From the NCBI GenBank assembly GCA_004173455.1, contig SECL01000002.1:1-64000 (forward strand): 64,000 nucleotides of DNA, read 5' to 3'. The translations under genes and the position numbers were made by a program. This DNA is from Moraxellaceae bacterium. Its GTDB lineage: Bacteria; Pseudomonadota; Gammaproteobacteria; Pseudomonadales; Moraxellaceae. Of the stretch, positions 1 through 64,000 are shown one piece after another; position 1 is the first letter of the stretch, and the number at the start of each line of letters is the position of its first letter. The notes beneath the pieces are model-generated. The model did no database searches. It saw only the letters and a program-made list of their open reading frames with translations, and was not told the DNA's origin.

Positions 1-147
1 CGAGCTGTCACTTCAAGTACAAAATACTCAAGTAACTTTCGCTGTAGTTTTTTACTTAATTTACAATTTGTTATCTTCATTTTCGTAGACTAACATAAGG
101 CTAATCTACTACAGCCCCTTGAAAAATTATTTTTAAAAAGAAAAATC

Positions 148-524
148 ATGATAAATTCTTATGAACCATTAAACCTATCGTACGATGCCATAAGGCCACA
201 GCCGCTACAAAAAGTGAAACAAAACCGTCAACTCACCTAAATTATCTTGCTCTTTATTCGATGGCGCTGTTTTCGGGTATTACAGCTTTTATTGCCGTTA
301 TTATTAATTACGTCAAACGGGATGAGGTGCGCGGCACATGGCTGCAAAGTCATTTTGACTGGCAAATCAAAACTTTCTGGTGTGTGCTAATCCTTGCCAT
401 TATTGGCACCATTACCCGTTTTATTTTGATTGGCTACGTGATCTTGTTTGGCCTAACCCTATGGTACATCTATCGTATGGTTAAGGGCTTTTTAGCATTT
501 AATGAACGACGTAATATTGAATAG
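148..524 (+). pseudogene. Small DUF4870-like membrane protein, split by a frameshift
   Basis: An intact frame from ATG 261 encodes 87 residues with about two hydrophobic helices and the motif VIINYVKRDEVRGTW, which resembles small DUF4870-like inner-membrane proteins of Acinetobacter. The same frame stays open back to about 165 and encodes THLNYLALYS directly before that ATG, but offers no ATG, GTG or TTG start. A second frame starts at ATG 148 (MINSYEPLNLSYDA...) and stops at about 240. Adding one A to the five-A run at 209-213 joins the two frames into a 125-residue protein. I read this as one gene with a 1-base deletion, a sequencing error or programmed slippage. The function is unknown. 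Confidence 0.65.
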
Positions 525-595
525 TAAAAGCGAAGCCATTTTGAAGTTTTAATCTGACACCTGTATGTCCTGAACCCTAATAACGCAAGTCCTAT

Positions 596-1117
596 TTAGG
601 TCTGTTTTTCTTTGGGTTTGCTTTGCTGCGGGTTACGTTGTTCATATTCAACCACGCTAAGTTTGCCATCACTTTCCATGCAGGCTTTTTTGACTTGCTC
701 AATGTGTTCAATACCTTGCTCACGCAACTGGCTCAGCAATTCTGCCTGAGTCACAAATTCCCGGCGCATATTGCGGTGCAGCATTTTGCCCTTTCTTACC
801 AGTGATAAGGGCGCCGCGTCGATCAGGCGTTCAAACCAGCGAAAACGATAGCTAAGCCAGTCCAGTGCAAAGTTCCAGAACATCAAAGTTGCAACCAGAA
901 TCAGGCCATCTGGCACTGTTTTGTAATCACCCGCCATGCCATTTTGTGAGGCATCCGCCAGCAAAATAACCAGCAGCAAATCGCCCGTTTCCATACCGCC
1001 GGCTTGTCTTTTTAGAACGAGCCGCATCAGGATTAGCAAGGCCAGATACATCACCGTGCCGCGAACAAAAATTTCCAGAACGGGTATATCAAATGAAAAA
1101 ACGCTGCTCCAGTCCAT
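596..1117 (-). CDS. DUF421 family inner-membrane protein
   Basis: This 173-residue protein has two to three N-terminal transmembrane helices (residues about 15-80) carrying the family-like stretch LVLKRQAGGMETGDLL, then a soluble C-terminal alpha/beta domain with REFVTQAELLSQLREQGIEHIEQVKKACMES-type sequence. Both parts are typical of the DUF421/YetF family, whose biochemical role is not established. The C-terminus is polar and Lys/Gln-rich. A second DUF421 gene lies at 3123 on the other side of the ammonium transporter. Assignment to the family is good; the function is unknown. Confidence 0.8.
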   Translation of the reverse strand: MDWSSVFSFDIPVLEIFVRGTVMYLALLILMRLVLKRQAGGMETGDLLLVILLADASQNGMAGDYKTVPDGLILVATLMFWNFALDWLSYRFRWFERLIDAAPLSLVRKGKMLHRNMRREFVTQAELLSQLREQGIEHIEQVKKACMESDGKLSVVEYEQRNPQQSKPKEKQT

Positions 1118-1430
1118 GTCTGTTACTCTGCTTATTGTGAACAGCTTGATTATGGCTGAAGCCCTATTAAAAAAATGAAGTCAAATGGTTGGCATCGCGT
1201 AACAGATTGATCAATAACAGGTTGATTGGTAAATTGGTTAGTAAAAAATTCATCCATAAAAGAATGATCGTTAAAAGAAATATTATTAAAAGAATGATGG
1301 TTGAAATTTAGTGGTTGAAATAGTCTATTTGACGGGTTTTTATAAAAAAGCCATGCTGCTGGTATTGATTAACCCTTGCAGCAGGGCTTGGTACTGGATT
1401 TGGCTCAAGGCGCGATGTGGTATTTAACGC
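1118..1430. other. Intergenic region with direct repeats, no gene seen
   Basis: No convincing ORF is present. The stretch is AT-rich with short direct repeats, the clearest being TAAAAGAATGATCGTT at 1257-1272 and TAAAAGAATGATGGTT at 1287-1302 (one mismatch, 30-bp period). The transporter's terminator lies at 1341-1389. The upstream signals of the DUF421 gene ending at 596 should also lie here. Confidence 0.5.
1341..1389 (-). terminator. Rho-independent terminator of the amt gene
   Basis: Read on the minus strand, AAGCC-C-TGCTGC (top strand 1378-1389) pairs with GCAGCA-TGGCTT (1348-1359) with one mismatch, followed by TTTTTTATA. It lies about 40 bp past the amt stop codon. Confidence 0.75.
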
Positions 1431-2618
1431 CTAAAATAAATTCTGGTCATAGGTAGATGAAACACGGTGAATACTTAAATCGGCACCGTTATATTCTTCT
1501 TCGGGACTTAAGCGAATACCCAGTGTGATTTTTAAAATTCCGTACACCACAAAGCCGCCAATCAACGCAATACTAATGCCAAGGCTAGTGCCAATCAATT
1601 GTGACATAAAGGAAATCCCCCCTACACCGCCCAGTGACTGTAAGCCAAAAATTCCCACCGCCAAACCACCAAATGCACCACAAACACCATGCAGTGGCCA
1701 CACGCCCAGTACGTCATCCACTCGTAATCGATTTTGGGTAAAGGTAAATAGCCAAACAAACAGCGCACCCGCCACGCCCCCAATCACCAGTGCGCCAAGA
1801 GGATGCACCACATCAGAACCAGCACAAATTGCTACCAATCCAGCCAACGGACCATTGTGCAAAAAGCCGGGATCGTTTTTGCCTAAAGTATTGGCCACCA
1901 GTGTACCGCCTGCCATAGCCATGAGTGAATTGACAGCGACCAGACCAGAAATACCCTCAATATGCTGCGCACTCATCACATTAAAGCCAAACCAGCCAAT
2001 AATTAAAATCCATGCGCCCAAAGCCAGAAAAGGAATAGAGGAGGGTGGATGCGCCGAAATCTTACCACCTTTACCATAGCGACCCTGACGCGCGCCTAAC
2101 AGTAAAATAGCAGGCAGGGCAATCCAGCCACCCATGGCATGCACCACCACTGAACCGGCAAAATCATGAAAATTGGCGCCAAAAGTCCGCAGTAGCCAGT
2201 CCTGAATGCCAAAATGATTGTTCCATGCAATGCCCTCAAAAAAAGGATAGACCAGCGCCACCAGCGTAAAAGTGGCAATGGTTTGTGGGCGGAACTTGGC
2301 GCGTTCAGCAATACCACCGGAAATAATGGCTGGAATGGCTGCGGCAAATGTCAGCAGGAAAAAGAATCGAACCAGCGTATAGCCATGATCCGTGGTCATG
2401 GCAAGATCACCATGCATAAAATGTGTGCCATAAGCCACATAGTAGCCAATGAAAAAATAGGCAATGGTTGAAACAGCAAAGTCTGTCAGGATTTTACTGA
2501 GCGCATTGACCTGATTTTTTGTCCTGACTGTTCCCACTTCCAGAAAGGCAAATCCGGCATGCATAGCCAGCACCAAAATAGCGCCCAAAAGAAGAAATAA
2601 AACATCATTGCTGGTCAT
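1431..2618 (-). CDS. amt: Ammonium transporter (Amt/MEP/Rh family)
   Basis: The 395-residue, highly hydrophobic protein has about 11 membrane segments. Family motifs include the N-terminal AGFAFLEVGTVRTKNQVN and the central DFAGSVVVHAMGGW stretch, in which conserved pore histidines of Amt proteins lie; a second His-containing helix has VLGVWPLHGVCGAFGG. It conducts ammonium or ammonia across the inner membrane. No N-terminal signal peptide is visible, unlike E. coli AmtB. No glnK (PII) gene is adjacent, although glnK-amtB linkage is common. The upstream region carries sigma-54-like and NtrC-like sites (2680-2695 and 2835-2849), which suggests induction by nitrogen limitation. The gene is flanked by two DUF421 genes. 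Confidence 0.93.
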   Translation of the reverse strand: MTSNDVLFLLLGAILVLAMHAGFAFLEVGTVRTKNQVNALSKILTDFAVSTIAYFFIGYYVAYGTHFMHGDLAMTTDHGYTLVRFFFLLTFAAAIPAIISGGIAERAKFRPQTIATFTLVALVYPFFEGIAWNNHFGIQDWLLRTFGANFHDFAGSVVVHAMGGWIALPAILLLGARQGRYGKGGKISAHPPSSIPFLALGAWILIIGWFGFNVMSAQHIEGISGLVAVNSLMAMAGGTLVANTLGKNDPGFLHNGPLAGLVAICAGSDVVHPLGALVIGGVAGALFVWLFTFTQNRLRVDDVLGVWPLHGVCGAFGGLAVGIFGLQSLGGVGGISFMSQLIGTSLGISIALIGGFVVYGILKITLGIRLSPEEEYNGADLSIHRVSSTYDQNLF

Positions 2619-2679
2619 AAATAACCCTGTTCCATACCGATTTTAAAAGAGGTTGCCCGTTTATGCTGCGTCAATGTAT

Positions 2680-2695
2680 ATCAATTGTAATGCCA
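2680..2695 (-). promoter_or_regulatory. Sigma-54-like (-24/-12) promoter of amt
   Basis: On the minus strand the sequence is TGGCATTACAATTGAT. Against the sigma-54 consensus TGGCACG-N4-TTGCW it keeps TGGCA and TTG at exactly the right spacing but has GA instead of GC at -12. It sits about 60-75 bp upstream of the amt start. Nitrogen-regulated transporters are commonly sigma-54 dependent, so the context fits. Confidence 0.5.
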
Positions 2696-2834
2696 AAATG
2701 ACAATTGGTTTATACCTGCCTGATTTTTATGGTTTTACAGCAGGTTTTATAGTGCTCAACGCTGAAGCAGCGATTGAACTGTTTTAGCGCAAGTATTTTG
2801 TTGGTGCGAAAAATGACTGAATTAGTGCAAAAAA

Positions 2835-2849
2835 TACCAAAATGGTGCA
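2835..2849 (-). promoter_or_regulatory. NtrC-like binding site upstream of amt
   Basis: TACCAAAATGGTGCA matches 14 of 17 positions of the NtrC palindrome TGCACYAWWWTRGTGCA; the missing positions are all at one outer end. It lies roughly 150-170 bp upstream of the candidate sigma-54 promoter, a normal distance for an NtrC enhancer site. Confidence 0.45.
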
Positions 2850-3122
2850 TGAATAAAAGCATTATTTTAGGTCAACAGTGCGTCAGCGTTGCGCTACTGT
2901 TATACCTGAAAGTGGATAATTTTTAACAAACGATAAGCACTAGGTCACACGCCCTAGACACGCAATCCTTAAGTACACACAGCATTTTATTACCCAACAT
3001 TCTGTTAAAACAAACTAAGGTTTACAAGTTACTAGGCCTTTTGCATCGATCGTTTTTTGATGATTGAACCGTATAAAGGATAAAAAGATGCAAAACAGCA
3101 TACTGAGGGAGGTAAGTCTACA

Positions 3123-3656
3123 GTGTCTATAAGCTCGTGGTTTTTTCAGTCTTGGCATGAACTAGGACGGGTAGTCATGGTGGGGGTACTGGCCTATATT
3201 GCCCTGATTATCTTGCTGCGTGTGTCTGGCAAGCGTACCTTAACCAAAATGAATGCCTTTGACTTAGTGGTTACTTTTGCGCTAGGTTCGACATTGGCGA
3301 CTATTTTATTGTCCAAAGACGTCACGCTTATCGAAGGGATTACTGCTTTTATCGTGCTGATTTCCTTACAATATGCGCTGTCGTATTGTTCAGTCCGCTC
3401 AAAAAAATTTAGATCGATGATTAAAAGCCAACCCACCTTGCTGTTTTATCATGGAGAAACCCTTGAGCGAGCCATGAAAGAGCAGCGTATTTCACCGGAT
3501 GAAATAAGTGCTGCCATACGCGCGCACGGCATTGCCCATTTGCAGGATGTTGAAGCAGTCATACTGGAAACTGATGGCAGCTTTAGTGTGATTAGTAAAA
3601 CTGAAAAACTGGCGGATACCATTTGCCCCAATGTGCCCAATTATCCACCCAGATAA
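3123..3656 (+). CDS. DUF421 family inner-membrane protein
   Basis: The protein has 177 residues and starts at a GTG with a strong Shine-Dalgarno sequence (GAGGGAGG) just upstream. Three hydrophobic helices fill residues 10-95, including the family motif LLRVSGKRTLTKMNAFDLVVTFALGSTLAT. The soluble C-terminal domain has LLFYHGETLERAMKEQRIS and the typical end VEAVILETDGSFSVI. It is a closer match to canonical DUF421 (YetF-type) proteins than the gene at 596. The molecular function is not known for this family. Confidence 0.88.
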   Translation: MSISSWFFQSWHELGRVVMVGVLAYIALIILLRVSGKRTLTKMNAFDLVVTFALGSTLATILLSKDVTLIEGITAFIVLISLQYALSYCSVRSKKFRSMIKSQPTLLFYHGETLERAMKEQRISPDEISAAIRAHGIAHLQDVEAVILETDGSFSVISKTEKLADTICPNVPNYPPR

Positions 3657-3731
3657 CTGTTCCCGTCTGTGCCCTAAGTATTCAATTGCTAAACGACCTG
3701 CTTTGAACGATCTGTTTTAACAAAGCATCGC

Positions 3732-4955
3732 TTAAACCACTTGACCTGCGGCCGCCCCCGATGCCCATGCCCATTGAAAATTAAAGCCGCCCAGATGCCC
3801 CGTCACATCCATCACTTCGCCAATAAAATACAGACCTTGCTGTTTTTTACTTTCCATAGTTTTGGAAGATAACTCGGTGGTATCCACACCGCCCAAGGTG
3901 ACTTCGGCAGTGCGATAGCCTTCGGTACCAGATGGCTTTTGCTCAAACTGCTGTAGTTGTTTGGCAATGTCCTGCAATATTGTATCTGACAATTGTCCGA
4001 GTGCTGTTTCGCTATGCTGTGGCCAGATCAATTGCTGGAGTTCCAGTACAATACTTTTGGCCATAATCTCACTCAGTACCGTGCGTAGCAGTGATTTTGG
4101 TTGAGCCTGTTTTTTATCCATAAGCCACTGGGCAATATCCAGCGCCGGAAAAAAATTAATCGAAATGGGCGAGCCGACTTGCCAGTAATTGGACAATTGC
4201 AAACTGCTGGGGCCACTCAAGCCGCGATGGGTAAACAGCAGGGCTTCGGTAAACTCAGCGTCCGTATTGCTGAGCGTCACATCCAGTGCATTGCCCGATA
4301 GCCGTTCAGTCACAGCCTTAAACTGGTTGGAAAAAGTAAATGGCACTAGACCAGCGCGAGTTGGATAAACATGGTGACCAAACTGCCGTGCCAGCTCATA
4401 ACCAAAACCTGAACCGCCCAGCGTGGGAATAGACAATCCGCCACTGGCCACCACCAGCGATTCACACTGGTAAACGCCTAGATTGGTATTTAGAATAAAC
4501 TGGCTACTTTTGCTCGCACTGGTGCTGATTTGTACGCTTTCAATTTCGGTGCTGGTTTGAATAGTGACCTTGCCGGTTTTGCTACACTCGGCCAGCAGCA
4601 TATTTAAAATATCCTTGGCGCTATTCTGGCAAAATAACTGGCCGTGCTTGCGTTCTTCATAGGCAATTTTATAGTCAGCCACCAGCCCCAAAAAATCCCA
4701 CTGGGTATAGCGACTCAAGGCAGAAATCACAAAATGCGGATTGTGTGAAAGAAAATTTTCCGGCTCGACATACAAATTGGTAAAGTTGCAGCGCCCACCG
4801 CCAGACATCAGAATTTTTTTGCCCACCTTGTTGGCGCGCTCCAGTACCAGCACGCGGCGGCCACGTTGGGCAGCAATAGCGGCACACATCAAACCGGATG
4901 CACCCGCCCCAATAACAATCACATCAGTTTGTAGCACAGAAATTTTCACAACCAA
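3732..4955 (-). CDS. NAD(P)/FAD-dependent oxidoreductase, HI0933/YhiN family flavoprotein
   Basis: The 407-residue protein opens with a Rossmann FAD-binding site (DVIVIGAGASGLMCA), followed by the family-specific KKILMSGGGRCNFTN. The C-terminus has AEVTLGGVDTTELSS and the second FAD-contacting segment GLYFIGEVMDVTGHLGGFNFQWAWASG. These mark the TIGR00275/HI0933-like flavoprotein family. The substrate and physiological role are unknown. Length and both ends are normal for the family. Confidence 0.88.
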   Translation of the reverse strand: MVVKISVLQTDVIVIGAGASGLMCAAIAAQRGRRVLVLERANKVGKKILMSGGGRCNFTNLYVEPENFLSHNPHFVISALSRYTQWDFLGLVADYKIAYEERKHGQLFCQNSAKDILNMLLAECSKTGKVTIQTSTEIESVQISTSASKSSQFILNTNLGVYQCESLVVASGGLSIPTLGGSGFGYELARQFGHHVYPTRAGLVPFTFSNQFKAVTERLSGNALDVTLSNTDAEFTEALLFTHRGLSGPSSLQLSNYWQVGSPISINFFPALDIAQWLMDKKQAQPKSLLRTVLSEIMAKSIVLELQQLIWPQHSETALGQLSDTILQDIAKQLQQFEQKPSGTEGYRTAEVTLGGVDTTELSSKTMESKKQQGLYFIGEVMDVTGHLGGFNFQWAWASGAAAGQVV

Positions 4956-5020
4956 TAAAACCGCAATTATAAGCGAGAAGTCATCGGTTAAACCGCAAAA
5001 ATTTATCTTATGCGTTTTTA

Positions 5021-5923
5021 CTAAGAAAGCTTAAAGCGATTGTTTAAATTACCCTGCAAGCCGCCCGTGTGAATGGCCAAAATCTGGCTATTGGTAGGGA
5101 AAAACCCGTTATTAATTAAATCAAAAATTCCAAACAGCATTTTACCTGTGTAAATAGGTTCAATTTCAATATTGGTTTTGGCATAAAAATCCGCTACAAA
5201 CTGCAAAAGCGCAGGCGTGGTTTTGGCATAGCCGCCACAGTGATAATCAGGCATTAATTGCCAATTGGTTTTTTGCGTCCATTGTGCAATTTCAGTTTGT
5301 AGAAAATCACCTTTTAAGGCAGGGAAACCTAAAATCATTTGCTGATCCAGACTTGATTCAATAATGCCCGCAATCGTACCGCCAGTGCCCACCGCACAGC
5401 ACACATAGTCAAACTGCTGCTGGTCTTGCTCGGTTAAAATTTCCCTGCAACCTTGTACTGCCAACGCATTAGTGCCGCCTTCAGGAATTAAATAAAACTC
5501 GCCAAATTCATGTTTAAGCTGTTCGATAAACTTAAGGGAGGTTTTATCACGGTAATCACTGCGGCTAATAAACTTAAACCGCATGCCCTGTTGCTGGGCG
5601 AGTTTAAGCGTCGGGTTGTGGAAGGTATTGTCATTAATTTTATCAACCAGTTCTTCACCACGAATAATCCCAATTGTGCTAAAACCAAACTCATGGCCTG
5701 CGGCTGCCACTGCGGCAATATGATTAGAATATGCACCGCCAAAAGTGAGCAACGTGTGGTAGCTAGCCTGACGTGCTGCGATTAAATTGTATTTTAATTT
5801 GCGAAATTTATTGCCTGAAATTTGCGGATGCAATAAATCCTCACGCTTGATAAACACCCGAATATTATTGGCAAACTGAATAGGTAGTGGCTGATTAACG
5901 CTATTGCTTGCTTCAAATCGCAT
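5021..5923 (-). CDS. PLP-dependent ACC deaminase / D-cysteine desulfhydrase family protein
   Basis: A 300-residue fold-type II PLP enzyme. The motif HPQISGNKFRKLKYNL contains the lysine expected to form the Schiff base. The segment FGGAYSNHIAAVAAAGHEFG matches the N(H)xQ-type substrate loop, and AVGTGGTIAGI the phosphate-binding glycine loop. Relatives are annotated as 1-aminocyclopropane-1-carboxylate deaminase or D-cysteine desulfhydrase; sequence reading alone does not separate these. The gene ends about 65 bp before the flavoprotein start, and the two could be co-transcribed. Confidence 0.82.
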   Translation of the reverse strand: MRFEASNSVNQPLPIQFANNIRVFIKREDLLHPQISGNKFRKLKYNLIAARQASYHTLLTFGGAYSNHIAAVAAAGHEFGFSTIGIIRGEELVDKINDNTFHNPTLKLAQQQGMRFKFISRSDYRDKTSLKFIEQLKHEFGEFYLIPEGGTNALAVQGCREILTEQDQQQFDYVCCAVGTGGTIAGIIESSLDQQMILGFPALKGDFLQTEIAQWTQKTNWQLMPDYHCGGYAKTTPALLQFVADFYAKTNIEIEPIYTGKMLFGIFDLINNGFFPTNSQILAIHTGGLQGNLNNRFKLS

Positions 5924-6027
5924 ATCAACAACTTATAAAAAATAGAAGTAGAAGTTTAAAATTAATTGCTCATGTTCACCACAATAGTTGGTTACAATAG
6001 CGGCTATTTGCTAACTATTGATGATCT

Positions 6028-6504
6028 ATGCTGAACGTCTACCTGACAGACCTCCATAAGCAAGTCACTGCCGATTTAGGCCGTGGTGCAAAAGATATTG
6101 CCTTGGTTATGGCGCTAAAAAAAGTATTTTTAAGCACCACCGATTTGCTTGAACCTGTAATTCCTGAGAGTGAAGATATTAATCATATCTCTTGGCGTGC
6201 GACCCAAGCGGACTTGATCACGTTTGAGCGACTGGCCAAAAGCTGGCAAGCCTTGGAGTTGCGCTTGCAGGCCTATTCGGTGTTTAGCAGCGACGATGCC
6301 ATGGCCATTATTGTGCAAGCCGCGCAGCACCAACGCCAAGCGCGTTATATGGAACAGGGTCAAACCGCCAATCTGGTGGAGCTGGATATTTTGCTGTTGT
6401 TTGCTATTCATCAGCAGCTTGATCAATTGCTGAGTAAAGAGCCACCGTATGCGCAGCAATTTTTGCAAAACTGGCCTGAATTTAAAGCGTCAGTGAAGTT
6501 TTAA
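6028..6504 (+). CDS. Conserved hypothetical protein
   Basis: A 158-residue, largely alpha-helical soluble protein with no signal peptide and no motif I recognise. Codon use and composition match its neighbours, and it is the only long frame in the interval. It lies divergent from the PLP enzyme and 56 bp upstream of the beta-barrel gene. No function can be proposed. Confidence 0.65.
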   Translation: MLNVYLTDLHKQVTADLGRGAKDIALVMALKKVFLSTTDLLEPVIPESEDINHISWRATQADLITFERLAKSWQALELRLQAYSVFSSDDAMAIIVQAAQHQRQARYMEQGQTANLVELDILLLFAIHQQLDQLLSKEPPYAQQFLQNWPEFKASVKF

Positions 6505-6560
6505 AAATAGAGCAATTTTAAGTTTGGGTTTTTATTTAACTAAGAAAGATGAGGTGAGTT

Positions 6561-7277
6561 TTGAACAATACTGGTTTTCGCGCAGGTGCATTTATTTTAT
6601 CTACTGCGCTATTAGCACTAGGCAGCACCACGGCACAAGCTGATTTTCTGGGTTTGTATGCTGGTGTAGATGGCATGTATACCAAATCTGACGATAGTGC
6701 AGGGCAGTCAGATGACAAATTTAATGCCGTGTATAACTTGGCTTTTGAGCATCCAGTACCATTTTTGCCTAACGTCAAGTTGCGCTATAGCGATTTTAGT
6801 AATACTGAAAGTTCTGGTAATGCACTGGTTAATGTAAACCAATCTTTGGGTGTGCAAACGCTGGATGCACTGGGTTATTATGAAATATTAGATAATATCG
6901 TGAGTGTGGATGCGGGTCTTGGCGTAAAACGCATTAATACCAAAGATGCCATTCGTTTGAGTACGGGTAATGCTAGCGCGGTAATTAAAAACAATTACGA
7001 TGAAACCTTGCCTGCTTTATATGTGGCGGCAGGTGGCAAGCTGCCATTTACTGGTTTTAGCGCCAAAGCCGAAGTCATGGCTGGCAAAAACAGTGATGCC
7101 GACTTTAATGATATTAATGCCGAAGTGAAATATAACTTTATCCAGAATATTGCGTTGGATCTAGGCGTGAAGTTTGGCTACCGCGCCATGACTGTCAACT
7201 TTGACGATGATGCAAACAGTGGTTTTGACAAAATTGAAGCGAAAGGGCCTTATTTAGGGTTGGAAGCGCATTTTTAG
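6561..7277 (+). CDS. TIGR04219-type outer-membrane beta-barrel protein
   Basis: The 238-residue protein starts at TTG 6561 with GAGGTGAG upstream. A signal peptide (about residues 1-27, ending TTAQA) is followed by DFLGLYAGVDGMY and alternating amphipathic strands, ending in the aromatic C-terminal signature LGLEAHF that is typical of outer-membrane barrels. The repeated short strand-turn pattern and the DFLG start resemble TIGR04219 family proteins of Acinetobacter-like bacteria. The role in the outer membrane is unknown. Confidence 0.78.
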   Translation: MNNTGFRAGAFILSTALLALGSTTAQADFLGLYAGVDGMYTKSDDSAGQSDDKFNAVYNLAFEHPVPFLPNVKLRYSDFSNTESSGNALVNVNQSLGVQTLDALGYYEILDNIVSVDAGLGVKRINTKDAIRLSTGNASAVIKNNYDETLPALYVAAGGKLPFTGFSAKAEVMAGKNSDADFNDINAEVKYNFIQNIALDLGVKFGYRAMTVNFDDDANSGFDKIEAKGPYLGLEAHF

Positions 7278-7300
7278 TTTTTAAATTTGCTAGAGTTATT

Positions 7301-7334
7301 AAGCCGATGACTTGATAAAGTGATCGGCTTTTTT
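7301..7334 (+). terminator. Rho-independent terminator
   Basis: AAGCCGAT (7301-7308) pairs perfectly with ATCGGCTT (7323-7330), followed by a run of T. It lies just downstream of the beta-barrel gene. Confidence 0.85.
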
Positions 7335-7344
7335 ATTGCCATTT

Positions 7345-7746
7345 TTAAATAAATACTTCGGCAGGTACATCAAATCGTTTTGATAACGCTTTAATATGAT
7401 TAAGGTTTAGTTTGCGTTTACCATTCAAAATCTCTGAAATAACGGATTGTCCAGCGACTTCTAGCAAGTCAGATTGGGTTAGAGCATGCTGTTGCATTAA
7501 AAATGCCAGTACTTCATGTGGAGCAGCGTCAGGAATGGGATAGTGCGCTTCATCGTAAGCGGCAATGACGTCCCCAATCCGATCTATAAGGCTAGATAAA
7601 GGGTGATTTTCGTCATCACCGACCACATCCAGCAATTCATCTAAAGTGGTTGCCAACACCTCATATTCGGTTTTGTTTGTGGGTGGAGTAAGCACGGGTG
7701 CAATAAACTGCCAGTGTTCAATCGCCTGTTTGACGATGGCGTTCAT
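7345..7746 (-). CDS. higA: HigA-type antitoxin (COG5499), toxin partner truncated
   Basis: The 133-residue protein starts at ATG 7746, which overlaps the stop codon of the truncated higB by four bases (ATGA). This supports that start over the codon at 7764. The N-terminal half resembles the COG5499 family (YEVLATTLDELLDVVGDDENHPL). The C-terminal half is an HTH_XRE-type domain (ALTQSDLLEVAGQSVISEILNGKRKLNLNHI) with a VPAEVFI end. Such proteins bind and neutralise HigB mRNA interferases and repress their own operon. The partner toxin here retains only its C-terminal end, so this antitoxin looks orphaned; it may still repress, or protect against related toxins. Confidence 0.88.
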   Translation of the reverse strand: MNAIVKQAIEHWQFIAPVLTPPTNKTEYEVLATTLDELLDVVGDDENHPLSSLIDRIGDVIAAYDEAHYPIPDAAPHEVLAFLMQQHALTQSDLLEVAGQSVISEILNGKRKLNLNHIKALSKRFDVPAEVFI

Positions 7747-7847
7747 ACTTGGCCCTCTTTCCATTTGTTTTGATCATATTCTTTATGCGAGAGAATATGC
7801 CGAATGTATACGCGTTTACCTTGAAATAGGCATGATAAAAATAAAGT
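7743..7847 (-). pseudogene. higB: HigB-family toxin remnant (C-terminal end only)
   Basis: The minus-strand frame ending at TGA 7743-7745 reads QGKRVYIRHILSHKEYDQNKWKEGQV. This is the hallmark C-terminus of PF09907 HigB toxins (xVYxRHxLxHxEYDxxxWK). Upstream the frame closes at a TAA (7848-7850) after about nine poorly matching residues, so roughly two thirds of the toxin is missing. The 4-base overlap with higA is the normal toxin-antitoxin junction, which confirms this was an operon. Confidence 0.8.
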
Positions 7848-7886
7848 TTACGACACTGCCGTTTAGAAAATTAGTTTTAATTTGAT

Positions 7887-8159
7887 CTACCAAGAAAAAT
7901 CGCGGCCTTGATCTTGAGCACGCTCAATGTTGAAATCGTTTTTAGCTTCTGCAAGTTGTTGATTAAACTGTTCGCGCCAATTCTTTAACTTATCAGCAAC
8001 CGTTAGATGATCACCATTTAGTTTCTGGTATTCTGGAAAAGACATTAAAACAGCCGTGGTTTGCTTGTGCTTAGAAATAGACATATTCTCACCTTATTTA
8101 TTTCAATCAATCAAGTCGGCAAGATGGATGCGTGCTTGAGTGAAAGGAATGGAGGTCAT
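7887..8159 (-). pseudogene. Phd/YefM-family antitoxin inactivated by two nonsense codons
   Basis: From ATG 8159 (preceded by AAGGA) the frame reads MTSIPFTQARIHLADLID, then TGA, NK, TAA, then GENMSISKHKQTTAVLMSFPEYQKL. Read through the stops, the 90-codon frame has the normal size and layout of a Phd/YefM antitoxin: N-terminal swapped-hairpin DNA-binding part, then the AVLMS-EYQKL motif. Both stops are explained by C-to-T changes (CGA to TGA and CAA to TAA). The remaining 65-codon ORF from 8084 is the distal part. No cognate toxin follows it. Confidence 0.8.
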
Positions 8160-8337
8160 AAGTATTTCCTTTTTTAAGTGTACATTTGGATTGTACGTTA
8201 AAATTTTAATATAAGGATGTTTTAATGTAACGCATAGTTTTTCTACTAGAGTAGAATTGATGAAGAGCATGCGAAAATCTAAAATAGATGTTGAGCTGTA
8301 TAAAAATTAATGCTTTCAATTAGGGAATTAAGTATCA

Positions 8338-9387
8338 ATGGATAAACGCTACCAAATTTTTGTTAGTTCAACTTTTGTTGATTTACAAGAAGAAAGAAAG
8401 CATATCATTCAGACATTAATGGAAATGGATTGTATTCCATCAGGAATGGAGTTATTTCCTGCTGCTGATGAGGAGCAATGGGATTTTATTAAAAGAATTA
8501 TTGATGATTGTGATTACTACCTTTTATTAATTGGTGGTCGTTATGGTTCATTAAGCCCAGAAGGAATAAGTTATACGGAAATGGAATATGACTATGCCGT
8601 AACTAAAGGTATGAAAGTTATCGCCTTAGTTCATGGAGAGCCTAATAATTTACCAAGATTAAAATGTGAAAATGATCCTCAACTTCAAGAGAAGTTAGAG
8701 CGATTCAGAGATAAGGTTTGCACGGGTAGATTAGTCAAATTCTGGAAAAACATTGATCAGATTTCTGGAATTGTTTCACTTAGTTTAACTAAAACGATTA
8801 AAACTTATCCTGCAATTGGTTGGGTAAGGGCAAATTTGGTTCCTTCTGAGGATAGTACCAAGGAGATATTGACTCTTCGAGATAAAATTCAAAAGTTAGA
8901 AACGACTATTCAAAATTTAAAAGCTAAGCCAGAAGGAGTTGAGCATTTAGCGCAGGGGGATGATTCTATTTCATTAACTCTATATGGAAGAGCAAAAAAG
9001 ATAACAGATGATAAATATGATTCGCCTAGTAGTTATCGCTTAGATATTACTTTAGCTTGGAACCATATTTTTGAGTTTCTATCTACTAGTATGATTGTTG
9101 AAAATAGCGAAGAAAATCTTTTAAAACTATTAGCTGACTGTTTTCGAAAATTTGGTTATAAACAAATTATAGAGTTTATTGAGCAAAATAGTTTACGAAG
9201 TCTAACTAATATTTCTGCATCTGCTGAAGATTTGCGATTAGTAATAGTTCAATTTAGAGCTTTGCGGTTAATTGAGTTGAGCTCTAAAAAACACCCACCA
9301 TCTGATACAAAGATATATTGGACTCTGACTCCATATGGAGATCAATTAATGACGGAGTTAAACGCAATTAAAAAAGAAATCGACTGA
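8338..9387 (+). CDS. DUF4062 domain protein, probable accessory or defence-related gene
   Basis: The 349-residue protein opens with a DUF4062 domain (residues about 4-100): [20 protein letters not shown], then [18 protein letters not shown] and [23 protein letters not shown]4062 has a TIR/SEFIR-like fold and is common in signalling or defence contexts. Residues about 178-205 are a predicted coiled coil, and the C-terminal 140 residues are helical and resemble a winged-helix end ([15 protein letters not shown]). The gene is clearly AT-richer than its neighbours and sits beside decayed toxin-antitoxin genes, which suggests horizontal acquisition. No partner effector gene is adjacent. The actual function is unknown. 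Confidence 0.85.
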
Positions 9388-9434
9388 GTGGTTTAGGCGC
9401 TAGATAATTTCTTTTATCAAGCGCCGACACCCAA

Positions 9435-12400
9435 TTACAACGCCGCTAATTGCTCTTTCTGCGCATTCAGCTTCTGCAATTGATCCGCCAAATCTGCCAG
9501 CACTGCTTTTTCACTTTCTACCACATGGGCAGGCGCTTTGGCCAAAAAGCCTTGATTCGACAGCTTGCCATTGAGTACATCAAACTGCTTTTGCAGCTTC
9601 TCAATTTTCTTGGTTAAGCGTCCAATTTCAGCTTGCGGATCAATCAAGCCTTTCATGGGTACAAAAATAGACACCTGACCCACAATACTGCTCGATGACA
9701 ATGGCGGCTCTTGCGTGTCAATCAGGAACTCAATACTTTCCACTTTAGACAAGGCTTTAAACAACGGCTCAATACGACCCAGTTGCTCACGTTCTTTATC
9801 GCTGACATTTTTCAGCAATACAGGCAGCAAGCGCGCGTTACCCAAGCCCATTTCACCGCGAATATTGCGCACCGCACCAATTAAACCTTGCAGCCATGTC
9901 ATATCGGCTTCGGCTTGCTCATTGATTTTGGCTTGTTCGGCTTGCGGGAATGGCGCGAGCATAATACTGTTTTTGCCTTCCGAACCTTGACCACCAATAT
10001 TTGTTTTTCCAATCATGGGCGCAACGGTCTGCCAAATTTCTTCAGTCAAAAATGGCATCAATGGATGCAGCAAGCGCAAACTGGTTTCCAATGTTGCCAA
10101 TAGCACACGACGCACTTCGGCTTTACGCTCCTCGCTGGCATCTTCACCATTCAATACTGGTTTGGTTAGCTCAACATACCAGTCGCAATATTCATTCCAC
10201 ACAAAGTCATACATGGTTTGCGCCACCATGTCCAAACGGTAGTCGGCAAAGGCTTTGTGTACCGCCATTTCGGCTTTTTGCAGGCGACTGACAATCCACT
10301 GTTCTGGCAGTTCCCACAAGTCTGGCCGTGGCGTTTGACCAACCGTTTGGCCTTCTACATTCATCAACACAAAGCGAGTGGCGTTCCAAATTTTATTACA
10401 AAAATTACGGTAGCCTTCCACACGCTTCATATCAAATTTGATGTCGCGGCCAGTGTTGGCTAAAGCACAAAAGGTAAAGCGCAGGGCGTCAGTGCCATAG
10501 GCATTAATCCCGTCTGGAAATTCCTTGCGTGTGGATTTTTCAATCTTGGCGGCATCTTTGGGGTTCATCAGACCGACTGTACGCTTGGCTACCAGACTTT
10601 CCAGATCAATGCCGTCTACAAGGTCTAGCGGATCAAGCACGTTGCCTTTGGATTTAGACATTTTCTGGCCTTCGCCATCACGTACCAGACCATGCACATA
10701 CACGGTTTTAAATGGCACTTGCGGTGTGCCGTCTTCATTTTTGACAAAGTGCAGCGTCATCATAATCATTCGGGCAACCCAGAAGAAAATGATGTCAAAA
10801 CCCGTGACTAGCACATCGGTGGAATGGAAGGTTTTTAAGAAGTAATTCTCGGCATCTTTAGCTGCATCGCCTGTCCAGTCTAAAGTTGAGAACGTCCATA
10901 GGGCAGAGGAGAACCATGTGTCCAGCACATCTTCATCTTGGCTCAGCACCACGTCATTGCCAAGGTTGTGCTTTTGGCGCACTTCGGTTTCATCACGCCC
11001 AACATAAATGGAGCCATCTTCTGCATACCATGCAGGAATGCGGTGACCCCACCACAATTGACGGCTAATGCACCAGTCCTGAATGTTGTTCATCCATGCC
11101 ATATACATGTTGCTGTATTGCTCAGGCACAAACTTAATATCGCCATTTTTTACCGCAGCAATGGCAGGTTCGGCCAGCGGGGCAATTTTGACATACCATT
11201 GATCGGTGAGTAACGGCTCAACAATCACGCCAGAACGATCACCGCGCGGGGCTTTTAGCGTATACGGTTCAATTTTTTCTAACCAGCCCTCAGCCTCAGC
11301 CTGTGCTACCAGTTTTTTACGGGCGGCAAAGCGTTCAACGCCCACGTAGTCGGCAGGTGCGCTCAGGGTTTGGGTAATCGGTTGACCTGCTTTTTCAAAC
11401 CAGTCAAAATTACTTAGAATTTCTGCATTTTTATTAAAAATATTAATTAAAGGCAAGCTATGACGTTTGCCCAGTTCATAGTCATTAAAGTCATGTGCAG
11501 GGGTAATTTTAACCACGCCTGTACCAAAGTCTTTTTCAACATAGTCATCGCCAACAATCGGTACTAAGCGATTGGTAATCGGCAAACGGATATTTTGGCC
11601 AATCAGGTGCTTGTAGCGTTCATCATCTGGATGCACGGCAACCGCAGTGTCACCCAGCAAAGTTTCTGGGCGTGTGGTGGCAACCACGACAAAATTTTGG
11701 CCGTCGCTGGTTTGAGTGTTTTCATTTTCAAAGAAATATTTAAAGTGCCACAACGAGCCGTTTTCCTCATTGTTTTCCACTTCAAGGTCGGACAGGGCAG
11801 TGTGCAGTTTTGGATCCCAGTTGACCAAGCGTTTACCACGATAAATCAGGCCCTCGGAGTGCAAGCGCACAAAGACTTCCTTAACTGCATTGGACAGGCC
11901 GTCATCCATGGTAAAGCGTTCACGTGACCAATCCACCGATGAACCCAGACGGCGGATTTGCTGGGTAATCGTGCCGCCCGATTGTTCTTTCCATTCCCAG
12001 ATTTTTTCAATAAATTTTTCACGGCCCAGATCATGGCGGCTAACATTTTGCGCAGCCAGTTGACGCTCAACCACCATCTGGGTGGCAATGCCTGCATGGT
12101 CGGTGCCCGGTTGCCACAAGGTGTTGTCACCCAGCATACGGTGGTAGCGGGTCAGTGCATCCATAATGGCATTATTGAAACCATGACCCATGTGCAAGCT
12201 GCCAGTTACGTTTGGCGGTGGAATCATGATGGTAAAGGGTTTGGCGGTTGACTGGGCATCAGCGCCATGCGGCTTAAAGTAGCCCTGTTGTTCCCACTGG
12301 TCATACCAGTGCGCTTCAATGGCGGCAGGATCATAAGTGGTGGAAATATTTTGTGGGCTGGCTGTTTGACTGTTCTCGGTGGCGCTGTGATCTGCGGCGC

Positions 12401-12437
12401 TGCCGTCAACCATACGTTGATCAACTGAATTGGTCAT
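9435..12437 (-). CDS. valS: Valyl-tRNA synthetase
   Basis: A class I aminoacyl-tRNA synthetase of about 1000 residues that charges tRNA-Val with valine. The HIGH-type motif ([16 protein letters not shown]) lies near residue 75 and the KMSKS loop ([14 protein letters not shown]) near 600. The large CP1 editing insertion lies between them, and the C-terminus has the ValS coiled coil ([21 protein letters not shown]). The start was set at ATG 12437 rather than TTG 12443. A polar N-terminal extension of about 30 residues precedes [15 protein letters not shown], making it slightly longer than the E. coli enzyme. Confidence 0.97.
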
Positions 12438-12602
12438 CGACAAAAATCCAAAATTTGTTTGAAAAAAATTGCAACTATTGTAGCGGATTTTGTGCGCTTT
12501 TTGCGATTAAACGTAGCGTACGCTGTGTAGTCATCGTATTGATCTTTACAAGGTATACAACTTTTGTCATAACCGTAGCGAAGTGATTGAGGAAAGCAAT
12601 GG

Positions 12603-13406
12603 ATGCGAATGCAAAATTTTAACGGCCAAGTCATCTGGATTACCGGCGCGTCCAGTGGAATTGGTGAAGCACTGGCCAAGCAGTTTGCCAAACTGGGCGC
12701 GCAAGTGGTCTTAAGCGCCCGGCGTGAGGAAGAACTTAAACGCGTCGCACGCCAGTTGGACAATCCCGACCAGCACCTGATTTTGCCGCTGGATGTAACG
12801 GATTATGCGTCGTTGCACACCGCGTATGGCGAAGTGATTCAGAAAAAAGGCCGGCTGGACTGCCTGATTAACAACGCCGGGGTCAGCCAGCGCGCCTTGA
12901 TTTGTGACACGCTGGATCATACCGATCGCCAGATTATGGAAATTGATTATTTTGCCCCGGTTGCCCTTACCCGCGTAGTGCTGCCCAGCATGCTTAAACA
13001 GGGATCAGGTCAGGTGGTGTTTATTTCCAGTGTGGCCGGTTTGCTCGGAACCCAATATCGCCCCAGTTATGCCGCGGCCAAGGGTGCGATTCATTTATGG
13101 GCGAATAGTTTGCGTGCCGAGCTGGCTGATCAGGGCTTGCGGGTATCAGTGATTTTCCCCGGATTTGTCAAAACCAATGTGTCGGTCGCGGCCTTAAAAG
13201 GCGATGGCGAGCAATTGGGCAGTATGGATGATGCACAGGCCAATGCCATGAGCAGTGATGAGTTTGCCGAACAGGCGATACAGGCGCTGCTGGCCGGACG
13301 TGATTATATTGTGATTGGTGGTTTAAAGGAAAAAGTGGGCGTATGGCTATCACGATTGTATCCGCCCCTGATGTACCACATGATTCGTAAAAGCAAGGTT
13401 CGCTAA
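12603..13406 (+). CDS. Short-chain dehydrogenase/reductase (SDR)
   Basis: A 267-residue classical SDR. The NAD(P)-binding motif TGASSGIGEALAKQ is at residues 15-28, the structural NNAG follows, and the catalytic Ser...Tyr-x3-Lys is seen in VFISSVAGLLG and SYAAAKGA. The closest style is DHRS7-like dehydrogenases. The substrate is unknown. GAGG about ten bases upstream of ATG 12603 supports the start; a second ATG two codons on is possible. It is divergent from valS and same-strand with the hypothetical gene at 13485. Confidence 0.9.
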   Translation: MRMQNFNGQVIWITGASSGIGEALAKQFAKLGAQVVLSARREEELKRVARQLDNPDQHLILPLDVTDYASLHTAYGEVIQKKGRLDCLINNAGVSQRALICDTLDHTDRQIMEIDYFAPVALTRVVLPSMLKQGSGQVVFISSVAGLLGTQYRPSYAAAKGAIHLWANSLRAELADQGLRVSVIFPGFVKTNVSVAALKGDGEQLGSMDDAQANAMSSDEFAEQAIQALLAGRDYIVIGGLKEKVGVWLSRLYPPLMYHMIRKSKVR

Positions 13407-13484
13407 ACACACCTTATTAAGGATAAGCCAGTAATATTGAACTGGGTATGACAAAACAACATTTAACAACAGGATGCTCCCCAC

Positions 13485-14240
13485 ATGGAAACCCAGTATG
13501 CCGTTGCGTTACCGCTCAATGATTTAATCCGGCAGGAGCTGGAACAATTGCATGCCTCGTCGGTTGCGCAGGATAACGCGATTGCTGAAAAGGCCGGCAA
13601 GCTCATGACTGACGCCACCTGTCATATTATTGATTATATTTTTACCGATATGGTGCAGCAATTTGCCAATGTCAAGGACATGGCTGAGGAGAAGCTGGCC
13701 AGCTTTAAGGAATCGCTGAGTCATATTGAGGAAATTAAAGGCATTATTCGCAAGTATTTTGGCTGGGCCGTGAGCTGGTTTGATGCCAAACGCTTAAAGC
13801 CGGTGATTGCCCATTATCATCAGTTATTAAGTGAGTATTCCATGGATACTACGGCCATTCCCTGCCTGATTTATGCCATTCCTGACCTGCTGGCGCACAA
13901 AGCCCTTGATGCCTTAAATGATTTAAAAGATCTCAAAGCCGACAATGCGCTGCATGCAATTGAATGCCTGATTGAAATTATTGATGTAGGCGTGACCAAG
14001 CTGTTAAAAGAACCCAAGGAGCTATTGAAATTTAACTTTATTGCCAATAAAACCCTGGATGGGGTGATGAATATGACCACAGCATTATCCTATAAAAGCC
14101 TGCGCAAGCTGGGGCAGGCCATGGATCCCGCATTGTTTCAAACCGCATCAGGCCATTTGCAGCAGTTTATTATTCCACATCCACTTAGCTGGCATGAAGC
14201 TGTCGGTATAGACCCGGCGTTACACCCGTCCATTTCTTAA
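13485..14240 (+). CDS. Hypothetical protein
   Basis: The protein has 251 residues, is predicted to be alpha-helical and soluble, and shows no motif or signal peptide I recognise. It has repeated Leu/Ala heptad-like stretches, for example around residues 135-175. Its 3' end overlaps the 3' end of the convergent AraC-type gene by 56 bp, so the last 18 or so codons are coding on both strands. No function can be assigned. Confidence 0.65.
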   Translation: METQYAVALPLNDLIRQELEQLHASSVAQDNAIAEKAGKLMTDATCHIIDYIFTDMVQQFANVKDMAEEKLASFKESLSHIEEIKGIIRKYFGWAVSWFDAKRLKPVIAHYHQLLSEYSMDTTAIPCLIYAIPDLLAHKALDALNDLKDLKADNALHAIECLIEIIDVGVTKLLKEPKELLKFNFIANKTLDGVMNMTTALSYKSLRKLGQAMDPALFQTASGHLQQFIIPHPLSWHEAVGIDPALHPSIS

Positions 14241-15192
14241 AGGCGCGGTGAAAAGTGCTGGTTTCACTAAAGCCCACCTGTTGTGCCACGTCTTCAAGCG
14301 ACAACTCGGGTTTTAATAACAAATGAATGGCGGTATCGCGGCGTAAATTGTCTTTTACGCCCTGATAACTTTTTCCTTCAGCGGCCAAGCGTCGGCGCAG
14401 GGTTTGTGGTGACAAGTACAACATCGATGCCACTTCATTCAAGGTCGGCATTTCTTCACCAATATGACTTTTGAGCACTTCACGAATACGTGAGGTAAGC
14501 GAACTGGCATTTTTAAATTTAACCAAAAGCTGTGCCGGCGCACTTTTTAAAAATTCATACAGGCTGGCTTCGGTCTGGCGAATCGGCAAGTCCAGATAGT
14601 CGGCGGCAAAGGTAATTTCGGTACGGTTTGCATCAAACTTGATGACCGGTGAAAAAAACAGCGCATCGTATTCATCAGCGTGTTTGGGCTGGGGATAGGC
14701 AAACTGCGCTCGCTCTAGCGGGATACGGCGTTCGATCAGCCACGAGGCCAGACCATGCCAGATCATGAGCATACTTTCAGTAATAAAATGATCCGGATCG
14801 CGGTTGTGGGGAATATCCGTCACCATGCGGGCTTCATGGGTATCGCGCTCAACACTCACTGCCCAGTCATCGTCAAACAGGCGATAAAACTGCGCACTCA
14901 GCTCCAGTGCCTTGCCCAGTGTACCGGCATGGATAATCAGTTGACACATGATGGAAAACGTACCTAGCTTGCGTGGACGGGCATCAAAACCCAAATGCTC
15001 ATCCTGTGTAACCAGCCAGAGGGTTTGCGCCAGACGCGTGTATTGGTCGGGTGAGACCCGCGCCTTGGGCTGATTGAGCAGTTCAGGTTCAATCCCCACA
15101 CGTGATAGCAAGGCATTAATATCGACGCCCATACGACGGACGCCAGCAAGGGCTGCATTAACAAAATGAATGCTGATGGTATCGCGGTTCAT
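14185..15192 (-). CDS. AraC-family transcriptional regulator
   Basis: About 335 residues. An N-terminal effector-binding domain of the Arabinose_bd type (PF12625-like; SIHFVNAALAGVRRMGVDINALL) precedes two C-terminal helix-turn-helix motifs (TLNEVASMLYLSPQTLRRRLAAEG and SLEDVAQQVGFSETSTFHRAFKKWTGVTPG). It is divergent from the CoA-transferase/hydrolase pair at 15448, the likely target. ATG 15192 has better Shine-Dalgarno spacing (GAGG) than ATG 15195. It is a clear paralogue of the regulator at 27322. Confidence 0.9.
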   Translation of the reverse strand: MNRDTISIHFVNAALAGVRRMGVDINALLSRVGIEPELLNQPKARVSPDQYTRLAQTLWLVTQDEHLGFDARPRKLGTFSIMCQLIIHAGTLGKALELSAQFYRLFDDDWAVSVERDTHEARMVTDIPHNRDPDHFITESMLMIWHGLASWLIERRIPLERAQFAYPQPKHADEYDALFFSPVIKFDANRTEITFAADYLDLPIRQTEASLYEFLKSAPAQLLVKFKNASSLTSRIREVLKSHIGEEMPTLNEVASMLYLSPQTLRRRLAAEGKSYQGVKDNLRRDTAIHLLLKPELSLEDVAQQVGFSETSTFHRAFKKWTGVTPGLYRQLHAS

Positions 15193-15324
15193 CATGGTCC
15201 TCTAGACGTATAAGGCGTTAAGCCCAATATATGTGACATTCTTAACATAGCATATTCAATGAATTATGTTTAAAGCATTTGGTTTTAATTCTGGCTTGAA
15301 GCGTATTTGCAGCACTAAATGACG

Positions 15325-15342
15325 AGTTTGCTCAGGCAAACT
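15325..15342. repeat. Perfect inverted repeat upstream of the CoA-transferase gene
   Basis: AGTTTGC-TCAG-GCAAACT has seven-base perfect arms. It lies in the divergent region between the AraC regulator and the CoA-transferase gene, about 105 bp before the latter. It could be an operator or a small leader hairpin; no T-run follows. Confidence 0.4.
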
Positions 15343-15447
15343 GGTAGCAATCGTCATTGTTTGGCCATGTGGCGCAACATAGGCTGTTGAGCAAATGGGA
15401 AGACTGGCGCTTGAGCCACGACCTGAACTTTAAATAGGGAACTTTGC

Positions 15448-16605
15448 ATGTCTCAACATCATTCCACGGTAGCCAACACGCCACTGGCAGGCTTAAAAGT
15501 ACTCGACTTTTCAACCTTGTTGCCCGGTCCTTTTGCCACGCTCATGTTGGCCGATTTGGGCGCTGAGGTGATTCATGTGGAATCACCCACCCGTGTTGAT
15601 CTGGTACGGGTTATGCCACCGTATGCCGATGGCCAGTCTGCCGCGCATGCCTATTTAAACCGCAATAAACAGTCGTTGACGCTGGATTTAAAAAACCCGG
15701 CCAGTATTGAAAAAGTAAAATCCTTGTTGGGTGAATTTGACATTGTGGTCGAGCAATTTCGTCCCGGTGTAATGCAACGCTTGGGGCTTGGTTATGATGA
15801 TTTAAAAGCGATTAACCCGCGCCTGATTTATTGTTCCATTACCGGCTACGGCCAGACAGGTTCCTACAAGGATCGTGCCGGGCATGACATTAATTATGTG
15901 TCGCTGGCAGGGATTGCAGGTCACAGCGGGCGGCAGGATAGTGGCCCACCAGCACTGGGCATACAAGTGGCTGATGTGGCAGGTGGTTCGCTGCATGCGG
16001 TGATCGGGGTTTTGGCGGCAGTGATTGAGCGCCAGCAGAGCAATCAAGGTCAGCATATTGATATTTCAATGACCGATTGCGCCTTTACCTTAAATAATAT
16101 GGCAGCCGCCGCGCAAGTCGCTGGCGCTGAAGATCAGGCGCCCGAAGCAGCTACCCTCAATGGCGGTAGCTATTACGATTACTTTAAAACTGCTGATGGT
16201 CGTTATATTTCGGTAGGCAGCTTAGAACCACAATTTATGCTGGGCTTAAGCGCGGCGCTGGAATTGCCCATTTTGGCGCAAAAAGGCGCCTCGATGTTTG
16301 ATGATGATCGTCAGGCAGTCAAAGATGCGGTCAAACAAGCCATTGCAGCACAGCCATTTGCCCATTGGCAGCAGGTGTTTAGCCAACTGGATGTGTGCGT
16401 AGAACCAGTGCTGAGCTTAAAGGAAGCGACTGAATCCCAGTTGGCTCAAGATCGCGGTTGGCTGGTCGATGTACCCTTAACTGCCCAAAATCAAAACCAC
16501 CAAAAACAACTGGCGTGTCCGATCAAGTTTTCCCGCAGTACAGCGCGTTATGACTATGTTGGTCAGCAGCTGGGTGAAGCCAATGCACAATGGGGAGATG
16601 TTTAA
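15448..16605 (+). CDS. CaiB/BaiF family CoA-transferase
   Basis: A 385-residue class III CoA-transferase or alpha-methylacyl-CoA racemase-like protein. Family features are the N-terminal GLKVLDFSTLLPGPFATLMLADLGAEVIHVE, then NRNKQSLTLDLK, the FRPGVMQRLGLGYDDL segment, and the active-site region YCSITGYGQTGSYKDRAGHDINY with the catalytic Asp. The acyl substrate is unknown. It overlaps the alpha/beta hydrolase gene by one base (TAATG), so the two are translationally coupled. The divergent AraC regulator is the probable controller. Confidence 0.9.
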   Translation: MSQHHSTVANTPLAGLKVLDFSTLLPGPFATLMLADLGAEVIHVESPTRVDLVRVMPPYADGQSAAHAYLNRNKQSLTLDLKNPASIEKVKSLLGEFDIVVEQFRPGVMQRLGLGYDDLKAINPRLIYCSITGYGQTGSYKDRAGHDINYVSLAGIAGHSGRQDSGPPALGIQVADVAGGSLHAVIGVLAAVIERQQSNQGQHIDISMTDCAFTLNNMAAAAQVAGAEDQAPEAATLNGGSYYDYFKTADGRYISVGSLEPQFMLGLSAALELPILAQKGASMFDDDRQAVKDAVKQAIAAQPFAHWQQVFSQLDVCVEPVLSLKEATESQLAQDRGWLVDVPLTAQNQNHQKQLACPIKFSRSTARYDYVGQQLGEANAQWGDV

Positions 16606-17642
16606 TGGAATCAGTTAAGACGTTGGTTCAGCAGTTGTATCAAAAACCCATAGCGCCAGAAGAATTGCGCGCGCGCTGGAAAGTGGATGCGCCATGGAAA
16701 TCCACAGGCTCTTTAGAGTCGCTAAATATAACCATTGGCAAGCTCATGTACCGCAATGCCCTGTCGCGCGAGGGACAGCTTTATGGTTTTAAGCTGCGCC
16801 ACCATCAAATTGATGGCTTTAATATGCACTGGCTATGCAACGCCAAGCCCAAAAAATCACGTGGCACCATATTACTGCTGCATGGTTTAAGTGCTGAAAA
16901 ATCGCACTGGATTCGCTTTGCACGTTATTTTGTCAAAGATTACCATATTATTATTCCTGATCTGGCGGCACATGGGCAAACGGGTTATTTGCCCAATGCA
17001 GACTATGGCACCCGTGCGCAGGCTCAGCGTCTTATTGATTTATTAGATCATTTAAAAATAAGTCAAGCGCATGTGGTGGGCAATTCCATGGGCGGTTTTG
17101 TGGCAGCGCGTTTGGCCGCAGATTGGCCGGAACGCATCAACAGTCTTTGTTTGATGGATGCTGCGGGTTTGCAGGCACGCACCCATAGCGTGTTGGTACA
17201 GTCTATAGAATCTGGTCGTAATCCGTTTTTATTACATTCTTTGCCTGAGTTTGAAAACCTGATGGCATTAGGAGCGCATAAATATCAATGGTTACCGGCA
17301 CAGGTCAAATTAATGCTGGCTAAACAATATTCTGATCGGCGTGAACGACTGTTTAATGTGTTTTTACATTTGCAGAATGAAATCTATCCAGAGGACTGGA
17401 TCAGTGTGGAAATGCCCAAGCTCAAAATGCCTACATTCATTGTGTGGGGCGAGCTGGATAAACTGCTGGATATTGACATGATGCAGCATTTTAAGGAGCT
17501 GATTCCGCATGCCAAAACCGTGGCGATGAAGCTCACCGGACATATGCCCATGCTGGAGCGACCATTACAAACCGCAAGACACTATCGAAAATTTTTGAAA
17601 GAAAGTGCAGTAGCGTCTTTGGCTGAAAGTATAAGCACTTAA
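16605..17642 (+). CDS. Alpha/beta-hydrolase fold protein
   Basis: 345 residues from ATG 16605, chosen because TAATG overlaps the previous stop and GGGGAG lies eight bases upstream. The alpha/beta-hydrolase core shows the oxyanion segment ILLLHGLSAEKSHW, the nucleophile elbow VGNSMGGF, the acid region IVWGELDKLLDID and the catalytic His in LTGHMPMLERP. This pattern fits lipase or carboxylesterase-like hydrolases. No signal peptide is visible. Operon context with a CoA-transferase suggests acyl-ester or fatty-acid metabolism, but the substrate is unknown. Confidence 0.88.
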   Translation: MESVKTLVQQLYQKPIAPEELRARWKVDAPWKSTGSLESLNITIGKLMYRNALSREGQLYGFKLRHHQIDGFNMHWLCNAKPKKSRGTILLLHGLSAEKSHWIRFARYFVKDYHIIIPDLAAHGQTGYLPNADYGTRAQAQRLIDLLDHLKISQAHVVGNSMGGFVAARLAADWPERINSLCLMDAAGLQARTHSVLVQSIESGRNPFLLHSLPEFENLMALGAHKYQWLPAQVKLMLAKQYSDRRERLFNVFLHLQNEIYPEDWISVEMPKLKMPTFIVWGELDKLLDIDMMQHFKELIPHAKTVAMKLTGHMPMLERPLQTARHYRKFLKESAVASLAESIST

Positions 17643-17755
17643 AGACCGAACAAAACTTTTTTCTTTGCAAGTAACAGTTTCTGAATACATTTTTAGTCGT
17701 TATTGGTTTTATCTTTAGCACGTTGAGGTAGAAATATTCGCTCAATGTTAACTTT

Positions 17756-17773
17756 TGTAAGCCATAGCGTACA
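17756..17773 (+). promoter_or_regulatory. GacA upstream activating sequence
   Basis: TGTAAG-CCATAG-CGTACA matches the Pseudomonas GacA box TGTAAG-N6-CTTACA at 11 of the 12 specified positions. It lies 40-70 bp upstream of the likely start of a GGA-rich RNA. The GacS/GacA (BarA/UvrY) two-component system is known to control RsmX/Y/Z-type RNAs through this element in pseudomonads. That it works here is inference. Confidence 0.65.
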
Positions 17774-17805
17774 GTGTTTGGGGTTGTAGCGACTATTTTA
17801 GAGCC

Positions 17806-17990
17806 ATCAAATACGCGATGATGTGTTTAGCGAATCAAGGATGATATGGCACGGATTAGCCATAAGGATAGCGCTCGTTGAAAGACGGGTAACTCGCAAG
17901 GCTCGAATGGATATTTCGAGAACAGGATGTATAGCAGGATGCTAAAGAAATTCCCGACCATTCAGGATGAATATAGTCGGGCTTTTTTAT
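17806..17990 (+). ncRNA. Candidate RsmX/Y/Z (CsrB)-type CsrA-sequestering small RNA
   Basis: No ORF is present, but seven GGA motifs occur in about 130 nt (17839, 17853, 17866, 17909, 17925, 17937 and 17965). Several sit in short hairpin loops: ATGGC/GCCAT (17846-17863), CTCGAA/TTCGAG (17902-17920), TAGC-AGGAT-GCTA (17932-17944) and ATTC-AGGAT-GAAT (17960-17972). An intrinsic terminator ends it. Loop-borne A(N)GGA is the binding signal of CsrA/RsmA. The 5' end is estimated from a possible -10 (TATTTT, 17794-17799) and may lie up to about 25 nt further on. Such RNAs bind several CsrA dimers and relieve translational repression. The overall pattern is strong; the identity is not proven. Confidence 0.72.
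17953..17988 (+). terminator. Rho-independent terminator of the candidate sRNA
   Basis: CCCGAC (17953-17958) pairs with GTCGGG (17976-17981), followed by CTTTTTT. A smaller hairpin inside it displays an AGGAT loop, so the terminator stem also carries one of the GGA motifs. Confidence 0.85.
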
Positions 17991-18030
17991 GCCTGAATCA
18001 ATGGCAAGTACAGGACGGTATTCAGGGTTT

Positions 18031-18076
18031 ATCAATAAAACCGTTATGAATTATGCAAAAAAAACGTTTTATTGAT
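18031..18076. repeat. 11-bp perfect inverted repeat upstream of cysI
   Basis: ATCAATAAAAC (18031-18041) and GTTTTATTGAT (18066-18076) are perfect reverse complements separated by 24 bases. They lie about 60 bp before the cysI start. It could be a regulator-binding site or an mRNA leader hairpin. It is not followed by a T-run. Confidence 0.5.
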
Positions 18077-18134
18077 GTCGCAAACCCAAGTATGCTTCGC
18101 GCCTAAACTTATACAATGAATCTAGCCATACGCC

Positions 18135-19778
18135 ATGTATCAATATACCGAGTTTGACCAGAACTTGCTCAATGAGCGACTGGCTCAATTTACCAACCAG
18201 ATTCAACGCTACCTCGCAGGCACTTTGTCTGATAGCGAGTTACTCCCATTGCGTTTGCAAAATGGCCTTTATATCCAGCGTTATGCGCCTATGTTTCGTA
18301 TTGCCGTGCCTTACGGTTTGCTGGCCAGTCGCCAGCTACGCAAACTGGCAGAAGTTACCCGCAAATACGATCGTGGCTATGCGCATGTGTCGACCCGCCA
18401 GAATTTTCAGCTCAACTGGACAGCACTGGAAGATATTCCGGCGGCGCTGGCCGAGCTGGTAAGTGTGGAAATGCATTCGATTCAGACCAGTGGTAACTGT
18501 ATCCGCAATACCACCACTGACCAGTTTGCCGGCGTGACACCGGGCGAAGTGGCTGACCCACGGCCAACCTGTGAGTTGATTCGGCAGTGGAGTACTTTCC
18601 ATCCTGAGTTTGCATTCCTGCCGCGCAAATTTAAAATTGCGGTGTCTGCACTGGCCGAAGTGGATCGGGCAGCGACAGCGTTTCATGATATTGGCGTTTA
18701 TATTGTCAAAAATGAAGCGGGCGAGATTGGCTACCGGATTTTGGTGGGTGGTGGTTTGGGGCGTACCCCGGTGATTGGCAGTTTTATCCGTGATTTCGTA
18801 CCGCGTGAAGACTTGCTGGCCTACCTTGAAGCGATTGTACGGGTGTATAACCTGCATGGTCGTCGTGACAATAAGTATAAGGCACGCATCAAGATTCTGG
18901 TGCGTGCGCTCACGCCTGAGGTATTTGCGCAAAAAGTAGAGGCTGAATTTGCCCAAATCCGTGGCCAGCGCAAAACCGAACCTGAATTGTTGGCGCGTAT
19001 GGATGCTGTGTTTACACCGCCTGCCTATGACACGCTGGAAAATGAGGACTTGTCCGCGCAGTTTGCTGCCGATAAAGCCTTTGCCAACTGGTATCGCCAC
19101 AATACCCATGCGCATAAAATCCCCGGCTACCGCATTGTGACCCTGTCCTTAAAGCGGGCAGGCATTGCGCCGGGTGATATTACTGATGATGAGCTGGACA
19201 TGGTGGCCGATCTGGCCGACCAGTACAGTTTTGGCGAAATCCGCAACACCCATGAGCAAAACATGGTACTGGCTGATGTGCCGCAAAAAGACCTGTATGC
19301 GGTGTATCAGGTGCTCAACCAGCACAATATGGCACGCGCGCATATTGGCTTTGTGACTGATATCGTGTGCTGCCCGGGTGGCGACTACTGCTCACTGGCC
19401 AATGCCAAATCCATCCCAATTTCTGAAGCCATTAGCCGTCGTCTGGATGATCTGGACACTGTCTATAATCTGGGCAAGATTGACCTGAACATTTCAGGTT
19501 GCATGAATGCCTGTGGTCATCACCATGCGGGCCATATTGGTATTTTGGGCGTGGATAAAAAAGGCGCTGAGTTTTATCAGATCACGCTGGGTGGCAATAG
19601 CGACCATGATGCCAGCATTGGTAATATTCTGGGGCCATCATTTGCTGCGCAGGAAGTACCGGATGTGGTCGAGGAAGTCCTCAATACCTATCTGGACTTA
19701 CGGACTGACGGCGAACGCTTTTTAGATACTTATCGTCGTGTTGGCATTGAGCCATTCAAGGAGCGCACATATGCCTAA
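18135..19778 (+). CDS. cysI: Sulfite reductase hemoprotein subunit (nitrite/sulfite reductase family)
   Basis: A 547-residue siroheme/[4Fe-4S] reductase that reduces sulfite to sulfide in assimilatory sulfur metabolism. The N-terminal ferredoxin-like half-domain has YAHVSTRQNFQLNW and the substrate/cofactor segment SGNCIRNTTTDQFAGV. The iron-sulfur/siroheme cysteines lie in CCPGGDYCSLANAKS and ISGCMNACGHHHAGHIG. No Shine-Dalgarno sequence is obvious before ATG 18135. The gene overlaps the DUF934 gene by eight bases, an arrangement typical of Moraxellaceae and pseudomonads. A nitrite reductase assignment is less likely given the DUF934 partner. Confidence 0.92.
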   Translation: MYQYTEFDQNLLNERLAQFTNQIQRYLAGTLSDSELLPLRLQNGLYIQRYAPMFRIAVPYGLLASRQLRKLAEVTRKYDRGYAHVSTRQNFQLNWTALEDIPAALAELVSVEMHSIQTSGNCIRNTTTDQFAGVTPGEVADPRPTCELIRQWSTFHPEFAFLPRKFKIAVSALAEVDRAATAFHDIGVYIVKNEAGEIGYRILVGGGLGRTPVIGSFIRDFVPREDLLAYLEAIVRVYNLHGRRDNKYKARIKILVRALTPEVFAQKVEAEFAQIRGQRKTEPELLARMDAVFTPPAYDTLENEDLSAQFAADKAFANWYRHNTHAHKIPGYRIVTLSLKRAGIAPGDITDDELDMVADLADQYSFGEIRNTHEQNMVLADVPQKDLYAVYQVLNQHNMARAHIGFVTDIVCCPGGDYCSLANAKSIPISEAISRRLDDLDTVYNLGKIDLNISGCMNACGHHHAGHIGILGVDKKGAEFYQITLGGNSDHDASIGNILGPSFAAQEVPDVVEEVLNTYLDLRTDGERFLDTYRRVGIEPFKERTYA

Positions 19779-20256
19779 TACGGTACTGTTTAAAGACGGC
19801 AGCATCTGTGAAGATGAATACCAGATGATTGGTGAAGACGGCGTAATGCCTACCGGTAATGTATTGCTGCGTGCCACAGAACTGGATCGGCTGGATGAAG
19901 TTCAGGGCAAAAAAGGCTTACTGATTACCGTGGATAGCTCGCCAGAAGAGCATCAGTTTCCATTGCAAAAACTGGATCTAATTGCCATTAATTTTGCTGT
20001 GTTTACCGATGGCCGTGGCTATTCGTTTGCTGCTTTGCTGCGTCGTCAGGGCTTTGTGGGTGAGCTACGTGCGGTGGGTGATGTTTTCCGCGACACCTTA
20101 AATTATATGAAACGCAGTGGTTTTGATTCGTTTATCCTAAAAGATGGAAAGGATGTCAACGAAGCCATCGCGGGTTTAAGTGATTTTAGTGTGCCTTATC
20201 AGGCTTCGGTCGCTGTGCCAGAACCTCATTACCAAACTGGTCAGCGCATCTCGTAA
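19771..20256 (+). CDS. DUF934 protein, sulfite-reductase partner
   Basis: 161 residues from ATG 19771, which lies inside the end of cysI (ATGCCTAA overlap) with CAAGGAG eight bases upstream. The DUF934 signature is seen in LDLIAINFAVFTDGRGYSFAALLRRQGFVGELRAVGDVFRDTL (residues about 70-112). Members occur almost always next to cysI and are thought to help assimilatory sulfite reduction, possibly as an electron-transfer or assembly factor; the biochemistry is not settled. A terminator follows at 20291. Confidence 0.9.
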   Translation: MPNTVLFKDGSICEDEYQMIGEDGVMPTGNVLLRATELDRLDEVQGKKGLLITVDSSPEEHQFPLQKLDLIAINFAVFTDGRGYSFAALLRRQGFVGELRAVGDVFRDTLNYMKRSGFDSFILKDGKDVNEAIAGLSDFSVPYQASVAVPEPHYQTGQRIS

Positions 20257-20290
20257 GCCTGACGGATTTTGTAAAAAAACGCTTATTTGT

Positions 20291-20328
20291 AAAAAAGCTC
20301 CTAGACGTGATGGTATAGGGGCTTTTTT
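20291..20328 (+). terminator. Terminator of the cysI-DUF934 operon
   Basis: AAAAAAGCTCCTA (20291-20303) pairs with TAGGGGCTTTTTT (20316-20328) with one G-T wobble, ending in six T. Confidence 0.85.
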
Positions 20329-20387
20329 GATGGCAACGTAGTATATTCATACAGTTAATCATTGGGTTAGGGAGTTAAGAATTTACG

Positions 20388-21170
20388 ATGTTAGTATTAA
20401 TTTCACCTGCCAAGACACTGGATTATGACAGTCCTCTGGCTACCGCTGAGCATACCCAACCGCAACTACTGGATAAAAGTCAGGAATTGGTTGATGTGTG
20501 CCGTGAACTGACCGCGCAGGATTTGACCGATTTGATGTCAATTAGCCCCAAGTTGGCTGAACTCAACAAGCAGCGTTTTTGCAACTGGGAACCCATTTTT
20601 AATCTGGAAAATGCACGACAGGCCATTCTTGCCTTTAAGGGTGATGTGTACGCAGGCTTGCAGGCACAGGACTTTAGTCAACAGGATTTTGAATTTGCCC
20701 AGAAGCATTTGCGCATGTTGTCTGGACTATATGGCGTGTTGCGACCATTGGATCTAATGCAGCCTTACCGGCTTGAAATGGGCACCCGGCTCAATAATCG
20801 GGTGGGCAAGGATTTATACGGATTCTGGGGCAACACCATCACCGATCATGTCAATCAGGCATTGCAGGCGCAGGGTGATGATGTGGTGGTCAATCTGGCG
20901 TCCGATGAATACTTTAAGGCGGTCAAGGTCAATCATCTGCAAGGTCGCCTGATCAAGCCGGTTTTTCTGGATGAAAAAAATGGTCAATACAAGGTAATCA
21001 GTTTTTATGCCAAAAAAGCCCGTGGTCTGATGAGCCGCTTTATTATTAAAAACCAGTTAACCCAGATAGAGCAGCTCAAAGCATTTGATCTTGAGGGCTA
21101 TCGCTATTCTGCCGAGCATTCGACTGACGATGAGCTAGTCTTTATGCGCGCCCAGCAGGAATCCATTTAA
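20388..21170 (+). CDS. yaaA: Peroxide stress protein YaaA (DUF328)
   Basis: 260 residues, the normal family length. The N-terminal signature [16 protein letters not shown], the central [22 protein letters not shown] and [10 protein letters not shown], and the C-terminal [16 protein letters not shown] all match YaaA. In E. coli YaaA limits intracellular free iron and DNA damage during hydrogen peroxide stress. It stands alone between two terminators, so it is probably monocistronic. Confidence 0.95.
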
Positions 21171-21204
21171 AACTCTGACAGCATTACCAGCTCAAATTCG
21201 CCAT

Positions 21205-21233
21205 AAAAAAGATAGTCATTTGCTGTCTTTTTT
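21205..21233 (+). terminator. Putative weak terminator after yaaA
   Basis: AAAAAAGATAG (21205-21215) can pair with CTGTCTTTTTT (21223-21233) with one mismatch. The stem is mostly A-T, so strength is uncertain. Confidence 0.5.
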
Positions 21234-21426
21234 GCTGAGTACATCCTAAAAGATCCAGTTGTCTAATGAATATTCAATGATTAACAATTCGTAAAGTTAG
21301 ATTACACGTATGTAACATTTTATATTAAAATTCCATTTTTGACGTGTCTGCCCATGCAGGAAGCGTCTGCCATTTTTTTAGCAAACCGTTTGTTACAGCG
21401 TGTAAGAAATAAAGCGTAGAGGTCGT

Positions 21427-22143
21427 ATGAACTTTAAAACCCTGATGGTTGCGGCAATCTGTAGTGCCGCCATGTCTGCTGTTGATGCCAAGCCATTGTG
21501 GCAGGATTTTAGTATCACTGGCCTGCATGGCGATGACTATAAAGTGGGGCCTGAAAAGCGTGATGTCATCACGCTGGAATATGCCGCAGGTCTGACATGG
21601 GGGGATGCATTCTTTTTTCTGGATCATAGTCGCTATAGTGGAAATGATGGCAAGGACAACTATTTTGAGCTTGCGCCGCGCTTAAGCCTGTCGTATTTAA
21701 CCGGTCAAAAGCTGTCGTACGGTTTAGTCAAGGATGTGTATCTGGCCTCAACCTGGGAATCTGGTCATGATTTTGACAACTATGTTTATGGGATTGGTTT
21801 TGGCTTAAATATTCCATATTTTAAATATGCGGATATCAACCTGTATCGTGCCAACAATGAAACCACCAAAGACGACTGGATGACCACGATTGATTATGGT
21901 GTTCCTTTGACCTTGGGCACGCAGGATTTTTTGTTTGATGGCTTTATGGATTGGTCAAGCAGTGCATCTGATCATGCCGCTGAACTCAACTGGACCTCGC
22001 AGTGGAAATGGAATGTGGGCAAGCTGATTAATCCCGATACCCGGCTTTATCTGGGCATTGAATATTCGTACTGGATTAACAAATTTGGCATTAAGGACGT
22101 GGACGAGAAAAATGTCAGTGCATTGATCAAATACCATTTTTGA
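21427..22143 (+). CDS. Tsx/OmpK-like outer-membrane channel protein
   Basis: A 238-residue beta-barrel protein with a short signal peptide (about residues 1-21, ending VDA-KP). The segment PLWQDFSITGLHGDDYKVGPEKRDVITLEYA is typical of the nucleoside-specific channel (Tsx)/OmpK family, as are FFFLDHSRY and the C-terminal SALIKYHF with a terminal aromatic. The family forms small outer-membrane channels, for nucleosides in E. coli; the substrate here is unknown. A strong terminator follows at 22221. Confidence 0.85.
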   Translation: MNFKTLMVAAICSAAMSAVDAKPLWQDFSITGLHGDDYKVGPEKRDVITLEYAAGLTWGDAFFFLDHSRYSGNDGKDNYFELAPRLSLSYLTGQKLSYGLVKDVYLASTWESGHDFDNYVYGIGFGLNIPYFKYADINLYRANNETTKDDWMTTIDYGVPLTLGTQDFLFDGFMDWSSSASDHAAELNWTSQWKWNVGKLINPDTRLYLGIEYSYWINKFGIKDVDEKNVSALIKYHF

Positions 22144-22157
22144 TTTGCGCCTGTACA

Positions 22158-22212
22158 TCGTTGGCATTTATACAGCATGAGCATTTACAGCACTGACATT
22201 TACAGCATTGCC
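22158..22212. repeat. Three short tandem direct repeats
   Basis: Three imperfect 15-19-base units around CATTTA(TA)CAGCA run head to tail between the Tsx-like gene and its terminator. They are probably replication-slippage repeats in the 3' untranslated region. Confidence 0.5.
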
Positions 22213-22220
22213 AGCACCCA

Positions 22221-22245
22221 AGCGTACTTTTTAGTACGCTTTTTT
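22221..22245 (+). terminator. Terminator of the Tsx-like gene
   Basis: AGCGTAC (22221-22227) pairs with GTACGCT (22234-22240), followed by T residues. Confidence 0.85.
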
Positions 22246-22284
22246 ATACCGGATTGATGGTGAGTTGAGGGTGGGTTGACCACA

Positions 22285-23190
22285 TTATTTTTTGCTCGTT
22301 TGCAGCAGTTGAATAATACTGGAAAAATCCAGTGCGCCAGCGCCAGCTTTACTATGCAAGGCATATAAGTTACGCGCCATTTCGCCCAGTGGAATGGAAG
22401 CCTGCGCAGTTAAGGCAGTTTCGGTGGCTAAACCCAAATCCTTGAGCATTAAATCCACGCCAAATCCGCCACTATAGTCACGCGAGGCAGGCGCATTGTC
22501 CATTACATTTGGATAGGGGTTATATACCTCTAGTGACCAGTTACGGCCTGAGCTTTTAACCATAATATCAGACAACACTTTGGGGTCTAGTCCATTGGCA
22601 ACACCTAGTGCCAAGGCTTCTGCCGTGCCAATCATTTGGATGCCAAGCAGCATGTTATTGCAGATTTTGGCTGTTTGACCTGCACCGCTTGCACCTGCAT
22701 GAAAAATATTTTTACCCATTGCGCTTAATAACGGCTGCGCGCGCTCTAGGGCTGCATTACTACCGCCCACAATAAAGGTGAGCGTGCCTGCAATTGCGCC
22801 AGCAGTGCCACCAGATACAGGCGCATCGAGCATTTCTAAGCCAAGCTCAGCCGCAGCGTTGGCAACGGTGATTGCAGTTTTGGCTGCAATAGTGCTGCAA
22901 TCAATAATTAGCGCACCTTGTTTAATATGCGGCAGTAAACCTGATTCGCTCGAACCATCACCCAGATACAGTGCTTCAACATGACGACTCGCTGGTAGCA
23001 TGCTAATGACAATATCAGCATCATGGACTGCATCAATAGCAGATATGGCAATGTGCGCGCCAGCATTTTCAAATTCTTTCAGTGCAGTCGGTGAAAGATC
23101 AAATACGGTGAGATGGTGACCCGCTTTAAGCAGGTTTTTTGCCATGGGGCCGCCCATGTTGCCCAAGCCGATAAATGCAATTTGGCTCAT
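22285..23190 (-). CDS. mmsB: 3-hydroxyisobutyrate dehydrogenase
   Basis: 301 residues from ATG 23190, chosen because AGGAAG precedes it and the Rossmann motif IAFIGLGNMGGPMAKNLLKAGHHL follows immediately. Beta-hydroxyacid dehydrogenase signatures are DAPVSGGTAGAIAGTLTFIVGG and the catalytic-lysine segment GAGQTAKICNNMLLG. It oxidises 3-hydroxyisobutyrate to methylmalonate semialdehyde in valine breakdown. It is the last gene of the operon 27148 to 22285 and follows the hydrolase gene by about 60 bp. Confidence 0.95.
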   Translation of the reverse strand: MSQIAFIGLGNMGGPMAKNLLKAGHHLTVFDLSPTALKEFENAGAHIAISAIDAVHDADIVISMLPASRHVEALYLGDGSSESGLLPHIKQGALIIDCSTIAAKTAITVANAAAELGLEMLDAPVSGGTAGAIAGTLTFIVGGSNAALERAQPLLSAMGKNIFHAGASGAGQTAKICNNMLLGIQMIGTAEALALGVANGLDPKVLSDIMVKSSGRNWSLEVYNPYPNVMDNAPASRDYSGGFGVDLMLKDLGLATETALTAQASIPLGEMARNLYALHSKAGAGALDFSSIIQLLQTSKK

Positions 23191-23253
23191 TCTGATTCTT
23201 CCTGAAAAAGAGGTTGTTATTAAACGATTGAACGTCAACGCAATGCCTAGAGG

Positions 23254-24441
23254 TTAATCATTACTGCCAAGATCTGCCAGAGGATGCGCCTCGGCTGGCC
23301 ATGGATTGTTAATAAAACCGTTAATCCACTCAGGCGTTATTTCTGTATGCGTGGCAGGTTGCCAGTGGGGCTGTTGATCTTTATCAATGATTAAAGCGCG
23401 AATCCCTTCGGCAAAATCGGGTCGTGCGGCACAGTGCAGGGCAGCCAGATATTCCATGCGGAATACATCAGCCAAAGACATATTTTTTGCACGGTGCAGT
23501 AATAAATCGGCCAAATGGGCTGAGCTGGGTGAGCCTTTTTTTAAGGATGCTGCGGCTTTGGCAAGCCATTTATCGTCACTGCTATGATTAATAATATTTT
23601 CAATGGTCTGGTCAATATCATCGTTATTGCACAAAGCCTGAATGGTGGTTAGGTGGGTTTCGATAGGACCGGGTTGAACTGCGTTGCTACTTTCAGCAAA
23701 TTTTAATTGCGCATCGCTTAAAATAGCATCCAGTAAAAAGCCATTTTTGGTTTGTAAATTAGTCCATGCTTGCTGTTGCAAGGTTTTGAGTACCTGTGCT
23801 TTATCGGCCTGAGCAATCATGTAATCGGCAAGGTTAATCAATCGGGCATCGCTGGCGTTAATACTTGCTCCAGTCAGCGCCAAAAACAGCCCAACCTTTT
23901 CAGGCATTTGATTTAAAAAATAACTGCCGCCAACATCAGGGAATAAGCCAATGGCAATTTCTGGCATGGCCAAGCGTGATTTTTCGGTGACCACGCGATG
24001 GCTTGCACCCGCCATTAGGCCCATACCACCTCCCATGACAATGCCATGACCCCAGCATAAAATGGGTTTTGGATAAGTGTGAATGACATAATCAAGCCGA
24101 TATTCACGCTCAAAAAAATCACAAGCGTACTGGTTGGCTCTGATGTCATCTCGTTGCTCAGAGGCATGGTGGCTTAGCATGGATTGATACAATTGTTGTA
24201 AATCACCACCCGCGCAAAATGCTTTTTCACCTGCGGCATGCATAAATACCATGGCGACATTGTCATCTGTTGACCAAGTGGCAAGTTGTGCAGCTATTAA
24301 ATCAATCATGTCTAGCGACAGGGCATTTAAGGTTTTTTCAGCATTCAGCTGAATCATGCCAATGACATAGCCATTGTCGGTTGGCAGGGTGTCAAACAAT
24401 ACTGGCGCAGTGTTGGTCTGTGTTTGCTGAACATCAGTCAT
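23254..24441 (-). CDS. 3-hydroxyisobutyryl-CoA hydrolase (enoyl-CoA hydratase/isomerase family)
   Basis: A 395-residue crotonase-fold protein with a long HIBCH-type C-terminal domain. Motifs are AFCAGGDLQQLYQ, the oxyanion-hole helix GHGIVMGGGMGLMAGASHRV and MPEIAIGLFPDVGGSYFL. It hydrolyses 3-hydroxyisobutyryl-CoA to free 3-hydroxyisobutyrate in valine catabolism. Its start overlaps the stop of the acyl-CoA dehydrogenase gene (TAATG). Flanking mmsB, mmsA and acyl-CoA dehydrogenase strongly favour HIBCH over plain enoyl-CoA hydratase. Confidence 0.92.
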   Translation of the reverse strand: MTDVQQTQTNTAPVLFDTLPTDNGYVIGMIQLNAEKTLNALSLDMIDLIAAQLATWSTDDNVAMVFMHAAGEKAFCAGGDLQQLYQSMLSHHASEQRDDIRANQYACDFFEREYRLDYVIHTYPKPILCWGHGIVMGGGMGLMAGASHRVVTEKSRLAMPEIAIGLFPDVGGSYFLNQMPEKVGLFLALTGASINASDARLINLADYMIAQADKAQVLKTLQQQAWTNLQTKNGFLLDAILSDAQLKFAESSNAVQPGPIETHLTTIQALCNNDDIDQTIENIINHSSDDKWLAKAAASLKKGSPSSAHLADLLLHRAKNMSLADVFRMEYLAALHCAARPDFAEGIRALIIDKDQQPHWQPATHTEITPEWINGFINNPWPAEAHPLADLGSND

Positions 24442-25607
24442 TAACGAATTTCCTCGGGTGCCACACCATTTAACAAATGACGAGAAATAATCACGCGCAT
24501 AATCTCGTTGGTTCCTTCAAGAATCTGATGCACACGCACATCACGTAAATAACGTTCTAACGGATACTCTCGAATATAGCCATAGCCGCCATGTAGTTGC
24601 AATGCATCATTACACACGCTAAAGCTCACATCGGTGGCAAAGCGTTTGGCCATGGCGCAATAGGTGCTGGCATCTGGCGCACGTTGATCCAGTTTTGTGG
24701 CTGCTAGGCGTACTATTTGTCGTGCGGCAACCAGCTCAGTGACCATATCAGCCAGTTTAAATTGTAATGCCTGAAAGTCGGCCAGTTTGCGCTTAAATTG
24801 CTGGCGTTCACCCATATATAAGCGTGCTGCATCTAGCGCTGCTTGTGCTGCACCCAGCGAGCAACTGGCAATATTTATACGTCCACCATCAATACCACGC
24901 ATGGCAATTTTAAAGCCTTCGCCCTCAACTCCTAGCAAATGACTGGCTGGAATCATCACGTTATCAAAGCTAATGGTACGCGTAGGCTGACTGTTCCAAC
25001 CCATTTTTTGCTCGCAGCGGCCGTAGGTAATTCCCTGTGTATCGGCAGGTACCGCAAAAGCAGAAATACCACTGGCGCCTTCACTGCCAGTACGCGCCAT
25101 CACAACCAATAAATCAGTTGAACCTGCACCAGATATAAATGCCTTGGCACCATTTAAACAATACTGGCCATTGATCAGGTTCGCACGTGTTTTCAGGGAC
25201 GCTGCATCAGAGCCTGCATTGGGTTCGGTTAAACAATACGATGCCAACTTTCGCCCGCTGGCCAATAACGCACTCCATTGATCAACAACAGTAGGCGTTG
25301 CCCAAGTCGCCACCATCCAGCAGGCCATATTATGAATACTAATATAGGCAGCGGTGGAGGGGCAGGCATATGACAACTCTTCAAACACAATGGAGGCATC
25401 CAAACGGCTCAAACCTATACCGCCCGCAGCTTCAGGCGTATAAAGGCCACAAAAGCCCCATTCACCTGCTTGCTGGATTACCTCAATAGGGAAGGTACAT
25501 TCTGCGTCCCACTGGGCAGCATGTGGTGCCATTTTGTCTGCTGCAAACTGACGCGCTGCATGTTGAAAGGCACGCTGCTGTTCGGATAAATCAAAATTCA
25601 TGGCCAA
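24441..25607 (-). CDS. Acyl-CoA dehydrogenase, probably isobutyryl-CoA dehydrogenase
   Basis: A 388-residue flavin-dependent acyl-CoA dehydrogenase. The family motifs CLTEPNAGSDAASLKTRA, QFKRKLADFQALQFKLADM, LQLHGGYGYIREYPLERYLRDVR and ILEGTNEIMR are all present. By operon context it should oxidise isobutyryl-CoA to methacrylyl-CoA with electrons passed to ETF. The next step, hydration of methacrylyl-CoA, needs an enoyl-CoA hydratase that is not in this operon unless supplied elsewhere. Confidence 0.92.
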   Translation of the reverse strand: MAMNFDLSEQQRAFQHAARQFAADKMAPHAAQWDAECTFPIEVIQQAGEWGFCGLYTPEAAGGIGLSRLDASIVFEELSYACPSTAAYISIHNMACWMVATWATPTVVDQWSALLASGRKLASYCLTEPNAGSDAASLKTRANLINGQYCLNGAKAFISGAGSTDLLVVMARTGSEGASGISAFAVPADTQGITYGRCEQKMGWNSQPTRTISFDNVMIPASHLLGVEGEGFKIAMRGIDGGRINIASCSLGAAQAALDAARLYMGERQQFKRKLADFQALQFKLADMVTELVAARQIVRLAATKLDQRAPDASTYCAMAKRFATDVSFSVCNDALQLHGGYGYIREYPLERYLRDVRVHQILEGTNEIMRVIISRHLLNGVAPEEIR

Positions 25608-25636
25608 TGTCCTGTAAGCAATGCAATATTAAACAG

Positions 25637-27148
25637 TTACTTCAAGGAAATGGTGGTGTTGACACCAGCAGCCACTGCGCCATCTTCAAACCAGCGTGCC
25701 GTAATGGTTTTGGCTTGGGTGTAAAACATAATGGCTTGTTTGCCATAAGGACCTAAATCACCCAATTTAGACGCGCGTGAACCACTAAATGAAAATAAAG
25801 GCACAGGGACTGGAATGGGTACGTTAATGCCTATTTGACCCACATCAACTTCTTCTTGAAACTTACGTGCCGCCGCACCAGATTGCGTGAAAATAGCCGT
25901 GCCATTACCATTTGGATTTTGATTAATAAATTCTATGGCATCGCTTAAAGAATCGAGTGAGACAATGCACAGCACGGGGCCAAACACTTCCTGATTATAA
26001 ATTTTCATCTCGCCGGTCACGCCAGAGAAAATAGTCGCGCCCACAAAGTTGCCTTGCGCATAGCCTGTAACCACAGGATTACGTCCATCAAGCTCCAGTT
26101 TGGCACCTGCTTCAATACCGCTGGCAATCAAGCTTTCCACACGTTCACGTGCCGCACATGAAATAAGCGGGCCAATATCAGTGCCTTTTTCAACACCAGC
26201 ATTCACATTTAAGGTTTTGGCCAGCGCAACAATATCGTCAATCCATTCATTGGCTTTGCCCACCAATACCACCACCGATAACGCCATACAGCGTTGGCCA
26301 GCTGCGCCAAATGCAGCACCAGCAATATTATTTAAGGTTTGTTGTTTGTTGGCATCTGGCAAAATCACTGCATGATTTTTAGCGCCCATCATGCACTGCA
26401 CCCGTTTACCCGCAAGTGTTGCACGGTTGTACACATGCGTTCCCACAGCAGTTGAACCGACAAACGACACCGCTTTAATATCCGCATGATCGCAAATGGC
26501 ATTCACTGCATTTTCGCCACCATGAATCACGTTCAGAACACCTGCTGGAATGCCTGCTTCTAGCGCCAGCTCCACCAAGCGCATGGTGACCATGGGGTCT
26601 TGTTCTGACGGCTTTAATACAAAGGTATTACCGCAAGCAATCGCCATCGGAAACATCCATAGCGGAATCATGGCAGGGAAGTTAAACGGAGTGATACCAG
26701 CGCATACGCCCAAACCTTGCTGAATGGTATAAGTATCCACGCCATTGGCTACATTATTGGCCAATTCACCCATTTGCAGGTTGCCAATGTTGGCAGCATG
26801 TTCAACCACTTCTAAACCGCGAAATACATCACCTTCAGCGTCCGCTAAAGTTTTGCCTTGCTCAGCGGTCAAAATAGCCGCCAGCTCTGACATATTTTCG
26901 CGAATCAATTGCTGGTATTTTAAAAATATCCGTGCACGCACGCCAATTGGCGTAAAGCGCCATGCTTTAAAGGCTTCTTTTGCAGCACTGACAGCAGCAT
27001 TAATTTCGTCGTCTGTGGCAAATGGCACCCGTGCCAACACTTGTTGCGTGGCAGGATTAACCACATCACGCCATTGGGTGGTTTTTGATTCTACAAATTG
27101 GCCATTGATGAGCAATTTAACCGTTGGAATGGCGGTGTCAGTGGTCAT
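25637..27148 (-). CDS. mmsA: CoA-acylating methylmalonate-semialdehyde dehydrogenase
   Basis: 503 residues from ATG 27148 (AAGGATAT upstream); the frame extends 38 codons further with sequence unlike the family. The aldehyde dehydrogenase fold shows [20 protein letters not shown], the nucleotide-binding [12 protein letters not shown] and the catalytic cysteine in [11 protein letters not shown]. It converts methylmalonate semialdehyde to propionyl-CoA, the last step of the valine branch. It is the first gene of the operon and divergent from an AraC regulator, as in Pseudomonas aeruginosa mmsR-mmsAB. Confidence 0.95.
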
Positions 27149-27321
27149 GGAAATATCCTTATCAAACAGGTCAGTCAAAGTCACAATATTTTTTAAGACT
27201 AAATAATACGGATTTGATTGGCTATGCCAGATTAGTTCAATTCTATTGAGTGAAATTACCATGTGAGCTGTTTTTATCGCGTATGATTTGTATCCAATAT
27301 GATGATAAAACTAATCTAGCG

Positions 27322-28332
27322 ATGGAAAAAAACAGTGTTTCAATTCATTTTGTTCGATCTGCACTAAAACCAATAATTGATCAAGATATTGATATAAATG
27401 ATATTTTAAATAAGTGTGGTATTGATTTGAGTGTACTGGATAACCCACATTCAAGAGTGAGTGCTGCGCAATTTGGGCAGCTATGGCTAAGTGTGGCTCA
27501 TTGCCTTAATGATGAATTTTTTGGTCAAGATACTCATCGCATGAAGGTCGGTAGTTTTGCGATGTTGTGCAAAACATTGATTCACTGTAAGACTTTAAAA
27601 AATGCTTTCGTGGTGATGCTAAGTTTTTTTAATTTAATACTTGATGATTTTTATTCTGAGCTGGTAGTAGACGGTCAATATAGTAAAATTCAAATAAGCT
27701 ATAAAAACCAATTATCGCCCCAGCAAATTGCACCAGTGTTTGGTTATGAAACATTATTAATGTTGCAACACGGGATTGCCTGTTGGTTGGTGAGCCGTCG
27801 TATTCCCGTGTTAGTGGCCGACTTTGCCTATCCAGAACCTAGCTATAGTGCTGAATACCAGTTGATGTATTCATCCGAATTGAAGTTTGATCAGCCCTAT
27901 ACATCACTGAGTTTTGAGACCAGTTATCTGCAACTGGCAGTTTTGCAAAATGAACAGACAGCCAATGATTTTATTCGGCAAGCACCGACCAATATTGTCT
28001 TAAAGTATAAAAATCATTCTAGTTTTTCAGCCAGTATTCGCAAGATATTGCGTGCAACGCCGATGCCAGCGTGGCCAGATTTTTATAGTTTTGCCTTGAG
28101 TTTCAATATGACGCGCTCAACCTTGCGCAGACGTTTAAGTGAGGAGGGGCAACCTTTTCAGACGATCAAGGATCAATTGCGGCGTGATTTCGCCATGAAT
28201 TTACTCAAACAAACCGATCAAAATTTGGTTGATATTGCTATGCAATTGGGTTTTGCAGAACCGAGTGCATTTCATCGCGCATTTAAAAAATGGACCAATC
28301 AGACGCCCACTGAGTATCGGGCGCAATTATGA
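27322..28332 (+). CDS. AraC-family regulator, probable activator of the valine operon (MmsR-like role)
   Basis: 336 residues from ATG 27322; this start aligns with the paralogue at 14185 (SVSIHFVRSALKP). The N-terminal Arabinose_bd-type domain is followed by two HTH motifs (FALSFNMTRSTLRRRLSEEG and NLVDIAMQLGFAEPSAFHRAFKKWTNQTPTEYRAQL). It is divergent from mmsA with 173 bp between starts, the usual arrangement for a local activator. The effector is unknown; 3-hydroxyisobutyrate or valine would fit by analogy. Confidence 0.9.
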   Translation: MEKNSVSIHFVRSALKPIIDQDIDINDILNKCGIDLSVLDNPHSRVSAAQFGQLWLSVAHCLNDEFFGQDTHRMKVGSFAMLCKTLIHCKTLKNAFVVMLSFFNLILDDFYSELVVDGQYSKIQISYKNQLSPQQIAPVFGYETLLMLQHGIACWLVSRRIPVLVADFAYPEPSYSAEYQLMYSSELKFDQPYTSLSFETSYLQLAVLQNEQTANDFIRQAPTNIVLKYKNHSSFSASIRKILRATPMPAWPDFYSFALSFNMTRSTLRRRLSEEGQPFQTIKDQLRRDFAMNLLKQTDQNLVDIAMQLGFAEPSAFHRAFKKWTNQTPTEYRAQL

Positions 28333-28348
28333 TGAATGATGAAGAAAA

Positions 28349-28888
28349 TTAAGCTTGGTACAGCCCTGCATGCACTTGTCCGGCGCGGGTTTGCTTGAGC
28401 AATTGCCAGTGAACAGGGAGTTGCAATTGCTGCAACGGACGGTCGGCTTCTATATAAATTTTGGCCGATGGATTGAGCAGGGGGTCAATTAATTCAGCTA
28501 AAGGCGTCCATAAGTTAAGGCTGTAAGGTGGATCTAAAAATACCAGATCAAATTTGCCCGAAAGTTTGCCCAAGGCTTGCTCTGCCTTGGCACATATCAC
28601 CTGTGCTGTGGTGCATTGTAATTGCAACAAGTTATCCTTGAGGCGTTGTGCTTGCTTGCGGTCGGCTTCTATCAAGGTGCAGGAAGCGGCTCCGCGCGAT
28701 AATGCTTCGATACCAAGCGCCCCCGAGCCTGCGCATACATCCAGCACATTTTTGCCAGCAATATCCCACATCAGCCAGTTAAACAGGGTTTCACGTACCC
28801 GGTCAGGTGTTGGCCGTAAACCATCGACACTGTCAAAACGAATAAGGCGACGTTTCCATTCTCCGCCAATAATACGAACCTGATTCAT
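28349..28888 (-). CDS. rsmD: 16S rRNA (guanine(966)-N2)-methyltransferase
   Basis: A 179-residue SAM-dependent methyltransferase. The N-terminal RIIGGEWKRRLI and LRPTPDRVRETLFNWL, the SAM-binding VLDVCAGSGALGIEALSRGA and the catalytic FLDPPYSL are diagnostic of RsmD. It methylates G966 of 16S rRNA in the assembled small subunit. The 3' end lies 16 bp from the convergent AraC regulator's end. Confidence 0.96.
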   Translation of the reverse strand: MNQVRIIGGEWKRRLIRFDSVDGLRPTPDRVRETLFNWLMWDIAGKNVLDVCAGSGALGIEALSRGAASCTLIEADRKQAQRLKDNLLQLQCTTAQVICAKAEQALGKLSGKFDLVFLDPPYSLNLWTPLAELIDPLLNPSAKIYIEADRPLQQLQLPVHWQLLKQTRAGQVHAGLYQA

Positions 28889-28908
28889 GAGTTATTCCTT
28901 GTCGCTCG

Positions 28909-30888
28909 CTATTCTTCATCACTGGCTGGTGCGGGCTGCGGATTCACCGTGTGGTGATGAGCCTGACTGGCCTGTTCGGAAATTTCCTCAGGCTTCATGC
29001 CGGCTGTCATCAAACCGCCAGTAATGCTGCCCGGTGCGGGTTTAATCGGATTGGTGTCCATCTGGTGAACCACGTAGTCAAACAGGGGGCGAGCCAGTGC
29101 CGCTGCCGCTGCACCATGTTTGCCATTTTCCAGAATCACGGCCACGGCCAGCTTGGGATTATCCGCAGGGGCAAAGCCAACAAACAGGCCATGATCGTAG
29201 TGTCGTTCATCCAGCGCCGCTTCGTTATACCGCTTGCCCTGAGCAATACTTTTCACTTGCGCCGTTCCGGTTTTCCCAGCGATTTCGTAGCCTTTTAGGC
29301 CAACTTTTAAGCGTCCGCCTGTCCCCGCGCGAATTACATTGACCATGGCATCGCGCATATTATTCCAGTCCTGCTCGGTGCCATTAAAGTTCACTTTGCC
29401 ATCGGGAGCATTGTGTACATGATAGGGCTGCGGGCCTTTGCTTTCACGCAATACATGCGGAGTCAGATGATGGCCGTGATTGGCAGTAATCGCGGTTGCC
29501 AGTGCTAGTTGGATGGGCGTTGCGGTAAATGCACCCTGACCAATACTCACCGAAATGGTTTCACCGGGTAGCCATTTGCTATTGCGCTTTTGCATTTTCC
29601 ATTTGGGAGAGGGGTATAGGCCTGAGCTTTCATTGGGCAGATCAATACCGGTTTTTTCACCAAAACCAAACTGGGTCATCCAGTCGTGCATATTATCAAT
29701 GCCCATCCGATAGGCCAGTACATAAAAAAAGGTATCGCATGACCACGTAATGGCTTTATTGAGATCCACCGTGCCGTGTCCGGTTTTTTTCCAGTCACGG
29801 AAGCGGTGTGAATCGCCCGGTAAATGAAAGTAGCCGGGATCATAAATTTGTGTGTTCCAGTTGACCAGATTGTAATGAATGCCACCCAGTCCTTCCATAG
29901 GTTTAATGGTGGAGCCGGGCGGATAGGCACCTTGCAACGCGCGGTTGTAAAGTGGCTGATCGGGATTATCGCGTAAGCCGTTATAATCGGTATGACTGAT
30001 GCCGGTCACAAATAAGTTGGGATTAAAACTGGGATTACTGACAAAGGCCAGAATTTCACCGGTTCGCGGATTGATGGCCACAATCGCGCCACGTCGCCCC
30101 GACAACTGCGTATTGGCAATGCTTTGCAGGCCATAATCCAGTGATAAGTACAAATCGTTGCCCCGAATCGCTGGGGTTTGACCAAGATGACGCAAGATTT
30201 GTCCATGCGCATCAGCTTCAACATATTGATAGCCCGGCTTGCCATGCAGCAGGTCTTCATAAAATTTTTCAACCCCAATCTTGCCGATCAGGTCTGTTCC
30301 GGCATAGGCGTTTTTATCCAGTTCGCCCATTTCTTTTTCATTAATACGTCCCACATAGCCAATCACATGCGCAAACAGTTCGGCATGCGGGTAAAAGCGA
30401 GTCATTTTGGTTTCAATATTCACCCCGGGAAAGGTGTATTTGAGTTCACTAAACCGAGCAATTTGTTGTTCATTGAGATTGAGCTTAATCGCCAGTGGTT
30501 CGGACTTGCGGCTCGACTTGGCGCGATGCCTGAATTTTTGTAGATCATCCAGCGACAAATCCAGCACAGGCACGAGTCGTTTCAGCGTATCTTCAACATT
30601 TTCAATATCTGTCCGGTTGATGACAGCGGTAAATACAGGATAGTTGTCGGCCAGCAGGATGCCATTGCGGTCGTAAATATAACCCCGTGCCGGCGGAATA
30701 GCCTGCAAGCGAATCCGGTTTTTGTCGGCTGCACTGTGGTATTGGCCATACTGAAAAATCTGCAAATAGGTATAACGCGCCAGCAAGCCCATAAAACAAC
30801 ACACCACAAAAGCCACGGCAAACCAGACGCGATGGCGAAAGATTTTTTGATCTTGATGAGGGTTTTTAAGCGGAAGCGGGCTCTTCAT
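28909..30888 (-). CDS. mrdA: Penicillin-binding protein 2 (peptidoglycan D,D-transpeptidase)
   Basis: 659 residues. One membrane anchor (about residues 22-45) precedes the PBP dimerisation domain (RGYIYDRNGILLADN). The transpeptidase domain has active-site SxxK in PPGSTIKPMEG, SxD in WSCDTFFY and KTG in IAGKTGTAQ. It crosslinks side-wall peptidoglycan in the elongasome with RodA and is a target of beta-lactams such as mecillinam. The usual neighbour rodA (mrdB) is not adjacent. It lies just upstream of rsmD on the same strand (20 bp gap). Confidence 0.96.
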   Translation of the reverse strand: MKSPLPLKNPHQDQKIFRHRVWFAVAFVVCCFMGLLARYTYLQIFQYGQYHSAADKNRIRLQAIPPARGYIYDRNGILLADNYPVFTAVINRTDIENVEDTLKRLVPVLDLSLDDLQKFRHRAKSSRKSEPLAIKLNLNEQQIARFSELKYTFPGVNIETKMTRFYPHAELFAHVIGYVGRINEKEMGELDKNAYAGTDLIGKIGVEKFYEDLLHGKPGYQYVEADAHGQILRHLGQTPAIRGNDLYLSLDYGLQSIANTQLSGRRGAIVAINPRTGEILAFVSNPSFNPNLFVTGISHTDYNGLRDNPDQPLYNRALQGAYPPGSTIKPMEGLGGIHYNLVNWNTQIYDPGYFHLPGDSHRFRDWKKTGHGTVDLNKAITWSCDTFFYVLAYRMGIDNMHDWMTQFGFGEKTGIDLPNESSGLYPSPKWKMQKRNSKWLPGETISVSIGQGAFTATPIQLALATAITANHGHHLTPHVLRESKGPQPYHVHNAPDGKVNFNGTEQDWNNMRDAMVNVIRAGTGGRLKVGLKGYEIAGKTGTAQVKSIAQGKRYNEAALDERHYDHGLFVGFAPADNPKLAVAVILENGKHGAAAAALARPLFDYVVHQMDTNPIKPAPGSITGGLMTAGMKPEEISEQASQAHHHTVNPQPAPASDEE

Positions 30889-31160
30889 ACAGGCAGGCGT
30901 AATAAGACAAGTCTAATTTTAGCTATATTTAACAATAGATGCCATTGTTCCGGCGTATTAAGTCCTAAAAGACGGCTGCTGGCCTTAATCTGTGAACACG
31001 CTTTGCATTTTCTTATCGGTTTCATCAAAAAAAACGCGACAGAGGTACGACTTTTGTCTAAACTTTCGCGCCGTCCACCCTGCATTGGTGGACACCAAGT
31101 TGGCACCGCGAGTACCAATCCTGCGGAAGAGTTTAACCCTAGTCATGAGAAGGGTGGCCT

Positions 31161-32687
31161 GTGTTTACAACAAAAGATAATTTATTGATTGCCGCCGTTA
31201 TTTTGTACATTCTGGCAAATGTGGTGGTCGGGGTGCTTGCGGCAAGACGTGTGAAAAACAGTACCGACTATATTGTGGCAGGCCATCGCTTGCCGTTATA
31301 TATGGTCATTGCTACCGTTTTTGCAACTTGGTTTGGTTCAGAAACGCTGCTGGGCACATCTTCGACCTTTGTGCGTGAGGGAATGAGCGGAATTGTGGCC
31401 GATCCATTTGGTGCGGCGCTGTGCCTGATTCTAGTCGGGCTATTTTTTGCAGGGCCATTGTATCGACTCAAACTGCTGACCATTGGTGACTACTATAAAA
31501 TCCGCTATGGCCGCGATATTGAAATTGCCACTTCTGTCGTGATTATTATTTCTTATTTGGGTTGGGTCGCGGCACAATTTACCGCGCTAGGGGTGGTATT
31601 TAATTCCATTTCCCACGGTCTCATCAGTCAGAATGCCGGAATTTATCTTGGGGCGGCCATTGTGCTGATTTATACCATTTTTGGTGGCATGTGGTCGGTT
31701 GCCTTAACTGACCTGATTCAAATGGCCACGATTGCCATTGGTCTTGTGGTGATTACCTGGGTGATCACTGGGCAAGTGGATGGTGGTGCGCCTGCTGTGA
31801 TCCAACAGGCCGCAGAATCGGGCAAACTCAACATGCTGCCGGATACCTCGCTGGTAGGCTGGCTGGGCTTTTTTAGCGCCCTCATTACGCTGGGTTTTGG
31901 TTCTATTCCGCAGCAGGATGTATTCCAGCGTGCCATGTCGGCCAACAGTGAAAAAAATGCCAAACGTGGTGCCGTAATTGGCGGTGTGCTTTATCTGGTC
32001 ATTGCCATGATGCCCATTTATCTGGCCTATACTGCCTTTATGATTGAACCGGCAACTGTTCAGGCCATGCTAAGCGATAGTGGTGATCCTCAACTGGTCT
32101 TACCGACTTTAGTGATGAATCACACGCCGTTTTTTGTGCAGATTATTTTCTTTGGTGCGGTATTGTCGGCGATTATGAGTACGGCTTCAGCCACCTTGCT
32201 GGCACCTTCTAGCATGATTAGCGAAAATATTCTTTCGCGGTTTTTTATTGGGCGTAATGAAAAATACAAACTGCGCTTTATTCGTAGTTCGGTGATGTTG
32301 TTTGCATGTTTTGTGCTGCTGTATGCGGTGCAGTCTGAACAATCCATTTTTCAAATGGTTGAAGATGCCTACAAGGTAGTGCTAGTCGGCGCATTTGTAC
32401 CATTGGCGTTTGGCTTGTACTGGCAGCGTGCCAGCCAAAATGGCGCGCGGCTTGCCATGTTATCAGGCATTATGAGCTGGCTGATTTTTGAATATCTGGA
32501 CAAGGACTCCAACTGGGCGGCATTGGGCTTTCCAGATGCGGCAGGGGTGTGTCCACCACAGTTGGCGGGCTTGCTGATTGCTGTGGTGGGCATGATTATT
32601 GGTAGCCTAATCTGGCCAAACCGCGCCGGTATGCCGCAGCCTATTTCTGAAAAAACACCAGATGAAACCGTGCTTAAGCTAAAATAA
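31161..32687 (+). CDS. Sodium:solute symporter family transporter
   Basis: A 508-residue inner-membrane protein with about 13 transmembrane helices. It starts at GTG 31161 with GAGAAGGG upstream. Family features include ATWFGSETLLGTSSTFVREGMSG and the conserved GFGSIPQQDVFQRAMSA, with NTD-YIVAGHRLP near the N-terminus. It belongs to the SSS family (TC 2.A.21), which moves solutes such as proline, pantothenate, acetate or choline with sodium. The substrate cannot be told from sequence. It is divergent from mrdA. Confidence 0.9.
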   Translation: MFTTKDNLLIAAVILYILANVVVGVLAARRVKNSTDYIVAGHRLPLYMVIATVFATWFGSETLLGTSSTFVREGMSGIVADPFGAALCLILVGLFFAGPLYRLKLLTIGDYYKIRYGRDIEIATSVVIIISYLGWVAAQFTALGVVFNSISHGLISQNAGIYLGAAIVLIYTIFGGMWSVALTDLIQMATIAIGLVVITWVITGQVDGGAPAVIQQAAESGKLNMLPDTSLVGWLGFFSALITLGFGSIPQQDVFQRAMSANSEKNAKRGAVIGGVLYLVIAMMPIYLAYTAFMIEPATVQAMLSDSGDPQLVLPTLVMNHTPFFVQIIFFGAVLSAIMSTASATLLAPSSMISENILSRFFIGRNEKYKLRFIRSSVMLFACFVLLYAVQSEQSIFQMVEDAYKVVLVGAFVPLAFGLYWQRASQNGARLAMLSGIMSWLIFEYLDKDSNWAALGFPDAAGVCPPQLAGLLIAVVGMIIGSLIWPNRAGMPQPISEKTPDETVLKLK

Positions 32688-32813
32688 AATCTTGTGATTG
32701 TGGGCGAATAATAGTGGTCAGGCAGATTTTTTCTGATAAAGTCTGCCTTGACTTAACCAAACGACGCCATAGACGGTGTTGCAGATCAAAAAAACCAGCA
32801 GGAGTGGTTCGAG

Positions 32814-33341
32814 ATGAATAAACAGTGGATTACAGCGCTGTTGACAGTGGGGTTGATGACCAGTGTGTCGGCACAGGCAGCAGTCAAGGACTGGTTTCCA
32901 AAGCCTGCTACAGACACGACAGGCCTAAAAAAAGTATATGCCGGTGTAGGGATCACCAATGAGCTGTATCACCTGAACGCTGAAATGCCTACCGGTTATG
33001 GCAATATTTATATCAAGGCAGGTGGCTTTATTGATGGGCCGAATGAACCTGCTGGGCAGATTGGCTTTCGTTATCCGTACTACCTGACTGGAACCGACAA
33101 AAACGGCTATTACTTTGGTGCATTTGCTGGTCATATTGAACCCAAAACCATTGATAATAAAAAATATAACCGTCTGGGCGCTGGTGGCGAGCTGTCCTAT
33201 GTCTGGATGAACAGTTCACGCGTGAGTGCAGCCAGTGTGGGTATTGGCGTGGGTGAGCGTAAAAAAGGCCGTGATGGCAGCAAGGAAGATTCCACCCCAA
33301 TGGTGGTGTTTGGTTATAGTTTTAGTTTTGGTATTTATTAA
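32814..33341 (+). CDS. Hypothetical exported beta-rich protein
   Basis: 175 residues with a signal peptide (about residues 1-23, cleavage near AQA-AVKDW). Short alternating amphipathic strands rich in Gly and Tyr, with a terminal aromatic (FSFGIY), suggest a small outer-membrane or periplasmic beta-barrel. No family was recognised. It stands between the symporter and the DUF445 gene on the same strand. Confidence 0.7.
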   Translation: MNKQWITALLTVGLMTSVSAQAAVKDWFPKPATDTTGLKKVYAGVGITNELYHLNAEMPTGYGNIYIKAGGFIDGPNEPAGQIGFRYPYYLTGTDKNGYYFGAFAGHIEPKTIDNKKYNRLGAGGELSYVWMNSSRVSAASVGIGVGERKKGRDGSKEDSTPMVVFGYSFSFGIY

Positions 33342-33439
33342 GCCCCGGTTCAATCATCATTAGAGCAGCAGATTTGGTGCTAATGGGGATTGGACTGAAG
33401 CCTATTTGATCATATTTAAGCGTCATTTGAGAGTGTTGC

Positions 33440-34756
33440 ATGCTGGAGTTTATTAGTCATTATTGGCAGGTCTTTGCAAATCGCCCCGATTTTTGGGCCA
33501 TTTTAAGTATTGTACCCGTAACGGCCTTTGTGACTTGGGCGCACGTCTGGATGGCGCTAAAAATGGTGTTTTATCCCATTAAGTTCTGGGGTTTCCATAT
33601 TGGTTCGCTGCCTGTAGGCTGGCAGGGGATCGTGCCACGCAAGGCTGGTCGAATTTCAGGTATTATTACCGACAATACACTCTCAAAATTAGGTTCACTA
33701 CAGGAGTTTCTTCAGGCTATGGAGCCTGATGAAATGGCCAAAATCATTGGTGATCAGGTCGGCTATGACCTTGAGCATCTCATTGATGAAGTCATGCTGG
33801 AGCGTAATCCGGTATTGTGGGAAAACTTACCTTTTTCTATTAAGCGCCGTATTTATAGTCAAGCGCAAAAACAGATTCCTACCGTATTACGGGATCTGGT
33901 CAATGAACTGACTTTTAATGTGGAAAATCTGGTCGACATGCGTGAAATGGTCGTGCGCCAGATGGAAGATGACCGCCGTTTAATGGTGCGTATGTTCCTA
34001 AAAGTGGGTCAAAAAGAAATCAATTTTATCTGGCATATTAGCGCGCTGATTGGCATGTTCTTTGGCTTTTTCCAGATGGCAGTTTGGTTTTTTGTGCCTT
34101 GGCATTGGACAGTGCCTTTTTGGGCGGCAGTCTGGGGCTTTTTGACTAACTGGATTGCGATCTGGATGGTGTTTAATCCAATAGAACCGCATCCGATACG
34201 CTATCTCAAATTATTTCGCCGTACCAATACAAAAATTCCATTTGTTACCCCCGTGATTCCGCATATTGCCACCTATAACTGGCAGGGTGCGTTTATGAAG
34301 CGTCAGGTTGAAGTCTCTGATGTATTTGCAAAAGTCGTCACCGAAGAGTTGATCACCCTCAAAAGTATCATGACGGAGATGATGTACGGTTCACGTTCGG
34401 CTAAAACCCGACGTATTTTAAAGCGTCATATTAATAAAATTATGGAAACGCCTGTAGTGCGTACCAGCTTGCAAGTCAGTATTGGCATGAAAGAATATGC
34501 CAGACTCAAAACGGATCTGATTGACCGTTCGATTCAGATTACGATGGTGCCGATTTCTGATCCGGTGCTCAACCAGAGCCGCGCTGAAAAAATTTACCAC
34601 ATGTTCCGTGAGCGAATTCTGGCGCTGTCACCCAAAGAGTTCCAAAATCTGCTTCGGCCAGCCTTTCAGGAAGACGAGTGGATTTTGATTGTCTTGGGCG
34701 GAGTAACTGGTTTTATTGCCGGAACCATTCACTTGTTTGTGGCATTTCTGCGCTAA
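33440..34756 (+). CDS. DUF445 family membrane protein
   Basis: 438 residues. An N-terminal helix (18-45) is followed by a long soluble region with GSLPVGWQGIVPRKAGRISGI and paired membrane segments near 200-240 (GFLTNWIAIWMVFNPIEPHPI). The block VTPVIPHIATYNWQGAFMKRQVEVSDVFAKVV is typical of the DUF445/YheB family, and the C-terminus has a terminal hydrophobic helix (IVLGGVTGFIAGTIHLFVAFL). The function of this family is not established. A strong terminator follows. Confidence 0.85.
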   Translation: MLEFISHYWQVFANRPDFWAILSIVPVTAFVTWAHVWMALKMVFYPIKFWGFHIGSLPVGWQGIVPRKAGRISGIITDNTLSKLGSLQEFLQAMEPDEMAKIIGDQVGYDLEHLIDEVMLERNPVLWENLPFSIKRRIYSQAQKQIPTVLRDLVNELTFNVENLVDMREMVVRQMEDDRRLMVRMFLKVGQKEINFIWHISALIGMFFGFFQMAVWFFVPWHWTVPFWAAVWGFLTNWIAIWMVFNPIEPHPIRYLKLFRRTNTKIPFVTPVIPHIATYNWQGAFMKRQVEVSDVFAKVVTEELITLKSIMTEMMYGSRSAKTRRILKRHINKIMETPVVRTSLQVSIGMKEYARLKTDLIDRSIQITMVPISDPVLNQSRAEKIYHMFRERILALSPKEFQNLLRPAFQEDEWILIVLGGVTGFIAGTIHLFVAFLR

Positions 34757-34768
34757 ACAAATATCAAA

Positions 34769-34809
34769 GCCAGCCTTGGCTCATCACTGAGACTAGGGCT
34801 GGCTTTTTT
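34769..34809 (+). terminator. Terminator after the DUF445 gene
   Basis: GCCAGCC (34769-34775) pairs with GGCTGGC (34797-34803), followed by six T. Confidence 0.88.
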
Positions 34810-35038
34810 AACACTTAGGTCTTATGGTTTTTGTTCCTACAGTTGGTAATGATAAGCATGAGATGCTGCTAAAGTGCCCAGTTGTCTATAAGTTCAGGCA
34901 AGATGACTTGCCCGTTTGATAGAATTTCTTACGCAATTGCTGGCACAGGATCGAAAAAAACTTGAGTCCAGCCAGTTGTGAATGTATTGTTACGCCAATC
35001 TTTTAAGTTTTAATTTGAAATTTATTTTTTGTTATTGA

Positions 35039-35701
<663 letters not shown>

Positions 35702-35714
35702 CAGTGTGTTGAGT

Positions 35715-35743
35715 AAAAAACGGGGCATTAACCCCGTTTTTTT
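35715..35743 (+). terminator. Terminator of adk
   Basis: AAAAAACGGGG, a short CATTAA loop, then CCCCGTTTTTTT: a textbook stem with a T-run. On the minus strand it could also serve nth. Confidence 0.9.
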
Positions 35744-35770
35744 ATGGCCTCTATTTTTATTTTATAATTT

Positions 35771-36478
35771 TTATGTTGAGCTGGCGTTTGATGATTCAAG
35801 GGATGAAAGATTATCTTGCAGCTGCTTAATTGCCTTAGCCGCGCCAAATTCATATTTATCTGGCCATTGGCACAGGTCTGCCACAATACAACTGGCGCAT
35901 AACGGTTTGCGCGCCTTACAGGTATAACGGCCATGCAGCAAAATCCAGTGATGCGCATTGGTCAGGTAGCGCTTGGGTACAACCTTTAATAGTTTTTTTT
36001 CGACGCCTTCTACCGTTTTTGCGGGTGCCAGTCCAGTCCGGTTGCTCACGCGAAAAATATGCGTATCCACTGCCATGGTGGGATGGCCAAAGGCAGTGTT
36101 CAACACCACATTGGCAGTTTTGCGCCCCACACCGGCCAATGCTTCCAGCGCTTTACGGTCATCTGGCACCTGACCAGCATGTAGCTCAATCAGCATCTGG
36201 CAGGTTTTAATAATATTATTGGCCTTGGCCGTATAAAAGTTAATGGTTTTGATATATTCCTTTAACCCATCCACACCCAATGCCAGAATACTTGCAGGCG
36301 TGTTGGCTACTGCAAACAGTTTGGCCGTGGCCTTATTCACGCCCACATCAGTCATCTGAGCCGACAGAATCACCGCAATGAGTAATTCAAATGGCGAGTG
36401 ATACACCAGTTCGGTGGTGGGATCAGGACGCTGGGCTTGCAAGCGCTCAAAAAACTCGTTGATATGTTTAGGCTTCAT
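35771..36478 (-). CDS. nth: Endonuclease III
   Basis: 235 residues. The helix-hairpin-helix LAGVGRKTANVVLNTAFGH includes the catalytic Lys, with the Asp in MAVDTHIFRVSNRTG. The C-terminal [4Fe-4S] cluster cysteines are spaced CKARKPLCASCIVADLC. It is a DNA glycosylase/AP lyase for oxidised pyrimidines in base excision repair. A C-terminal tail of about 20 residues beyond the cluster is longer than in E. coli. It starts two bases after the rsxB stop, so the pair is co-transcribed. Confidence 0.96.
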   Translation of the reverse strand: MKPKHINEFFERLQAQRPDPTTELVYHSPFELLIAVILSAQMTDVGVNKATAKLFAVANTPASILALGVDGLKEYIKTINFYTAKANNIIKTCQMLIELHAGQVPDDRKALEALAGVGRKTANVVLNTAFGHPTMAVDTHIFRVSNRTGLAPAKTVEGVEKKLLKVVPKRYLTNAHHWILLHGRYTCKARKPLCASCIVADLCQWPDKYEFGAAKAIKQLQDNLSSLESSNASST

Positions 36479-36480
36479 GG

Positions 36481-37269
36481 CTAATCCATGCTGCGTTGCA
36501 GCTCAGTTTTTAGTAATTCTAACTGTTGCTGCCTGACTAGATCATCAGGTTTAAGGTTAAGCTGACGTTCCAGTTTTTTAATCTGGCTACGCAATGATGC
36601 CAGCTTGATCGTTTGTGCCGCAGAAGTAGGCGCAGTAGCTTTGGTTTCTACAATCGGAGCCAGTTGATGCAAGTCTATCCCGGTAATAGCTGCCGCCTGT
36701 GCGGTGCTTATGGCTGCTGAAACCACAGGCTTACGGGCTTTTTGTGTGAGTATGCGCTGTTGTTCACGCAGGACATGCGCCTGATAGCGCTGACGCAAAC
36801 TGTCCTGTTCTAAATGACGTTCGGCTTCGCTGGGCAGAGGGGCAGGATCAGTAATCAGATCAATACAATCCACCGGACAGGGCGGAATACACAACTCGCA
36901 GCCAGTACACAAGTCAGTCAAAATACTGTGCATCAGTTTGCCACTGCCTATGATGGCGTCCACTGGGCAGGCGCTAATACACTTAGTGCAGCCGATACAT
37001 TCATCCTCACGAATCACTGCTTTCATGCGCTGGGGACGTCCATCAGCCATGATGTTCCACTGACTCGGCTGAGCAGCTAATGGCTCACGCTGCAAAATTT
37101 CAGCTAGACGATTGGCAACAGGTTGGCCACCGGGCACGCAGCCATCAGCTGTAGCACCTTCTGCCATCGCGGTTGCATAGGGCAGGCAACCAGCTGGATG
37201 GCCACACAGTCCGCACTGGGTTTGTGGCAGTGTATCGTCGAGCAATCGGATGAGTTCAGCAGTAGACAT
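36481..37269 (-). CDS. rsxB: RnfB/RsxB-like iron-sulfur electron-transfer protein without membrane anchor
   Basis: 262 residues from ATG 37269. The Fe-S domain [23 protein letters not shown] begins within 20 residues of the start, so the N-terminal transmembrane helix of canonical RsxB is absent. Two ferredoxin motifs follow: [16 protein letters not shown] and [16 protein letters not shown]. The last 110 residues are Gln/Lys-rich and helical. In the Rnf/Rsx complex this subunit relays electrons. No other rnf gene is nearby. The rsxB-nth pairing echoes the rsx-nth operon of E. coli. Confidence 0.88.
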
Positions 37270-37522
37270 GAGAAAAACGACAATCAAAAAACAAAAGCTA
37301 TTATAAATGATGCATCACAGCAGGGCGAAGATTAAATGAAAGTTAAATATTTTCATTTTTTTCTATAAAACGTTTCCTATAAGTCAATTTTCATTCGGTC
37401 TACAGAACTTGATTTGCCAAATTATGAATTAAAATGGTGCATAATTGGCACTGTTTTGGTACGGATACCAGCTTGCCTCATCCATGCTGAATGGTTTTCT
37501 GGTTCCTATGGAGTTAGTAATT

Positions 37523-38866
37523 TTGAAATATAATACCGTTACTGATTTTTTAAATGCGGTAAGTGGCCGCGATCAGGCTCAACCTGAATTTATGCAGGCT
37601 GTAGAAGAAGTCATGATCAGCTTATGGCCATTTATTCAGGAAAACCCGCATTATGCCGAGCAAGGTGTATTGGAGCGATTGGTAGAACCAGAACGGGTTA
37701 TTCAGTTTCGGGTGGCATGGGTGGATGACCAAAATCAGGTACAAGTCAATCGGGCATGGCGGGTACAGTTTAATTCAGCCATTGGGCCTTATAAAGGCGG
37801 CATGCGTTTTCACCCTTCGGTCAACCTGTCTATCCTAAAGTTTTTGGGCTTTGAACAAACCTTTAAAAATGCCCTGACCACTTTACCCATGGGCGGCGGT
37901 AAAGGTGGTAGTGATTTTGATCCAAAAGGCAAAAGTAATAGCGAAATCATGCGTTTTTGTCAGGCATTAATGTTAGAACTATATCGCCATTTGGGGCCGG
38001 ACACTGATATTCCAGCCGGTGATATTGGCGTTGGTGCTCGCGAAGTGGGCTATATGGCCGGGATGATGAAAAAATTAAGCAACAATACCGCCAGTGTTTT
38101 TACCGGTAAAGGTCTGGCTTATGGCGGCAGTCTCATGCGGCCGGAAGCAACCGGCTATGGTTGCGTCTATTTTGCGGAAGAAATGCTGCAAACCCGTGGC
38201 TTAAGTTGTGATGGTAAAACCGTTAGCATTTCTGGTTCTGGCAATGTGGCGCAGTTTGCTGCTGAAAAAGCCATGGAACTGGGTGCAACAGTGGTGAGTT
38301 TGTCCGATTCTGATGGCACCTTATATATTAAAGCTGGCCTGACTGAAGACACACTGGCACTGATCAAGCAGCATAAAAATATCAAGCGTGGCCGTTTGTC
38401 AGAACTCGATGGCCAATCCGGTTTCGTATTTTATCGCGACCAGCGACCATGGCATATTGCGGTTGATATTGCGCTGCCTTGTGCCACCCAAAATGAGCTG
38501 GACGAACACGATGCACAACTGCTGGTTGATAATGGTGTGATCTGTGTGGCCGAGGGTGCCAATATGCCGTGTACGCTCAAGGCCGTGGATCATTTCTTGG
38601 CGGCCAATATCCTGTATGCGCCGGGCAAAGCCAGTAATGCCGGTGGCGTGGCAACTTCTGGATTGGAAATGTCGCAAAATGCATTGCGGCTGGCCTGGAC
38701 ACACGGTGAGATAGACAATCGTTTGCATGGCATTATGAAGCAAATTCATCACAGTTGCGTATTCTATGGCAAGGCTGAGGATGGTAGCGTTAATTATGTC
38801 AAAGGCGCCAATATTGCCGGGTTTGTCAAAGTGGCTGATGCCATATTGGCACAAGGCGTCTGGTAG
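37523..38866 (+). CDS. gdhA: NADP-specific glutamate dehydrogenase
   Basis: 447 residues from a TTG at 37523 (MKYNTVTDFL...), chosen because GGAG lies nine bases upstream and the alignment with hexameric GDH begins here. Longer frames from 37445 or 37508 add unrelated residues. Substrate and cofactor motifs are PYKGGMRFHPSVN, LPMGGGKGGSDFDPKG with catalytic Lys, DIPAGDIGVGAREVGYM and the Rossmann SGSGNVAQFAAEKA. It forms glutamate from 2-oxoglutarate and ammonium, linking to the ammonium transporter at 1431 in function though not in position. Confidence 0.95.
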   Translation: MKYNTVTDFLNAVSGRDQAQPEFMQAVEEVMISLWPFIQENPHYAEQGVLERLVEPERVIQFRVAWVDDQNQVQVNRAWRVQFNSAIGPYKGGMRFHPSVNLSILKFLGFEQTFKNALTTLPMGGGKGGSDFDPKGKSNSEIMRFCQALMLELYRHLGPDTDIPAGDIGVGAREVGYMAGMMKKLSNNTASVFTGKGLAYGGSLMRPEATGYGCVYFAEEMLQTRGLSCDGKTVSISGSGNVAQFAAEKAMELGATVVSLSDSDGTLYIKAGLTEDTLALIKQHKNIKRGRLSELDGQSGFVFYRDQRPWHIAVDIALPCATQNELDEHDAQLLVDNGVICVAEGANMPCTLKAVDHFLAANILYAPGKASNAGGVATSGLEMSQNALRLAWTHGEIDNRLHGIMKQIHHSCVFYGKAEDGSVNYVKGANIAGFVKVADAILAQGVW

Positions 38867-38917
38867 TGTTTATTTGCCGTGGTTTTAGACGAAACCCGTT
38901 TATCTAAAATATAAAAA

Positions 38918-38947
38918 AGGTGCCTGATTATAAGGCACCTTTTTTTG
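38918..38947. terminator. Bidirectional terminator between gdhA and the lipoprotein gene
   Basis: AGGTGCCT (38918-38925) and AGGCACCT (38933-38940) form a perfect stem, with A-run before and T-run after, so it can work on both strands for the two convergent genes. Confidence 0.88.
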
Positions 38948-38998
38948 AGTTAGGCTAGAACGAGAAGCTCAGTACTTTAAATCAGTACTTTAAAATCA

Positions 38999-39847
38999 CT
39001 ATTTCGCTATTTCCTGTTCAACCACCATATCCAGTATATAAGCATAACTTGAAGCATCGGCAGGCGGATTGCTCACGGCATATTTTTTCACTCTCAAAAT
39101 AACCCGCTGGTTGCTGTCGTGCGTATAACCTTCAATTGGATCATAAAAATTTTGCCAGTCGTTGGACGCATCGCTTTTTAGGCCTTGTTGATCGTAGGTG
39201 ACAGGACGCACCTGCAAGCATTGCATTTGACGCACACCGGCATTACAGGTTTTGGTGTGTGGTGCTACTTCCAGAAAAATAGTTTCGGCTTGCACCCCAT
39301 ATTTGGTTTCAGGCGTCGGTACACCTTTAAACACCAATTTTTCTTGTTTGGCTGTCATTAGCGTTAATACCGGTTGTTCGGTACTACCACTAATATCAAG
39401 TGACGGTTTGCTGGACAATAACCGGACTAGGGTTTGTTCCATTTTTTCAATCTCAGCCGGGCAGCCCATCATGGTGGCAACAATGGGCTGTTTTACGCTG
39501 AATTGATTATTCTGAAAATCAATATTTAAACCATGAATATTACACAACAGATTTTTGATGGCAACGTGATTGGGCGTAAAGGTTAAGATAATGGGTTTAT
39601 TCGGTTCAGGGGCTTTAAACAATGCATCAATGCTGTGGCCTTTTGCGTCTGTCGCATTGACCAATTGCCATGAATAGGCTCGAAGTTGTTGTTGATCGAG
39701 CGCAGTTGGCGCGGTCGTATTTGGATCAGTCATGTTGGAATCAGTCGCAATAGAATCAGGCATTGTGCGCGTGTAATCGGTAGTAGGAGCCGGCTGTGAA
39801 CAAGCAGCGATTGTTAACGTTAAAGCCAAAACTAAATAATTTTTCAT
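38999..39847 (-). CDS. META and DUF4377 domain lipoprotein
   Basis: 282 residues. A lipoprotein signal peptide ends in the lipobox TIAAC-S near residue 16. A META/HslJ-type domain follows (LRAYSWQLVNATDAKGHSI..., MMGCPAEIEKMEQTLVRLL), and a C-terminal DUF4377 domain (ETIFLEVAPHTKTCNAGVRQMQCLQVR...WQNFYDPIEGYTHD...ILRVKKY). Such two-domain lipoproteins are found in Moraxellaceae; HslJ relatives are linked to envelope stress and drug tolerance. The exact role is unknown. Confidence 0.85.
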   Translation of the reverse strand: MKNYLVLALTLTIAACSQPAPTTDYTRTMPDSIATDSNMTDPNTTAPTALDQQQLRAYSWQLVNATDAKGHSIDALFKAPEPNKPIILTFTPNHVAIKNLLCNIHGLNIDFQNNQFSVKQPIVATMMGCPAEIEKMEQTLVRLLSSKPSLDISGSTEQPVLTLMTAKQEKLVFKGVPTPETKYGVQAETIFLEVAPHTKTCNAGVRQMQCLQVRPVTYDQQGLKSDASNDWQNFYDPIEGYTHDSNQRVILRVKKYAVSNPPADASSYAYILDMVVEQEIAK

Positions 39848-39953
39848 AGTAAAACATATCGAAAGAACCAGTGCTAATTATAGAAAAAAAGCAGGTTTCC
39901 CATTATAGGGCTTTGGTTAACAGCGACTTGTTTTCTAATCAAAGACTCATTTT

Positions 39954-40730
39954 CTAATCAAACCGGTACAAATCCATGCCCAATGCCCCCAAACTAAAGC
40001 TGGAATGAACCAGACTAAAACGTGAACCAGTTCCCATAGCAAAAAATAGCGGCGATAAATGTTCAAGCGTTGGATGATTGCGTTGCACATGCGGTGCCTG
40101 CTGCCAATTGAGTACAGCTTCAAAGTCATCACTGCCCAGTTGATGCACCACCCAGTTACGAAATGCCGATGCCCATTCGGGTGTACTGGCCGGTTGTTCT
40201 GACCAGCTCAGTTCGGCCAAGTTATGCGTGATGCTACCCGAGCCAATCAGCAAAATTTGCTCTTCGCGCAATGGTGCCAAAATCTGGCCAATGTGATAAA
40301 TCTGTGCGGCACTAAAATGACTGGGTAATGAGATCTGCACCACAGGAATATCGGCATCTGGATAAAGGTGCAACAACGGCATCCAAACGCCATGATCACG
40401 CGGCCGCAAGCTGTTGGCATGTGCAGGTAGACCACCTTGCTCCAGCATTTGAAGCATCCGTTCCGCAAGTTCTATATCGCCCGTTGCCGGATAGCGTAGT
40501 TGATACAACTCGCGTGGAAAGCCACCAAAATCATGCCAGGTTTCAGGACGGCTACTGGTGCTGACTTCCAGCGCCTGACTTTCCCAATGTGCCGACATCA
40601 CCACAATGGCGCGTGGTCTAGGCAAATTGATGGAAAGGCGGTGCAGGGCTGGCCCCACCTGCTCAGGCTCAATCGCCAGCATGGGCGAACCATGGGAAAT
40701 AAACAGGCCGGGCAGGGTGGATATACTCAT
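39954..40730 (-). CDS. DODA-type (LigB-like) extradiol ring-cleavage dioxygenase
   Basis: 258 residues from ATG 40730. Metal-ligand His residues expected for the class III extradiol family lie in LFISHGSPMLAIE, VVMSAHWESQAL and LRPRDHGVWMPLLHLYP, with a further conserved region in LLIGSGSITHNLAEL. It resembles E. coli YgiD (4,5-DOPA-extradiol-dioxygenase). The natural substrate is uncertain. The longer upstream frame lacks family similarity. Confidence 0.9.
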   Translation of the reverse strand: MSISTLPGLFISHGSPMLAIEPEQVGPALHRLSINLPRPRAIVVMSAHWESQALEVSTSSRPETWHDFGGFPRELYQLRYPATGDIELAERMLQMLEQGGLPAHANSLRPRDHGVWMPLLHLYPDADIPVVQISLPSHFSAAQIYHIGQILAPLREEQILLIGSGSITHNLAELSWSEQPASTPEWASAFRNWVVHQLGSDDFEAVLNWQQAPHVQRNHPTLEHLSPLFFAMGTGSRFSLVHSSFSLGALGMDLYRFD

Positions 40731-40793
40731 AATAGGCTCAGCAATGTAAAAAAGAAAAATCTGAAACTGATTATGACCAAGCTTTGCAAGCAC

Positions 40794-40821
40794 AAAAGCC
40801 TGATCATTGCTTCAGGCTTTT
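40794..40821. terminator. Bidirectional hairpin terminator after rlmH
   Basis: AAAAGCCTGA (40794-40803) pairs perfectly with TCAGGCTTTT (40812-40821). On the minus strand it lies between rlmH and the dioxygenase start. Confidence 0.75.
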
Positions 40822-40953
40822 ATAATGAATGCCGCGTTGCCAAATTTAAAGTCATGCCGTTGCAACAGAATGTTATTAATACTGCAACAATATGTAAGAG
40901 TCGCGGTGTTAAAGCCAAAATTTTAAAATCAATTCTGAAAAATAAGATCAGCT

Positions 40954-41433
40954 TTAAGCGCGATGATAAGGATGATTGTTAATCACGGTTATGGCGCGAT
41001 AAAGCTGTTCAATCAGCACAATACGCACTAGAGGATGGGGCAGGGTCAGGTCGGATAAAGACCAGTGCCACTTGGCTTTTTGCCGCACCTCATCAGACAG
41101 TCCATCAGGCCCACCAATCGCTAGCGCAATATCCTGACCATCTTGCATCCAGTGTTGCATGGTGCTGGCCAGTTTTTCAGTGGTGAGGTGTCGGCCATTG
41201 ACTTCAAGTGCGATCAGTTGTTCCTGTGGCTTGAGTGCCTGCAAAATGCTAGAGCCTTCCTGTATACAATATTTCTGGATGTCTGTGTCCGAATCGTTTT
41301 TACCACGTTTGGCCATGGGTAGTTCAATGATCTGAGTTTGGACAAAGGGCTGAATTCGTTTAAAATAATCATCAAAACCGGTTTGCACCCAATCTGGCAT
41401 TTTGTGGCCAATGGTCAAAATTCTAATTTTCAT
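40954..41433 (-). CDS. rlmH: 23S rRNA (pseudouridine(1915)-N3)-methyltransferase
   Basis: A 159-residue SPOUT methyltransferase of normal RlmH length. Signatures are the N-terminal MKIRILTIGHKMPDW, the knot region LAIGGPDGLSDEVRQKA and the conserved end WSLSDLTLPHPLVRIVLIEQLYRAITVINNHPYHRA. It methylates pseudouridine 1915 in helix 69 of 23S rRNA. In many bacteria it follows rsfS; here the upstream neighbour is lon, about 285 bp away. Confidence 0.97.
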   Translation of the reverse strand: MKIRILTIGHKMPDWVQTGFDDYFKRIQPFVQTQIIELPMAKRGKNDSDTDIQKYCIQEGSSILQALKPQEQLIALEVNGRHLTTEKLASTMQHWMQDGQDIALAIGGPDGLSDEVRQKAKWHWSLSDLTLPHPLVRIVLIEQLYRAITVINNHPYHRA

Positions 41434-41587
41434 ATATCTGAAAAATAACAGCGATAAAACCAGTATTTTAACACAGCACTGGTGCGGCAGTTCTGGTGAA
41501 AAATTTGATCAGCATAAAATGGTTTTAAGAAATGAAAGAGTTTTAAACAATGGCCAATAAATAGGAACTAAATAGAAAACAACAGGC

Positions 41588-41659
41588 AAAAAAAAAGGCA
41601 GTCCAAAAGGGGTGTCGGACTGCCAACCAAGCCCATCTGCCTGGAGATCACAGATGGGC
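41588..41659 (-). terminator. Double-hairpin terminator downstream of lon
   Basis: Read on the minus strand, a hairpin GCCCATCTG/CAGATGGGC (arms 41651-41659 and 41631-41639) is followed by a perfect GGCAGTCC/GGACTGCC stem (arms 41617-41624 and 41597-41604), then nine or more T. The second hairpin is a textbook terminator. The first may protect the 3' end or belong to a 3' UTR-derived RNA. Confidence 0.85.
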
Positions 41660-41718
41660 GACCGATAAGCGAAAAGCTTGGCTTTTAACCATTCATCATC
41701 AATAGTTCCTAAAAACGC

Positions 41719-44142
41719 TTAATGACGTGCAGCTTGATCGCTTTCAACTGGTGTTGAAATAATGGGCGCTTTTGCAAGTGGCTCTGGCATATGCACCAAA
41801 GCAGCAGGCAATACGTCATCAATCGTTTTCACGGCTCTGATTTCAAGCCCTTCTTTCACGTTATCCGGCACTTCGGCCAGATCACGGATATTTTCTTCAG
41901 GAATCAATACCAGCTTGATGCCACCACGGTGCGCTGCCAGCAATTTCTCTTTAAGCCCACCAATTCGCATGGCACGGCCACGAAGATTGGTTTCACCCGT
42001 CATCGCCACATCAGCACGAATCGGAATACCCGTAAAGGCAGATACCAATGCAGTGGTTAGTGCCAGACCTGCAGATGGGCCATCTTTAGGCGTTGCCCCC
42101 TCTGGCATATGCACATGGACATCAGTATCACTAAAGCGTTCATGCGGAATACCCAACTGGTCACCACGGGTACGCACAACAGTCATGGCGGCCTTGATGG
42201 ATTCCTGCATCACATCGCCCAGCGAACCTGTGGCAGTGTATGAACCTTTACCTTTGACGGCAGCTGCTTCAATAGTCAGCAATTCACCGCCTACTGATGT
42301 CCATGCCAAACCGGTTACCCGACCAATCTGGGCATCATCCTCAGCCTGACCATAGTCAAACTTGTAGACTCCAGAGTACTCGCTCAGGTTATTTACATTG
42401 ACGTCAATGTGTATATTTTTTGAACGGCTTGTTACCGCCTCTTTGACCACTTTGCGGCAAATCTTGGAGATTTCACGTTCAAGATTACGCACACCGGCTT
42501 CACGGGTATAACGGCGGATCAGGTCACGCACAGCACCTTCTTCCACAGTCAACTCTTTTTCCTTAAGGCCATTGGCTTTAATAGCTTTTGGAATCAGGTA
42601 ACGTTCAGCAATATTAACCTTTTCTTCCTCGGTATAGCCGGGCAGACGAATCACTTCCATACGATCCAATAGCGGCGCAGGAATGTCCATGCTATTGGCA
42701 GTACAAATGAACATCACTTCAGACAAATCCAGATCCATATCTAAATAATGATCATTGAACTTATGGTTCTGTGATGGATCAAGTACTTCGAGTAGGGCAG
42801 AAGCTGGATCACCACGGTAATCCTGTGCCATCTTGTCAATTTCATCCAGCAGGAACAGCGGATTTTTCACGCCTACTTTTGACAAATGCTGCACAATCTT
42901 GCCGGGCATCGCACCAATATAAGTACGACGATGGCCACGGATCTCTGCTTCGTCACGCACGCCACCCAGTGCCATGCGCACAAACTCACGACCAGTGGCC
43001 TTGGCAATCGATTCACCTAAGCTGGTTTTACCCACACCTGGAGGACCCACCAGACACAATACTGGGCCTTTGAGCTGTTTCACACGTGACTGTACGGCCA
43101 GAAACTCAACGATGCGTTCCTTAACTTCTTCTAGGCCATAGTGATCAGCGTCCAGAATCTGCTGGGCTTTATCTAGCTTGATGCTGACCTTGCTGGCTTT
43201 TTTCCATGGTGTATTTAAAATCCAGTCAAGATAGTTACGTACTACCGCTGCTTCACTCGAGGCAGCCTGCATGGATTTTAGCTTGCGGAATTCTGCATCA
43301 GCTTTCTTGCGCACCTCTCCAGGCAGATCGGCATCTTCCAGACGTTTTTCAATTTCGGTAATGTCATCATCACCACCGCCATTCATGTCAGACAGTTCAC
43401 GCTGAATCACTTTCATTTTTTCATTGAGAAAGTATTCGCGCTGATTTTTTTCCATCTGGCGCTTGACGTTTTCGTGCAGGTTTTGCTCGATTTGCTGTTC
43501 TTCAGATTGCTGGGTCAGATATTCCATCAGTTCTTGGACATGATCGGTAATATTGGCTTCTTCCAGAAACTTCTGCTTCACGTCAATCGCAAGCGGCGCG
43601 CGAGTGGCAATGAAGTAAATTAGCTCAAGCAGATCTTCAATTTTTTCACTGGCAGCAGTCAACTCGCGTGCATTACGCAACTTGGCATCCGCATACTGGC
43701 CAAACAGGCTTTGCAGGTTTTCACGCTGCTGTTTTTGCTGCTCAGGACTTAAAGCGACAGGCACAGGCTCAGCTGTGGTTTCTGCACGCATATATTCATC
43801 TAGCTCAACAATCGTATCCAGACGGGCACGATATAGCCCTTCGATCAGTACCTTAATGCAGTTGTCATCATTTTCATGGTTAACCACCTGCACAATACGG
43901 CAGACAGTGCCATATTGGTACAAATTGTCATTATCGATGTCTTCAGCCAGTGAATCTTTCTGGGCAACCACAAACACGAGATTGTCATGCTCACGGGCGA
44001 CTTCCACCGCATGAATTGATTTTGGACGACCCACAAATAAAGCAATCTGCATGTGGGGATAAACCACCACATCGCGTAATGCCAGTAAAGGTAGGCTACC
44101 TTCCACTGGAAGAGTAGGATTTTGAATTGTTGTCTCGGACAT
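41719..44142 (-). CDS. lon: ATP-dependent protease La (Lon)
   Basis: 807 residues. The N-terminal LON substrate-recognition domain (LPLLALRDVVVYPHMQIALFVGRPKS) is followed by a coiled coil, the AAA+ module with Walker A GPPGVGKTSLG and Walker B PLFLLDEIDK, and the C-terminal protease domain. The catalytic Ser is in DGPSAGLAL and the Lys in GGLKEKLLAAHRGG. It degrades misfolded and regulatory proteins, including many antitoxins. The last 30 or so residues are a variable tail. Confidence 0.98.
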   Translation of the reverse strand: MSETTIQNPTLPVEGSLPLLALRDVVVYPHMQIALFVGRPKSIHAVEVAREHDNLVFVVAQKDSLAEDIDNDNLYQYGTVCRIVQVVNHENDDNCIKVLIEGLYRARLDTIVELDEYMRAETTAEPVPVALSPEQQKQQRENLQSLFGQYADAKLRNARELTAASEKIEDLLELIYFIATRAPLAIDVKQKFLEEANITDHVQELMEYLTQQSEEQQIEQNLHENVKRQMEKNQREYFLNEKMKVIQRELSDMNGGGDDDITEIEKRLEDADLPGEVRKKADAEFRKLKSMQAASSEAAVVRNYLDWILNTPWKKASKVSIKLDKAQQILDADHYGLEEVKERIVEFLAVQSRVKQLKGPVLCLVGPPGVGKTSLGESIAKATGREFVRMALGGVRDEAEIRGHRRTYIGAMPGKIVQHLSKVGVKNPLFLLDEIDKMAQDYRGDPASALLEVLDPSQNHKFNDHYLDMDLDLSEVMFICTANSMDIPAPLLDRMEVIRLPGYTEEEKVNIAERYLIPKAIKANGLKEKELTVEEGAVRDLIRRYTREAGVRNLEREISKICRKVVKEAVTSRSKNIHIDVNVNNLSEYSGVYKFDYGQAEDDAQIGRVTGLAWTSVGGELLTIEAAAVKGKGSYTATGSLGDVMQESIKAAMTVVRTRGDQLGIPHERFSDTDVHVHMPEGATPKDGPSAGLALTTALVSAFTGIPIRADVAMTGETNLRGRAMRIGGLKEKLLAAHRGGIKLVLIPEENIRDLAEVPDNVKEGLEIRAVKTIDDVLPAALVHMPEPLAKAPIISTPVESDQAARH

Positions 44143-44482
44143 AGGGCACTCCTACTGAGTGACAAATGATTTTGTCATATGTCATTAGTGATGCATTTTG
44201 AAAAAAAAACAAGGGCTTTTCCTGAAAAATCATGGAGTAGTGTTCATATTTTAACTCATTAGAGGGTTAATCTACTGTAAAACCAAGGATTTTACTCGGA
44301 TTTAAATTACGCAACACTACAAAATTCAGGCAGGTAAGAACAGTCACATTGGTTACATTGATCAAAAAGAAAGCAGGCTTGAAACATCCATTCAAAACAG
44401 CTTTTTCACTGATGCGCACGCTGACCTAAACACTTCAATTTCAGACCAGCGATATGGGCTTACATAACTCAAAAAACCTGTA
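44143..44482. other. Intergenic region upstream of lon
   Basis: 340 bp with no gene or RNA recognised. It holds the promoter region of lon and is the 3' flank of the ERF gene, which ends at 44483. No clear heat-shock promoter could be picked out by eye. Confidence 0.4.
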
Positions 44483-45166
44483 TTAAACTTTCCGATGTAC
44501 CAGATTGTCATGGCGTGATTTTAGTGCCATTTTGATCTCACCAATATCGACGTCACTATATTGCCGCGCCGCGACATAATCACGAATGGCTGCAAGGGCA
44601 GTGACATCAATGGCCTTTTGAATATCCGCCAAGATGCTGGGCAGGGTTTTGGCGGCTTCACTGCTTTGAGGGTTGCCCTGAACATTGCTTTGAACCGTAT
44701 GTTTGACCGGTTTTTGGCTAGGTTTCCTGTTGGGTGCTGGTTCATGAATGGTGGCATCTGGATCGTTGTCACCTTCAGTCGGAATGGCAAAAGTCTGAAA
44801 GCAGGCATATTTGTAGGCAATCGACATGGCCTTATTGGTGGCTTTGTCGCCCGAATCCATGGCTTCCCCATAGGTACAGGCAGTGTGTTTGCTACCATCT
44901 TCAGCAGACACAAAATCAAATTCCATCTTAACCACCACAAAGTATAAAGTTTTTGGCCCACTTTGACGCTGTGATTCATGCCGTTCTACACAGCGTGGAA
45001 TAATTACCAGACCGTGTTCAGACAGCAGCGGGCTTAAGGTATTGTAGACATCATCAATGCCACGAAAGGCATAGCCTGCACCAAATCCGCTGGCCATTCT
45101 ATCCTTGGAAATTCCTTCTTTTGATAAAGCCCGTTGTACGGCATTGATGGCTTGATAAACTTTCAT
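44483..45166 (-). CDS. ERF-family single-strand annealing protein (phage type)
   Basis: 227 residues starting at ATG 45166 with AGAGGTG upstream. Residues 1-140 match the ERF superfamily: VYQAINAVQRALSKEGISKD, GYAFRGIDDVYNTLSPLLSEHGL and the hallmark TYGEAMDSGDKATNKAMSIAYKYACFQTFAIPTEGDND. The C-terminal third is a Pro/Gln linker plus a small helical domain. ERF proteins anneal complementary single strands during phage recombination. It is the last gene of a four-gene minus-strand cassette, separated from DUF1367 by 263 bp that may carry its own promoter. Confidence 0.9.
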   Translation of the reverse strand: MKVYQAINAVQRALSKEGISKDRMASGFGAGYAFRGIDDVYNTLSPLLSEHGLVIIPRCVERHESQRQSGPKTLYFVVVKMEFDFVSAEDGSKHTACTYGEAMDSGDKATNKAMSIAYKYACFQTFAIPTEGDNDPDATIHEPAPNRKPSQKPVKHTVQSNVQGNPQSSEAAKTLPSILADIQKAIDVTALAAIRDYVAARQYSDVDIGEIKMALKSRHDNLVHRKV

Positions 45167-45429
45167 TTTTCACCTCTTATGGTTTATAAAGGCAGTGACT
45201 TTATGGAGGTTTTCCAAACTGTACCGGCCTCGAGCTATTAGCGTTTCGCTCCTTTATAGATGAGGGTAATGATTGGGCTTGCAAGCATGCTTTAAGCCAC
45301 TAACGACACAGGTTGTCGTATGCCGATAAAAGATTCAAACAAGGCTTATTCCACTAAAAATTGCCAATAAAAATATGTCGTATATAGCAACTGTCGTAGC
45401 GCTTTGGTAGCAGCGACTTAAATTGATGG

Positions 45430-46047
45430 TTACGCCGCCATATCCAGCATACGATCAATAGCATTGGTCGCTTCTGTTTCATGCTTAAAGTGGCGTGACA
45501 GGACAAAGCGCCAGCACACGCCAAATGCCGCTTTATAAAACTCATTGAACTCGGCCTGTGTCATTTTGGTAAAACTAATCGATTTGGCTTTTTTCTCAAG
45601 GCTGTTGTCGGGTAGGCGCACGACATCGTAATAGCCACATTCCACTTTAATCCAGCGATGAATCTCGGCGGTGCTGGCCGGTACAGGATTGATCAGCTTG
45701 GCTGCGCGTTTTTGCGTCAGCTTTTGCAAATAATCCTGCTGCAATGCCTGACTTTGCTCAACCGACAAATCAATGCCCTTGCTTTGCAGGTAATGGCAAA
45801 ACGATGCCGCTGTTCTCACTTCAGCCGGATGTACCAGTCCACTTTGCGGCTCCCAGTAATCCTTGACCAGTCCAATCAGTCCACCAAAATACAACCGGTG
45901 ATGTTGTAGGCTGCGATCGGCCTGACGTTTGGTTTCGGTTTTGATCACCTGTCCAATCCGGTAGTTTTGCCGCATCATGGCATGGTCGTGCTCGGTAGCA
46001 GGCACCAGCGCACGACCATTACACACCATCATCATCTCTACACTCAT
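45430..46047 (-). CDS. Phage DUF1367 family protein
   Basis: 205 residues. The family pattern is clear: N-terminal GRALVPATEHDHAMM, FGGLIGLVKDYWEP in the first half, then WIKVECGYYDVVRLPDNSLEKKAKSISFTKMTQAEFNEFYKAAFGVCWRFVLSRHF near the C-terminus. DUF1367 is found in lambdoid and related prophages, in the replication/recombination region; its function is unknown. The start overlaps the nuclease gene's stop by four bases (ATGA). Confidence 0.82.
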   Translation of the reverse strand: MSVEMMMVCNGRALVPATEHDHAMMRQNYRIGQVIKTETKRQADRSLQHHRLYFGGLIGLVKDYWEPQSGLVHPAEVRTAASFCHYLQSKGIDLSVEQSQALQQDYLQKLTQKRAAKLINPVPASTAEIHRWIKVECGYYDVVRLPDNSLEKKAKSISFTKMTQAEFNEFYKAAFGVCWRFVLSRHFKHETEATNAIDRMLDMAA

Positions 46048-46790
46048 GCCGCTTTTCCTCGATAGTCTTGATGAGAAAATTCAGGATTTTTTGTTTCAGA
46101 TGTTGCTTCAAATTGTGGGGCTTCAGGTTTTATAGCGTCACAGCGCTTTACCTCAGGCAGCCAAATCCGGGCAAAATCGGCTAGATCATGCACAATATCT
46201 TTAATGTCATCCTGCATCCCTGCATAGGCATATTGATCCAAACGGTGATAATCCTTGATCAATACCGGATAATGCCCCAAACCGTCCGGCTGTTCAGGCA
46301 AGCCGCTATGCTCAAAAACCTGATAAATAAAATGAGTTTTAGCGCGCATGGCCAAATAGGCACGCCATTGCAGGCTATCCATATAGCGTTCAGGATCAAA
46401 GCGACCTGTGAGCTTGTGATCAATGAGTTTGCTAGGTGTTTCAGCATCGATCTTGCCCACCAGCACCACATTGTCAAAAATAGGCCATTCATAAATCTGC
46501 TCACGTACAGCGCCTAATTCAATGGTGCCATTTAGATCATCAGGCAAGATAAAATGAAAGCCGTATTTGTCCGGAGTCGCCAGTAGTTGAGGCTCTAGCT
46601 GACCTTTTTCCAGAAAACGATGAAATGATGTGCCCACCCGCATGGCCAGACTGGGCTTTTTGCGGGCAAACAGCTCATACGCCAGTTGCTCGCTGCTCAT
46701 GTCCTCATTGGCCATACCGTATACATAAGTATCCAGCATGGTTACTGACAAGCGCAGGGGCGCAGTTTTAATGCGAGTATTTGCCATCAT
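46044..46790 (-). CDS. PD-(D/E)XK nuclease, phage recombination exonuclease-like
   Basis: About 248 residues. The nuclease core appears as an N-terminal helix with MRVGTSFHRFLEKG, the metal-binding VLVGKIDAETPSKLIDHKLTG (acidic Asp and the D-x-K motif), and the following QWRAYLAMRA helix. This is the RecB/Cas4-like PD-(D/E)XK arrangement used by phage 5'-3' exonucleases paired with annealing proteins. The ATG at 46790 shares one base with the ATPase stop. Exonuclease activity is inferred from fold and context. Confidence 0.78.
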   Translation of the reverse strand: MMANTRIKTAPLRLSVTMLDTYVYGMANEDMSSEQLAYELFARKKPSLAMRVGTSFHRFLEKGQLEPQLLATPDKYGFHFILPDDLNGTIELGAVREQIYEWPIFDNVVLVGKIDAETPSKLIDHKLTGRFDPERYMDSLQWRAYLAMRAKTHFIYQVFEHSGLPEQPDGLGHYPVLIKDYHRLDQYAYAGMQDDIKDIVHDLADFARIWLPEVKRCDAIKPEAPQFEATSETKNPEFSHQDYRGKAA

Positions 46791-47719
46791 CACGCCACAT
46801 CCGCATGTATCTCATCCACAAACTCACCCTCGACAAATATCACTTGATGGCTCAAGCCTTTGAAAGCCAGATCCAGTGCCTGCCGCATTTCTTTATGATA
46901 CAAATGCTGCGGGTTCAACTGTTCACGCAAGATATTAAGATCATGGGCATGTTCAGCCGCCATACATTCGCTGCGATAAACTTCTAGCTCCTGCAAGGCC
47001 GCTGCCTGTGCTTCACTCAAGCTATTGATGTGATCCTTGGCCTGACCAATAATATCTGCTAAGGCAGTCGGGGCTTTATCTAGACCGGGCAAAATAATAT
47101 TGCCAATCGCACCGGAATCTTTGGCATGATGCGAGGTGGAAGGTGAAAAGTTCAGGGAAATTTCAGCGCCCTGTTCACCTTGCACGGTAGTCATATAACC
47201 CATCATATCGGCCACTTTATAAGCTTCTTTCTTGCTGCCACCCACCATATCTGGCCGGATAATCAGCTCGTCACCTTTTTTGTCCTCAGCCGCATGCGCC
47301 AGCAAAATAACATCCTTACTAAAAGAGCGGATCAGGTTCAGCCAGCTACTAAACCGCTTGTTGAGCGCCCCATAGCCCTGAATCGACAATTCCTTGCTGT
47401 TTTTGCGACAGTTTTTCTGGTCTTTGACCAGATCGGCAATAATCACATCCAGCATACGGCCTGCGGTATCAATGATAATGGAATCATAGCCTTGCAGATC
47501 CTCGCTGCTGATCGTGGCGACATCAGCCCAGCAGCTTACAGGAACCGTATCTTTACGGAATTTGCCAGCACGGTGCGCGCCGCGATCAAAATCAAACAAA
47601 ATCGGATTTTTGGCGCTAAAGGCAAGCGAAGTTTTACCAATCCCCGGATCACCATAAATAAATACAATCAGGTTTTCTACGCGCATGGGTTCAGCAGCAG
47701 TGACGATTCTTAATGCCAT
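46790..47719 (-). CDS. Sak4-like phage AAA/RecA-type ATPase (AAA_24)
   Basis: 309 residues. Walker A is IYGDPGIGKTSLAF near residue 25, followed by ILFDFDRGAHRAG. Walker B is DSIIIDTAGRMLDV, and there is a RecA-like VILLAHAAEDKKGDELIIRPDMVGGS segment. The AAA_24 family includes phage Sak4 single-strand annealing ATPases. The C-terminal 80 residues are helical. It is the first gene of the cassette, with overlapping stop and start to the nuclease, so it likely acts with it in recombination. Confidence 0.82.
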   Translation of the reverse strand: MALRIVTAAEPMRVENLIVFIYGDPGIGKTSLAFSAKNPILFDFDRGAHRAGKFRKDTVPVSCWADVATISSEDLQGYDSIIIDTAGRMLDVIIADLVKDQKNCRKNSKELSIQGYGALNKRFSSWLNLIRSFSKDVILLAHAAEDKKGDELIIRPDMVGGSKKEAYKVADMMGYMTTVQGEQGAEISLNFSPSTSHHAKDSGAIGNIILPGLDKAPTALADIIGQAKDHINSLSEAQAAALQELEVYRSECMAAEHAHDLNILREQLNPQHLYHKEMRQALDLAFKGLSHQVIFVEGEFVDEIHADVA

Positions 47720-48298
47720 TTCTGGTACTCCTCAGACTCAGGCTTAACATGGTGTGAATAGCGACAATTTTTTTGGCAAAATAGCGTTATTATTTCTTTA
47801 GGTTACACAATAACAATTGCCGCGCTATGTCTAATAAATGGTGATTATTTCAGCAGTTTCAATGGTTTTAACTATTATAAAAACCTATAGGATTTTTAGA
47901 AAATACATTATAATTCAATTGATTAACTAAAATTTTACATAGCAGTGTTTTTGTTGACGTCAAGCTGTGACGCATCTAGGAATAGCGCGGTTTAAATGAT
48001 GATGTTTGGATAAAAAAGCTTAATCAAATCGCTTGATAAAATGCTTTATAAAGTAGTGTGCTAACCCGCTTTGATAGATGCTTGCTAAGAGCATTAATAA
48101 AGTCTTTTAAACATTTTTGAGAAAAAATATGTGTTTGATAAAAAGTTACGTGCGTTACATGAAGTGACCAAGCCTTATAAAAAAATTGTGCTTTGAAGTG
48201 TTTACTCAACACAGCGTAGTGTCACTTTAAGTTATGTTGAACGGATGAAATGAATTCACTTATTAATTCACCCACTGCAACATATAGCGAGGTTTACG
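47720..48298. other. AT-rich intergenic region beside the recombination cassette
   Basis: 579 bp without a convincing ORF. It is AT-rich and contains short repeats of ATAGCG and a motif TTGACGTCAAGCTGTGACGC near 47951-47972 (a partial dyad around GACGTC/GTGACG). It should hold the promoter of the leftward cassette. No repressor gene or attachment site was recognised. Confidence 0.4.
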
Positions 48299-48535
48299 AT
48301 GAATAGTAGTCATAACAACACCAATAGCAATCAGCCAGATCAATTGCAGGACAAGGATAACAATAGCGATAAAAGCCTTACTGCGCATCCACAGCCGCAC
48401 CAGCCACAAACTGAAGGTGAGCGCCAACAACAATTGCAAAATGCGCAACTCGAAAATCAGGATGCCAAGGTAAAATTACCCGAACATGGCAATAGTGAGT
48501 CAGAACATACCGGAATGGGCAGCACGAAGGATTAA
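48299..48535 (+). CDS. Small, disordered, Gln/Asn-rich hypothetical protein
   Basis: 78 residues, start ATG 48299 with GAGG six bases upstream. Almost entirely polar (Asn, Gln, Asp, His, Ser, Pro), with no hydrophobic core, so probably intrinsically disordered. The antisense frame gives a membrane-like peptide, a common mirror effect of such sequences. The function is unknown. Confidence 0.55.
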   Translation: MNSSHNNTNSNQPDQLQDKDNNSDKSLTAHPQPHQPQTEGERQQQLQNAQLENQDAKVKLPEHGNSESEHTGMGSTKD

Positions 48536-48634
48536 AGTGTAGCGTCACGCGCTATCTGTTTAAATGATTCAAATCAGATAGCTCAGTACTTAAATGCTCA
48601 TTAAGCATTGCAACACCTTATAGTAGGTAAAACC

Positions 48635-48853
48635 ATGAAACATGAGACATCGAAACCTGAAGTAGAAAGTATCCATAGCCTTGATGAAATTCGTCAGGCA
48701 TTAGAAAAAACCACATTGACCAAAACTATTGAACCTGATGCGTATGCCGATGCCGCACAGCAATTTGTCGATGAGTATGGTACAGATTTACATATGCTAT
48801 TGGGTGAGGACGATCCGCAAAAAAATAGCGACTGTGCAATAACGATGCAATAA
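48635..48853 (+). CDS. Small acidic hypothetical protein
   Basis: 72 residues from ATG 48635 (MKHETSKPEVESIHSLDEIR), preferred over an upstream TTG at 48608 because TAGGT lies just before it. Acidic and predicted to be helical, with no known motif. It follows the disordered small protein by 100 bp on the same strand. The function is unknown. Confidence 0.5.
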   Translation: MKHETSKPEVESIHSLDEIRQALEKTTLTKTIEPDAYADAAQQFVDEYGTDLHMLLGEDDPQKNSDCAITMQ

Positions 48854-49084
48854 AAGGATACTTTCAATAATGTAAGTATAAGCCTTTAAATTATAAGTTA
48901 AAATATTACAATAATTGGGTCAAATAGCGTGGCGCTACACAGCATGGATGTTTGTAAAATTGTTGCTTTGTTAAAAGGGTGTAATCGAAATTGATTGATG
49001 GATAAATAACCACCACAAAACACGCTTTGTCAGTAACACAAGGGCTTGATAGCCTAGCTTCAATATAATTTTAACGAGCTATCA

Positions 49085-49246
49085 ATGATGAAACAGTTCG
49101 CTGGCAATGGTAATAATATTCTAAATCCTAATCTGGCTCGCAATAAAGCCTTAATCAACAATCATGGTAATCAGCTTAATTTTAATCATCGTATTTGTCA
49201 GAGCGGCGATAAAATTACCATTAATTCCAAGAAAAAAATGGGTTAA
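49085..49246 (+). CDS. Possible small protein of 53 residues
   Basis: An open frame from ATG 49085 to TAA 49244-49246: MMKQFAGNGNNILNPNLARN at the start, GDKITINSKKKMG at the end. Asn-rich and basic. The ribosome-binding site is weak (GAG eight bases upstream). It could be a real small protein or chance; nothing similar is known to me. Confidence 0.3.
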   Translation: MMKQFAGNGNNILNPNLARNKALINNHGNQLNFNHRICQSGDKITINSKKKMG

Positions 49247-49258
49247 TAGGCTTCATTA

Positions 49259-49660
49259 TTAATCATATTTTTCCATAATTTTTTCCCGTAATTCTTCACG
49301 CTGTTCGGGTGAGTTGGCCGTTTTTAGCTGGGCTTTCCAGTGTTCACGCTCGCTATCACTCATGTTTTGCCAGACTTCACGCATTCGTTGTTGCTGATCT
49401 TTGGGAAGCTGACTAAACCAATCCATACGCTGTTGCAAATCCTGCCGATCTTTATCATCGAGCTGGCGTAATGCCTGATAGGATTTCAAAAGTTCTGCAC
49501 GTTCTTCCACACTGAGCTTTTGCCAAGTTGCTGGCATGGCGCGATTAACCGTTACATCAGGTTTTTCAGGCTTTTTGGCTGGTGTGGCTGCCATGGCCGT
49601 CGATAAAGAAAAATCCAAGACAAGCAGTGCCAGCAGACCCGTAGCGTAGTTAGCTGTCAT
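49259..49660 (-). CDS. DUF3106 domain periplasmic protein
   Basis: 133 residues with a signal peptide (about residues 1-24, cleavage near AMA-ATPAKK). The DUF3106 repeats of W-x3-S-x-E-R/Q type are visible: TWQKLSVEERAELL, RMDWFSQLPKDQQQRMREVWQNMSDSEREHW. The function is unknown. It follows the putative sigma-factor partner by five bases, so all three genes form an operon; this sigma/DUF3619-like/DUF3106 order recurs in proteobacteria. Confidence 0.85.
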   Translation of the reverse strand: MTANYATGLLALLVLDFSLSTAMAATPAKKPEKPDVTVNRAMPATWQKLSVEERAELLKSYQALRQLDDKDRQDLQQRMDWFSQLPKDQQQRMREVWQNMSDSEREHWKAQLKTANSPEQREELREKIMEKYD

Positions 49661-49665
49661 AATTG

Positions 49666-49989
49666 TTAGCTGCCATAATTTTTGGTTTCCGTACCCAGCA
49701 GGCTCAGCATTTCCAGATCTTCAATCATTTGCGGCGAGAGTTTGGCGGTGCTGATAGTTTGTGGTTCAACATTCGTCTGGTGCGAGAGCAGGTTAGGAGC
49801 AAGACTAATGCCAGTAATGGCCGCTGCCAGCGCAAAACCGCTCATTGCCCAGATATGTTTTCTAGCTGCCGGACGTGGTTGTATGGCATCCATCACATGG
49901 TTTAACACCTGATCTTTTTCAGGATGATGTTGCGCCTGCTTTTCTAGCGCCTGAACAATTTTATGAATGAATGGATCATGGGGAGTCAT
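49666..49989 (-). CDS. Putative membrane anti-sigma-like protein
   Basis: 107 residues from ATG 49989, chosen because GAGG lies nine bases upstream and it starts ten bases after the sigma factor stop. The N-terminal cytoplasmic part (about 1-50) is followed by one membrane helix (HIWAMSGFALAAAITGISLAPNLL) and a short periplasmic tail. This layout and position suggest an anti-sigma or DUF3619-type partner, but no zinc-binding anti-sigma motif is visible. Confidence 0.65.
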   Translation of the reverse strand: MTPHDPFIHKIVQALEKQAQHHPEKDQVLNHVMDAIQPRPAARKHIWAMSGFALAAAITGISLAPNLLSHQTNVEPQTISTAKLSPQMIEDLEMLSLLGTETKNYGS

Positions 49990-49999
49990 TATAGGGTCC

Positions 50000-50626
50000 T
50001 CATGGTGATTCGGAATTGAAATGAGAAAGGTGAAGGCGCAAGGTTTGTATCGCACGATGATAGTGCGTTTTTACACTGCCTTCGCTACATTGCATAATAC
50101 TTGCTGTGGTTTTAGTATCCATGTTTTCCCAAGCCCTGAGTAAAAAAGCCTGTTGCTGGCGTAAAGGTAGGCGAGCAATGGCCTTTTGAATTTCCTGCAA
50201 GGTAAATTCCTGCGTTAAGAATTCAGCCGGATTGATATTTTGCTCATCTTCAATGAGTAAGCTGGCATCCAGTTCCAGATCATCTTCTACAATGGCAGGC
50301 CTTAACCACGCAAAGCGTTTTTGTTTGCGGGTTTCCTGCCGCCGCCAATCCATGAGGCGATTGTTTAATATGGTGTAAAACAGCGGTGTCCATTCGGAGG
50401 TTGGGCGTTTGGCATAATGCTGGTGCAGTGCAATAAAGCTCTCCTGCACCAGATCACGGGCAACGTCATGATGTCCCGTAGCCGCTTCCATCATGATCAG
50501 GGCACGACCACTCACCTGTTTGATGAATAGATTTAAACGCTGCTCGGTACTCTGGATAGAGTCAGCAGTAGCAACATGCGCATCAGATTTTGGAAAAGAA
50601 TCCATGGATATGGAGTATCCCGTCAC
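50000..50626 (-). CDS. ECF-type RNA polymerase sigma factor
   Basis: 208 residues. The sigma-2 region has ARDLVQESFIALHQHY and PLFYTILNNRLMDWRRQE; the sigma-4 region has IARLPLRQQQAFLLRAWENMDTKTTASIMQCSEGSVKTHYHRAIQTL. The start is either GTG 50626 (GGAG upstream) or ATG 50605. It heads the operon with a membrane protein and a DUF3106 protein, so it may report on an envelope signal; the signal is unknown. Confidence 0.9.
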   Translation of the reverse strand: MTGYSISMDSFPKSDAHVATADSIQSTEQRLNLFIKQVSGRALIMMEAATGHHDVARDLVQESFIALHQHYAKRPTSEWTPLFYTILNNRLMDWRRQETRKQKRFAWLRPAIVEDDLELDASLLIEDEQNINPAEFLTQEFTLQEIQKAIARLPLRQQQAFLLRAWENMDTKTTASIMQCSEGSVKTHYHRAIQTLRLHLSHFNSESP

Positions 50627-50783
50627 CCTGTATGCTCCATCGTTGGCCAGTATATAAATACAATTTTCTGTATCTATAACGTCTGAGCCTGATGGTGCGT
50701 TGACATCAAAGTTAGCGTGGTTGCAAAAAGTTTAAACAATATACAGCAGATTGTCTAAACGCATCTGTAAGTTGAGTGGTGGA

Positions 50784-51572
50784 TTAGGCAAGCCGTTGGC
50801 GCACCATTTCAAATACGCATATCGCCCCCGCGACGGCCACATTCAAAGATTCCTGACCACCGGGTTGTGGAATGGCAATGCCTTGTGCATGTTGTAGTAA
50901 GCCCTCACTCACACCTTGACCTTCATTGCCCATCAGCCAGACACAAGGGTTTTTAAGCTCAAGTTGATAAAGCGATTGCGCAGCATGTGAACTCGTCGCA
51001 TACACAGGCAGGCTCAGGGTAGGAATAAGATTGTCTAATGCCACATGTTCAAAAATGGCCAGACTAAACTGCGCGCCCATACCGGCACGCAGTACGCGGG
51101 GAGACCAAATTGCTGCCGTACCCTGACTACAAATCACCTGTTTGATGCCTGCGGCGGCGGCAGTGCGCAGCAATGTGCCTACATTACCGGGGTCTTGTAG
51201 GTTTTCCAGTACCAGCATATCGGTATGCCGATCTATATCAGCAGGGGAGCGGGGCGTGTTAATCACCGCCATGATATCCACCCCTGGCCCGAGTGTACGC
51301 ACATCCTGATACAGGCTGTCGGTGAGCACATAAATGGGTGAACGGCTGAGCGAATTGAGCAATTGCTGGACTTCCGGATTATCTAGTGTTTGGCGGGTTA
51401 GATAAATTGCTTCAATGGCTTGGCCGGTTTTTAGGTAGGCTTCAATTAAATGCACACCTTCCAATACCGTTTGCTGTTGTTTTTTTCGATAGCTGGCTTG
51501 CTCGCACAAACCGCGCAAATGCTTCACCTTATTGTTGTCTTTGGCTTGAATATCGATAAAGGATAACGTCAT
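50784..51572 (-). CDS. TrmH/SpoU-family RNA 2'-O-methyltransferase
   Basis: 262 residues from ATG 51572. An N-terminal SpoU substrate-binding domain (KVKHLRGLCEQASYRKKQQQTVLEGVHLIEAYL) precedes the SPOUT knot with LVLENLQDPGNVGTLLRTAAAAG, CVWLMGNEGQGVSE and SLNVAVAGAICVFEM. It is close in layout to RlmB/TrmH-like enzymes that 2'-O-methylate ribose in rRNA or tRNA; the target is not determined. Confidence 0.9.
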   Translation of the reverse strand: MTLSFIDIQAKDNNKVKHLRGLCEQASYRKKQQQTVLEGVHLIEAYLKTGQAIEAIYLTRQTLDNPEVQQLLNSLSRSPIYVLTDSLYQDVRTLGPGVDIMAVINTPRSPADIDRHTDMLVLENLQDPGNVGTLLRTAAAAGIKQVICSQGTAAIWSPRVLRAGMGAQFSLAIFEHVALDNLIPTLSLPVYATSSHAAQSLYQLELKNPCVWLMGNEGQGVSEGLLQHAQGIAIPQPGGQESLNVAVAGAICVFEMVRQRLA

Positions 51573-51649
51573 GAGCTGATAGTCTAGTTGTAAAAATAAG
51601 AAATAAAAATAAGCTGGATTAAAAATAGGCAAGTTTAAAACAGGCGTTG

Positions 51650-51683
51650 AAAATAAAGACGCTGGCTAAATCATCAGCCAGCG
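51650..51683 (-). terminator. Terminator of fbp
   Basis: On the minus strand CGCTGGCT (51676-51683) pairs with AGCCAGCG (51660-51667), followed by TCTTTATTTT. Confidence 0.8.
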
Positions 51684-51722
51684 CGGTGCGGATAGGATAG
51701 ACCTGCCTATATTAGGCTGGAA

Positions 51723-52724
51723 CTAAGCGGAAGCAGTGTCCTGATGATAGCTCACCAGTCGTTCTACTTCATTTTTAGAACCTAAAATGACTGGAACACG
51801 CTGATGCAGATCGTTGGGTTTAACTTCCAAGATCGGCATACGACCGGTACTGGCAGCACCACCAGCCTGTTCAATCAGCATGCCCATGGGGTTTGCTTCA
51901 TACATCAGGCGTAAGCGGCCAGCTTTGCTGGGATCTTTGGTGTCATACGGATACATAAAAACACCGCCACGGGTCAGGATACGGTGAATATCACCCACCA
52001 TACAGGCTACCCAGCGCATGTTAAAATCCTTGCCGCGTACACCGGTTTTACCTGCGATACATTCGTCAATATAGCGTTTGACCGGCGCTTCCCAGTGACG
52101 GGTATTAGAGCTATTAATGGCAAACTCTTGGGTATCTTCAGGAATACTTAGACGCTCGACCGTCAGGATAAATTCGCCAATCTCACGATCCAGCGTAAAC
52201 ACGTCTACCCCATCGCCCAGCGTTAATACCAGCATGGTAGAGGGACCATACAGTACATAGCCCGCCGCCACTTGCTGACGCCCTTCCTGCATAAAATCAG
52301 CGTGGCTGGCCAGATTTTGATGCTGTTTTTGCAAAATTGAAAAAATCGTACCGACGCTCATGTTGATGTCAATGTTGCTGGAACCATCGAGGGGATCGAA
52401 CATCAGCAGATAATTGGCATGATCATCGCCTGCAATCATTTCATCCATTTCTTCAGATGCCAGTGCTGCAACCTTGCCACCACTGAGGACAGTATCCATC
52501 ATTAATACATTGGACACCACATCCAGTTTTTTTTGCACTTCACCCTGTACGTTATCGCTGCCAGCGCTGCCCAGCATATTGGCCAGCGCGCCTTTATGCA
52601 GTGCGGCACTGATGGCTTTACAGGCAATGGAAACTTGCACAATCAGTTGTGTTAGGTCGGGAGTCAGATGCGCTAAACTTTGTTGTCGATCCAGTAAATA
52701 CTGATTCAAGGTGATATTAGACAT
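51723..52724 (-). CDS. fbp: Class I fructose-1,6-bisphosphatase
   Basis: 333 residues. The metal/substrate motif [25 protein letters not shown] is diagnostic, and the C-terminus has [37 protein letters not shown]. It removes the 1-phosphate of fructose 1,6-bisphosphate in gluconeogenesis. It stands alone with its own terminator and a leader of about 110 bp before the divergent region. Confidence 0.97.
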
Positions 52725-52885
52725 CGGTTACTCCTCAGGCGTCGTGTTAAGACAGTTTTGCTAAACATAAATACAGGCTATGACCTGCGTTTTTTCTTTA
52801 AAATCAGGCAGGTGAGCATCGTAAAACTATCATATGAGTCAAACGATGGTTCCAAAAAAACAGGATACGCTAAAAATCAGACTGA

Positions 52886-52947
52886 CCAATAAAAACAGGC
52901 TGGCATTACCACAGACTGCTTTTGCAACCTCTGGTAAAGCCAGCCTG
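52886..52947 (-). terminator. Long hairpin terminator of the tol-pal operon
   Basis: On the minus strand CAGGCTGGC (52939-52947) and an inner TTACCA pair with TGGTAA and GCCAGCCTG (52896-52904), followed by TTTTTATT. It lies about 25 bp after the pal stop. Confidence 0.85.
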
Positions 52948-52971
52948 CATAAAAGCGCGGGCTATTATAAG

Positions 52972-53568
52972 TTAGTTAGGGGCACCTGCGCTGTAATTAA
53001 TTTCAACGCGGCGATTTTCTGACCATGCAGCATCATTATGGCCTTCATTCACTGGTTGTTCTTTGCCATAGCTGACAGTTTCAATTTGTTCATTACGCGC
53101 GCCATTGGTCACCAAAAATGCTTGTACTGATTTGGCACGACGCTCGCCCAGCGCCATATTGTATTCACGGGTGCCACGCTCATCGGTATGGCCAGTGAGA
53201 GTAACGCGCGCGCCATTATTCTGGGAGAGATAGCGAGCATGGGCGTTTAGCGTGGCTAGATCTGTTTGGGATAGATCGCTGCTGTCATAGTCAAAATGAA
53301 CCACGCGCGCTGCCAATGCCTGACGAACTGCATCCATAGGACCATTGCCATTGACGCCATTACCATTCATGCCGTTGCTGCTCAGATCACCGTTGGCACC
53401 AAGACCTGTACTGGACGCGCCATTGGCTGCACCGGTATTGCTGCCCGCCGTGGTGGTAGTGGTCGCTGTAGTGGCTGGTTTACGGTTGGCACATCCTGTC
53501 ATAGCCAGTGCAATGGCAAGACCCGGAATCATTAAAGCCTGTATGGTTTTTAGTGAGGATGGATACAT
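52972..53568 (-). CDS. pal: Peptidoglycan-associated lipoprotein
   Basis: 198 residues from ATG 53568 (GGAG upstream). A lipoprotein signal peptide ends at the lipobox AMTGC-ANR. A low-complexity Thr/Gly/Asn linker (about residues 28-75) is longer than in E. coli Pal. The C-terminal OmpA-like domain has HFDYDSSDLS, LTGHTDERGTREYNMALGERRAKSV and NRRVEINY, containing peptidoglycan-binding residues. It anchors the outer membrane to peptidoglycan and binds TolB. It is the last gene of the tol-pal operon. Confidence 0.96.
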   Translation of the reverse strand: MYPSSLKTIQALMIPGLAIALAMTGCANRKPATTATTTTTAGSNTGAANGASSTGLGANGDLSSNGMNGNGVNGNGPMDAVRQALAARVVHFDYDSSDLSQTDLATLNAHARYLSQNNGARVTLTGHTDERGTREYNMALGERRAKSVQAFLVTNGARNEQIETVSYGKEQPVNEGHNDAAWSENRRVEINYSAGAPN

Positions 53569-53616
53569 GGGTAATCTCCAGTTCAAATTTTATGTCAATG
53601 TCTACCTTAAACCTTC

Positions 53617-53673
53617 TCTACAACATTTCAATGACTTTTTACATTTTTTAAAAAAGAATCAATATGTTGTAGA
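53617..53673. repeat. 10-bp perfect inverted repeat between tolB and pal
   Basis: TCTACAACAT (53617-53626) and ATGTTGTAGA (53664-53673) are exact reverse complements, with a symmetric TTTTTTAAAAAA core between them. In the mRNA this would form a long hairpin in the 190-bp tolB-pal gap, possibly a processing or stability element. Confidence 0.5.
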
Positions 53674-53758
53674 AAAACTTAATTTAAGCTGAGTTTAAGA
53701 AATACAAATTGTTCAGCTATATGTGTTTAAGCAGTCTGGTTTTGATGCAGTACGGCAC

Positions 53759-55048
53759 TTAGCGGCGCGGTGCCCAAGCTGGCTCGCGCACTTCGCCTTG
53801 CTCACTGGGCAAACGCATTCTAAATCGGCCATCAACCGACATGATGGACAGCATACCGCGACTGCCTTCACGGGTGGCATATACCACCATTTGGCCATTT
53901 GGTGAAAAGCTGGGCGATTCATCCAGCGGGGTCGGGGTTAAAATACTGATCACGCCAGACGCCAGATCCTGTACGGCCACCTGATACTGACTACCAGTTT
54001 TGCGGTGTACCAGTGCCAGACTGCGGCCATCACTACTTAAGGTGCCACGCGCGTTAAATGGGCCAGAAAATGTCAGGCGGCGGGTGCTACCATCATCCAG
54101 ATCATAGCGATAAATTTGCGGTGTACCGCCCCGGTCTGAGGTAAACACGAATGATTTGCCATCCGGGCTATAACGTGCCTCGGTATCAATGGCCGTGTCC
54201 CGGGTCAGGCGTGAAATACGCTTGGTGGCAATGTTCATTTCATAGACTTCAGGGTTGCCATCCATGGAGCCAGTAAACAGCATTTTTTTGCCATCCGGTG
54301 AAATGCTGGGCGCACCATTTAGCCCTTTAAACTGAGCCAGTACTTCACGTTCACCGGTGGCTAGATCCTGTAAATAAATGGCGGGGCGTTTGGTTTCAAA
54401 AGAAACGTAAGCCAGCTTACGGCCATCAGGTGACCAACTGGGCGATAAAATGGGTTCTGGCGATTCCAGAATAGTTTTGGGCTGCTGGCCATCAGTGTCG
54501 GCTATTTGCAGGGTATACATGAGTTTTCCTGCTTCGCGGTTACGCAAAACATAGGCAATCTGGCCAGAAAAATCCCCCTGAATTCCCGTTAAAGCCTGAT
54601 AGATTTTATCGGCAATCAAGTGGCCTGCTTCGCGCTGGCGACTGGCTGGAACTTGCAGCACTTCGCCCAGCAAACGGGTATTTTTCTTGACGTCAAACAA
54701 TTCATACTGGATTTGCAAGCCATCAGCTGAGGGCGTTACTTTACCAACCACCACATAGGGAATACCGCTGCTTTGCCATGTGCCCACATTGATTTCACTG
54801 CTGCTGGTTGGACGCTCGGGCAGGTTGGTTGAGGCACTGTTAAATTTGCCTGAGCGTTGCAAGTCGCTTTGTACAATCGAATACACTAGACTATCTGAGG
54901 CGAATGGCACGACTGCAATTTGTGGCGCTTCCTCAAAGGCTTTAGCCACTTCAAAAGTAAGGGCAGCGTGGGCAGTTTGAGTAATTAAAGCAGGCAAAAA
55001 TGCACTGCTAGCAACAATACAGGCCGTGAGTAAGCGTAATTTCAGCAT
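53759..55048 (-). CDS. tolB: Tol-Pal system beta-propeller protein TolB
   Basis: 429 residues. A signal peptide (about 1-28, ending AHA-AL) is followed by the N-terminal domain ([26 protein letters not shown]) and a six-bladed beta propeller built of repeated SPDGxxLAYVS-type blades ([52 protein letters not shown]). It is periplasmic and interacts with Pal and TolA during outer-membrane constriction at division. Confidence 0.97.
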
Positions 55049-55125
55049 GGTTTAGCAACTCCTCGCGCATTCGTGACTATTTTTTGATGGGTTTTTGACT
55101 GGGCTACCATAGCAATTTTTTTCCA

Positions 55126-56742
55126 TTATTTAAATGTGGGTTCAAGCCGCTGTGCCAGTTTACGTGCTTCTGGATCATCCGGCATGTCATAAGGTGCGGC
55201 CTGCTCAATCGCAGCGCGAACACTGGCATCACAATCATCATTACCACTTGATTTGGTAATCACTACGGAGGCGATCTGGCCACTAGACGTGAGGCTAATT
55301 CGTGCCTTGGTTGAGTTACCATCACAGCCTGCTGGTTTGCGCCATGCCCGGTTCATCTTGCTCTGAAAACCTGCGGTTGAAACGGCAGCGGTTTTTTTCG
55401 CTTCTTCCTTGGCATCCGCTTTGGCTTCACTCTCAGCTTTGTCGCGTGCATCATCTTCAGCTTTGCGCTTAGCATCTTCGGCGGCTTTTGCTTTGGCTTC
55501 ATCTGCTTTGCGTTTGATATCGTCAGCCGCTTTTGCCTTGGCGTCATTGGCTGCCTTGGCTTTGGCATCTGCTGCGGCTTTATTTTTAGCGTCTTTATCC
55601 GCTTTTGCCTTTGCTTCAGCATCTGCCTTACGCTTGGCATCTTCGGACGCTTTTGCCTTGGCTTTAGCATCAGCATCAGATTTTGCTTTGGCATCTGCAT
55701 CGGCTTTACGTTTGGCATCAGCAGCAGCTTTTTCTTGTGCGCGTTTTTTCTCAGTATCAGCTTTGGCCTGTTCAGCCTTGCGTTCAGCATCGGCCTTGGC
55801 TTTTGCTTCGGCCTTGGCTTTACGTTTAGCGTCTTCAGCGGCTTTGGCTTTCGCATCTTGTTGAGCTTGACGCTTGGCTTCTTCTGCTTGTTGCTTTTTC
55901 TGTTCGGCTGCTTTTTGCTGTTCTTGCTGCTTAGCATCTTGCTGCTTGCGTTTAGCTTCTTCAGCAGCCTTGGCTTTGGCTTCTTGAGCCGCTTTTGCCT
56001 TGGCCTGTTCATTGGCCTTGCGTCTGACTTCAGCTTTTTCTTCAGCTGCTTTTAATTTGGCATTCTTATCGGCTTTCGCATCTTCGGCAGCTTTACGTTT
56101 GGCATCCAGTTCAGCCTGTCGTTTGGCTTGTGCATCTGCTTTGGTTTGTGCGGCTTTACGCTCAGCCTCTGCTTTGGCTTGCTCAGCTTTGCGTTCAGTG
56201 GCAGCCTTTTCTTGTTGTTGTTTGACTTCTGCTGCTTTTTCCTGAGCCTGCTTTTGTTGCTCAGCTTTTTGCTCAGCTTGCTTCTTGCGGGTTTCAGCTT
56301 TTTGGGCTTCTGCTTGTTTAGCGGCATCGCGTGCTTTTTGCTGGGCTTCCTGCTGTTTTTTCTGTTCAGCATCAGCGTGTTGTTTAGCCGTTTTTAACTC
56401 AGCCGCTTTTAATGCCGCCAGTTGTTCAACCGTTGGCCCGGCAGGTTCAGGCTCTACCGCAGGTTCTGGCTCAGGCTCAGCCACTGGTTCCGCAACGGGT
56501 TCATTAGCGGATGTCTCAGCCGCAGGCAATTCAGTGGCCAAGGGTGGGGCGGCGGCAGAGTTATCCTGCATTTGTTCTAATTGTTCTGGTGTCACCAAAA
56601 TAGCCTGCAAGGGCTTGGGCGGAATGAGCGGATCACTTGTGCCAAAATATAGCAAACCGCCCAGCAGACTGGCATGCAGGAGCAGGGTAATAGCCAATGG
56701 CAGGCGATTTTGTTTAAAAGACGAGGGCAAAGGCTGTTTCAT
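55126..56742 (-). CDS. tolA: Tol-Pal system protein TolA, long Ala/Lys helical form
   Basis: About 538 residues from ATG 56742. One transmembrane helix (residues about 15-35, LPLAITLLLHASLLGGLLYFG) is followed by a Pro/Glu region and then some 330 residues of Ala/Lys/Glu-rich repeats (AxAKAxADAKRKA type), forming a very long helix across the periplasm. The C-terminal globular domain (about 440-538) has FQSKMNRAWRKPAGCDGN and IASVVITKSSGNDDCDASVRAAIEQA. TolA is longer here than the 421 residues of E. coli. It links TolQR to Pal/TolB. Confidence 0.95.
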   Translation of the reverse strand: MKQPLPSSFKQNRLPLAITLLLHASLLGGLLYFGTSDPLIPPKPLQAILVTPEQLEQMQDNSAAAPPLATELPAAETSANEPVAEPVAEPEPEPAVEPEPAGPTVEQLAALKAAELKTAKQHADAEQKKQQEAQQKARDAAKQAEAQKAETRKKQAEQKAEQQKQAQEKAAEVKQQQEKAATERKAEQAKAEAERKAAQTKADAQAKRQAELDAKRKAAEDAKADKNAKLKAAEEKAEVRRKANEQAKAKAAQEAKAKAAEEAKRKQQDAKQQEQQKAAEQKKQQAEEAKRQAQQDAKAKAAEDAKRKAKAEAKAKADAERKAEQAKADTEKKRAQEKAAADAKRKADADAKAKSDADAKAKAKASEDAKRKADAEAKAKADKDAKNKAAADAKAKAANDAKAKAADDIKRKADEAKAKAAEDAKRKAEDDARDKAESEAKADAKEEAKKTAAVSTAGFQSKMNRAWRKPAGCDGNSTKARISLTSSGQIASVVITKSSGNDDCDASVRAAIEQAAPYDMPDDPEARKLAQRLEPTFK

Positions 56743-56763
56743 GGACATACGTTATTGCTAGCC

Positions 56764-57210
56764 TCAGGACTTTGGTTGGTCAGTGAGTAAGCCAACCTGA
56801 CTTAAACCGGCATCTTGTAAGGTAGACATTAACCCCACGACTTTTCCATAGGCTACATTTTCGTCGCCATTGACCAGCACTAGCAATTTTTGCTGTTTTT
56901 GTTCTGCGTCAGTTTGGGCTTCAGCCAGACGGATTTTTAGCTCATCTAATGTGATGTGATTAACGTCATTGCCAAATTTAAGTAGATACTCACCATCGCT
57001 TTTTACGGTGACAATGGCAGGCTGCGTTTCAGATTGAAACGGAGTACTTTTGGCCTGTGGTAAATCTACGGTAATGCCCGAGGTAATCATGGGAGCCGTG
57101 ACCATAAAAATCACCAGCAAGACCAGCATGACATCAATATACGGCACCACATTCATGTCGCTTTTTAAGGGCTTTTTGATTCGGCCAAATGGGCTGCGTT
57201 GCATGGCCAT
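56764..57210 (-). CDS. tolR: Tol-Pal system protein TolR
   Basis: 148 residues. One N-terminal membrane helix carries the conserved Asp (NVVPYIDVMLVLLVIFMVTAP), followed by an ExbD/TolR periplasmic domain (SGITVDLPQAKSTPF, VAYGKVVGLMSTLQDAGLSQVGLLTD). It is the proton-pathway and force-transducing partner of TolQ. It is separated from tolQ by two bases. Confidence 0.97.
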   Translation of the reverse strand: MAMQRSPFGRIKKPLKSDMNVVPYIDVMLVLLVIFMVTAPMITSGITVDLPQAKSTPFQSETQPAIVTVKSDGEYLLKFGNDVNHITLDELKIRLAEAQTDAEQKQQKLLVLVNGDENVAYGKVVGLMSTLQDAGLSQVGLLTDQPKS

Positions 57211-57212
57211 AA

Positions 57213-57956
57213 TCAGGCGTCCTCACGCAGGGAACCAGTCATTTGGCTATTGGATTGATTGACTAAACCTGCACCCTCAAACGATTCACGCTGCAATAAT
57301 GCTGTCATTTCTTCGGCAAATAGGGCGCGCTGTTGGTAAACCGCCTCAGATTTGGCGCTGTAGCGGTTATAAGCCAGTACTGCCGGAATAGCCGCAAACA
57401 AACCAATGGCGGTGGCAATAAGAGCTTCGGCAATACCGGGAGCAACCGTTGCCAAGGTGACCTGTTCCACTTGGGCCAGTCCAATAAAGGCATTCATGAT
57501 GCCCCAGACCGTGCCAAACAAACCCACATAAGGTGAAACCGAACCAATACTGGCCAGCGTTGATGCGCCATGTTCCAGCACGTTTTGCTCGCGTGATAAT
57601 GACACCCGCAGCATTCGCTCTGTACCAGAAATCGTATCTTCACGGCTGGCCTGACGTTTTTTTAGTTTTAAAAATTCGGTAAAGCCTTCGTAAAAAACCG
57701 ATTCAATGCCTTGGCGGTGCGGATGGGTCTGGGCATTTTTATACAACGTTTTTAAGTCAGCCCCAGACCAGAAAATCTTTTCAAAGCTATTGTCGTGCTG
57801 GTTGCTGTTGCGAAATGCCATTTCCAGTTTGATAATTAAAAACCAGCCATAAATAGATGCCAGAAATAAAATCAGCATGACAATCTGAACCACCGGACTG
57901 GCGTGCAGGATCAAATCAGAAATGTTAAGTGATGTAGGAGTTGCAGTGGTCGGCAT
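57213..57956 (-). CDS. tolQ: Tol-Pal system protein TolQ
   Basis: 247 residues of the MotA/TolQ/ExbB proton channel family. Three membrane helices: VVQIVMLILFLASIYGWFLII near the N-terminus, GSVSPYVGLFGTVWGIMNAF, and TVAPGIAEALIATAIGLFAAIPAVLAYN. Together with TolR it forms the motor using proton motive force. It starts about 33 bp after ybgC and leads the tol genes. Confidence 0.97.
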   Translation of the reverse strand: MPTTATPTSLNISDLILHASPVVQIVMLILFLASIYGWFLIIKLEMAFRNSNQHDNSFEKIFWSGADLKTLYKNAQTHPHRQGIESVFYEGFTEFLKLKKRQASREDTISGTERMLRVSLSREQNVLEHGASTLASIGSVSPYVGLFGTVWGIMNAFIGLAQVEQVTLATVAPGIAEALIATAIGLFAAIPAVLAYNRYSAKSEAVYQQRALFAEEMTALLQRESFEGAGLVNQSNSQMTGSLREDA

Positions 57957-57989
57957 GGTGATTTCACAAAAATAAAAAAGATAATGAAA

Positions 57990-58388
57990 CTAAGAGACTG
58001 ATTTTACAATCAGATCATGGATAAATTCTGGAATTCTTCTGGGTTTTAGCTGCTGATCCAGACAGGCCAGTGTAACCGTTGCAGAAGCCAGCAGCATTGC
58101 ATCACGGTAAATATTTTGCTGCAAGGTAAATGATACTGATTTACACGAACTTACATGAACTGTCACATCCAGTAAATTATCCATAAAGATTGGCTTATGG
58201 TATTGCACCGTAATCTCATGTACGACAAACGAGTAGTCATGCTGATCCCAGTAGTGCGCTACACCCAGAGCACGTAGCCATTCCGTGCGGGCGCGTTCAA
58301 AATAACGGATATGGTTGGCATGATATACAATGCCACCTGCATCTGTGTCTTCAATATAAACCCGAATGGGAAACTGAAATGTGGTCAA
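57990..58388 (-). CDS. ybgC: Tol-Pal associated acyl-CoA thioesterase YbgC
   Basis: 132 residues, a single hotdog domain. The 4HBT signature VYIEDTDAGGIVYHANHIRYFERARTEWLRALG contains the catalytic Asp. It hydrolyses short acyl-CoA thioesters and is nearly always the first gene of the tol-pal operon, as here. Confidence 0.95.
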   Translation of the reverse strand: MTTFQFPIRVYIEDTDAGGIVYHANHIRYFERARTEWLRALGVAHYWDQHDYSFVVHEITVQYHKPIFMDNLLDVTVHVSSCKSVSFTLQQNIYRDAMLLASATVTLACLDQQLKPRRIPEFIHDLIVKSVS

Positions 58389-58768
58389 GGCAAGCTCCTT
58401 TTGACGACTATCTGCTATAGCGATCTGCTTTTATGGATTAAATCGTCTATGGATTAAACCGTATGGAATGATTCTAAGCAATTCAGCATGACTTGAGTGT
58501 AAGTCCAAAGCTTGAAATCCGACTTAATTGATTAACATATTATAAAAATTTTGTATTCAGCAAGGGTTTGCTTTTTCGTTATTGATGAAAGGGTAATTGC
58601 AAGTCATTCATACTTTGAGCGGCCAAATATTGGCAAGGGGCGTATTGTTTTAAACACTATCAGCAAGTGATAGCAGACAATATGGCATTCAATCACCGAT
58701 GGCCAAATGCACAAAGGTTGCCACCGAAATGACAACCTTTGATGTTGCGTATACTGAACCAATAACGA
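58389..58768. other. Intergenic region upstream of the tol-pal operon
   Basis: 380 bp without a gene. A perfect hairpin AAAGGTTG (58713-58720) / CAACCTTT (58733-58740) lies just past the end of the Bor-type gene and may be its weak terminator, without a good T-run. The tol-pal promoter should be in the ybgC-proximal part. Nothing else is seen. Confidence 0.45.
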
Positions 58769-59062
58769 TTATTGGCAATAAACGTTGGCTGTACGTGGCG
58801 CGTAAATACCAATAGTAATCACGCCCAACAAGATGTCCATCGGCTCTTGTATGGTTTGAACCTTAGCCACTTTGTCTGCGCCGCCACAGATTTGCGCTAC
58901 ATCTAAAGTTTTTTCCTGACCAATGCCCCAAAATAAAAAGGATTGGGATTCAGAGTGCTTAGGAATAGTTTGTGAATTTTTTTTGATCAAACCAGTTTGA
59001 GTTGCACATCCGCTAGCCAATAAAGTACTGCCCATGAGTACTGCTAATACGATTTTTTTCAT
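58769..59062 (-). CDS. Bor-family lipoprotein (downstream copy)
   Basis: 97 residues with a lipoprotein signal peptide ending ASGC-AT. The Bor-like core is clear: FLFWGIGQEKTLDVAQICGGADKVAKVQTIQEPMDILLGVITIGIYAPRTANVYC. Lambda Bor is a lysogenic-conversion outer-membrane lipoprotein related to Iss, linked to serum resistance. It is a tandem relative of the gene at 59078, with the start about 16 bp after that gene's stop. Conserved Cys residues flank the core. Confidence 0.85.
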   Translation of the reverse strand: MKKIVLAVLMGSTLLASGCATQTGLIKKNSQTIPKHSESQSFLFWGIGQEKTLDVAQICGGADKVAKVQTIQEPMDILLGVITIGIYAPRTANVYCQ

Positions 59063-59077
59063 TGATTTTATCTCCAG

Positions 59078-59365
59078 TTATTTGCAGTAAACACGAATTT
59101 GACGTGGGGTAAACAAACCGTAAGTCAGGCCATTTAACAAACCATTTAAAAAGGTTTGTTGTGTTTGAATTTTGGCGATCTTGTCCGCACCGTCACAGAC
59201 TTCAGCAGCATTCACTTCCTGTTCCTGAGCAATACCAGAAACAAAGAAAGGTTGCATTTTGTTATACGATGCTGTGCTATTGCCGCCATTTGCCATTAAA
59301 TAAGTTTGTGTTGTACAGCCAGACGCAAGGATTGCAAGAAAGCTTGCAATTGCAATTTTTTTCAT
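59078..59365 (-). CDS. Bor-family lipoprotein (upstream copy)
   Basis: 95 residues with lipobox ASGC-TT. The Bor core is FFVSGIAQEQEVNAAEVCDGADKIAKIQTQQTFLNGLLNGLTYGLFTPRQIRVYC, closer to lambda Bor than the downstream copy. The two copies share roughly a third to half of their residues by eye, so they are old tandem duplicates. A role in serum or host resistance is by analogy only. Confidence 0.87.
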   Translation of the reverse strand: MKKIAIASFLAILASGCTTQTYLMANGGNSTASYNKMQPFFVSGIAQEQEVNAAEVCDGADKIAKIQTQQTFLNGLLNGLTYGLFTPRQIRVYCK

Positions 59366-59537
59366 CTTTTACCCCAAGTTGTAATTGTGCTTTACTTAAA
59401 TTAACAAAGCGAACACATTCTAATCCAAGCGCATTGGGGTTGGTATGGGGCAAATTAAAAATATGCAGAAATAGACTTACGAAGTGTGATGTGGCGCACT
59501 GATATTTTCATTATTTATATTTTGAACAGTCAACCCA

Positions 59538-59578
59538 ACATCTTGCGGCATGTTGAACTAAAAAATACCGCAAGATGT
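59538..59578. terminator. 11-bp inverted repeat, probable terminator after ruvB
   Basis: ACATCTTGCGG (59538-59548) and CCGCAAGATGT (59568-59578) are perfect reverse complements, 23 bp after the ruvB stop on the minus strand. No T-run follows, so it is either a weak terminator or a stabilising hairpin. Confidence 0.55.
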
Positions 59579-59600
59579 AGTGAAACAAAATTGCTCTGCT

Positions 59601-60602
59601 TTAGCGCGGCTCAGGTGGAACCATGTCAAACTGGTAATAGGCCTGATTGGTAGCAATCCGTCCGCGTGCGGTGCGCATGGCAAAGCCTTGCTGGATTAAA
59701 TAAGGCTCAATCACATCTTCCAGTGTGCCGCTATCTTCTGCCATAGCAGCAGCCAGTGCTTCAATTCCCGCAGGCCCGCCATTAAAGCGTTCTAGCAGCA
59801 TTTGCAAGTAGCGGCGATCCAGTGTATCCAGACCGTTTTTGTCCACGTTCAGCATATCAAGCGCACGCTGGGCAATGTCTTGCGTGACTTCGCCATTGCC
59901 TTTGACCTCAGCATAGTCACGCACCCGGCGTAGTAGACGGTTCGCAATACGCGGTGTGCCACGGGCGCGTCGGGCAATTTCCTGCGCGCCATCTGATGTC
60001 ATGGGAATGCCCATCAGGCTGGCCGAGCGATGCACAATATGGGTCAGGTCGGCCACTGAATAAAACTCCAGCCGTTGCACAATCCCAAAACGGTCACGCA
60101 GCGGTGAGGTGAGCAAACCAGCGCGCGTGGTTGCTGCAACCAAGGTAAACGGCGGCAAATCCAGCTTGATGGAACGCGCTGCCGGGCCTTCACCAATCAT
60201 GATATCCAGCTGGTAATCTTCCATAGCGGGATATAGAATTTCTTCAATTACTGGCGACAGGCGATGAATTTCATCAATAAACAACACGTCGCCATGTTCA
60301 AGGTTGGTCAGCAAGGCCGCCAGATCACCCGCACGCTCCAGCACTGGGCCAGAGGTGGATTTTAAGTTGCCACCCATTTCACGTGCAATAATATTGGCCA
60401 GTGTGGTTTTGCCCAGACCAGGTGGGCCAAAAATCAGGGTATGATCCAGTGCTTCCTGACGGCTACGTGCCGCATGGATAAAGATTTCCATTTGTTCACG
60501 TACCACTGGCTGGCCGACATAATCTTCCAGACTGGTAGGACGAATCGCACGATCAAAATGATCTTCTGGCTTTTCAGTGGCCGTAATTAAACGATCTTGC
60601 AT
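59601..60602 (-). CDS. ruvB: Holliday junction branch-migration helicase RuvB
   Basis: 333 residues. The AAA+ ATPase has Walker [13 protein letters not shown] and Walker B LFIDEIHR, sensor region [15 protein letters not shown], and the C-terminal winged helix with [32 protein letters not shown]. It pumps DNA through Holliday junctions with RuvA. It follows ruvA by about 110 bp, slightly wider than usual. Confidence 0.97.
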
Positions 60603-60712
60603 GATTCCTCACTCAATTTTTGCTTAAATTTCACTCAAGCCGCTTGCACCATGCTATCGATAAAAATTCAGCTTTGTAGCGTTTAATTGGACAAGCAGGC
60701 TTACTGAATAAA

Positions 60713-61315
60713 TTACTGTTTCATCATGGATTTGAGGGCAGCACGAATCAGGTCAGCGGTTTCGGTAAATTCACTTTTCACCGCACCAATGGCTTTTTGT
60801 GCTTCCAGCGGTTTATAGCCCAAAGAAACTAACGCCGCTTCGGCTTCAGCCACCGGTGAAATAGTCGTGATGCCAAACTGATGGCTGCCTAGGCTATCGC
60901 TACTACTCAGGCTGAGATTTTTTAGGCGATCACGCAATTCAATCACCAGCCGTTCGGCGGTTTTTTTGCCCACGCCAGGAATGCGGGTTAGGGTGGTCAC
61001 GTCTTGCATATCAATGGCCTGAATCATCATGGCACTGCTCATGCTGGACAAAATGCTTAAGGCCAGCTTTGGCCCCACGCCATTAACCTTGATCAATGTG
61101 CGAAACAAGGCTTTGTCGGTCGTATCGGAAAACCCGTACAGCAAGTGCGCATCTTCACGCACCACCAGATGTGTCCACAGGGTTACGTTTTGTCCGGCTT
61201 TGAGCTGGCAAAAGGTGGAAAGCGGCGTGTCAATTTCATAGCCCACACCATTTACTTCCAGTAAAACAACCGGCGCTTCCAGTGCGCGCACGATCCCTGT
61301 TAATGAACCAATCAT
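60713..61315 (-). CDS. ruvA: Holliday junction branch-migration protein RuvA
   Basis: 200 residues from ATG 61315, the canonical MIGSLTGIVRALEAP start. The OB-fold N-terminal domain is followed by two helix-hairpin-helix motifs (LIKVNGVGPKLALSIL and LTRIPGVGKKTAERLVIELRD), a flexible linker and a C-terminal three-helix domain that binds RuvB. It tetramerises on four-way junctions. Confidence 0.97.
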   Translation of the reverse strand: MIGSLTGIVRALEAPVVLLEVNGVGYEIDTPLSTFCQLKAGQNVTLWTHLVVREDAHLLYGFSDTTDKALFRTLIKVNGVGPKLALSILSSMSSAMMIQAIDMQDVTTLTRIPGVGKKTAERLVIELRDRLKNLSLSSSDSLGSHQFGITTISPVAEAEAALVSLGYKPLEAQKAIGAVKSEFTETADLIRAALKSMMKQ

Positions 61316-61367
61316 AAAAATTCCAGCATATAACAATGAAATGGATAGACTTTTTGCATAAGTCTGG

Positions 61368-61410
61368 TTTCGAAAAGCTCACCCAACCTTAGTTCCTGAG
61401 CTTGTCGAAA
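61368..61410. repeat. REP-like palindrome between dgt and ruvA
   Basis: TTTCGAAAAGCTCA (61368-61381) and TGAGCTTGTCGAAA (61397-61410) are reverse complements except for one base. The core TTCGACAAGCTCA is the kind of REP-like palindrome dispersed in many proteobacterial genomes. It probably ends transcription from dgt or stabilises the mRNA. Confidence 0.6.
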
Positions 61411-61430
61411 TGGTTGAAGGCAAGTTAGCG

Positions 61431-62792
61431 CTAAATCAGTGTCACGCGGTTGCCTTGCAGTTCCTGCGACAGCGCATAGGCTTGATGGTCTGACAGGCTG
61501 CTCAGCATATCCAGAATCTGCATGATATTGTGATAATGAAAACTGGGGTCTGCATTGAGTACCGCACCGTGCGCATGCAAAATATGCATCAGGCGTTGTT
61601 CCCGAAAACTTAAGTGATGTTGCTTGACTGCCAATGGCATAAAGGCATCCAGCAGGATATGCAAACTGGAATTGGCCACCAGTTCCAGTCGCGCTTTTTG
61701 TGGATGGGTAAAAATCCGCTCACGCGCCATGTTTTTAGCCGCTTCTACGCCTTGGCATAAGTCTGGTGGGCAATGATCGAGCAAGCTGCCTTTAAGTTGA
61801 CCATTTAAAATCTGGTCATGCTGGCGCTTAAACGCATCAGTCACTTCATCCACCAGCCGTTTCATGGCTCGGCCGCGCAGGGCAGCCAGTTTTTGTGGAA
61901 TCGGCACATTGCGGCTGATTTCATCCGGCGCGCCATAATCGGCAATCAGGCTTAAAAACAGCGGTTCAACTTCATGATAATGCAGCATCCCCAGTTGTAA
62001 ACCATCTTCCAGATCAATCAACGCATAACAAATGTCATCGGCTGCTTCCAGCAAGTAGGTGAGCGGATGACGACAAAATTGATACTCACCAGTCTGGATC
62101 AAACCCAAATGCTCGGCAATTTCCAGCAAAATGCCTTTTTCACTCTGGTAACAACCAAATTTGGCGCGTTTGTGCGAAGGATGCAGACTGGCCGGATCAA
62201 GCGGCTTGGCCAGCCAAGGATATTTTAAATAGGCACCTAGCGTGGCGTAGGTCAGGCGCATACCACCATCATCAGGATGATATTCAAGCCGGCTCAATAC
62301 CCGTAAACCTTGCGCATTGCCTTCAAACTGGCACACATCAGCCCGCTGCTCAGCGGTTAGGGAAATCAGCAAATGCTGGTGTTTTGGGTCTTCAAACCAG
62401 TCACGAATCGCATATTCACCGGCATGGCCAAATGGAGGATTGCCAATATCGTGCGCCAGACAGGCGGCCTGAATAATCGCCCCGACATCCGCCACATCAA
62501 TCCATGCTGGCAATTCATCACGAATTTTTTCTGCCGCCAGCATGCCGAGGGAGCGGCCAATGCATGATACTTCCAGTGAATGGGTCAGGCGGGTATGAAT
62601 GCCGTCATTTTGGGTGAGTGGATGTACTTGGGTCTTGCGGTTTAACTGACGAAAACTACTTGAAAAAATAATCCGGTCATAATCCTTATGAAAAGCAGTA
62701 CGACCCTGTTCACTGGTTCCATGGCGGGATTGACTTTTTTTACTGCCCAGCCGAATGGGGGAAAGCAGTTGTGCCCAACGCATTGCAGTCAT
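61431..62792 (-). CDS. dgt: Deoxyguanosinetriphosphate triphosphohydrolase-like protein
   Basis: About 453 residues of the HD-domain dNTPase family. The N-terminal RTAFHKDYDRIIFSSSFRQLNRKTQVHPL and the HD motif residues (THSLEVSCIG, AACLAHDIGNPPFGHAGE, YLLEAADDICYALIDLEDG) are present. It cleaves dGTP or other dNTPs to nucleoside plus triphosphate. The length is closer to long-form dNTPases than to the 370-residue short form. It is divergent from purL. Confidence 0.93.
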   Translation of the reverse strand: MTAMRWAQLLSPIRLGSKKSQSRHGTSEQGRTAFHKDYDRIIFSSSFRQLNRKTQVHPLTQNDGIHTRLTHSLEVSCIGRSLGMLAAEKIRDELPAWIDVADVGAIIQAACLAHDIGNPPFGHAGEYAIRDWFEDPKHQHLLISLTAEQRADVCQFEGNAQGLRVLSRLEYHPDDGGMRLTYATLGAYLKYPWLAKPLDPASLHPSHKRAKFGCYQSEKGILLEIAEHLGLIQTGEYQFCRHPLTYLLEAADDICYALIDLEDGLQLGMLHYHEVEPLFLSLIADYGAPDEISRNVPIPQKLAALRGRAMKRLVDEVTDAFKRQHDQILNGQLKGSLLDHCPPDLCQGVEAAKNMARERIFTHPQKARLELVANSSLHILLDAFMPLAVKQHHLSFREQRLMHILHAHGAVLNADPSFHYHNIMQILDMLSSLSDHQAYALSQELQGNRVTLI

Positions 62793-63060
62793 CAATATTC
62801 TACGTGTGTGGCTTTATTCATGACTGCATCATGCCAAAAAACGGCCAAAAAAGACAGCCGAATGCGACACGATTTGGCGCCATGCAGGGCTTGATTTTTT
62901 AAGGCTGAATAATCAGCGTAGCATGGTAAAAAGACTGGAAATTTTAATGGCGAAAACCTATCGGGTATAGATGATTTATTCATTTGCGCGTATCATACAG
63001 CGCTTCTTTCAAACATTGTGGTTTTGTTACTTGTAACAAGCCCATGGAGCCAGTTTCAGC

Positions 63061-64000
63061 ATGTTTATTGTGGCCGGTGCGTCAGCACTTTCTGCCTTCA
63101 AGCAGCGTCAGCTTTTATCCCGTATTTCTGCGCTTCGCTCAGTTGCAAACACTGTTATCACGATAGAAAGCCAGTTTGTTTATCTGTTTGATCAGGACTT
63201 GAGCGCGCATCAGCAGTCTGTTGCCGATCAGTTGCTTAACGATGGCCAGAAATATGCCCTGACTGTCGCTGAATCTGGTGATGTACAGGTACTGGTGACC
63301 ACCCGGCTTGGCACGATTTCGCCCTGGTCATCCAAGGCCACGGATATTTTCAAAAATTGTAATGCGCCGGTGCATCGTCTGGAACGCGGGATTTTATATA
63401 CCCTGCGTGGCCTGAGCCAGCTTAATGCCGATATATCAGCATTACTGCATGACCGCATGACTGAAACCATTTTTGCAAACCTTGAATCTGCTGCCGCGCT
63501 GTTTAGTGAAACTGCACCCAAGCCATTGCAGTCGGTAGATATTTTAGGGCAGGGTAAAGATGCGCTGGTTAAGGCCAATCAGGAATTTGGTTTTGCCTTA
63601 TCCATGCAGGAAATTGACTACCTGACCGATGCCTTTACCCAGCTTGGCCGTAATCCGCATGACATCGAACTGATGATGTTTGCACAAGCCAACTCTGAGC
63701 ATTGCCGCCACAAAATCTTTAATGCCGAGTGGACAATTAATGGTGAAAAACAGCCATTGTCATTGTTCCAGATGATTAAAAATACCTATAAGCAATCGCC
63801 CAACGATGTGCTGTCCGCCTACAAAGACAATGCCTCAGTGATTGTGGGTTTTGATGCGGCGCGTTTTTATCAGCAGTATCAGCCTGAAAGCGGCCAGCAT
63901 GAATACAGCTACCGTAATCAGGCTGTCCATATCCTGATGAAAGTGGAAACCCATAACCATCCAACGGCCATTGCACCATTTGCCGGTGCTGCGACCGGTT
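63061..64000 (+). CDS. purL: Phosphoribosylformylglycinamidine synthase, 5' part (runs off the window)
   Basis: The frame opens at ATG 63061 ([20 protein letters not shown]) and stays open to the end of the window, about 313 codons. The N-terminal PurS-like domain is followed by the linker [10 protein letters not shown] and the FGAM synthase signature [18 protein letters not shown], then [25 protein letters not shown]. This is the large single-chain PurL of gammaproteobacteria (about 1300 residues), catalysing the fourth step of purine synthesis. The C-terminal glutaminase domain lies outside. Confidence 0.95.

Follow-up and report, generated by a model that had tools for sequence, protein, structure and literature searches.

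Small RNAs of the Rsm/CsrB type have been predicted in Acinetobacter, and Kulkarni et al. 2006 is said to be the source of these predictions. In the accessible parts of other reports, RsmX, RsmY, and RsmZ of A. baumannii are described as found by genome inspection and uncharacterised (PMC7366521), two such RNAs are predicted in A. baylyi ADP1, at ACIAD0018/0019 and ACIAD2750/2751 (PMC5568370), and a CsrB-like RNA is drawn into the A. baylyi network (PMC12442408). The available excerpts of two further papers present CsrA as essential for A. baumannii growth on rich medium (PMC12802169) and GacA as a virulence regulator in that species (PMC12070743). The RNAs expected to link GacA and CsrA in this family are so far predictions in the published work that was accessible to us. 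A preliminary description of the locus considered here stated that no RNA of this class was known to be established at this position in an Acinetobacter-like genome. Our literature search, which covered mostly papers outside subscription, found no report of the locus or of a GGA motif in a terminator loop, but the excerpts cited above show that Rsm-type RNAs as such had already been predicted in Acinetobacter (PMC7366521, PMC5568370).

We analyzed a 64,000-nucleotide stretch of Moraxellaceae DNA (hereafter, the window), which very probably encodes a small RNA that is switched on by a two-component system and soaks up CsrA. By far the best reading of its sequence, and one that we hold with high confidence, is a gene (copy A) for a small RNA that GacA activates and that sequesters CsrA. 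Copy A is one of two near-copies (A and B) in a set of four RNAs. We read the RNA as working like RsmX/Y/Z and CsrB while standing, by sequence model, outside all of their Rfam families; it is a well-known kind of RNA that the standard RNA models miss. It resembles the Pseudomonas RsmX, RsmY, and RsmZ RNAs in its length class, its several GGAs in loops, and its terminator, and it shares an exact GacA-type box upstream with RsmY of P. protegens FD6 and repeated CAGGATG motifs in hairpins with E. coli CsrB. Unlike RsmX, RsmY, and RsmZ, the window RNA has a GGA in its terminator loop, and CsrB of E. coli K-12 differs again in carrying 22 GGAs over 369 nt with none in the terminator loop. The predicted Rsm/CsrB-like RNAs of Acinetobacter are similar in bacterial family and proposed role.

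The comparison with Rfam that the preliminary description had proposed came out below curated scores. A search of the window with all Rfam 15 families, including RsmY (RF00195), returned no match at the gathering score. CsrB (RF00018) gave a subthreshold match at 17912-18076, scoring 28 bits against a gathering score of 71 (E 5e-6, 501-base search), and part of this match lies beyond the terminator, in sequence that is not conserved between copies. Across 18 related loci, the only Rfam matches at gathering score were two tRNAs and one group II intron. PrrB_RsmZ (RF00166) and rsmX (RF02144) were run on the whole of the genome from which the window comes, and RF00195 on the window and some loci; RF00166 and RF02144 matched nothing in that genome or in A. 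calcoaceticus. In P. protegens, which served as a control, RF00166 scored 131.2 bits, RF02144 108.7 bits, and RsmY 125.5 bits. The window RNA and its kin, as a concrete conserved set with a box, a start region, and sites, could seed new RNA models, because current models reach the gathering score in none of those examined.

The RNA gene is flanked by an alpha/beta hydrolase gene (16590-17642) on one side and a cysI-type gene (18135-19778) on the other. Seven GGAs start in the gap between them at 17839, 17853, 17866, 17909, 17925, 17937, and 17965, forming a cluster of 129 nt (17839-17967), so that the seven GGAs within 130 nt first described were recovered. Structure prediction places exactly four of them (17853, 17909, 17937, and 17965) in hairpin loops, where at least four had been proposed, and leaves 17839, 17866, and 17925 single-stranded. 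The extent originally given, 17806-17990, does contain the RNA, but its 5' boundary is probably too far upstream. Copy A spans 17829-17988 on the + strand (~160 nt), with a 5' end that probably lies near 17829, and the unit also takes in an upstream box (17756-17773) that had been missed. Stop codons in all frames of all eight copies indicate that the RNA is untranslated.

Four hairpins precede the terminator, all on the + strand. The first (17846-17863, ATGGC...GCCAT, five pairs) holds GGA 17853 in its loop and pairs in 100% of cells of the alignment, with one pair varying on one side only. The second (17873-17890, seven pairs, 91.1% of cells paired) has no GGA and carries the best covariation support, with both partners changed in at least one copy for four of its seven pairs. 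The third (17902-17920, CTCGAA...TTCGAG) presents GGA 17909 in its loop, and one of its six pairs changes on both sides. It is followed by a CAGGATG motif (17923-17929), invariant in all eight copies, in which GGA 17925 is predicted to be single-stranded. The fourth hairpin (17932-17944, TAGCA-GGA-TGCTA, with GGA 17937) is invariant except at its outermost pair, which is unpaired in 6/8 copies. The intrinsic terminator (17953-17988) consists of CCCGAC...GTCGGGC followed by TTTTTT and encloses a nested hairpin, ATTCA-GGA-TGAAT, with GGA 17965 in the loop. The terminator hairpin and T run recur in every copy, as does the GGA within them, in agreement with the claim that one motif sits inside the terminator itself.

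A DNA similarity search of 58 genomes found the element in four (G000-G003), namely those returned for the window's own genus, each with two copies; these eight sequences make up our alignment. One additional match, L009, covered the terminator only and was rejected. Across the eight copies, the box block has a mean pairwise identity of 94%, the spacer one of 77%, and the RNA, which includes invariant blocks, one of 91%; in the seven columns preceding these parts the value falls to 41%, and in the 29 columns following them to 36%. The conserved unit is therefore the box plus the RNA. Conservation of the GGAs in relatives and compensatory changes in stems had been named as informative checks, and both gave positive results. 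All eight copies retain six of the seven GGA positions; the remaining one, 17909, is present in seven of them, the exception being copy B of the window's own genome. Across the 39 pairs of the named structure, 95.2% of cells pair, and five pairs change on both sides, compared to zero to two when partners were slid by one to three columns; five such pairs were reached in 4/500 shuffles. These figures come from eight related rows, which are few, and from a structure drawn partly from folds of the same sequences, which favors pairing. An alternative model, R1, based on a promoter-plus-RNA alignment, was dropped because it imposed structure on promoter DNA. In G002 and G001, copies A and B within the genome are each other's closest relatives (98.6% and 96.3% identity, respectively), which suggests gene conversion between them; in G000 and G003, the two copies are not mutually closest.

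This pattern of conservation bears on the alternative that survives best, namely that the element is a base-pairing small RNA, for example an Hfq-dependent one, whose GGAs have no role of their own. Conservation, structure, and an intrinsic terminator would fit that description too. However, the GGA positions are nearly fixed while stems without GGA vary by compensation, and three other box-bearing RNA types or loci share GGA loops although their remaining sequence differs. We therefore regard a base-pairing RNA as improbable. The conserved GGA sites and stem compensation instead favor the assignment to the CsrA/RsmA-sequestering class that had originally been suggested.

The genomic position of the element raises a second alternative, that it regulates cysI as a leader or attenuator. 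In 4/4 genus genomes, copy A does precede cysI on the same strand, as the preliminary description had it for the window. Yet the same box and RNA recur in copy B, which sits between two other genes in 4/4 genomes (a metallo-beta-lactamase-fold gene and one with no Pfam match), and the RNA has its own terminator and is separated from the cysI start by ~146 nt. Moreover, at the other 80 cysI loci, among them those of Acinetobacter, our structure model of the element (R2) found nothing before cysI (E<0.05), and two weak model matches are located behind cysI on the other strand. A cysI leader is thus very unlikely. The hydrolase adjoins copy A in the window's own genome only; in the other three genomes, its place is taken by a CaiB-type gene. 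Because of this and the separate location of copy B, the RNA is tied to neither cysI nor the hydrolase.

The GacA-type palindromic box, TGTAAGCCATAGCGTACA, occupies 17756-17773 on the + strand, with its center ~65 nt before the inferred RNA start. It follows the pattern TGTAAG-N6-CGTACA and lies within a longer conserved block that starts with GTTAACTTT at about 17747; its half-sites are invariant in 8/8 copies. We take the GacA consensus to be TGTAAG-N6-CTTACA, from which the window box is one base off. The exact pattern occurs at four places in the window's own genome, two of which belong to copies A and B and two to additional RNAs, C (contig C49, 91431; L173) and D (contig C3, 49231; L174). 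Both C and D are followed by nine GGAs at 40-240 nt downstream, have a GGA in the terminator loop, and are also present in the other three genus genomes. Across the four genomes, 16 of the 17 exact boxes have 7-10 GGAs at 40-240 nt downstream, the exception being L230 with two, while only 0.46% of 25,520 overlapping 200-nt stretches of the window hold at least seven. Around 11 near-miss boxes in the own genome (22 sides), there were at most four GGAs, and boxes with two mismatches (76 places) were hardly commoner than the control (66 places). Local alignment detected a block shared by RNAs A and D (score 47, best of 200 mononucleotide shuffles 38); the score for A and C (31, shuffles' best 33) was at chance level. 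In P. protegens FD6, the exact box occurs at one place, directly before RsmY (Rfam 125.5 bits). No TGT-N12-ACA box was found within 110 nt upstream of P. protegens RsmX or RsmZ or of E. coli CsrB, so the class as a whole is not marked by it.

The protein partners of such a circuit appear to be encoded as well. CsrA was found in 58/58 genomes searched, and the 79-aa CsrA of the window's own genome matches solved CsrA proteins. A 211-aa response regulator has UvrY/SirA/GacA as its best family (263 bits, cut-off 280; next 159), and a hybrid kinase has BarA (545 bits, cut-off 890; next place 181). Together with the GacA-type box, these CsrA-, GacA-, and BarA/GacS-like genes lend support to the Gac control that had been proposed for the locus. 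For copy A we infer transcription, binding by GacA and CsrA, and an effect on targets, in the following order. The BarA/GacS-like kinase would activate GacA, which would bind the palindromic box ~65 nt upstream of the start and turn on the ~160-nt untranslated RNA. CsrA dimers would then be held at the seven GGA sites, of which four lie in hairpin loops, and mRNAs repressed by CsrA would be released. Near-copy B, RNA C, and RNA D, each behind a box of this type, would act in parallel. It could be argued that a GacA-linked RNA binds CsrA for a purpose other than sequestration, such as being regulated or stabilized by CsrA or delivering it, as a sequence cannot tell a sponge from another CsrA-bound RNA. 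However, at least seven sites per RNA and four RNAs per genome fit titration best, and we give a non-sequestering role very little credence.

The case from the window by itself is no more than fair. The density of GGAs is only mildly unusual on its own. Among 5,000 dinucleotide shuffles of the gap, 46 contained at least seven GGAs within 130 nt, and the window holds one other 130-nt stretch with seven GGAs and no further one (- strand, near 45959). The fold energy of copy A is ordinary (z −1.05), with values of −2.28 in a paralogue and −1.96 in an orthologous copy. A scan for sigma-70 promoters found none for the window copy, and a simple terminator scan flagged one place, on the - strand only, leaving the + strand hairpin of copy A unflagged. 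Given that shuffles reach the density and that the fold is ordinary, density and energy are weak evidence alone, and the strong evidence is the conservation and the box. A chance cluster of GGAs with no function, which the shuffles and the ordinary fold would allow, is rendered negligible by the conservation, covariation, box, and copies.

The unusual trait of these RNAs is the GGA in the terminator loop, which is absent from the CsrB, RsmX, RsmY, and RsmZ examined, the comparison RNAs being those of P. protegens and E. coli K-12. It is present in 16/16 RNAs (A-D) of the own genus. To a sample of 42 family box loci, picked as GGA-rich, we added RsmY, and in these 43 chosen loci our script identified an unpaired GGA in the terminator hairpin of 32, all 16 RNAs of the own genus among them, with two more recognized by eye (L193 and L119). 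Four loci were read by eye because the script chose a wrong T run (L193 and L156), found none (L119), or produced an odd fold (L141). The nine loci without a terminator-loop GGA were two from genus g7, two from g9, three from g10, L135, and RsmY. In this sample, the trait thus separates the own genus, Acinetobacter, and four other genera from g7, g9, and g10. The terminator of one Acinetobacter RNA type (E, below) presents a GGA triloop on a perfect stem, with ACA-GGA-TGT at its tip. We tentatively raise the possibility, which we consider rather doubtful, that this branch of the family uses the terminator hairpin, too, as a binding site for CsrA, which would amount to a lineage-specific redesign of the Gac/Rsm sponge. 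If so, CsrA on the terminator loop could shield the 3' end or influence termination, and the lifetime of the sponge would depend on its own CsrA occupancy.

Beyond the genus, the exact box was found in 122 of 149 family genomes and in 13 of 16 genera, with a reversed control much rarer in most, and both Acinetobacter and further genera of the family have comparable RNAs downstream of such boxes. The exact box is absent from most genomes of genera g2 and g13, and CsrA is present in all of those searched; these genera may rely on different boxes, or the circuit may have been lost in them. In the 58 genomes, structure model R2 gave further matches in five. Matches with imperfect boxes upstream occurred in three other genera, at L106 (40.9 bits), L107 (32.2 and 33.9 bits), and L108 (30.3 bits), and are weak. 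Those at L109 (22.8 bits), where the likeness was limited to the terminator-like part, and L110 (21.2 bits) had no box and were rejected. L107, in genome G013, comprises two type-C-like RNAs in tandem, spaced ~580 nt apart, and the same imperfect box, TGTAGTCTTTGGCTTACA, accompanies both.

Genus g15 appears, from shared sequences, to be Acinetobacter. Among the loci fetched from named Acinetobacter genomes, there were two kinds of box-plus-GGA RNA: type D in A. calcoaceticus (L185) and A. pseudolwoffii (L193), and type E in A. albensis (L204), A. pseudolwoffii (L207), and A. tandoii (L199). RNA D of the window's own genome resembles the box-bearing RNA of A. calcoaceticus, and both adjoin the same endonuclease/phosphatase-type gene. 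A. kookii has seven box places, and the four that were fetched showed no GGA-rich stretch; many other exact boxes in Acinetobacter are likewise not followed by one.

A further conserved RNA-like stretch adjoins recD in Acinetobacter-like genomes and A. calcoaceticus (L166, L196, L124, and L137), with a palindromic box, three to four GGAs, and a terminator with a GGA in its loop. According to the accessible part of one report, adaptive mutations in evolved A. baylyi strains hit a predicted small RNA between recD and ACIAD0400, and csrA was likewise hit (PMC11426457). The recD-adjoining stretch may be this same RNA. Box-bearing, GGA-rich RNAs were also observed tail to tail with csrA at L108 (genome G032) and L151 (genome G006), the former being long, with 17 GGAs ahead of its T run. 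Lastly, genome G022 contains a second, very divergent CsrA-like match (contig C20, 249074-249205) at 27.6 bits, against a Pfam cut-off of 27.
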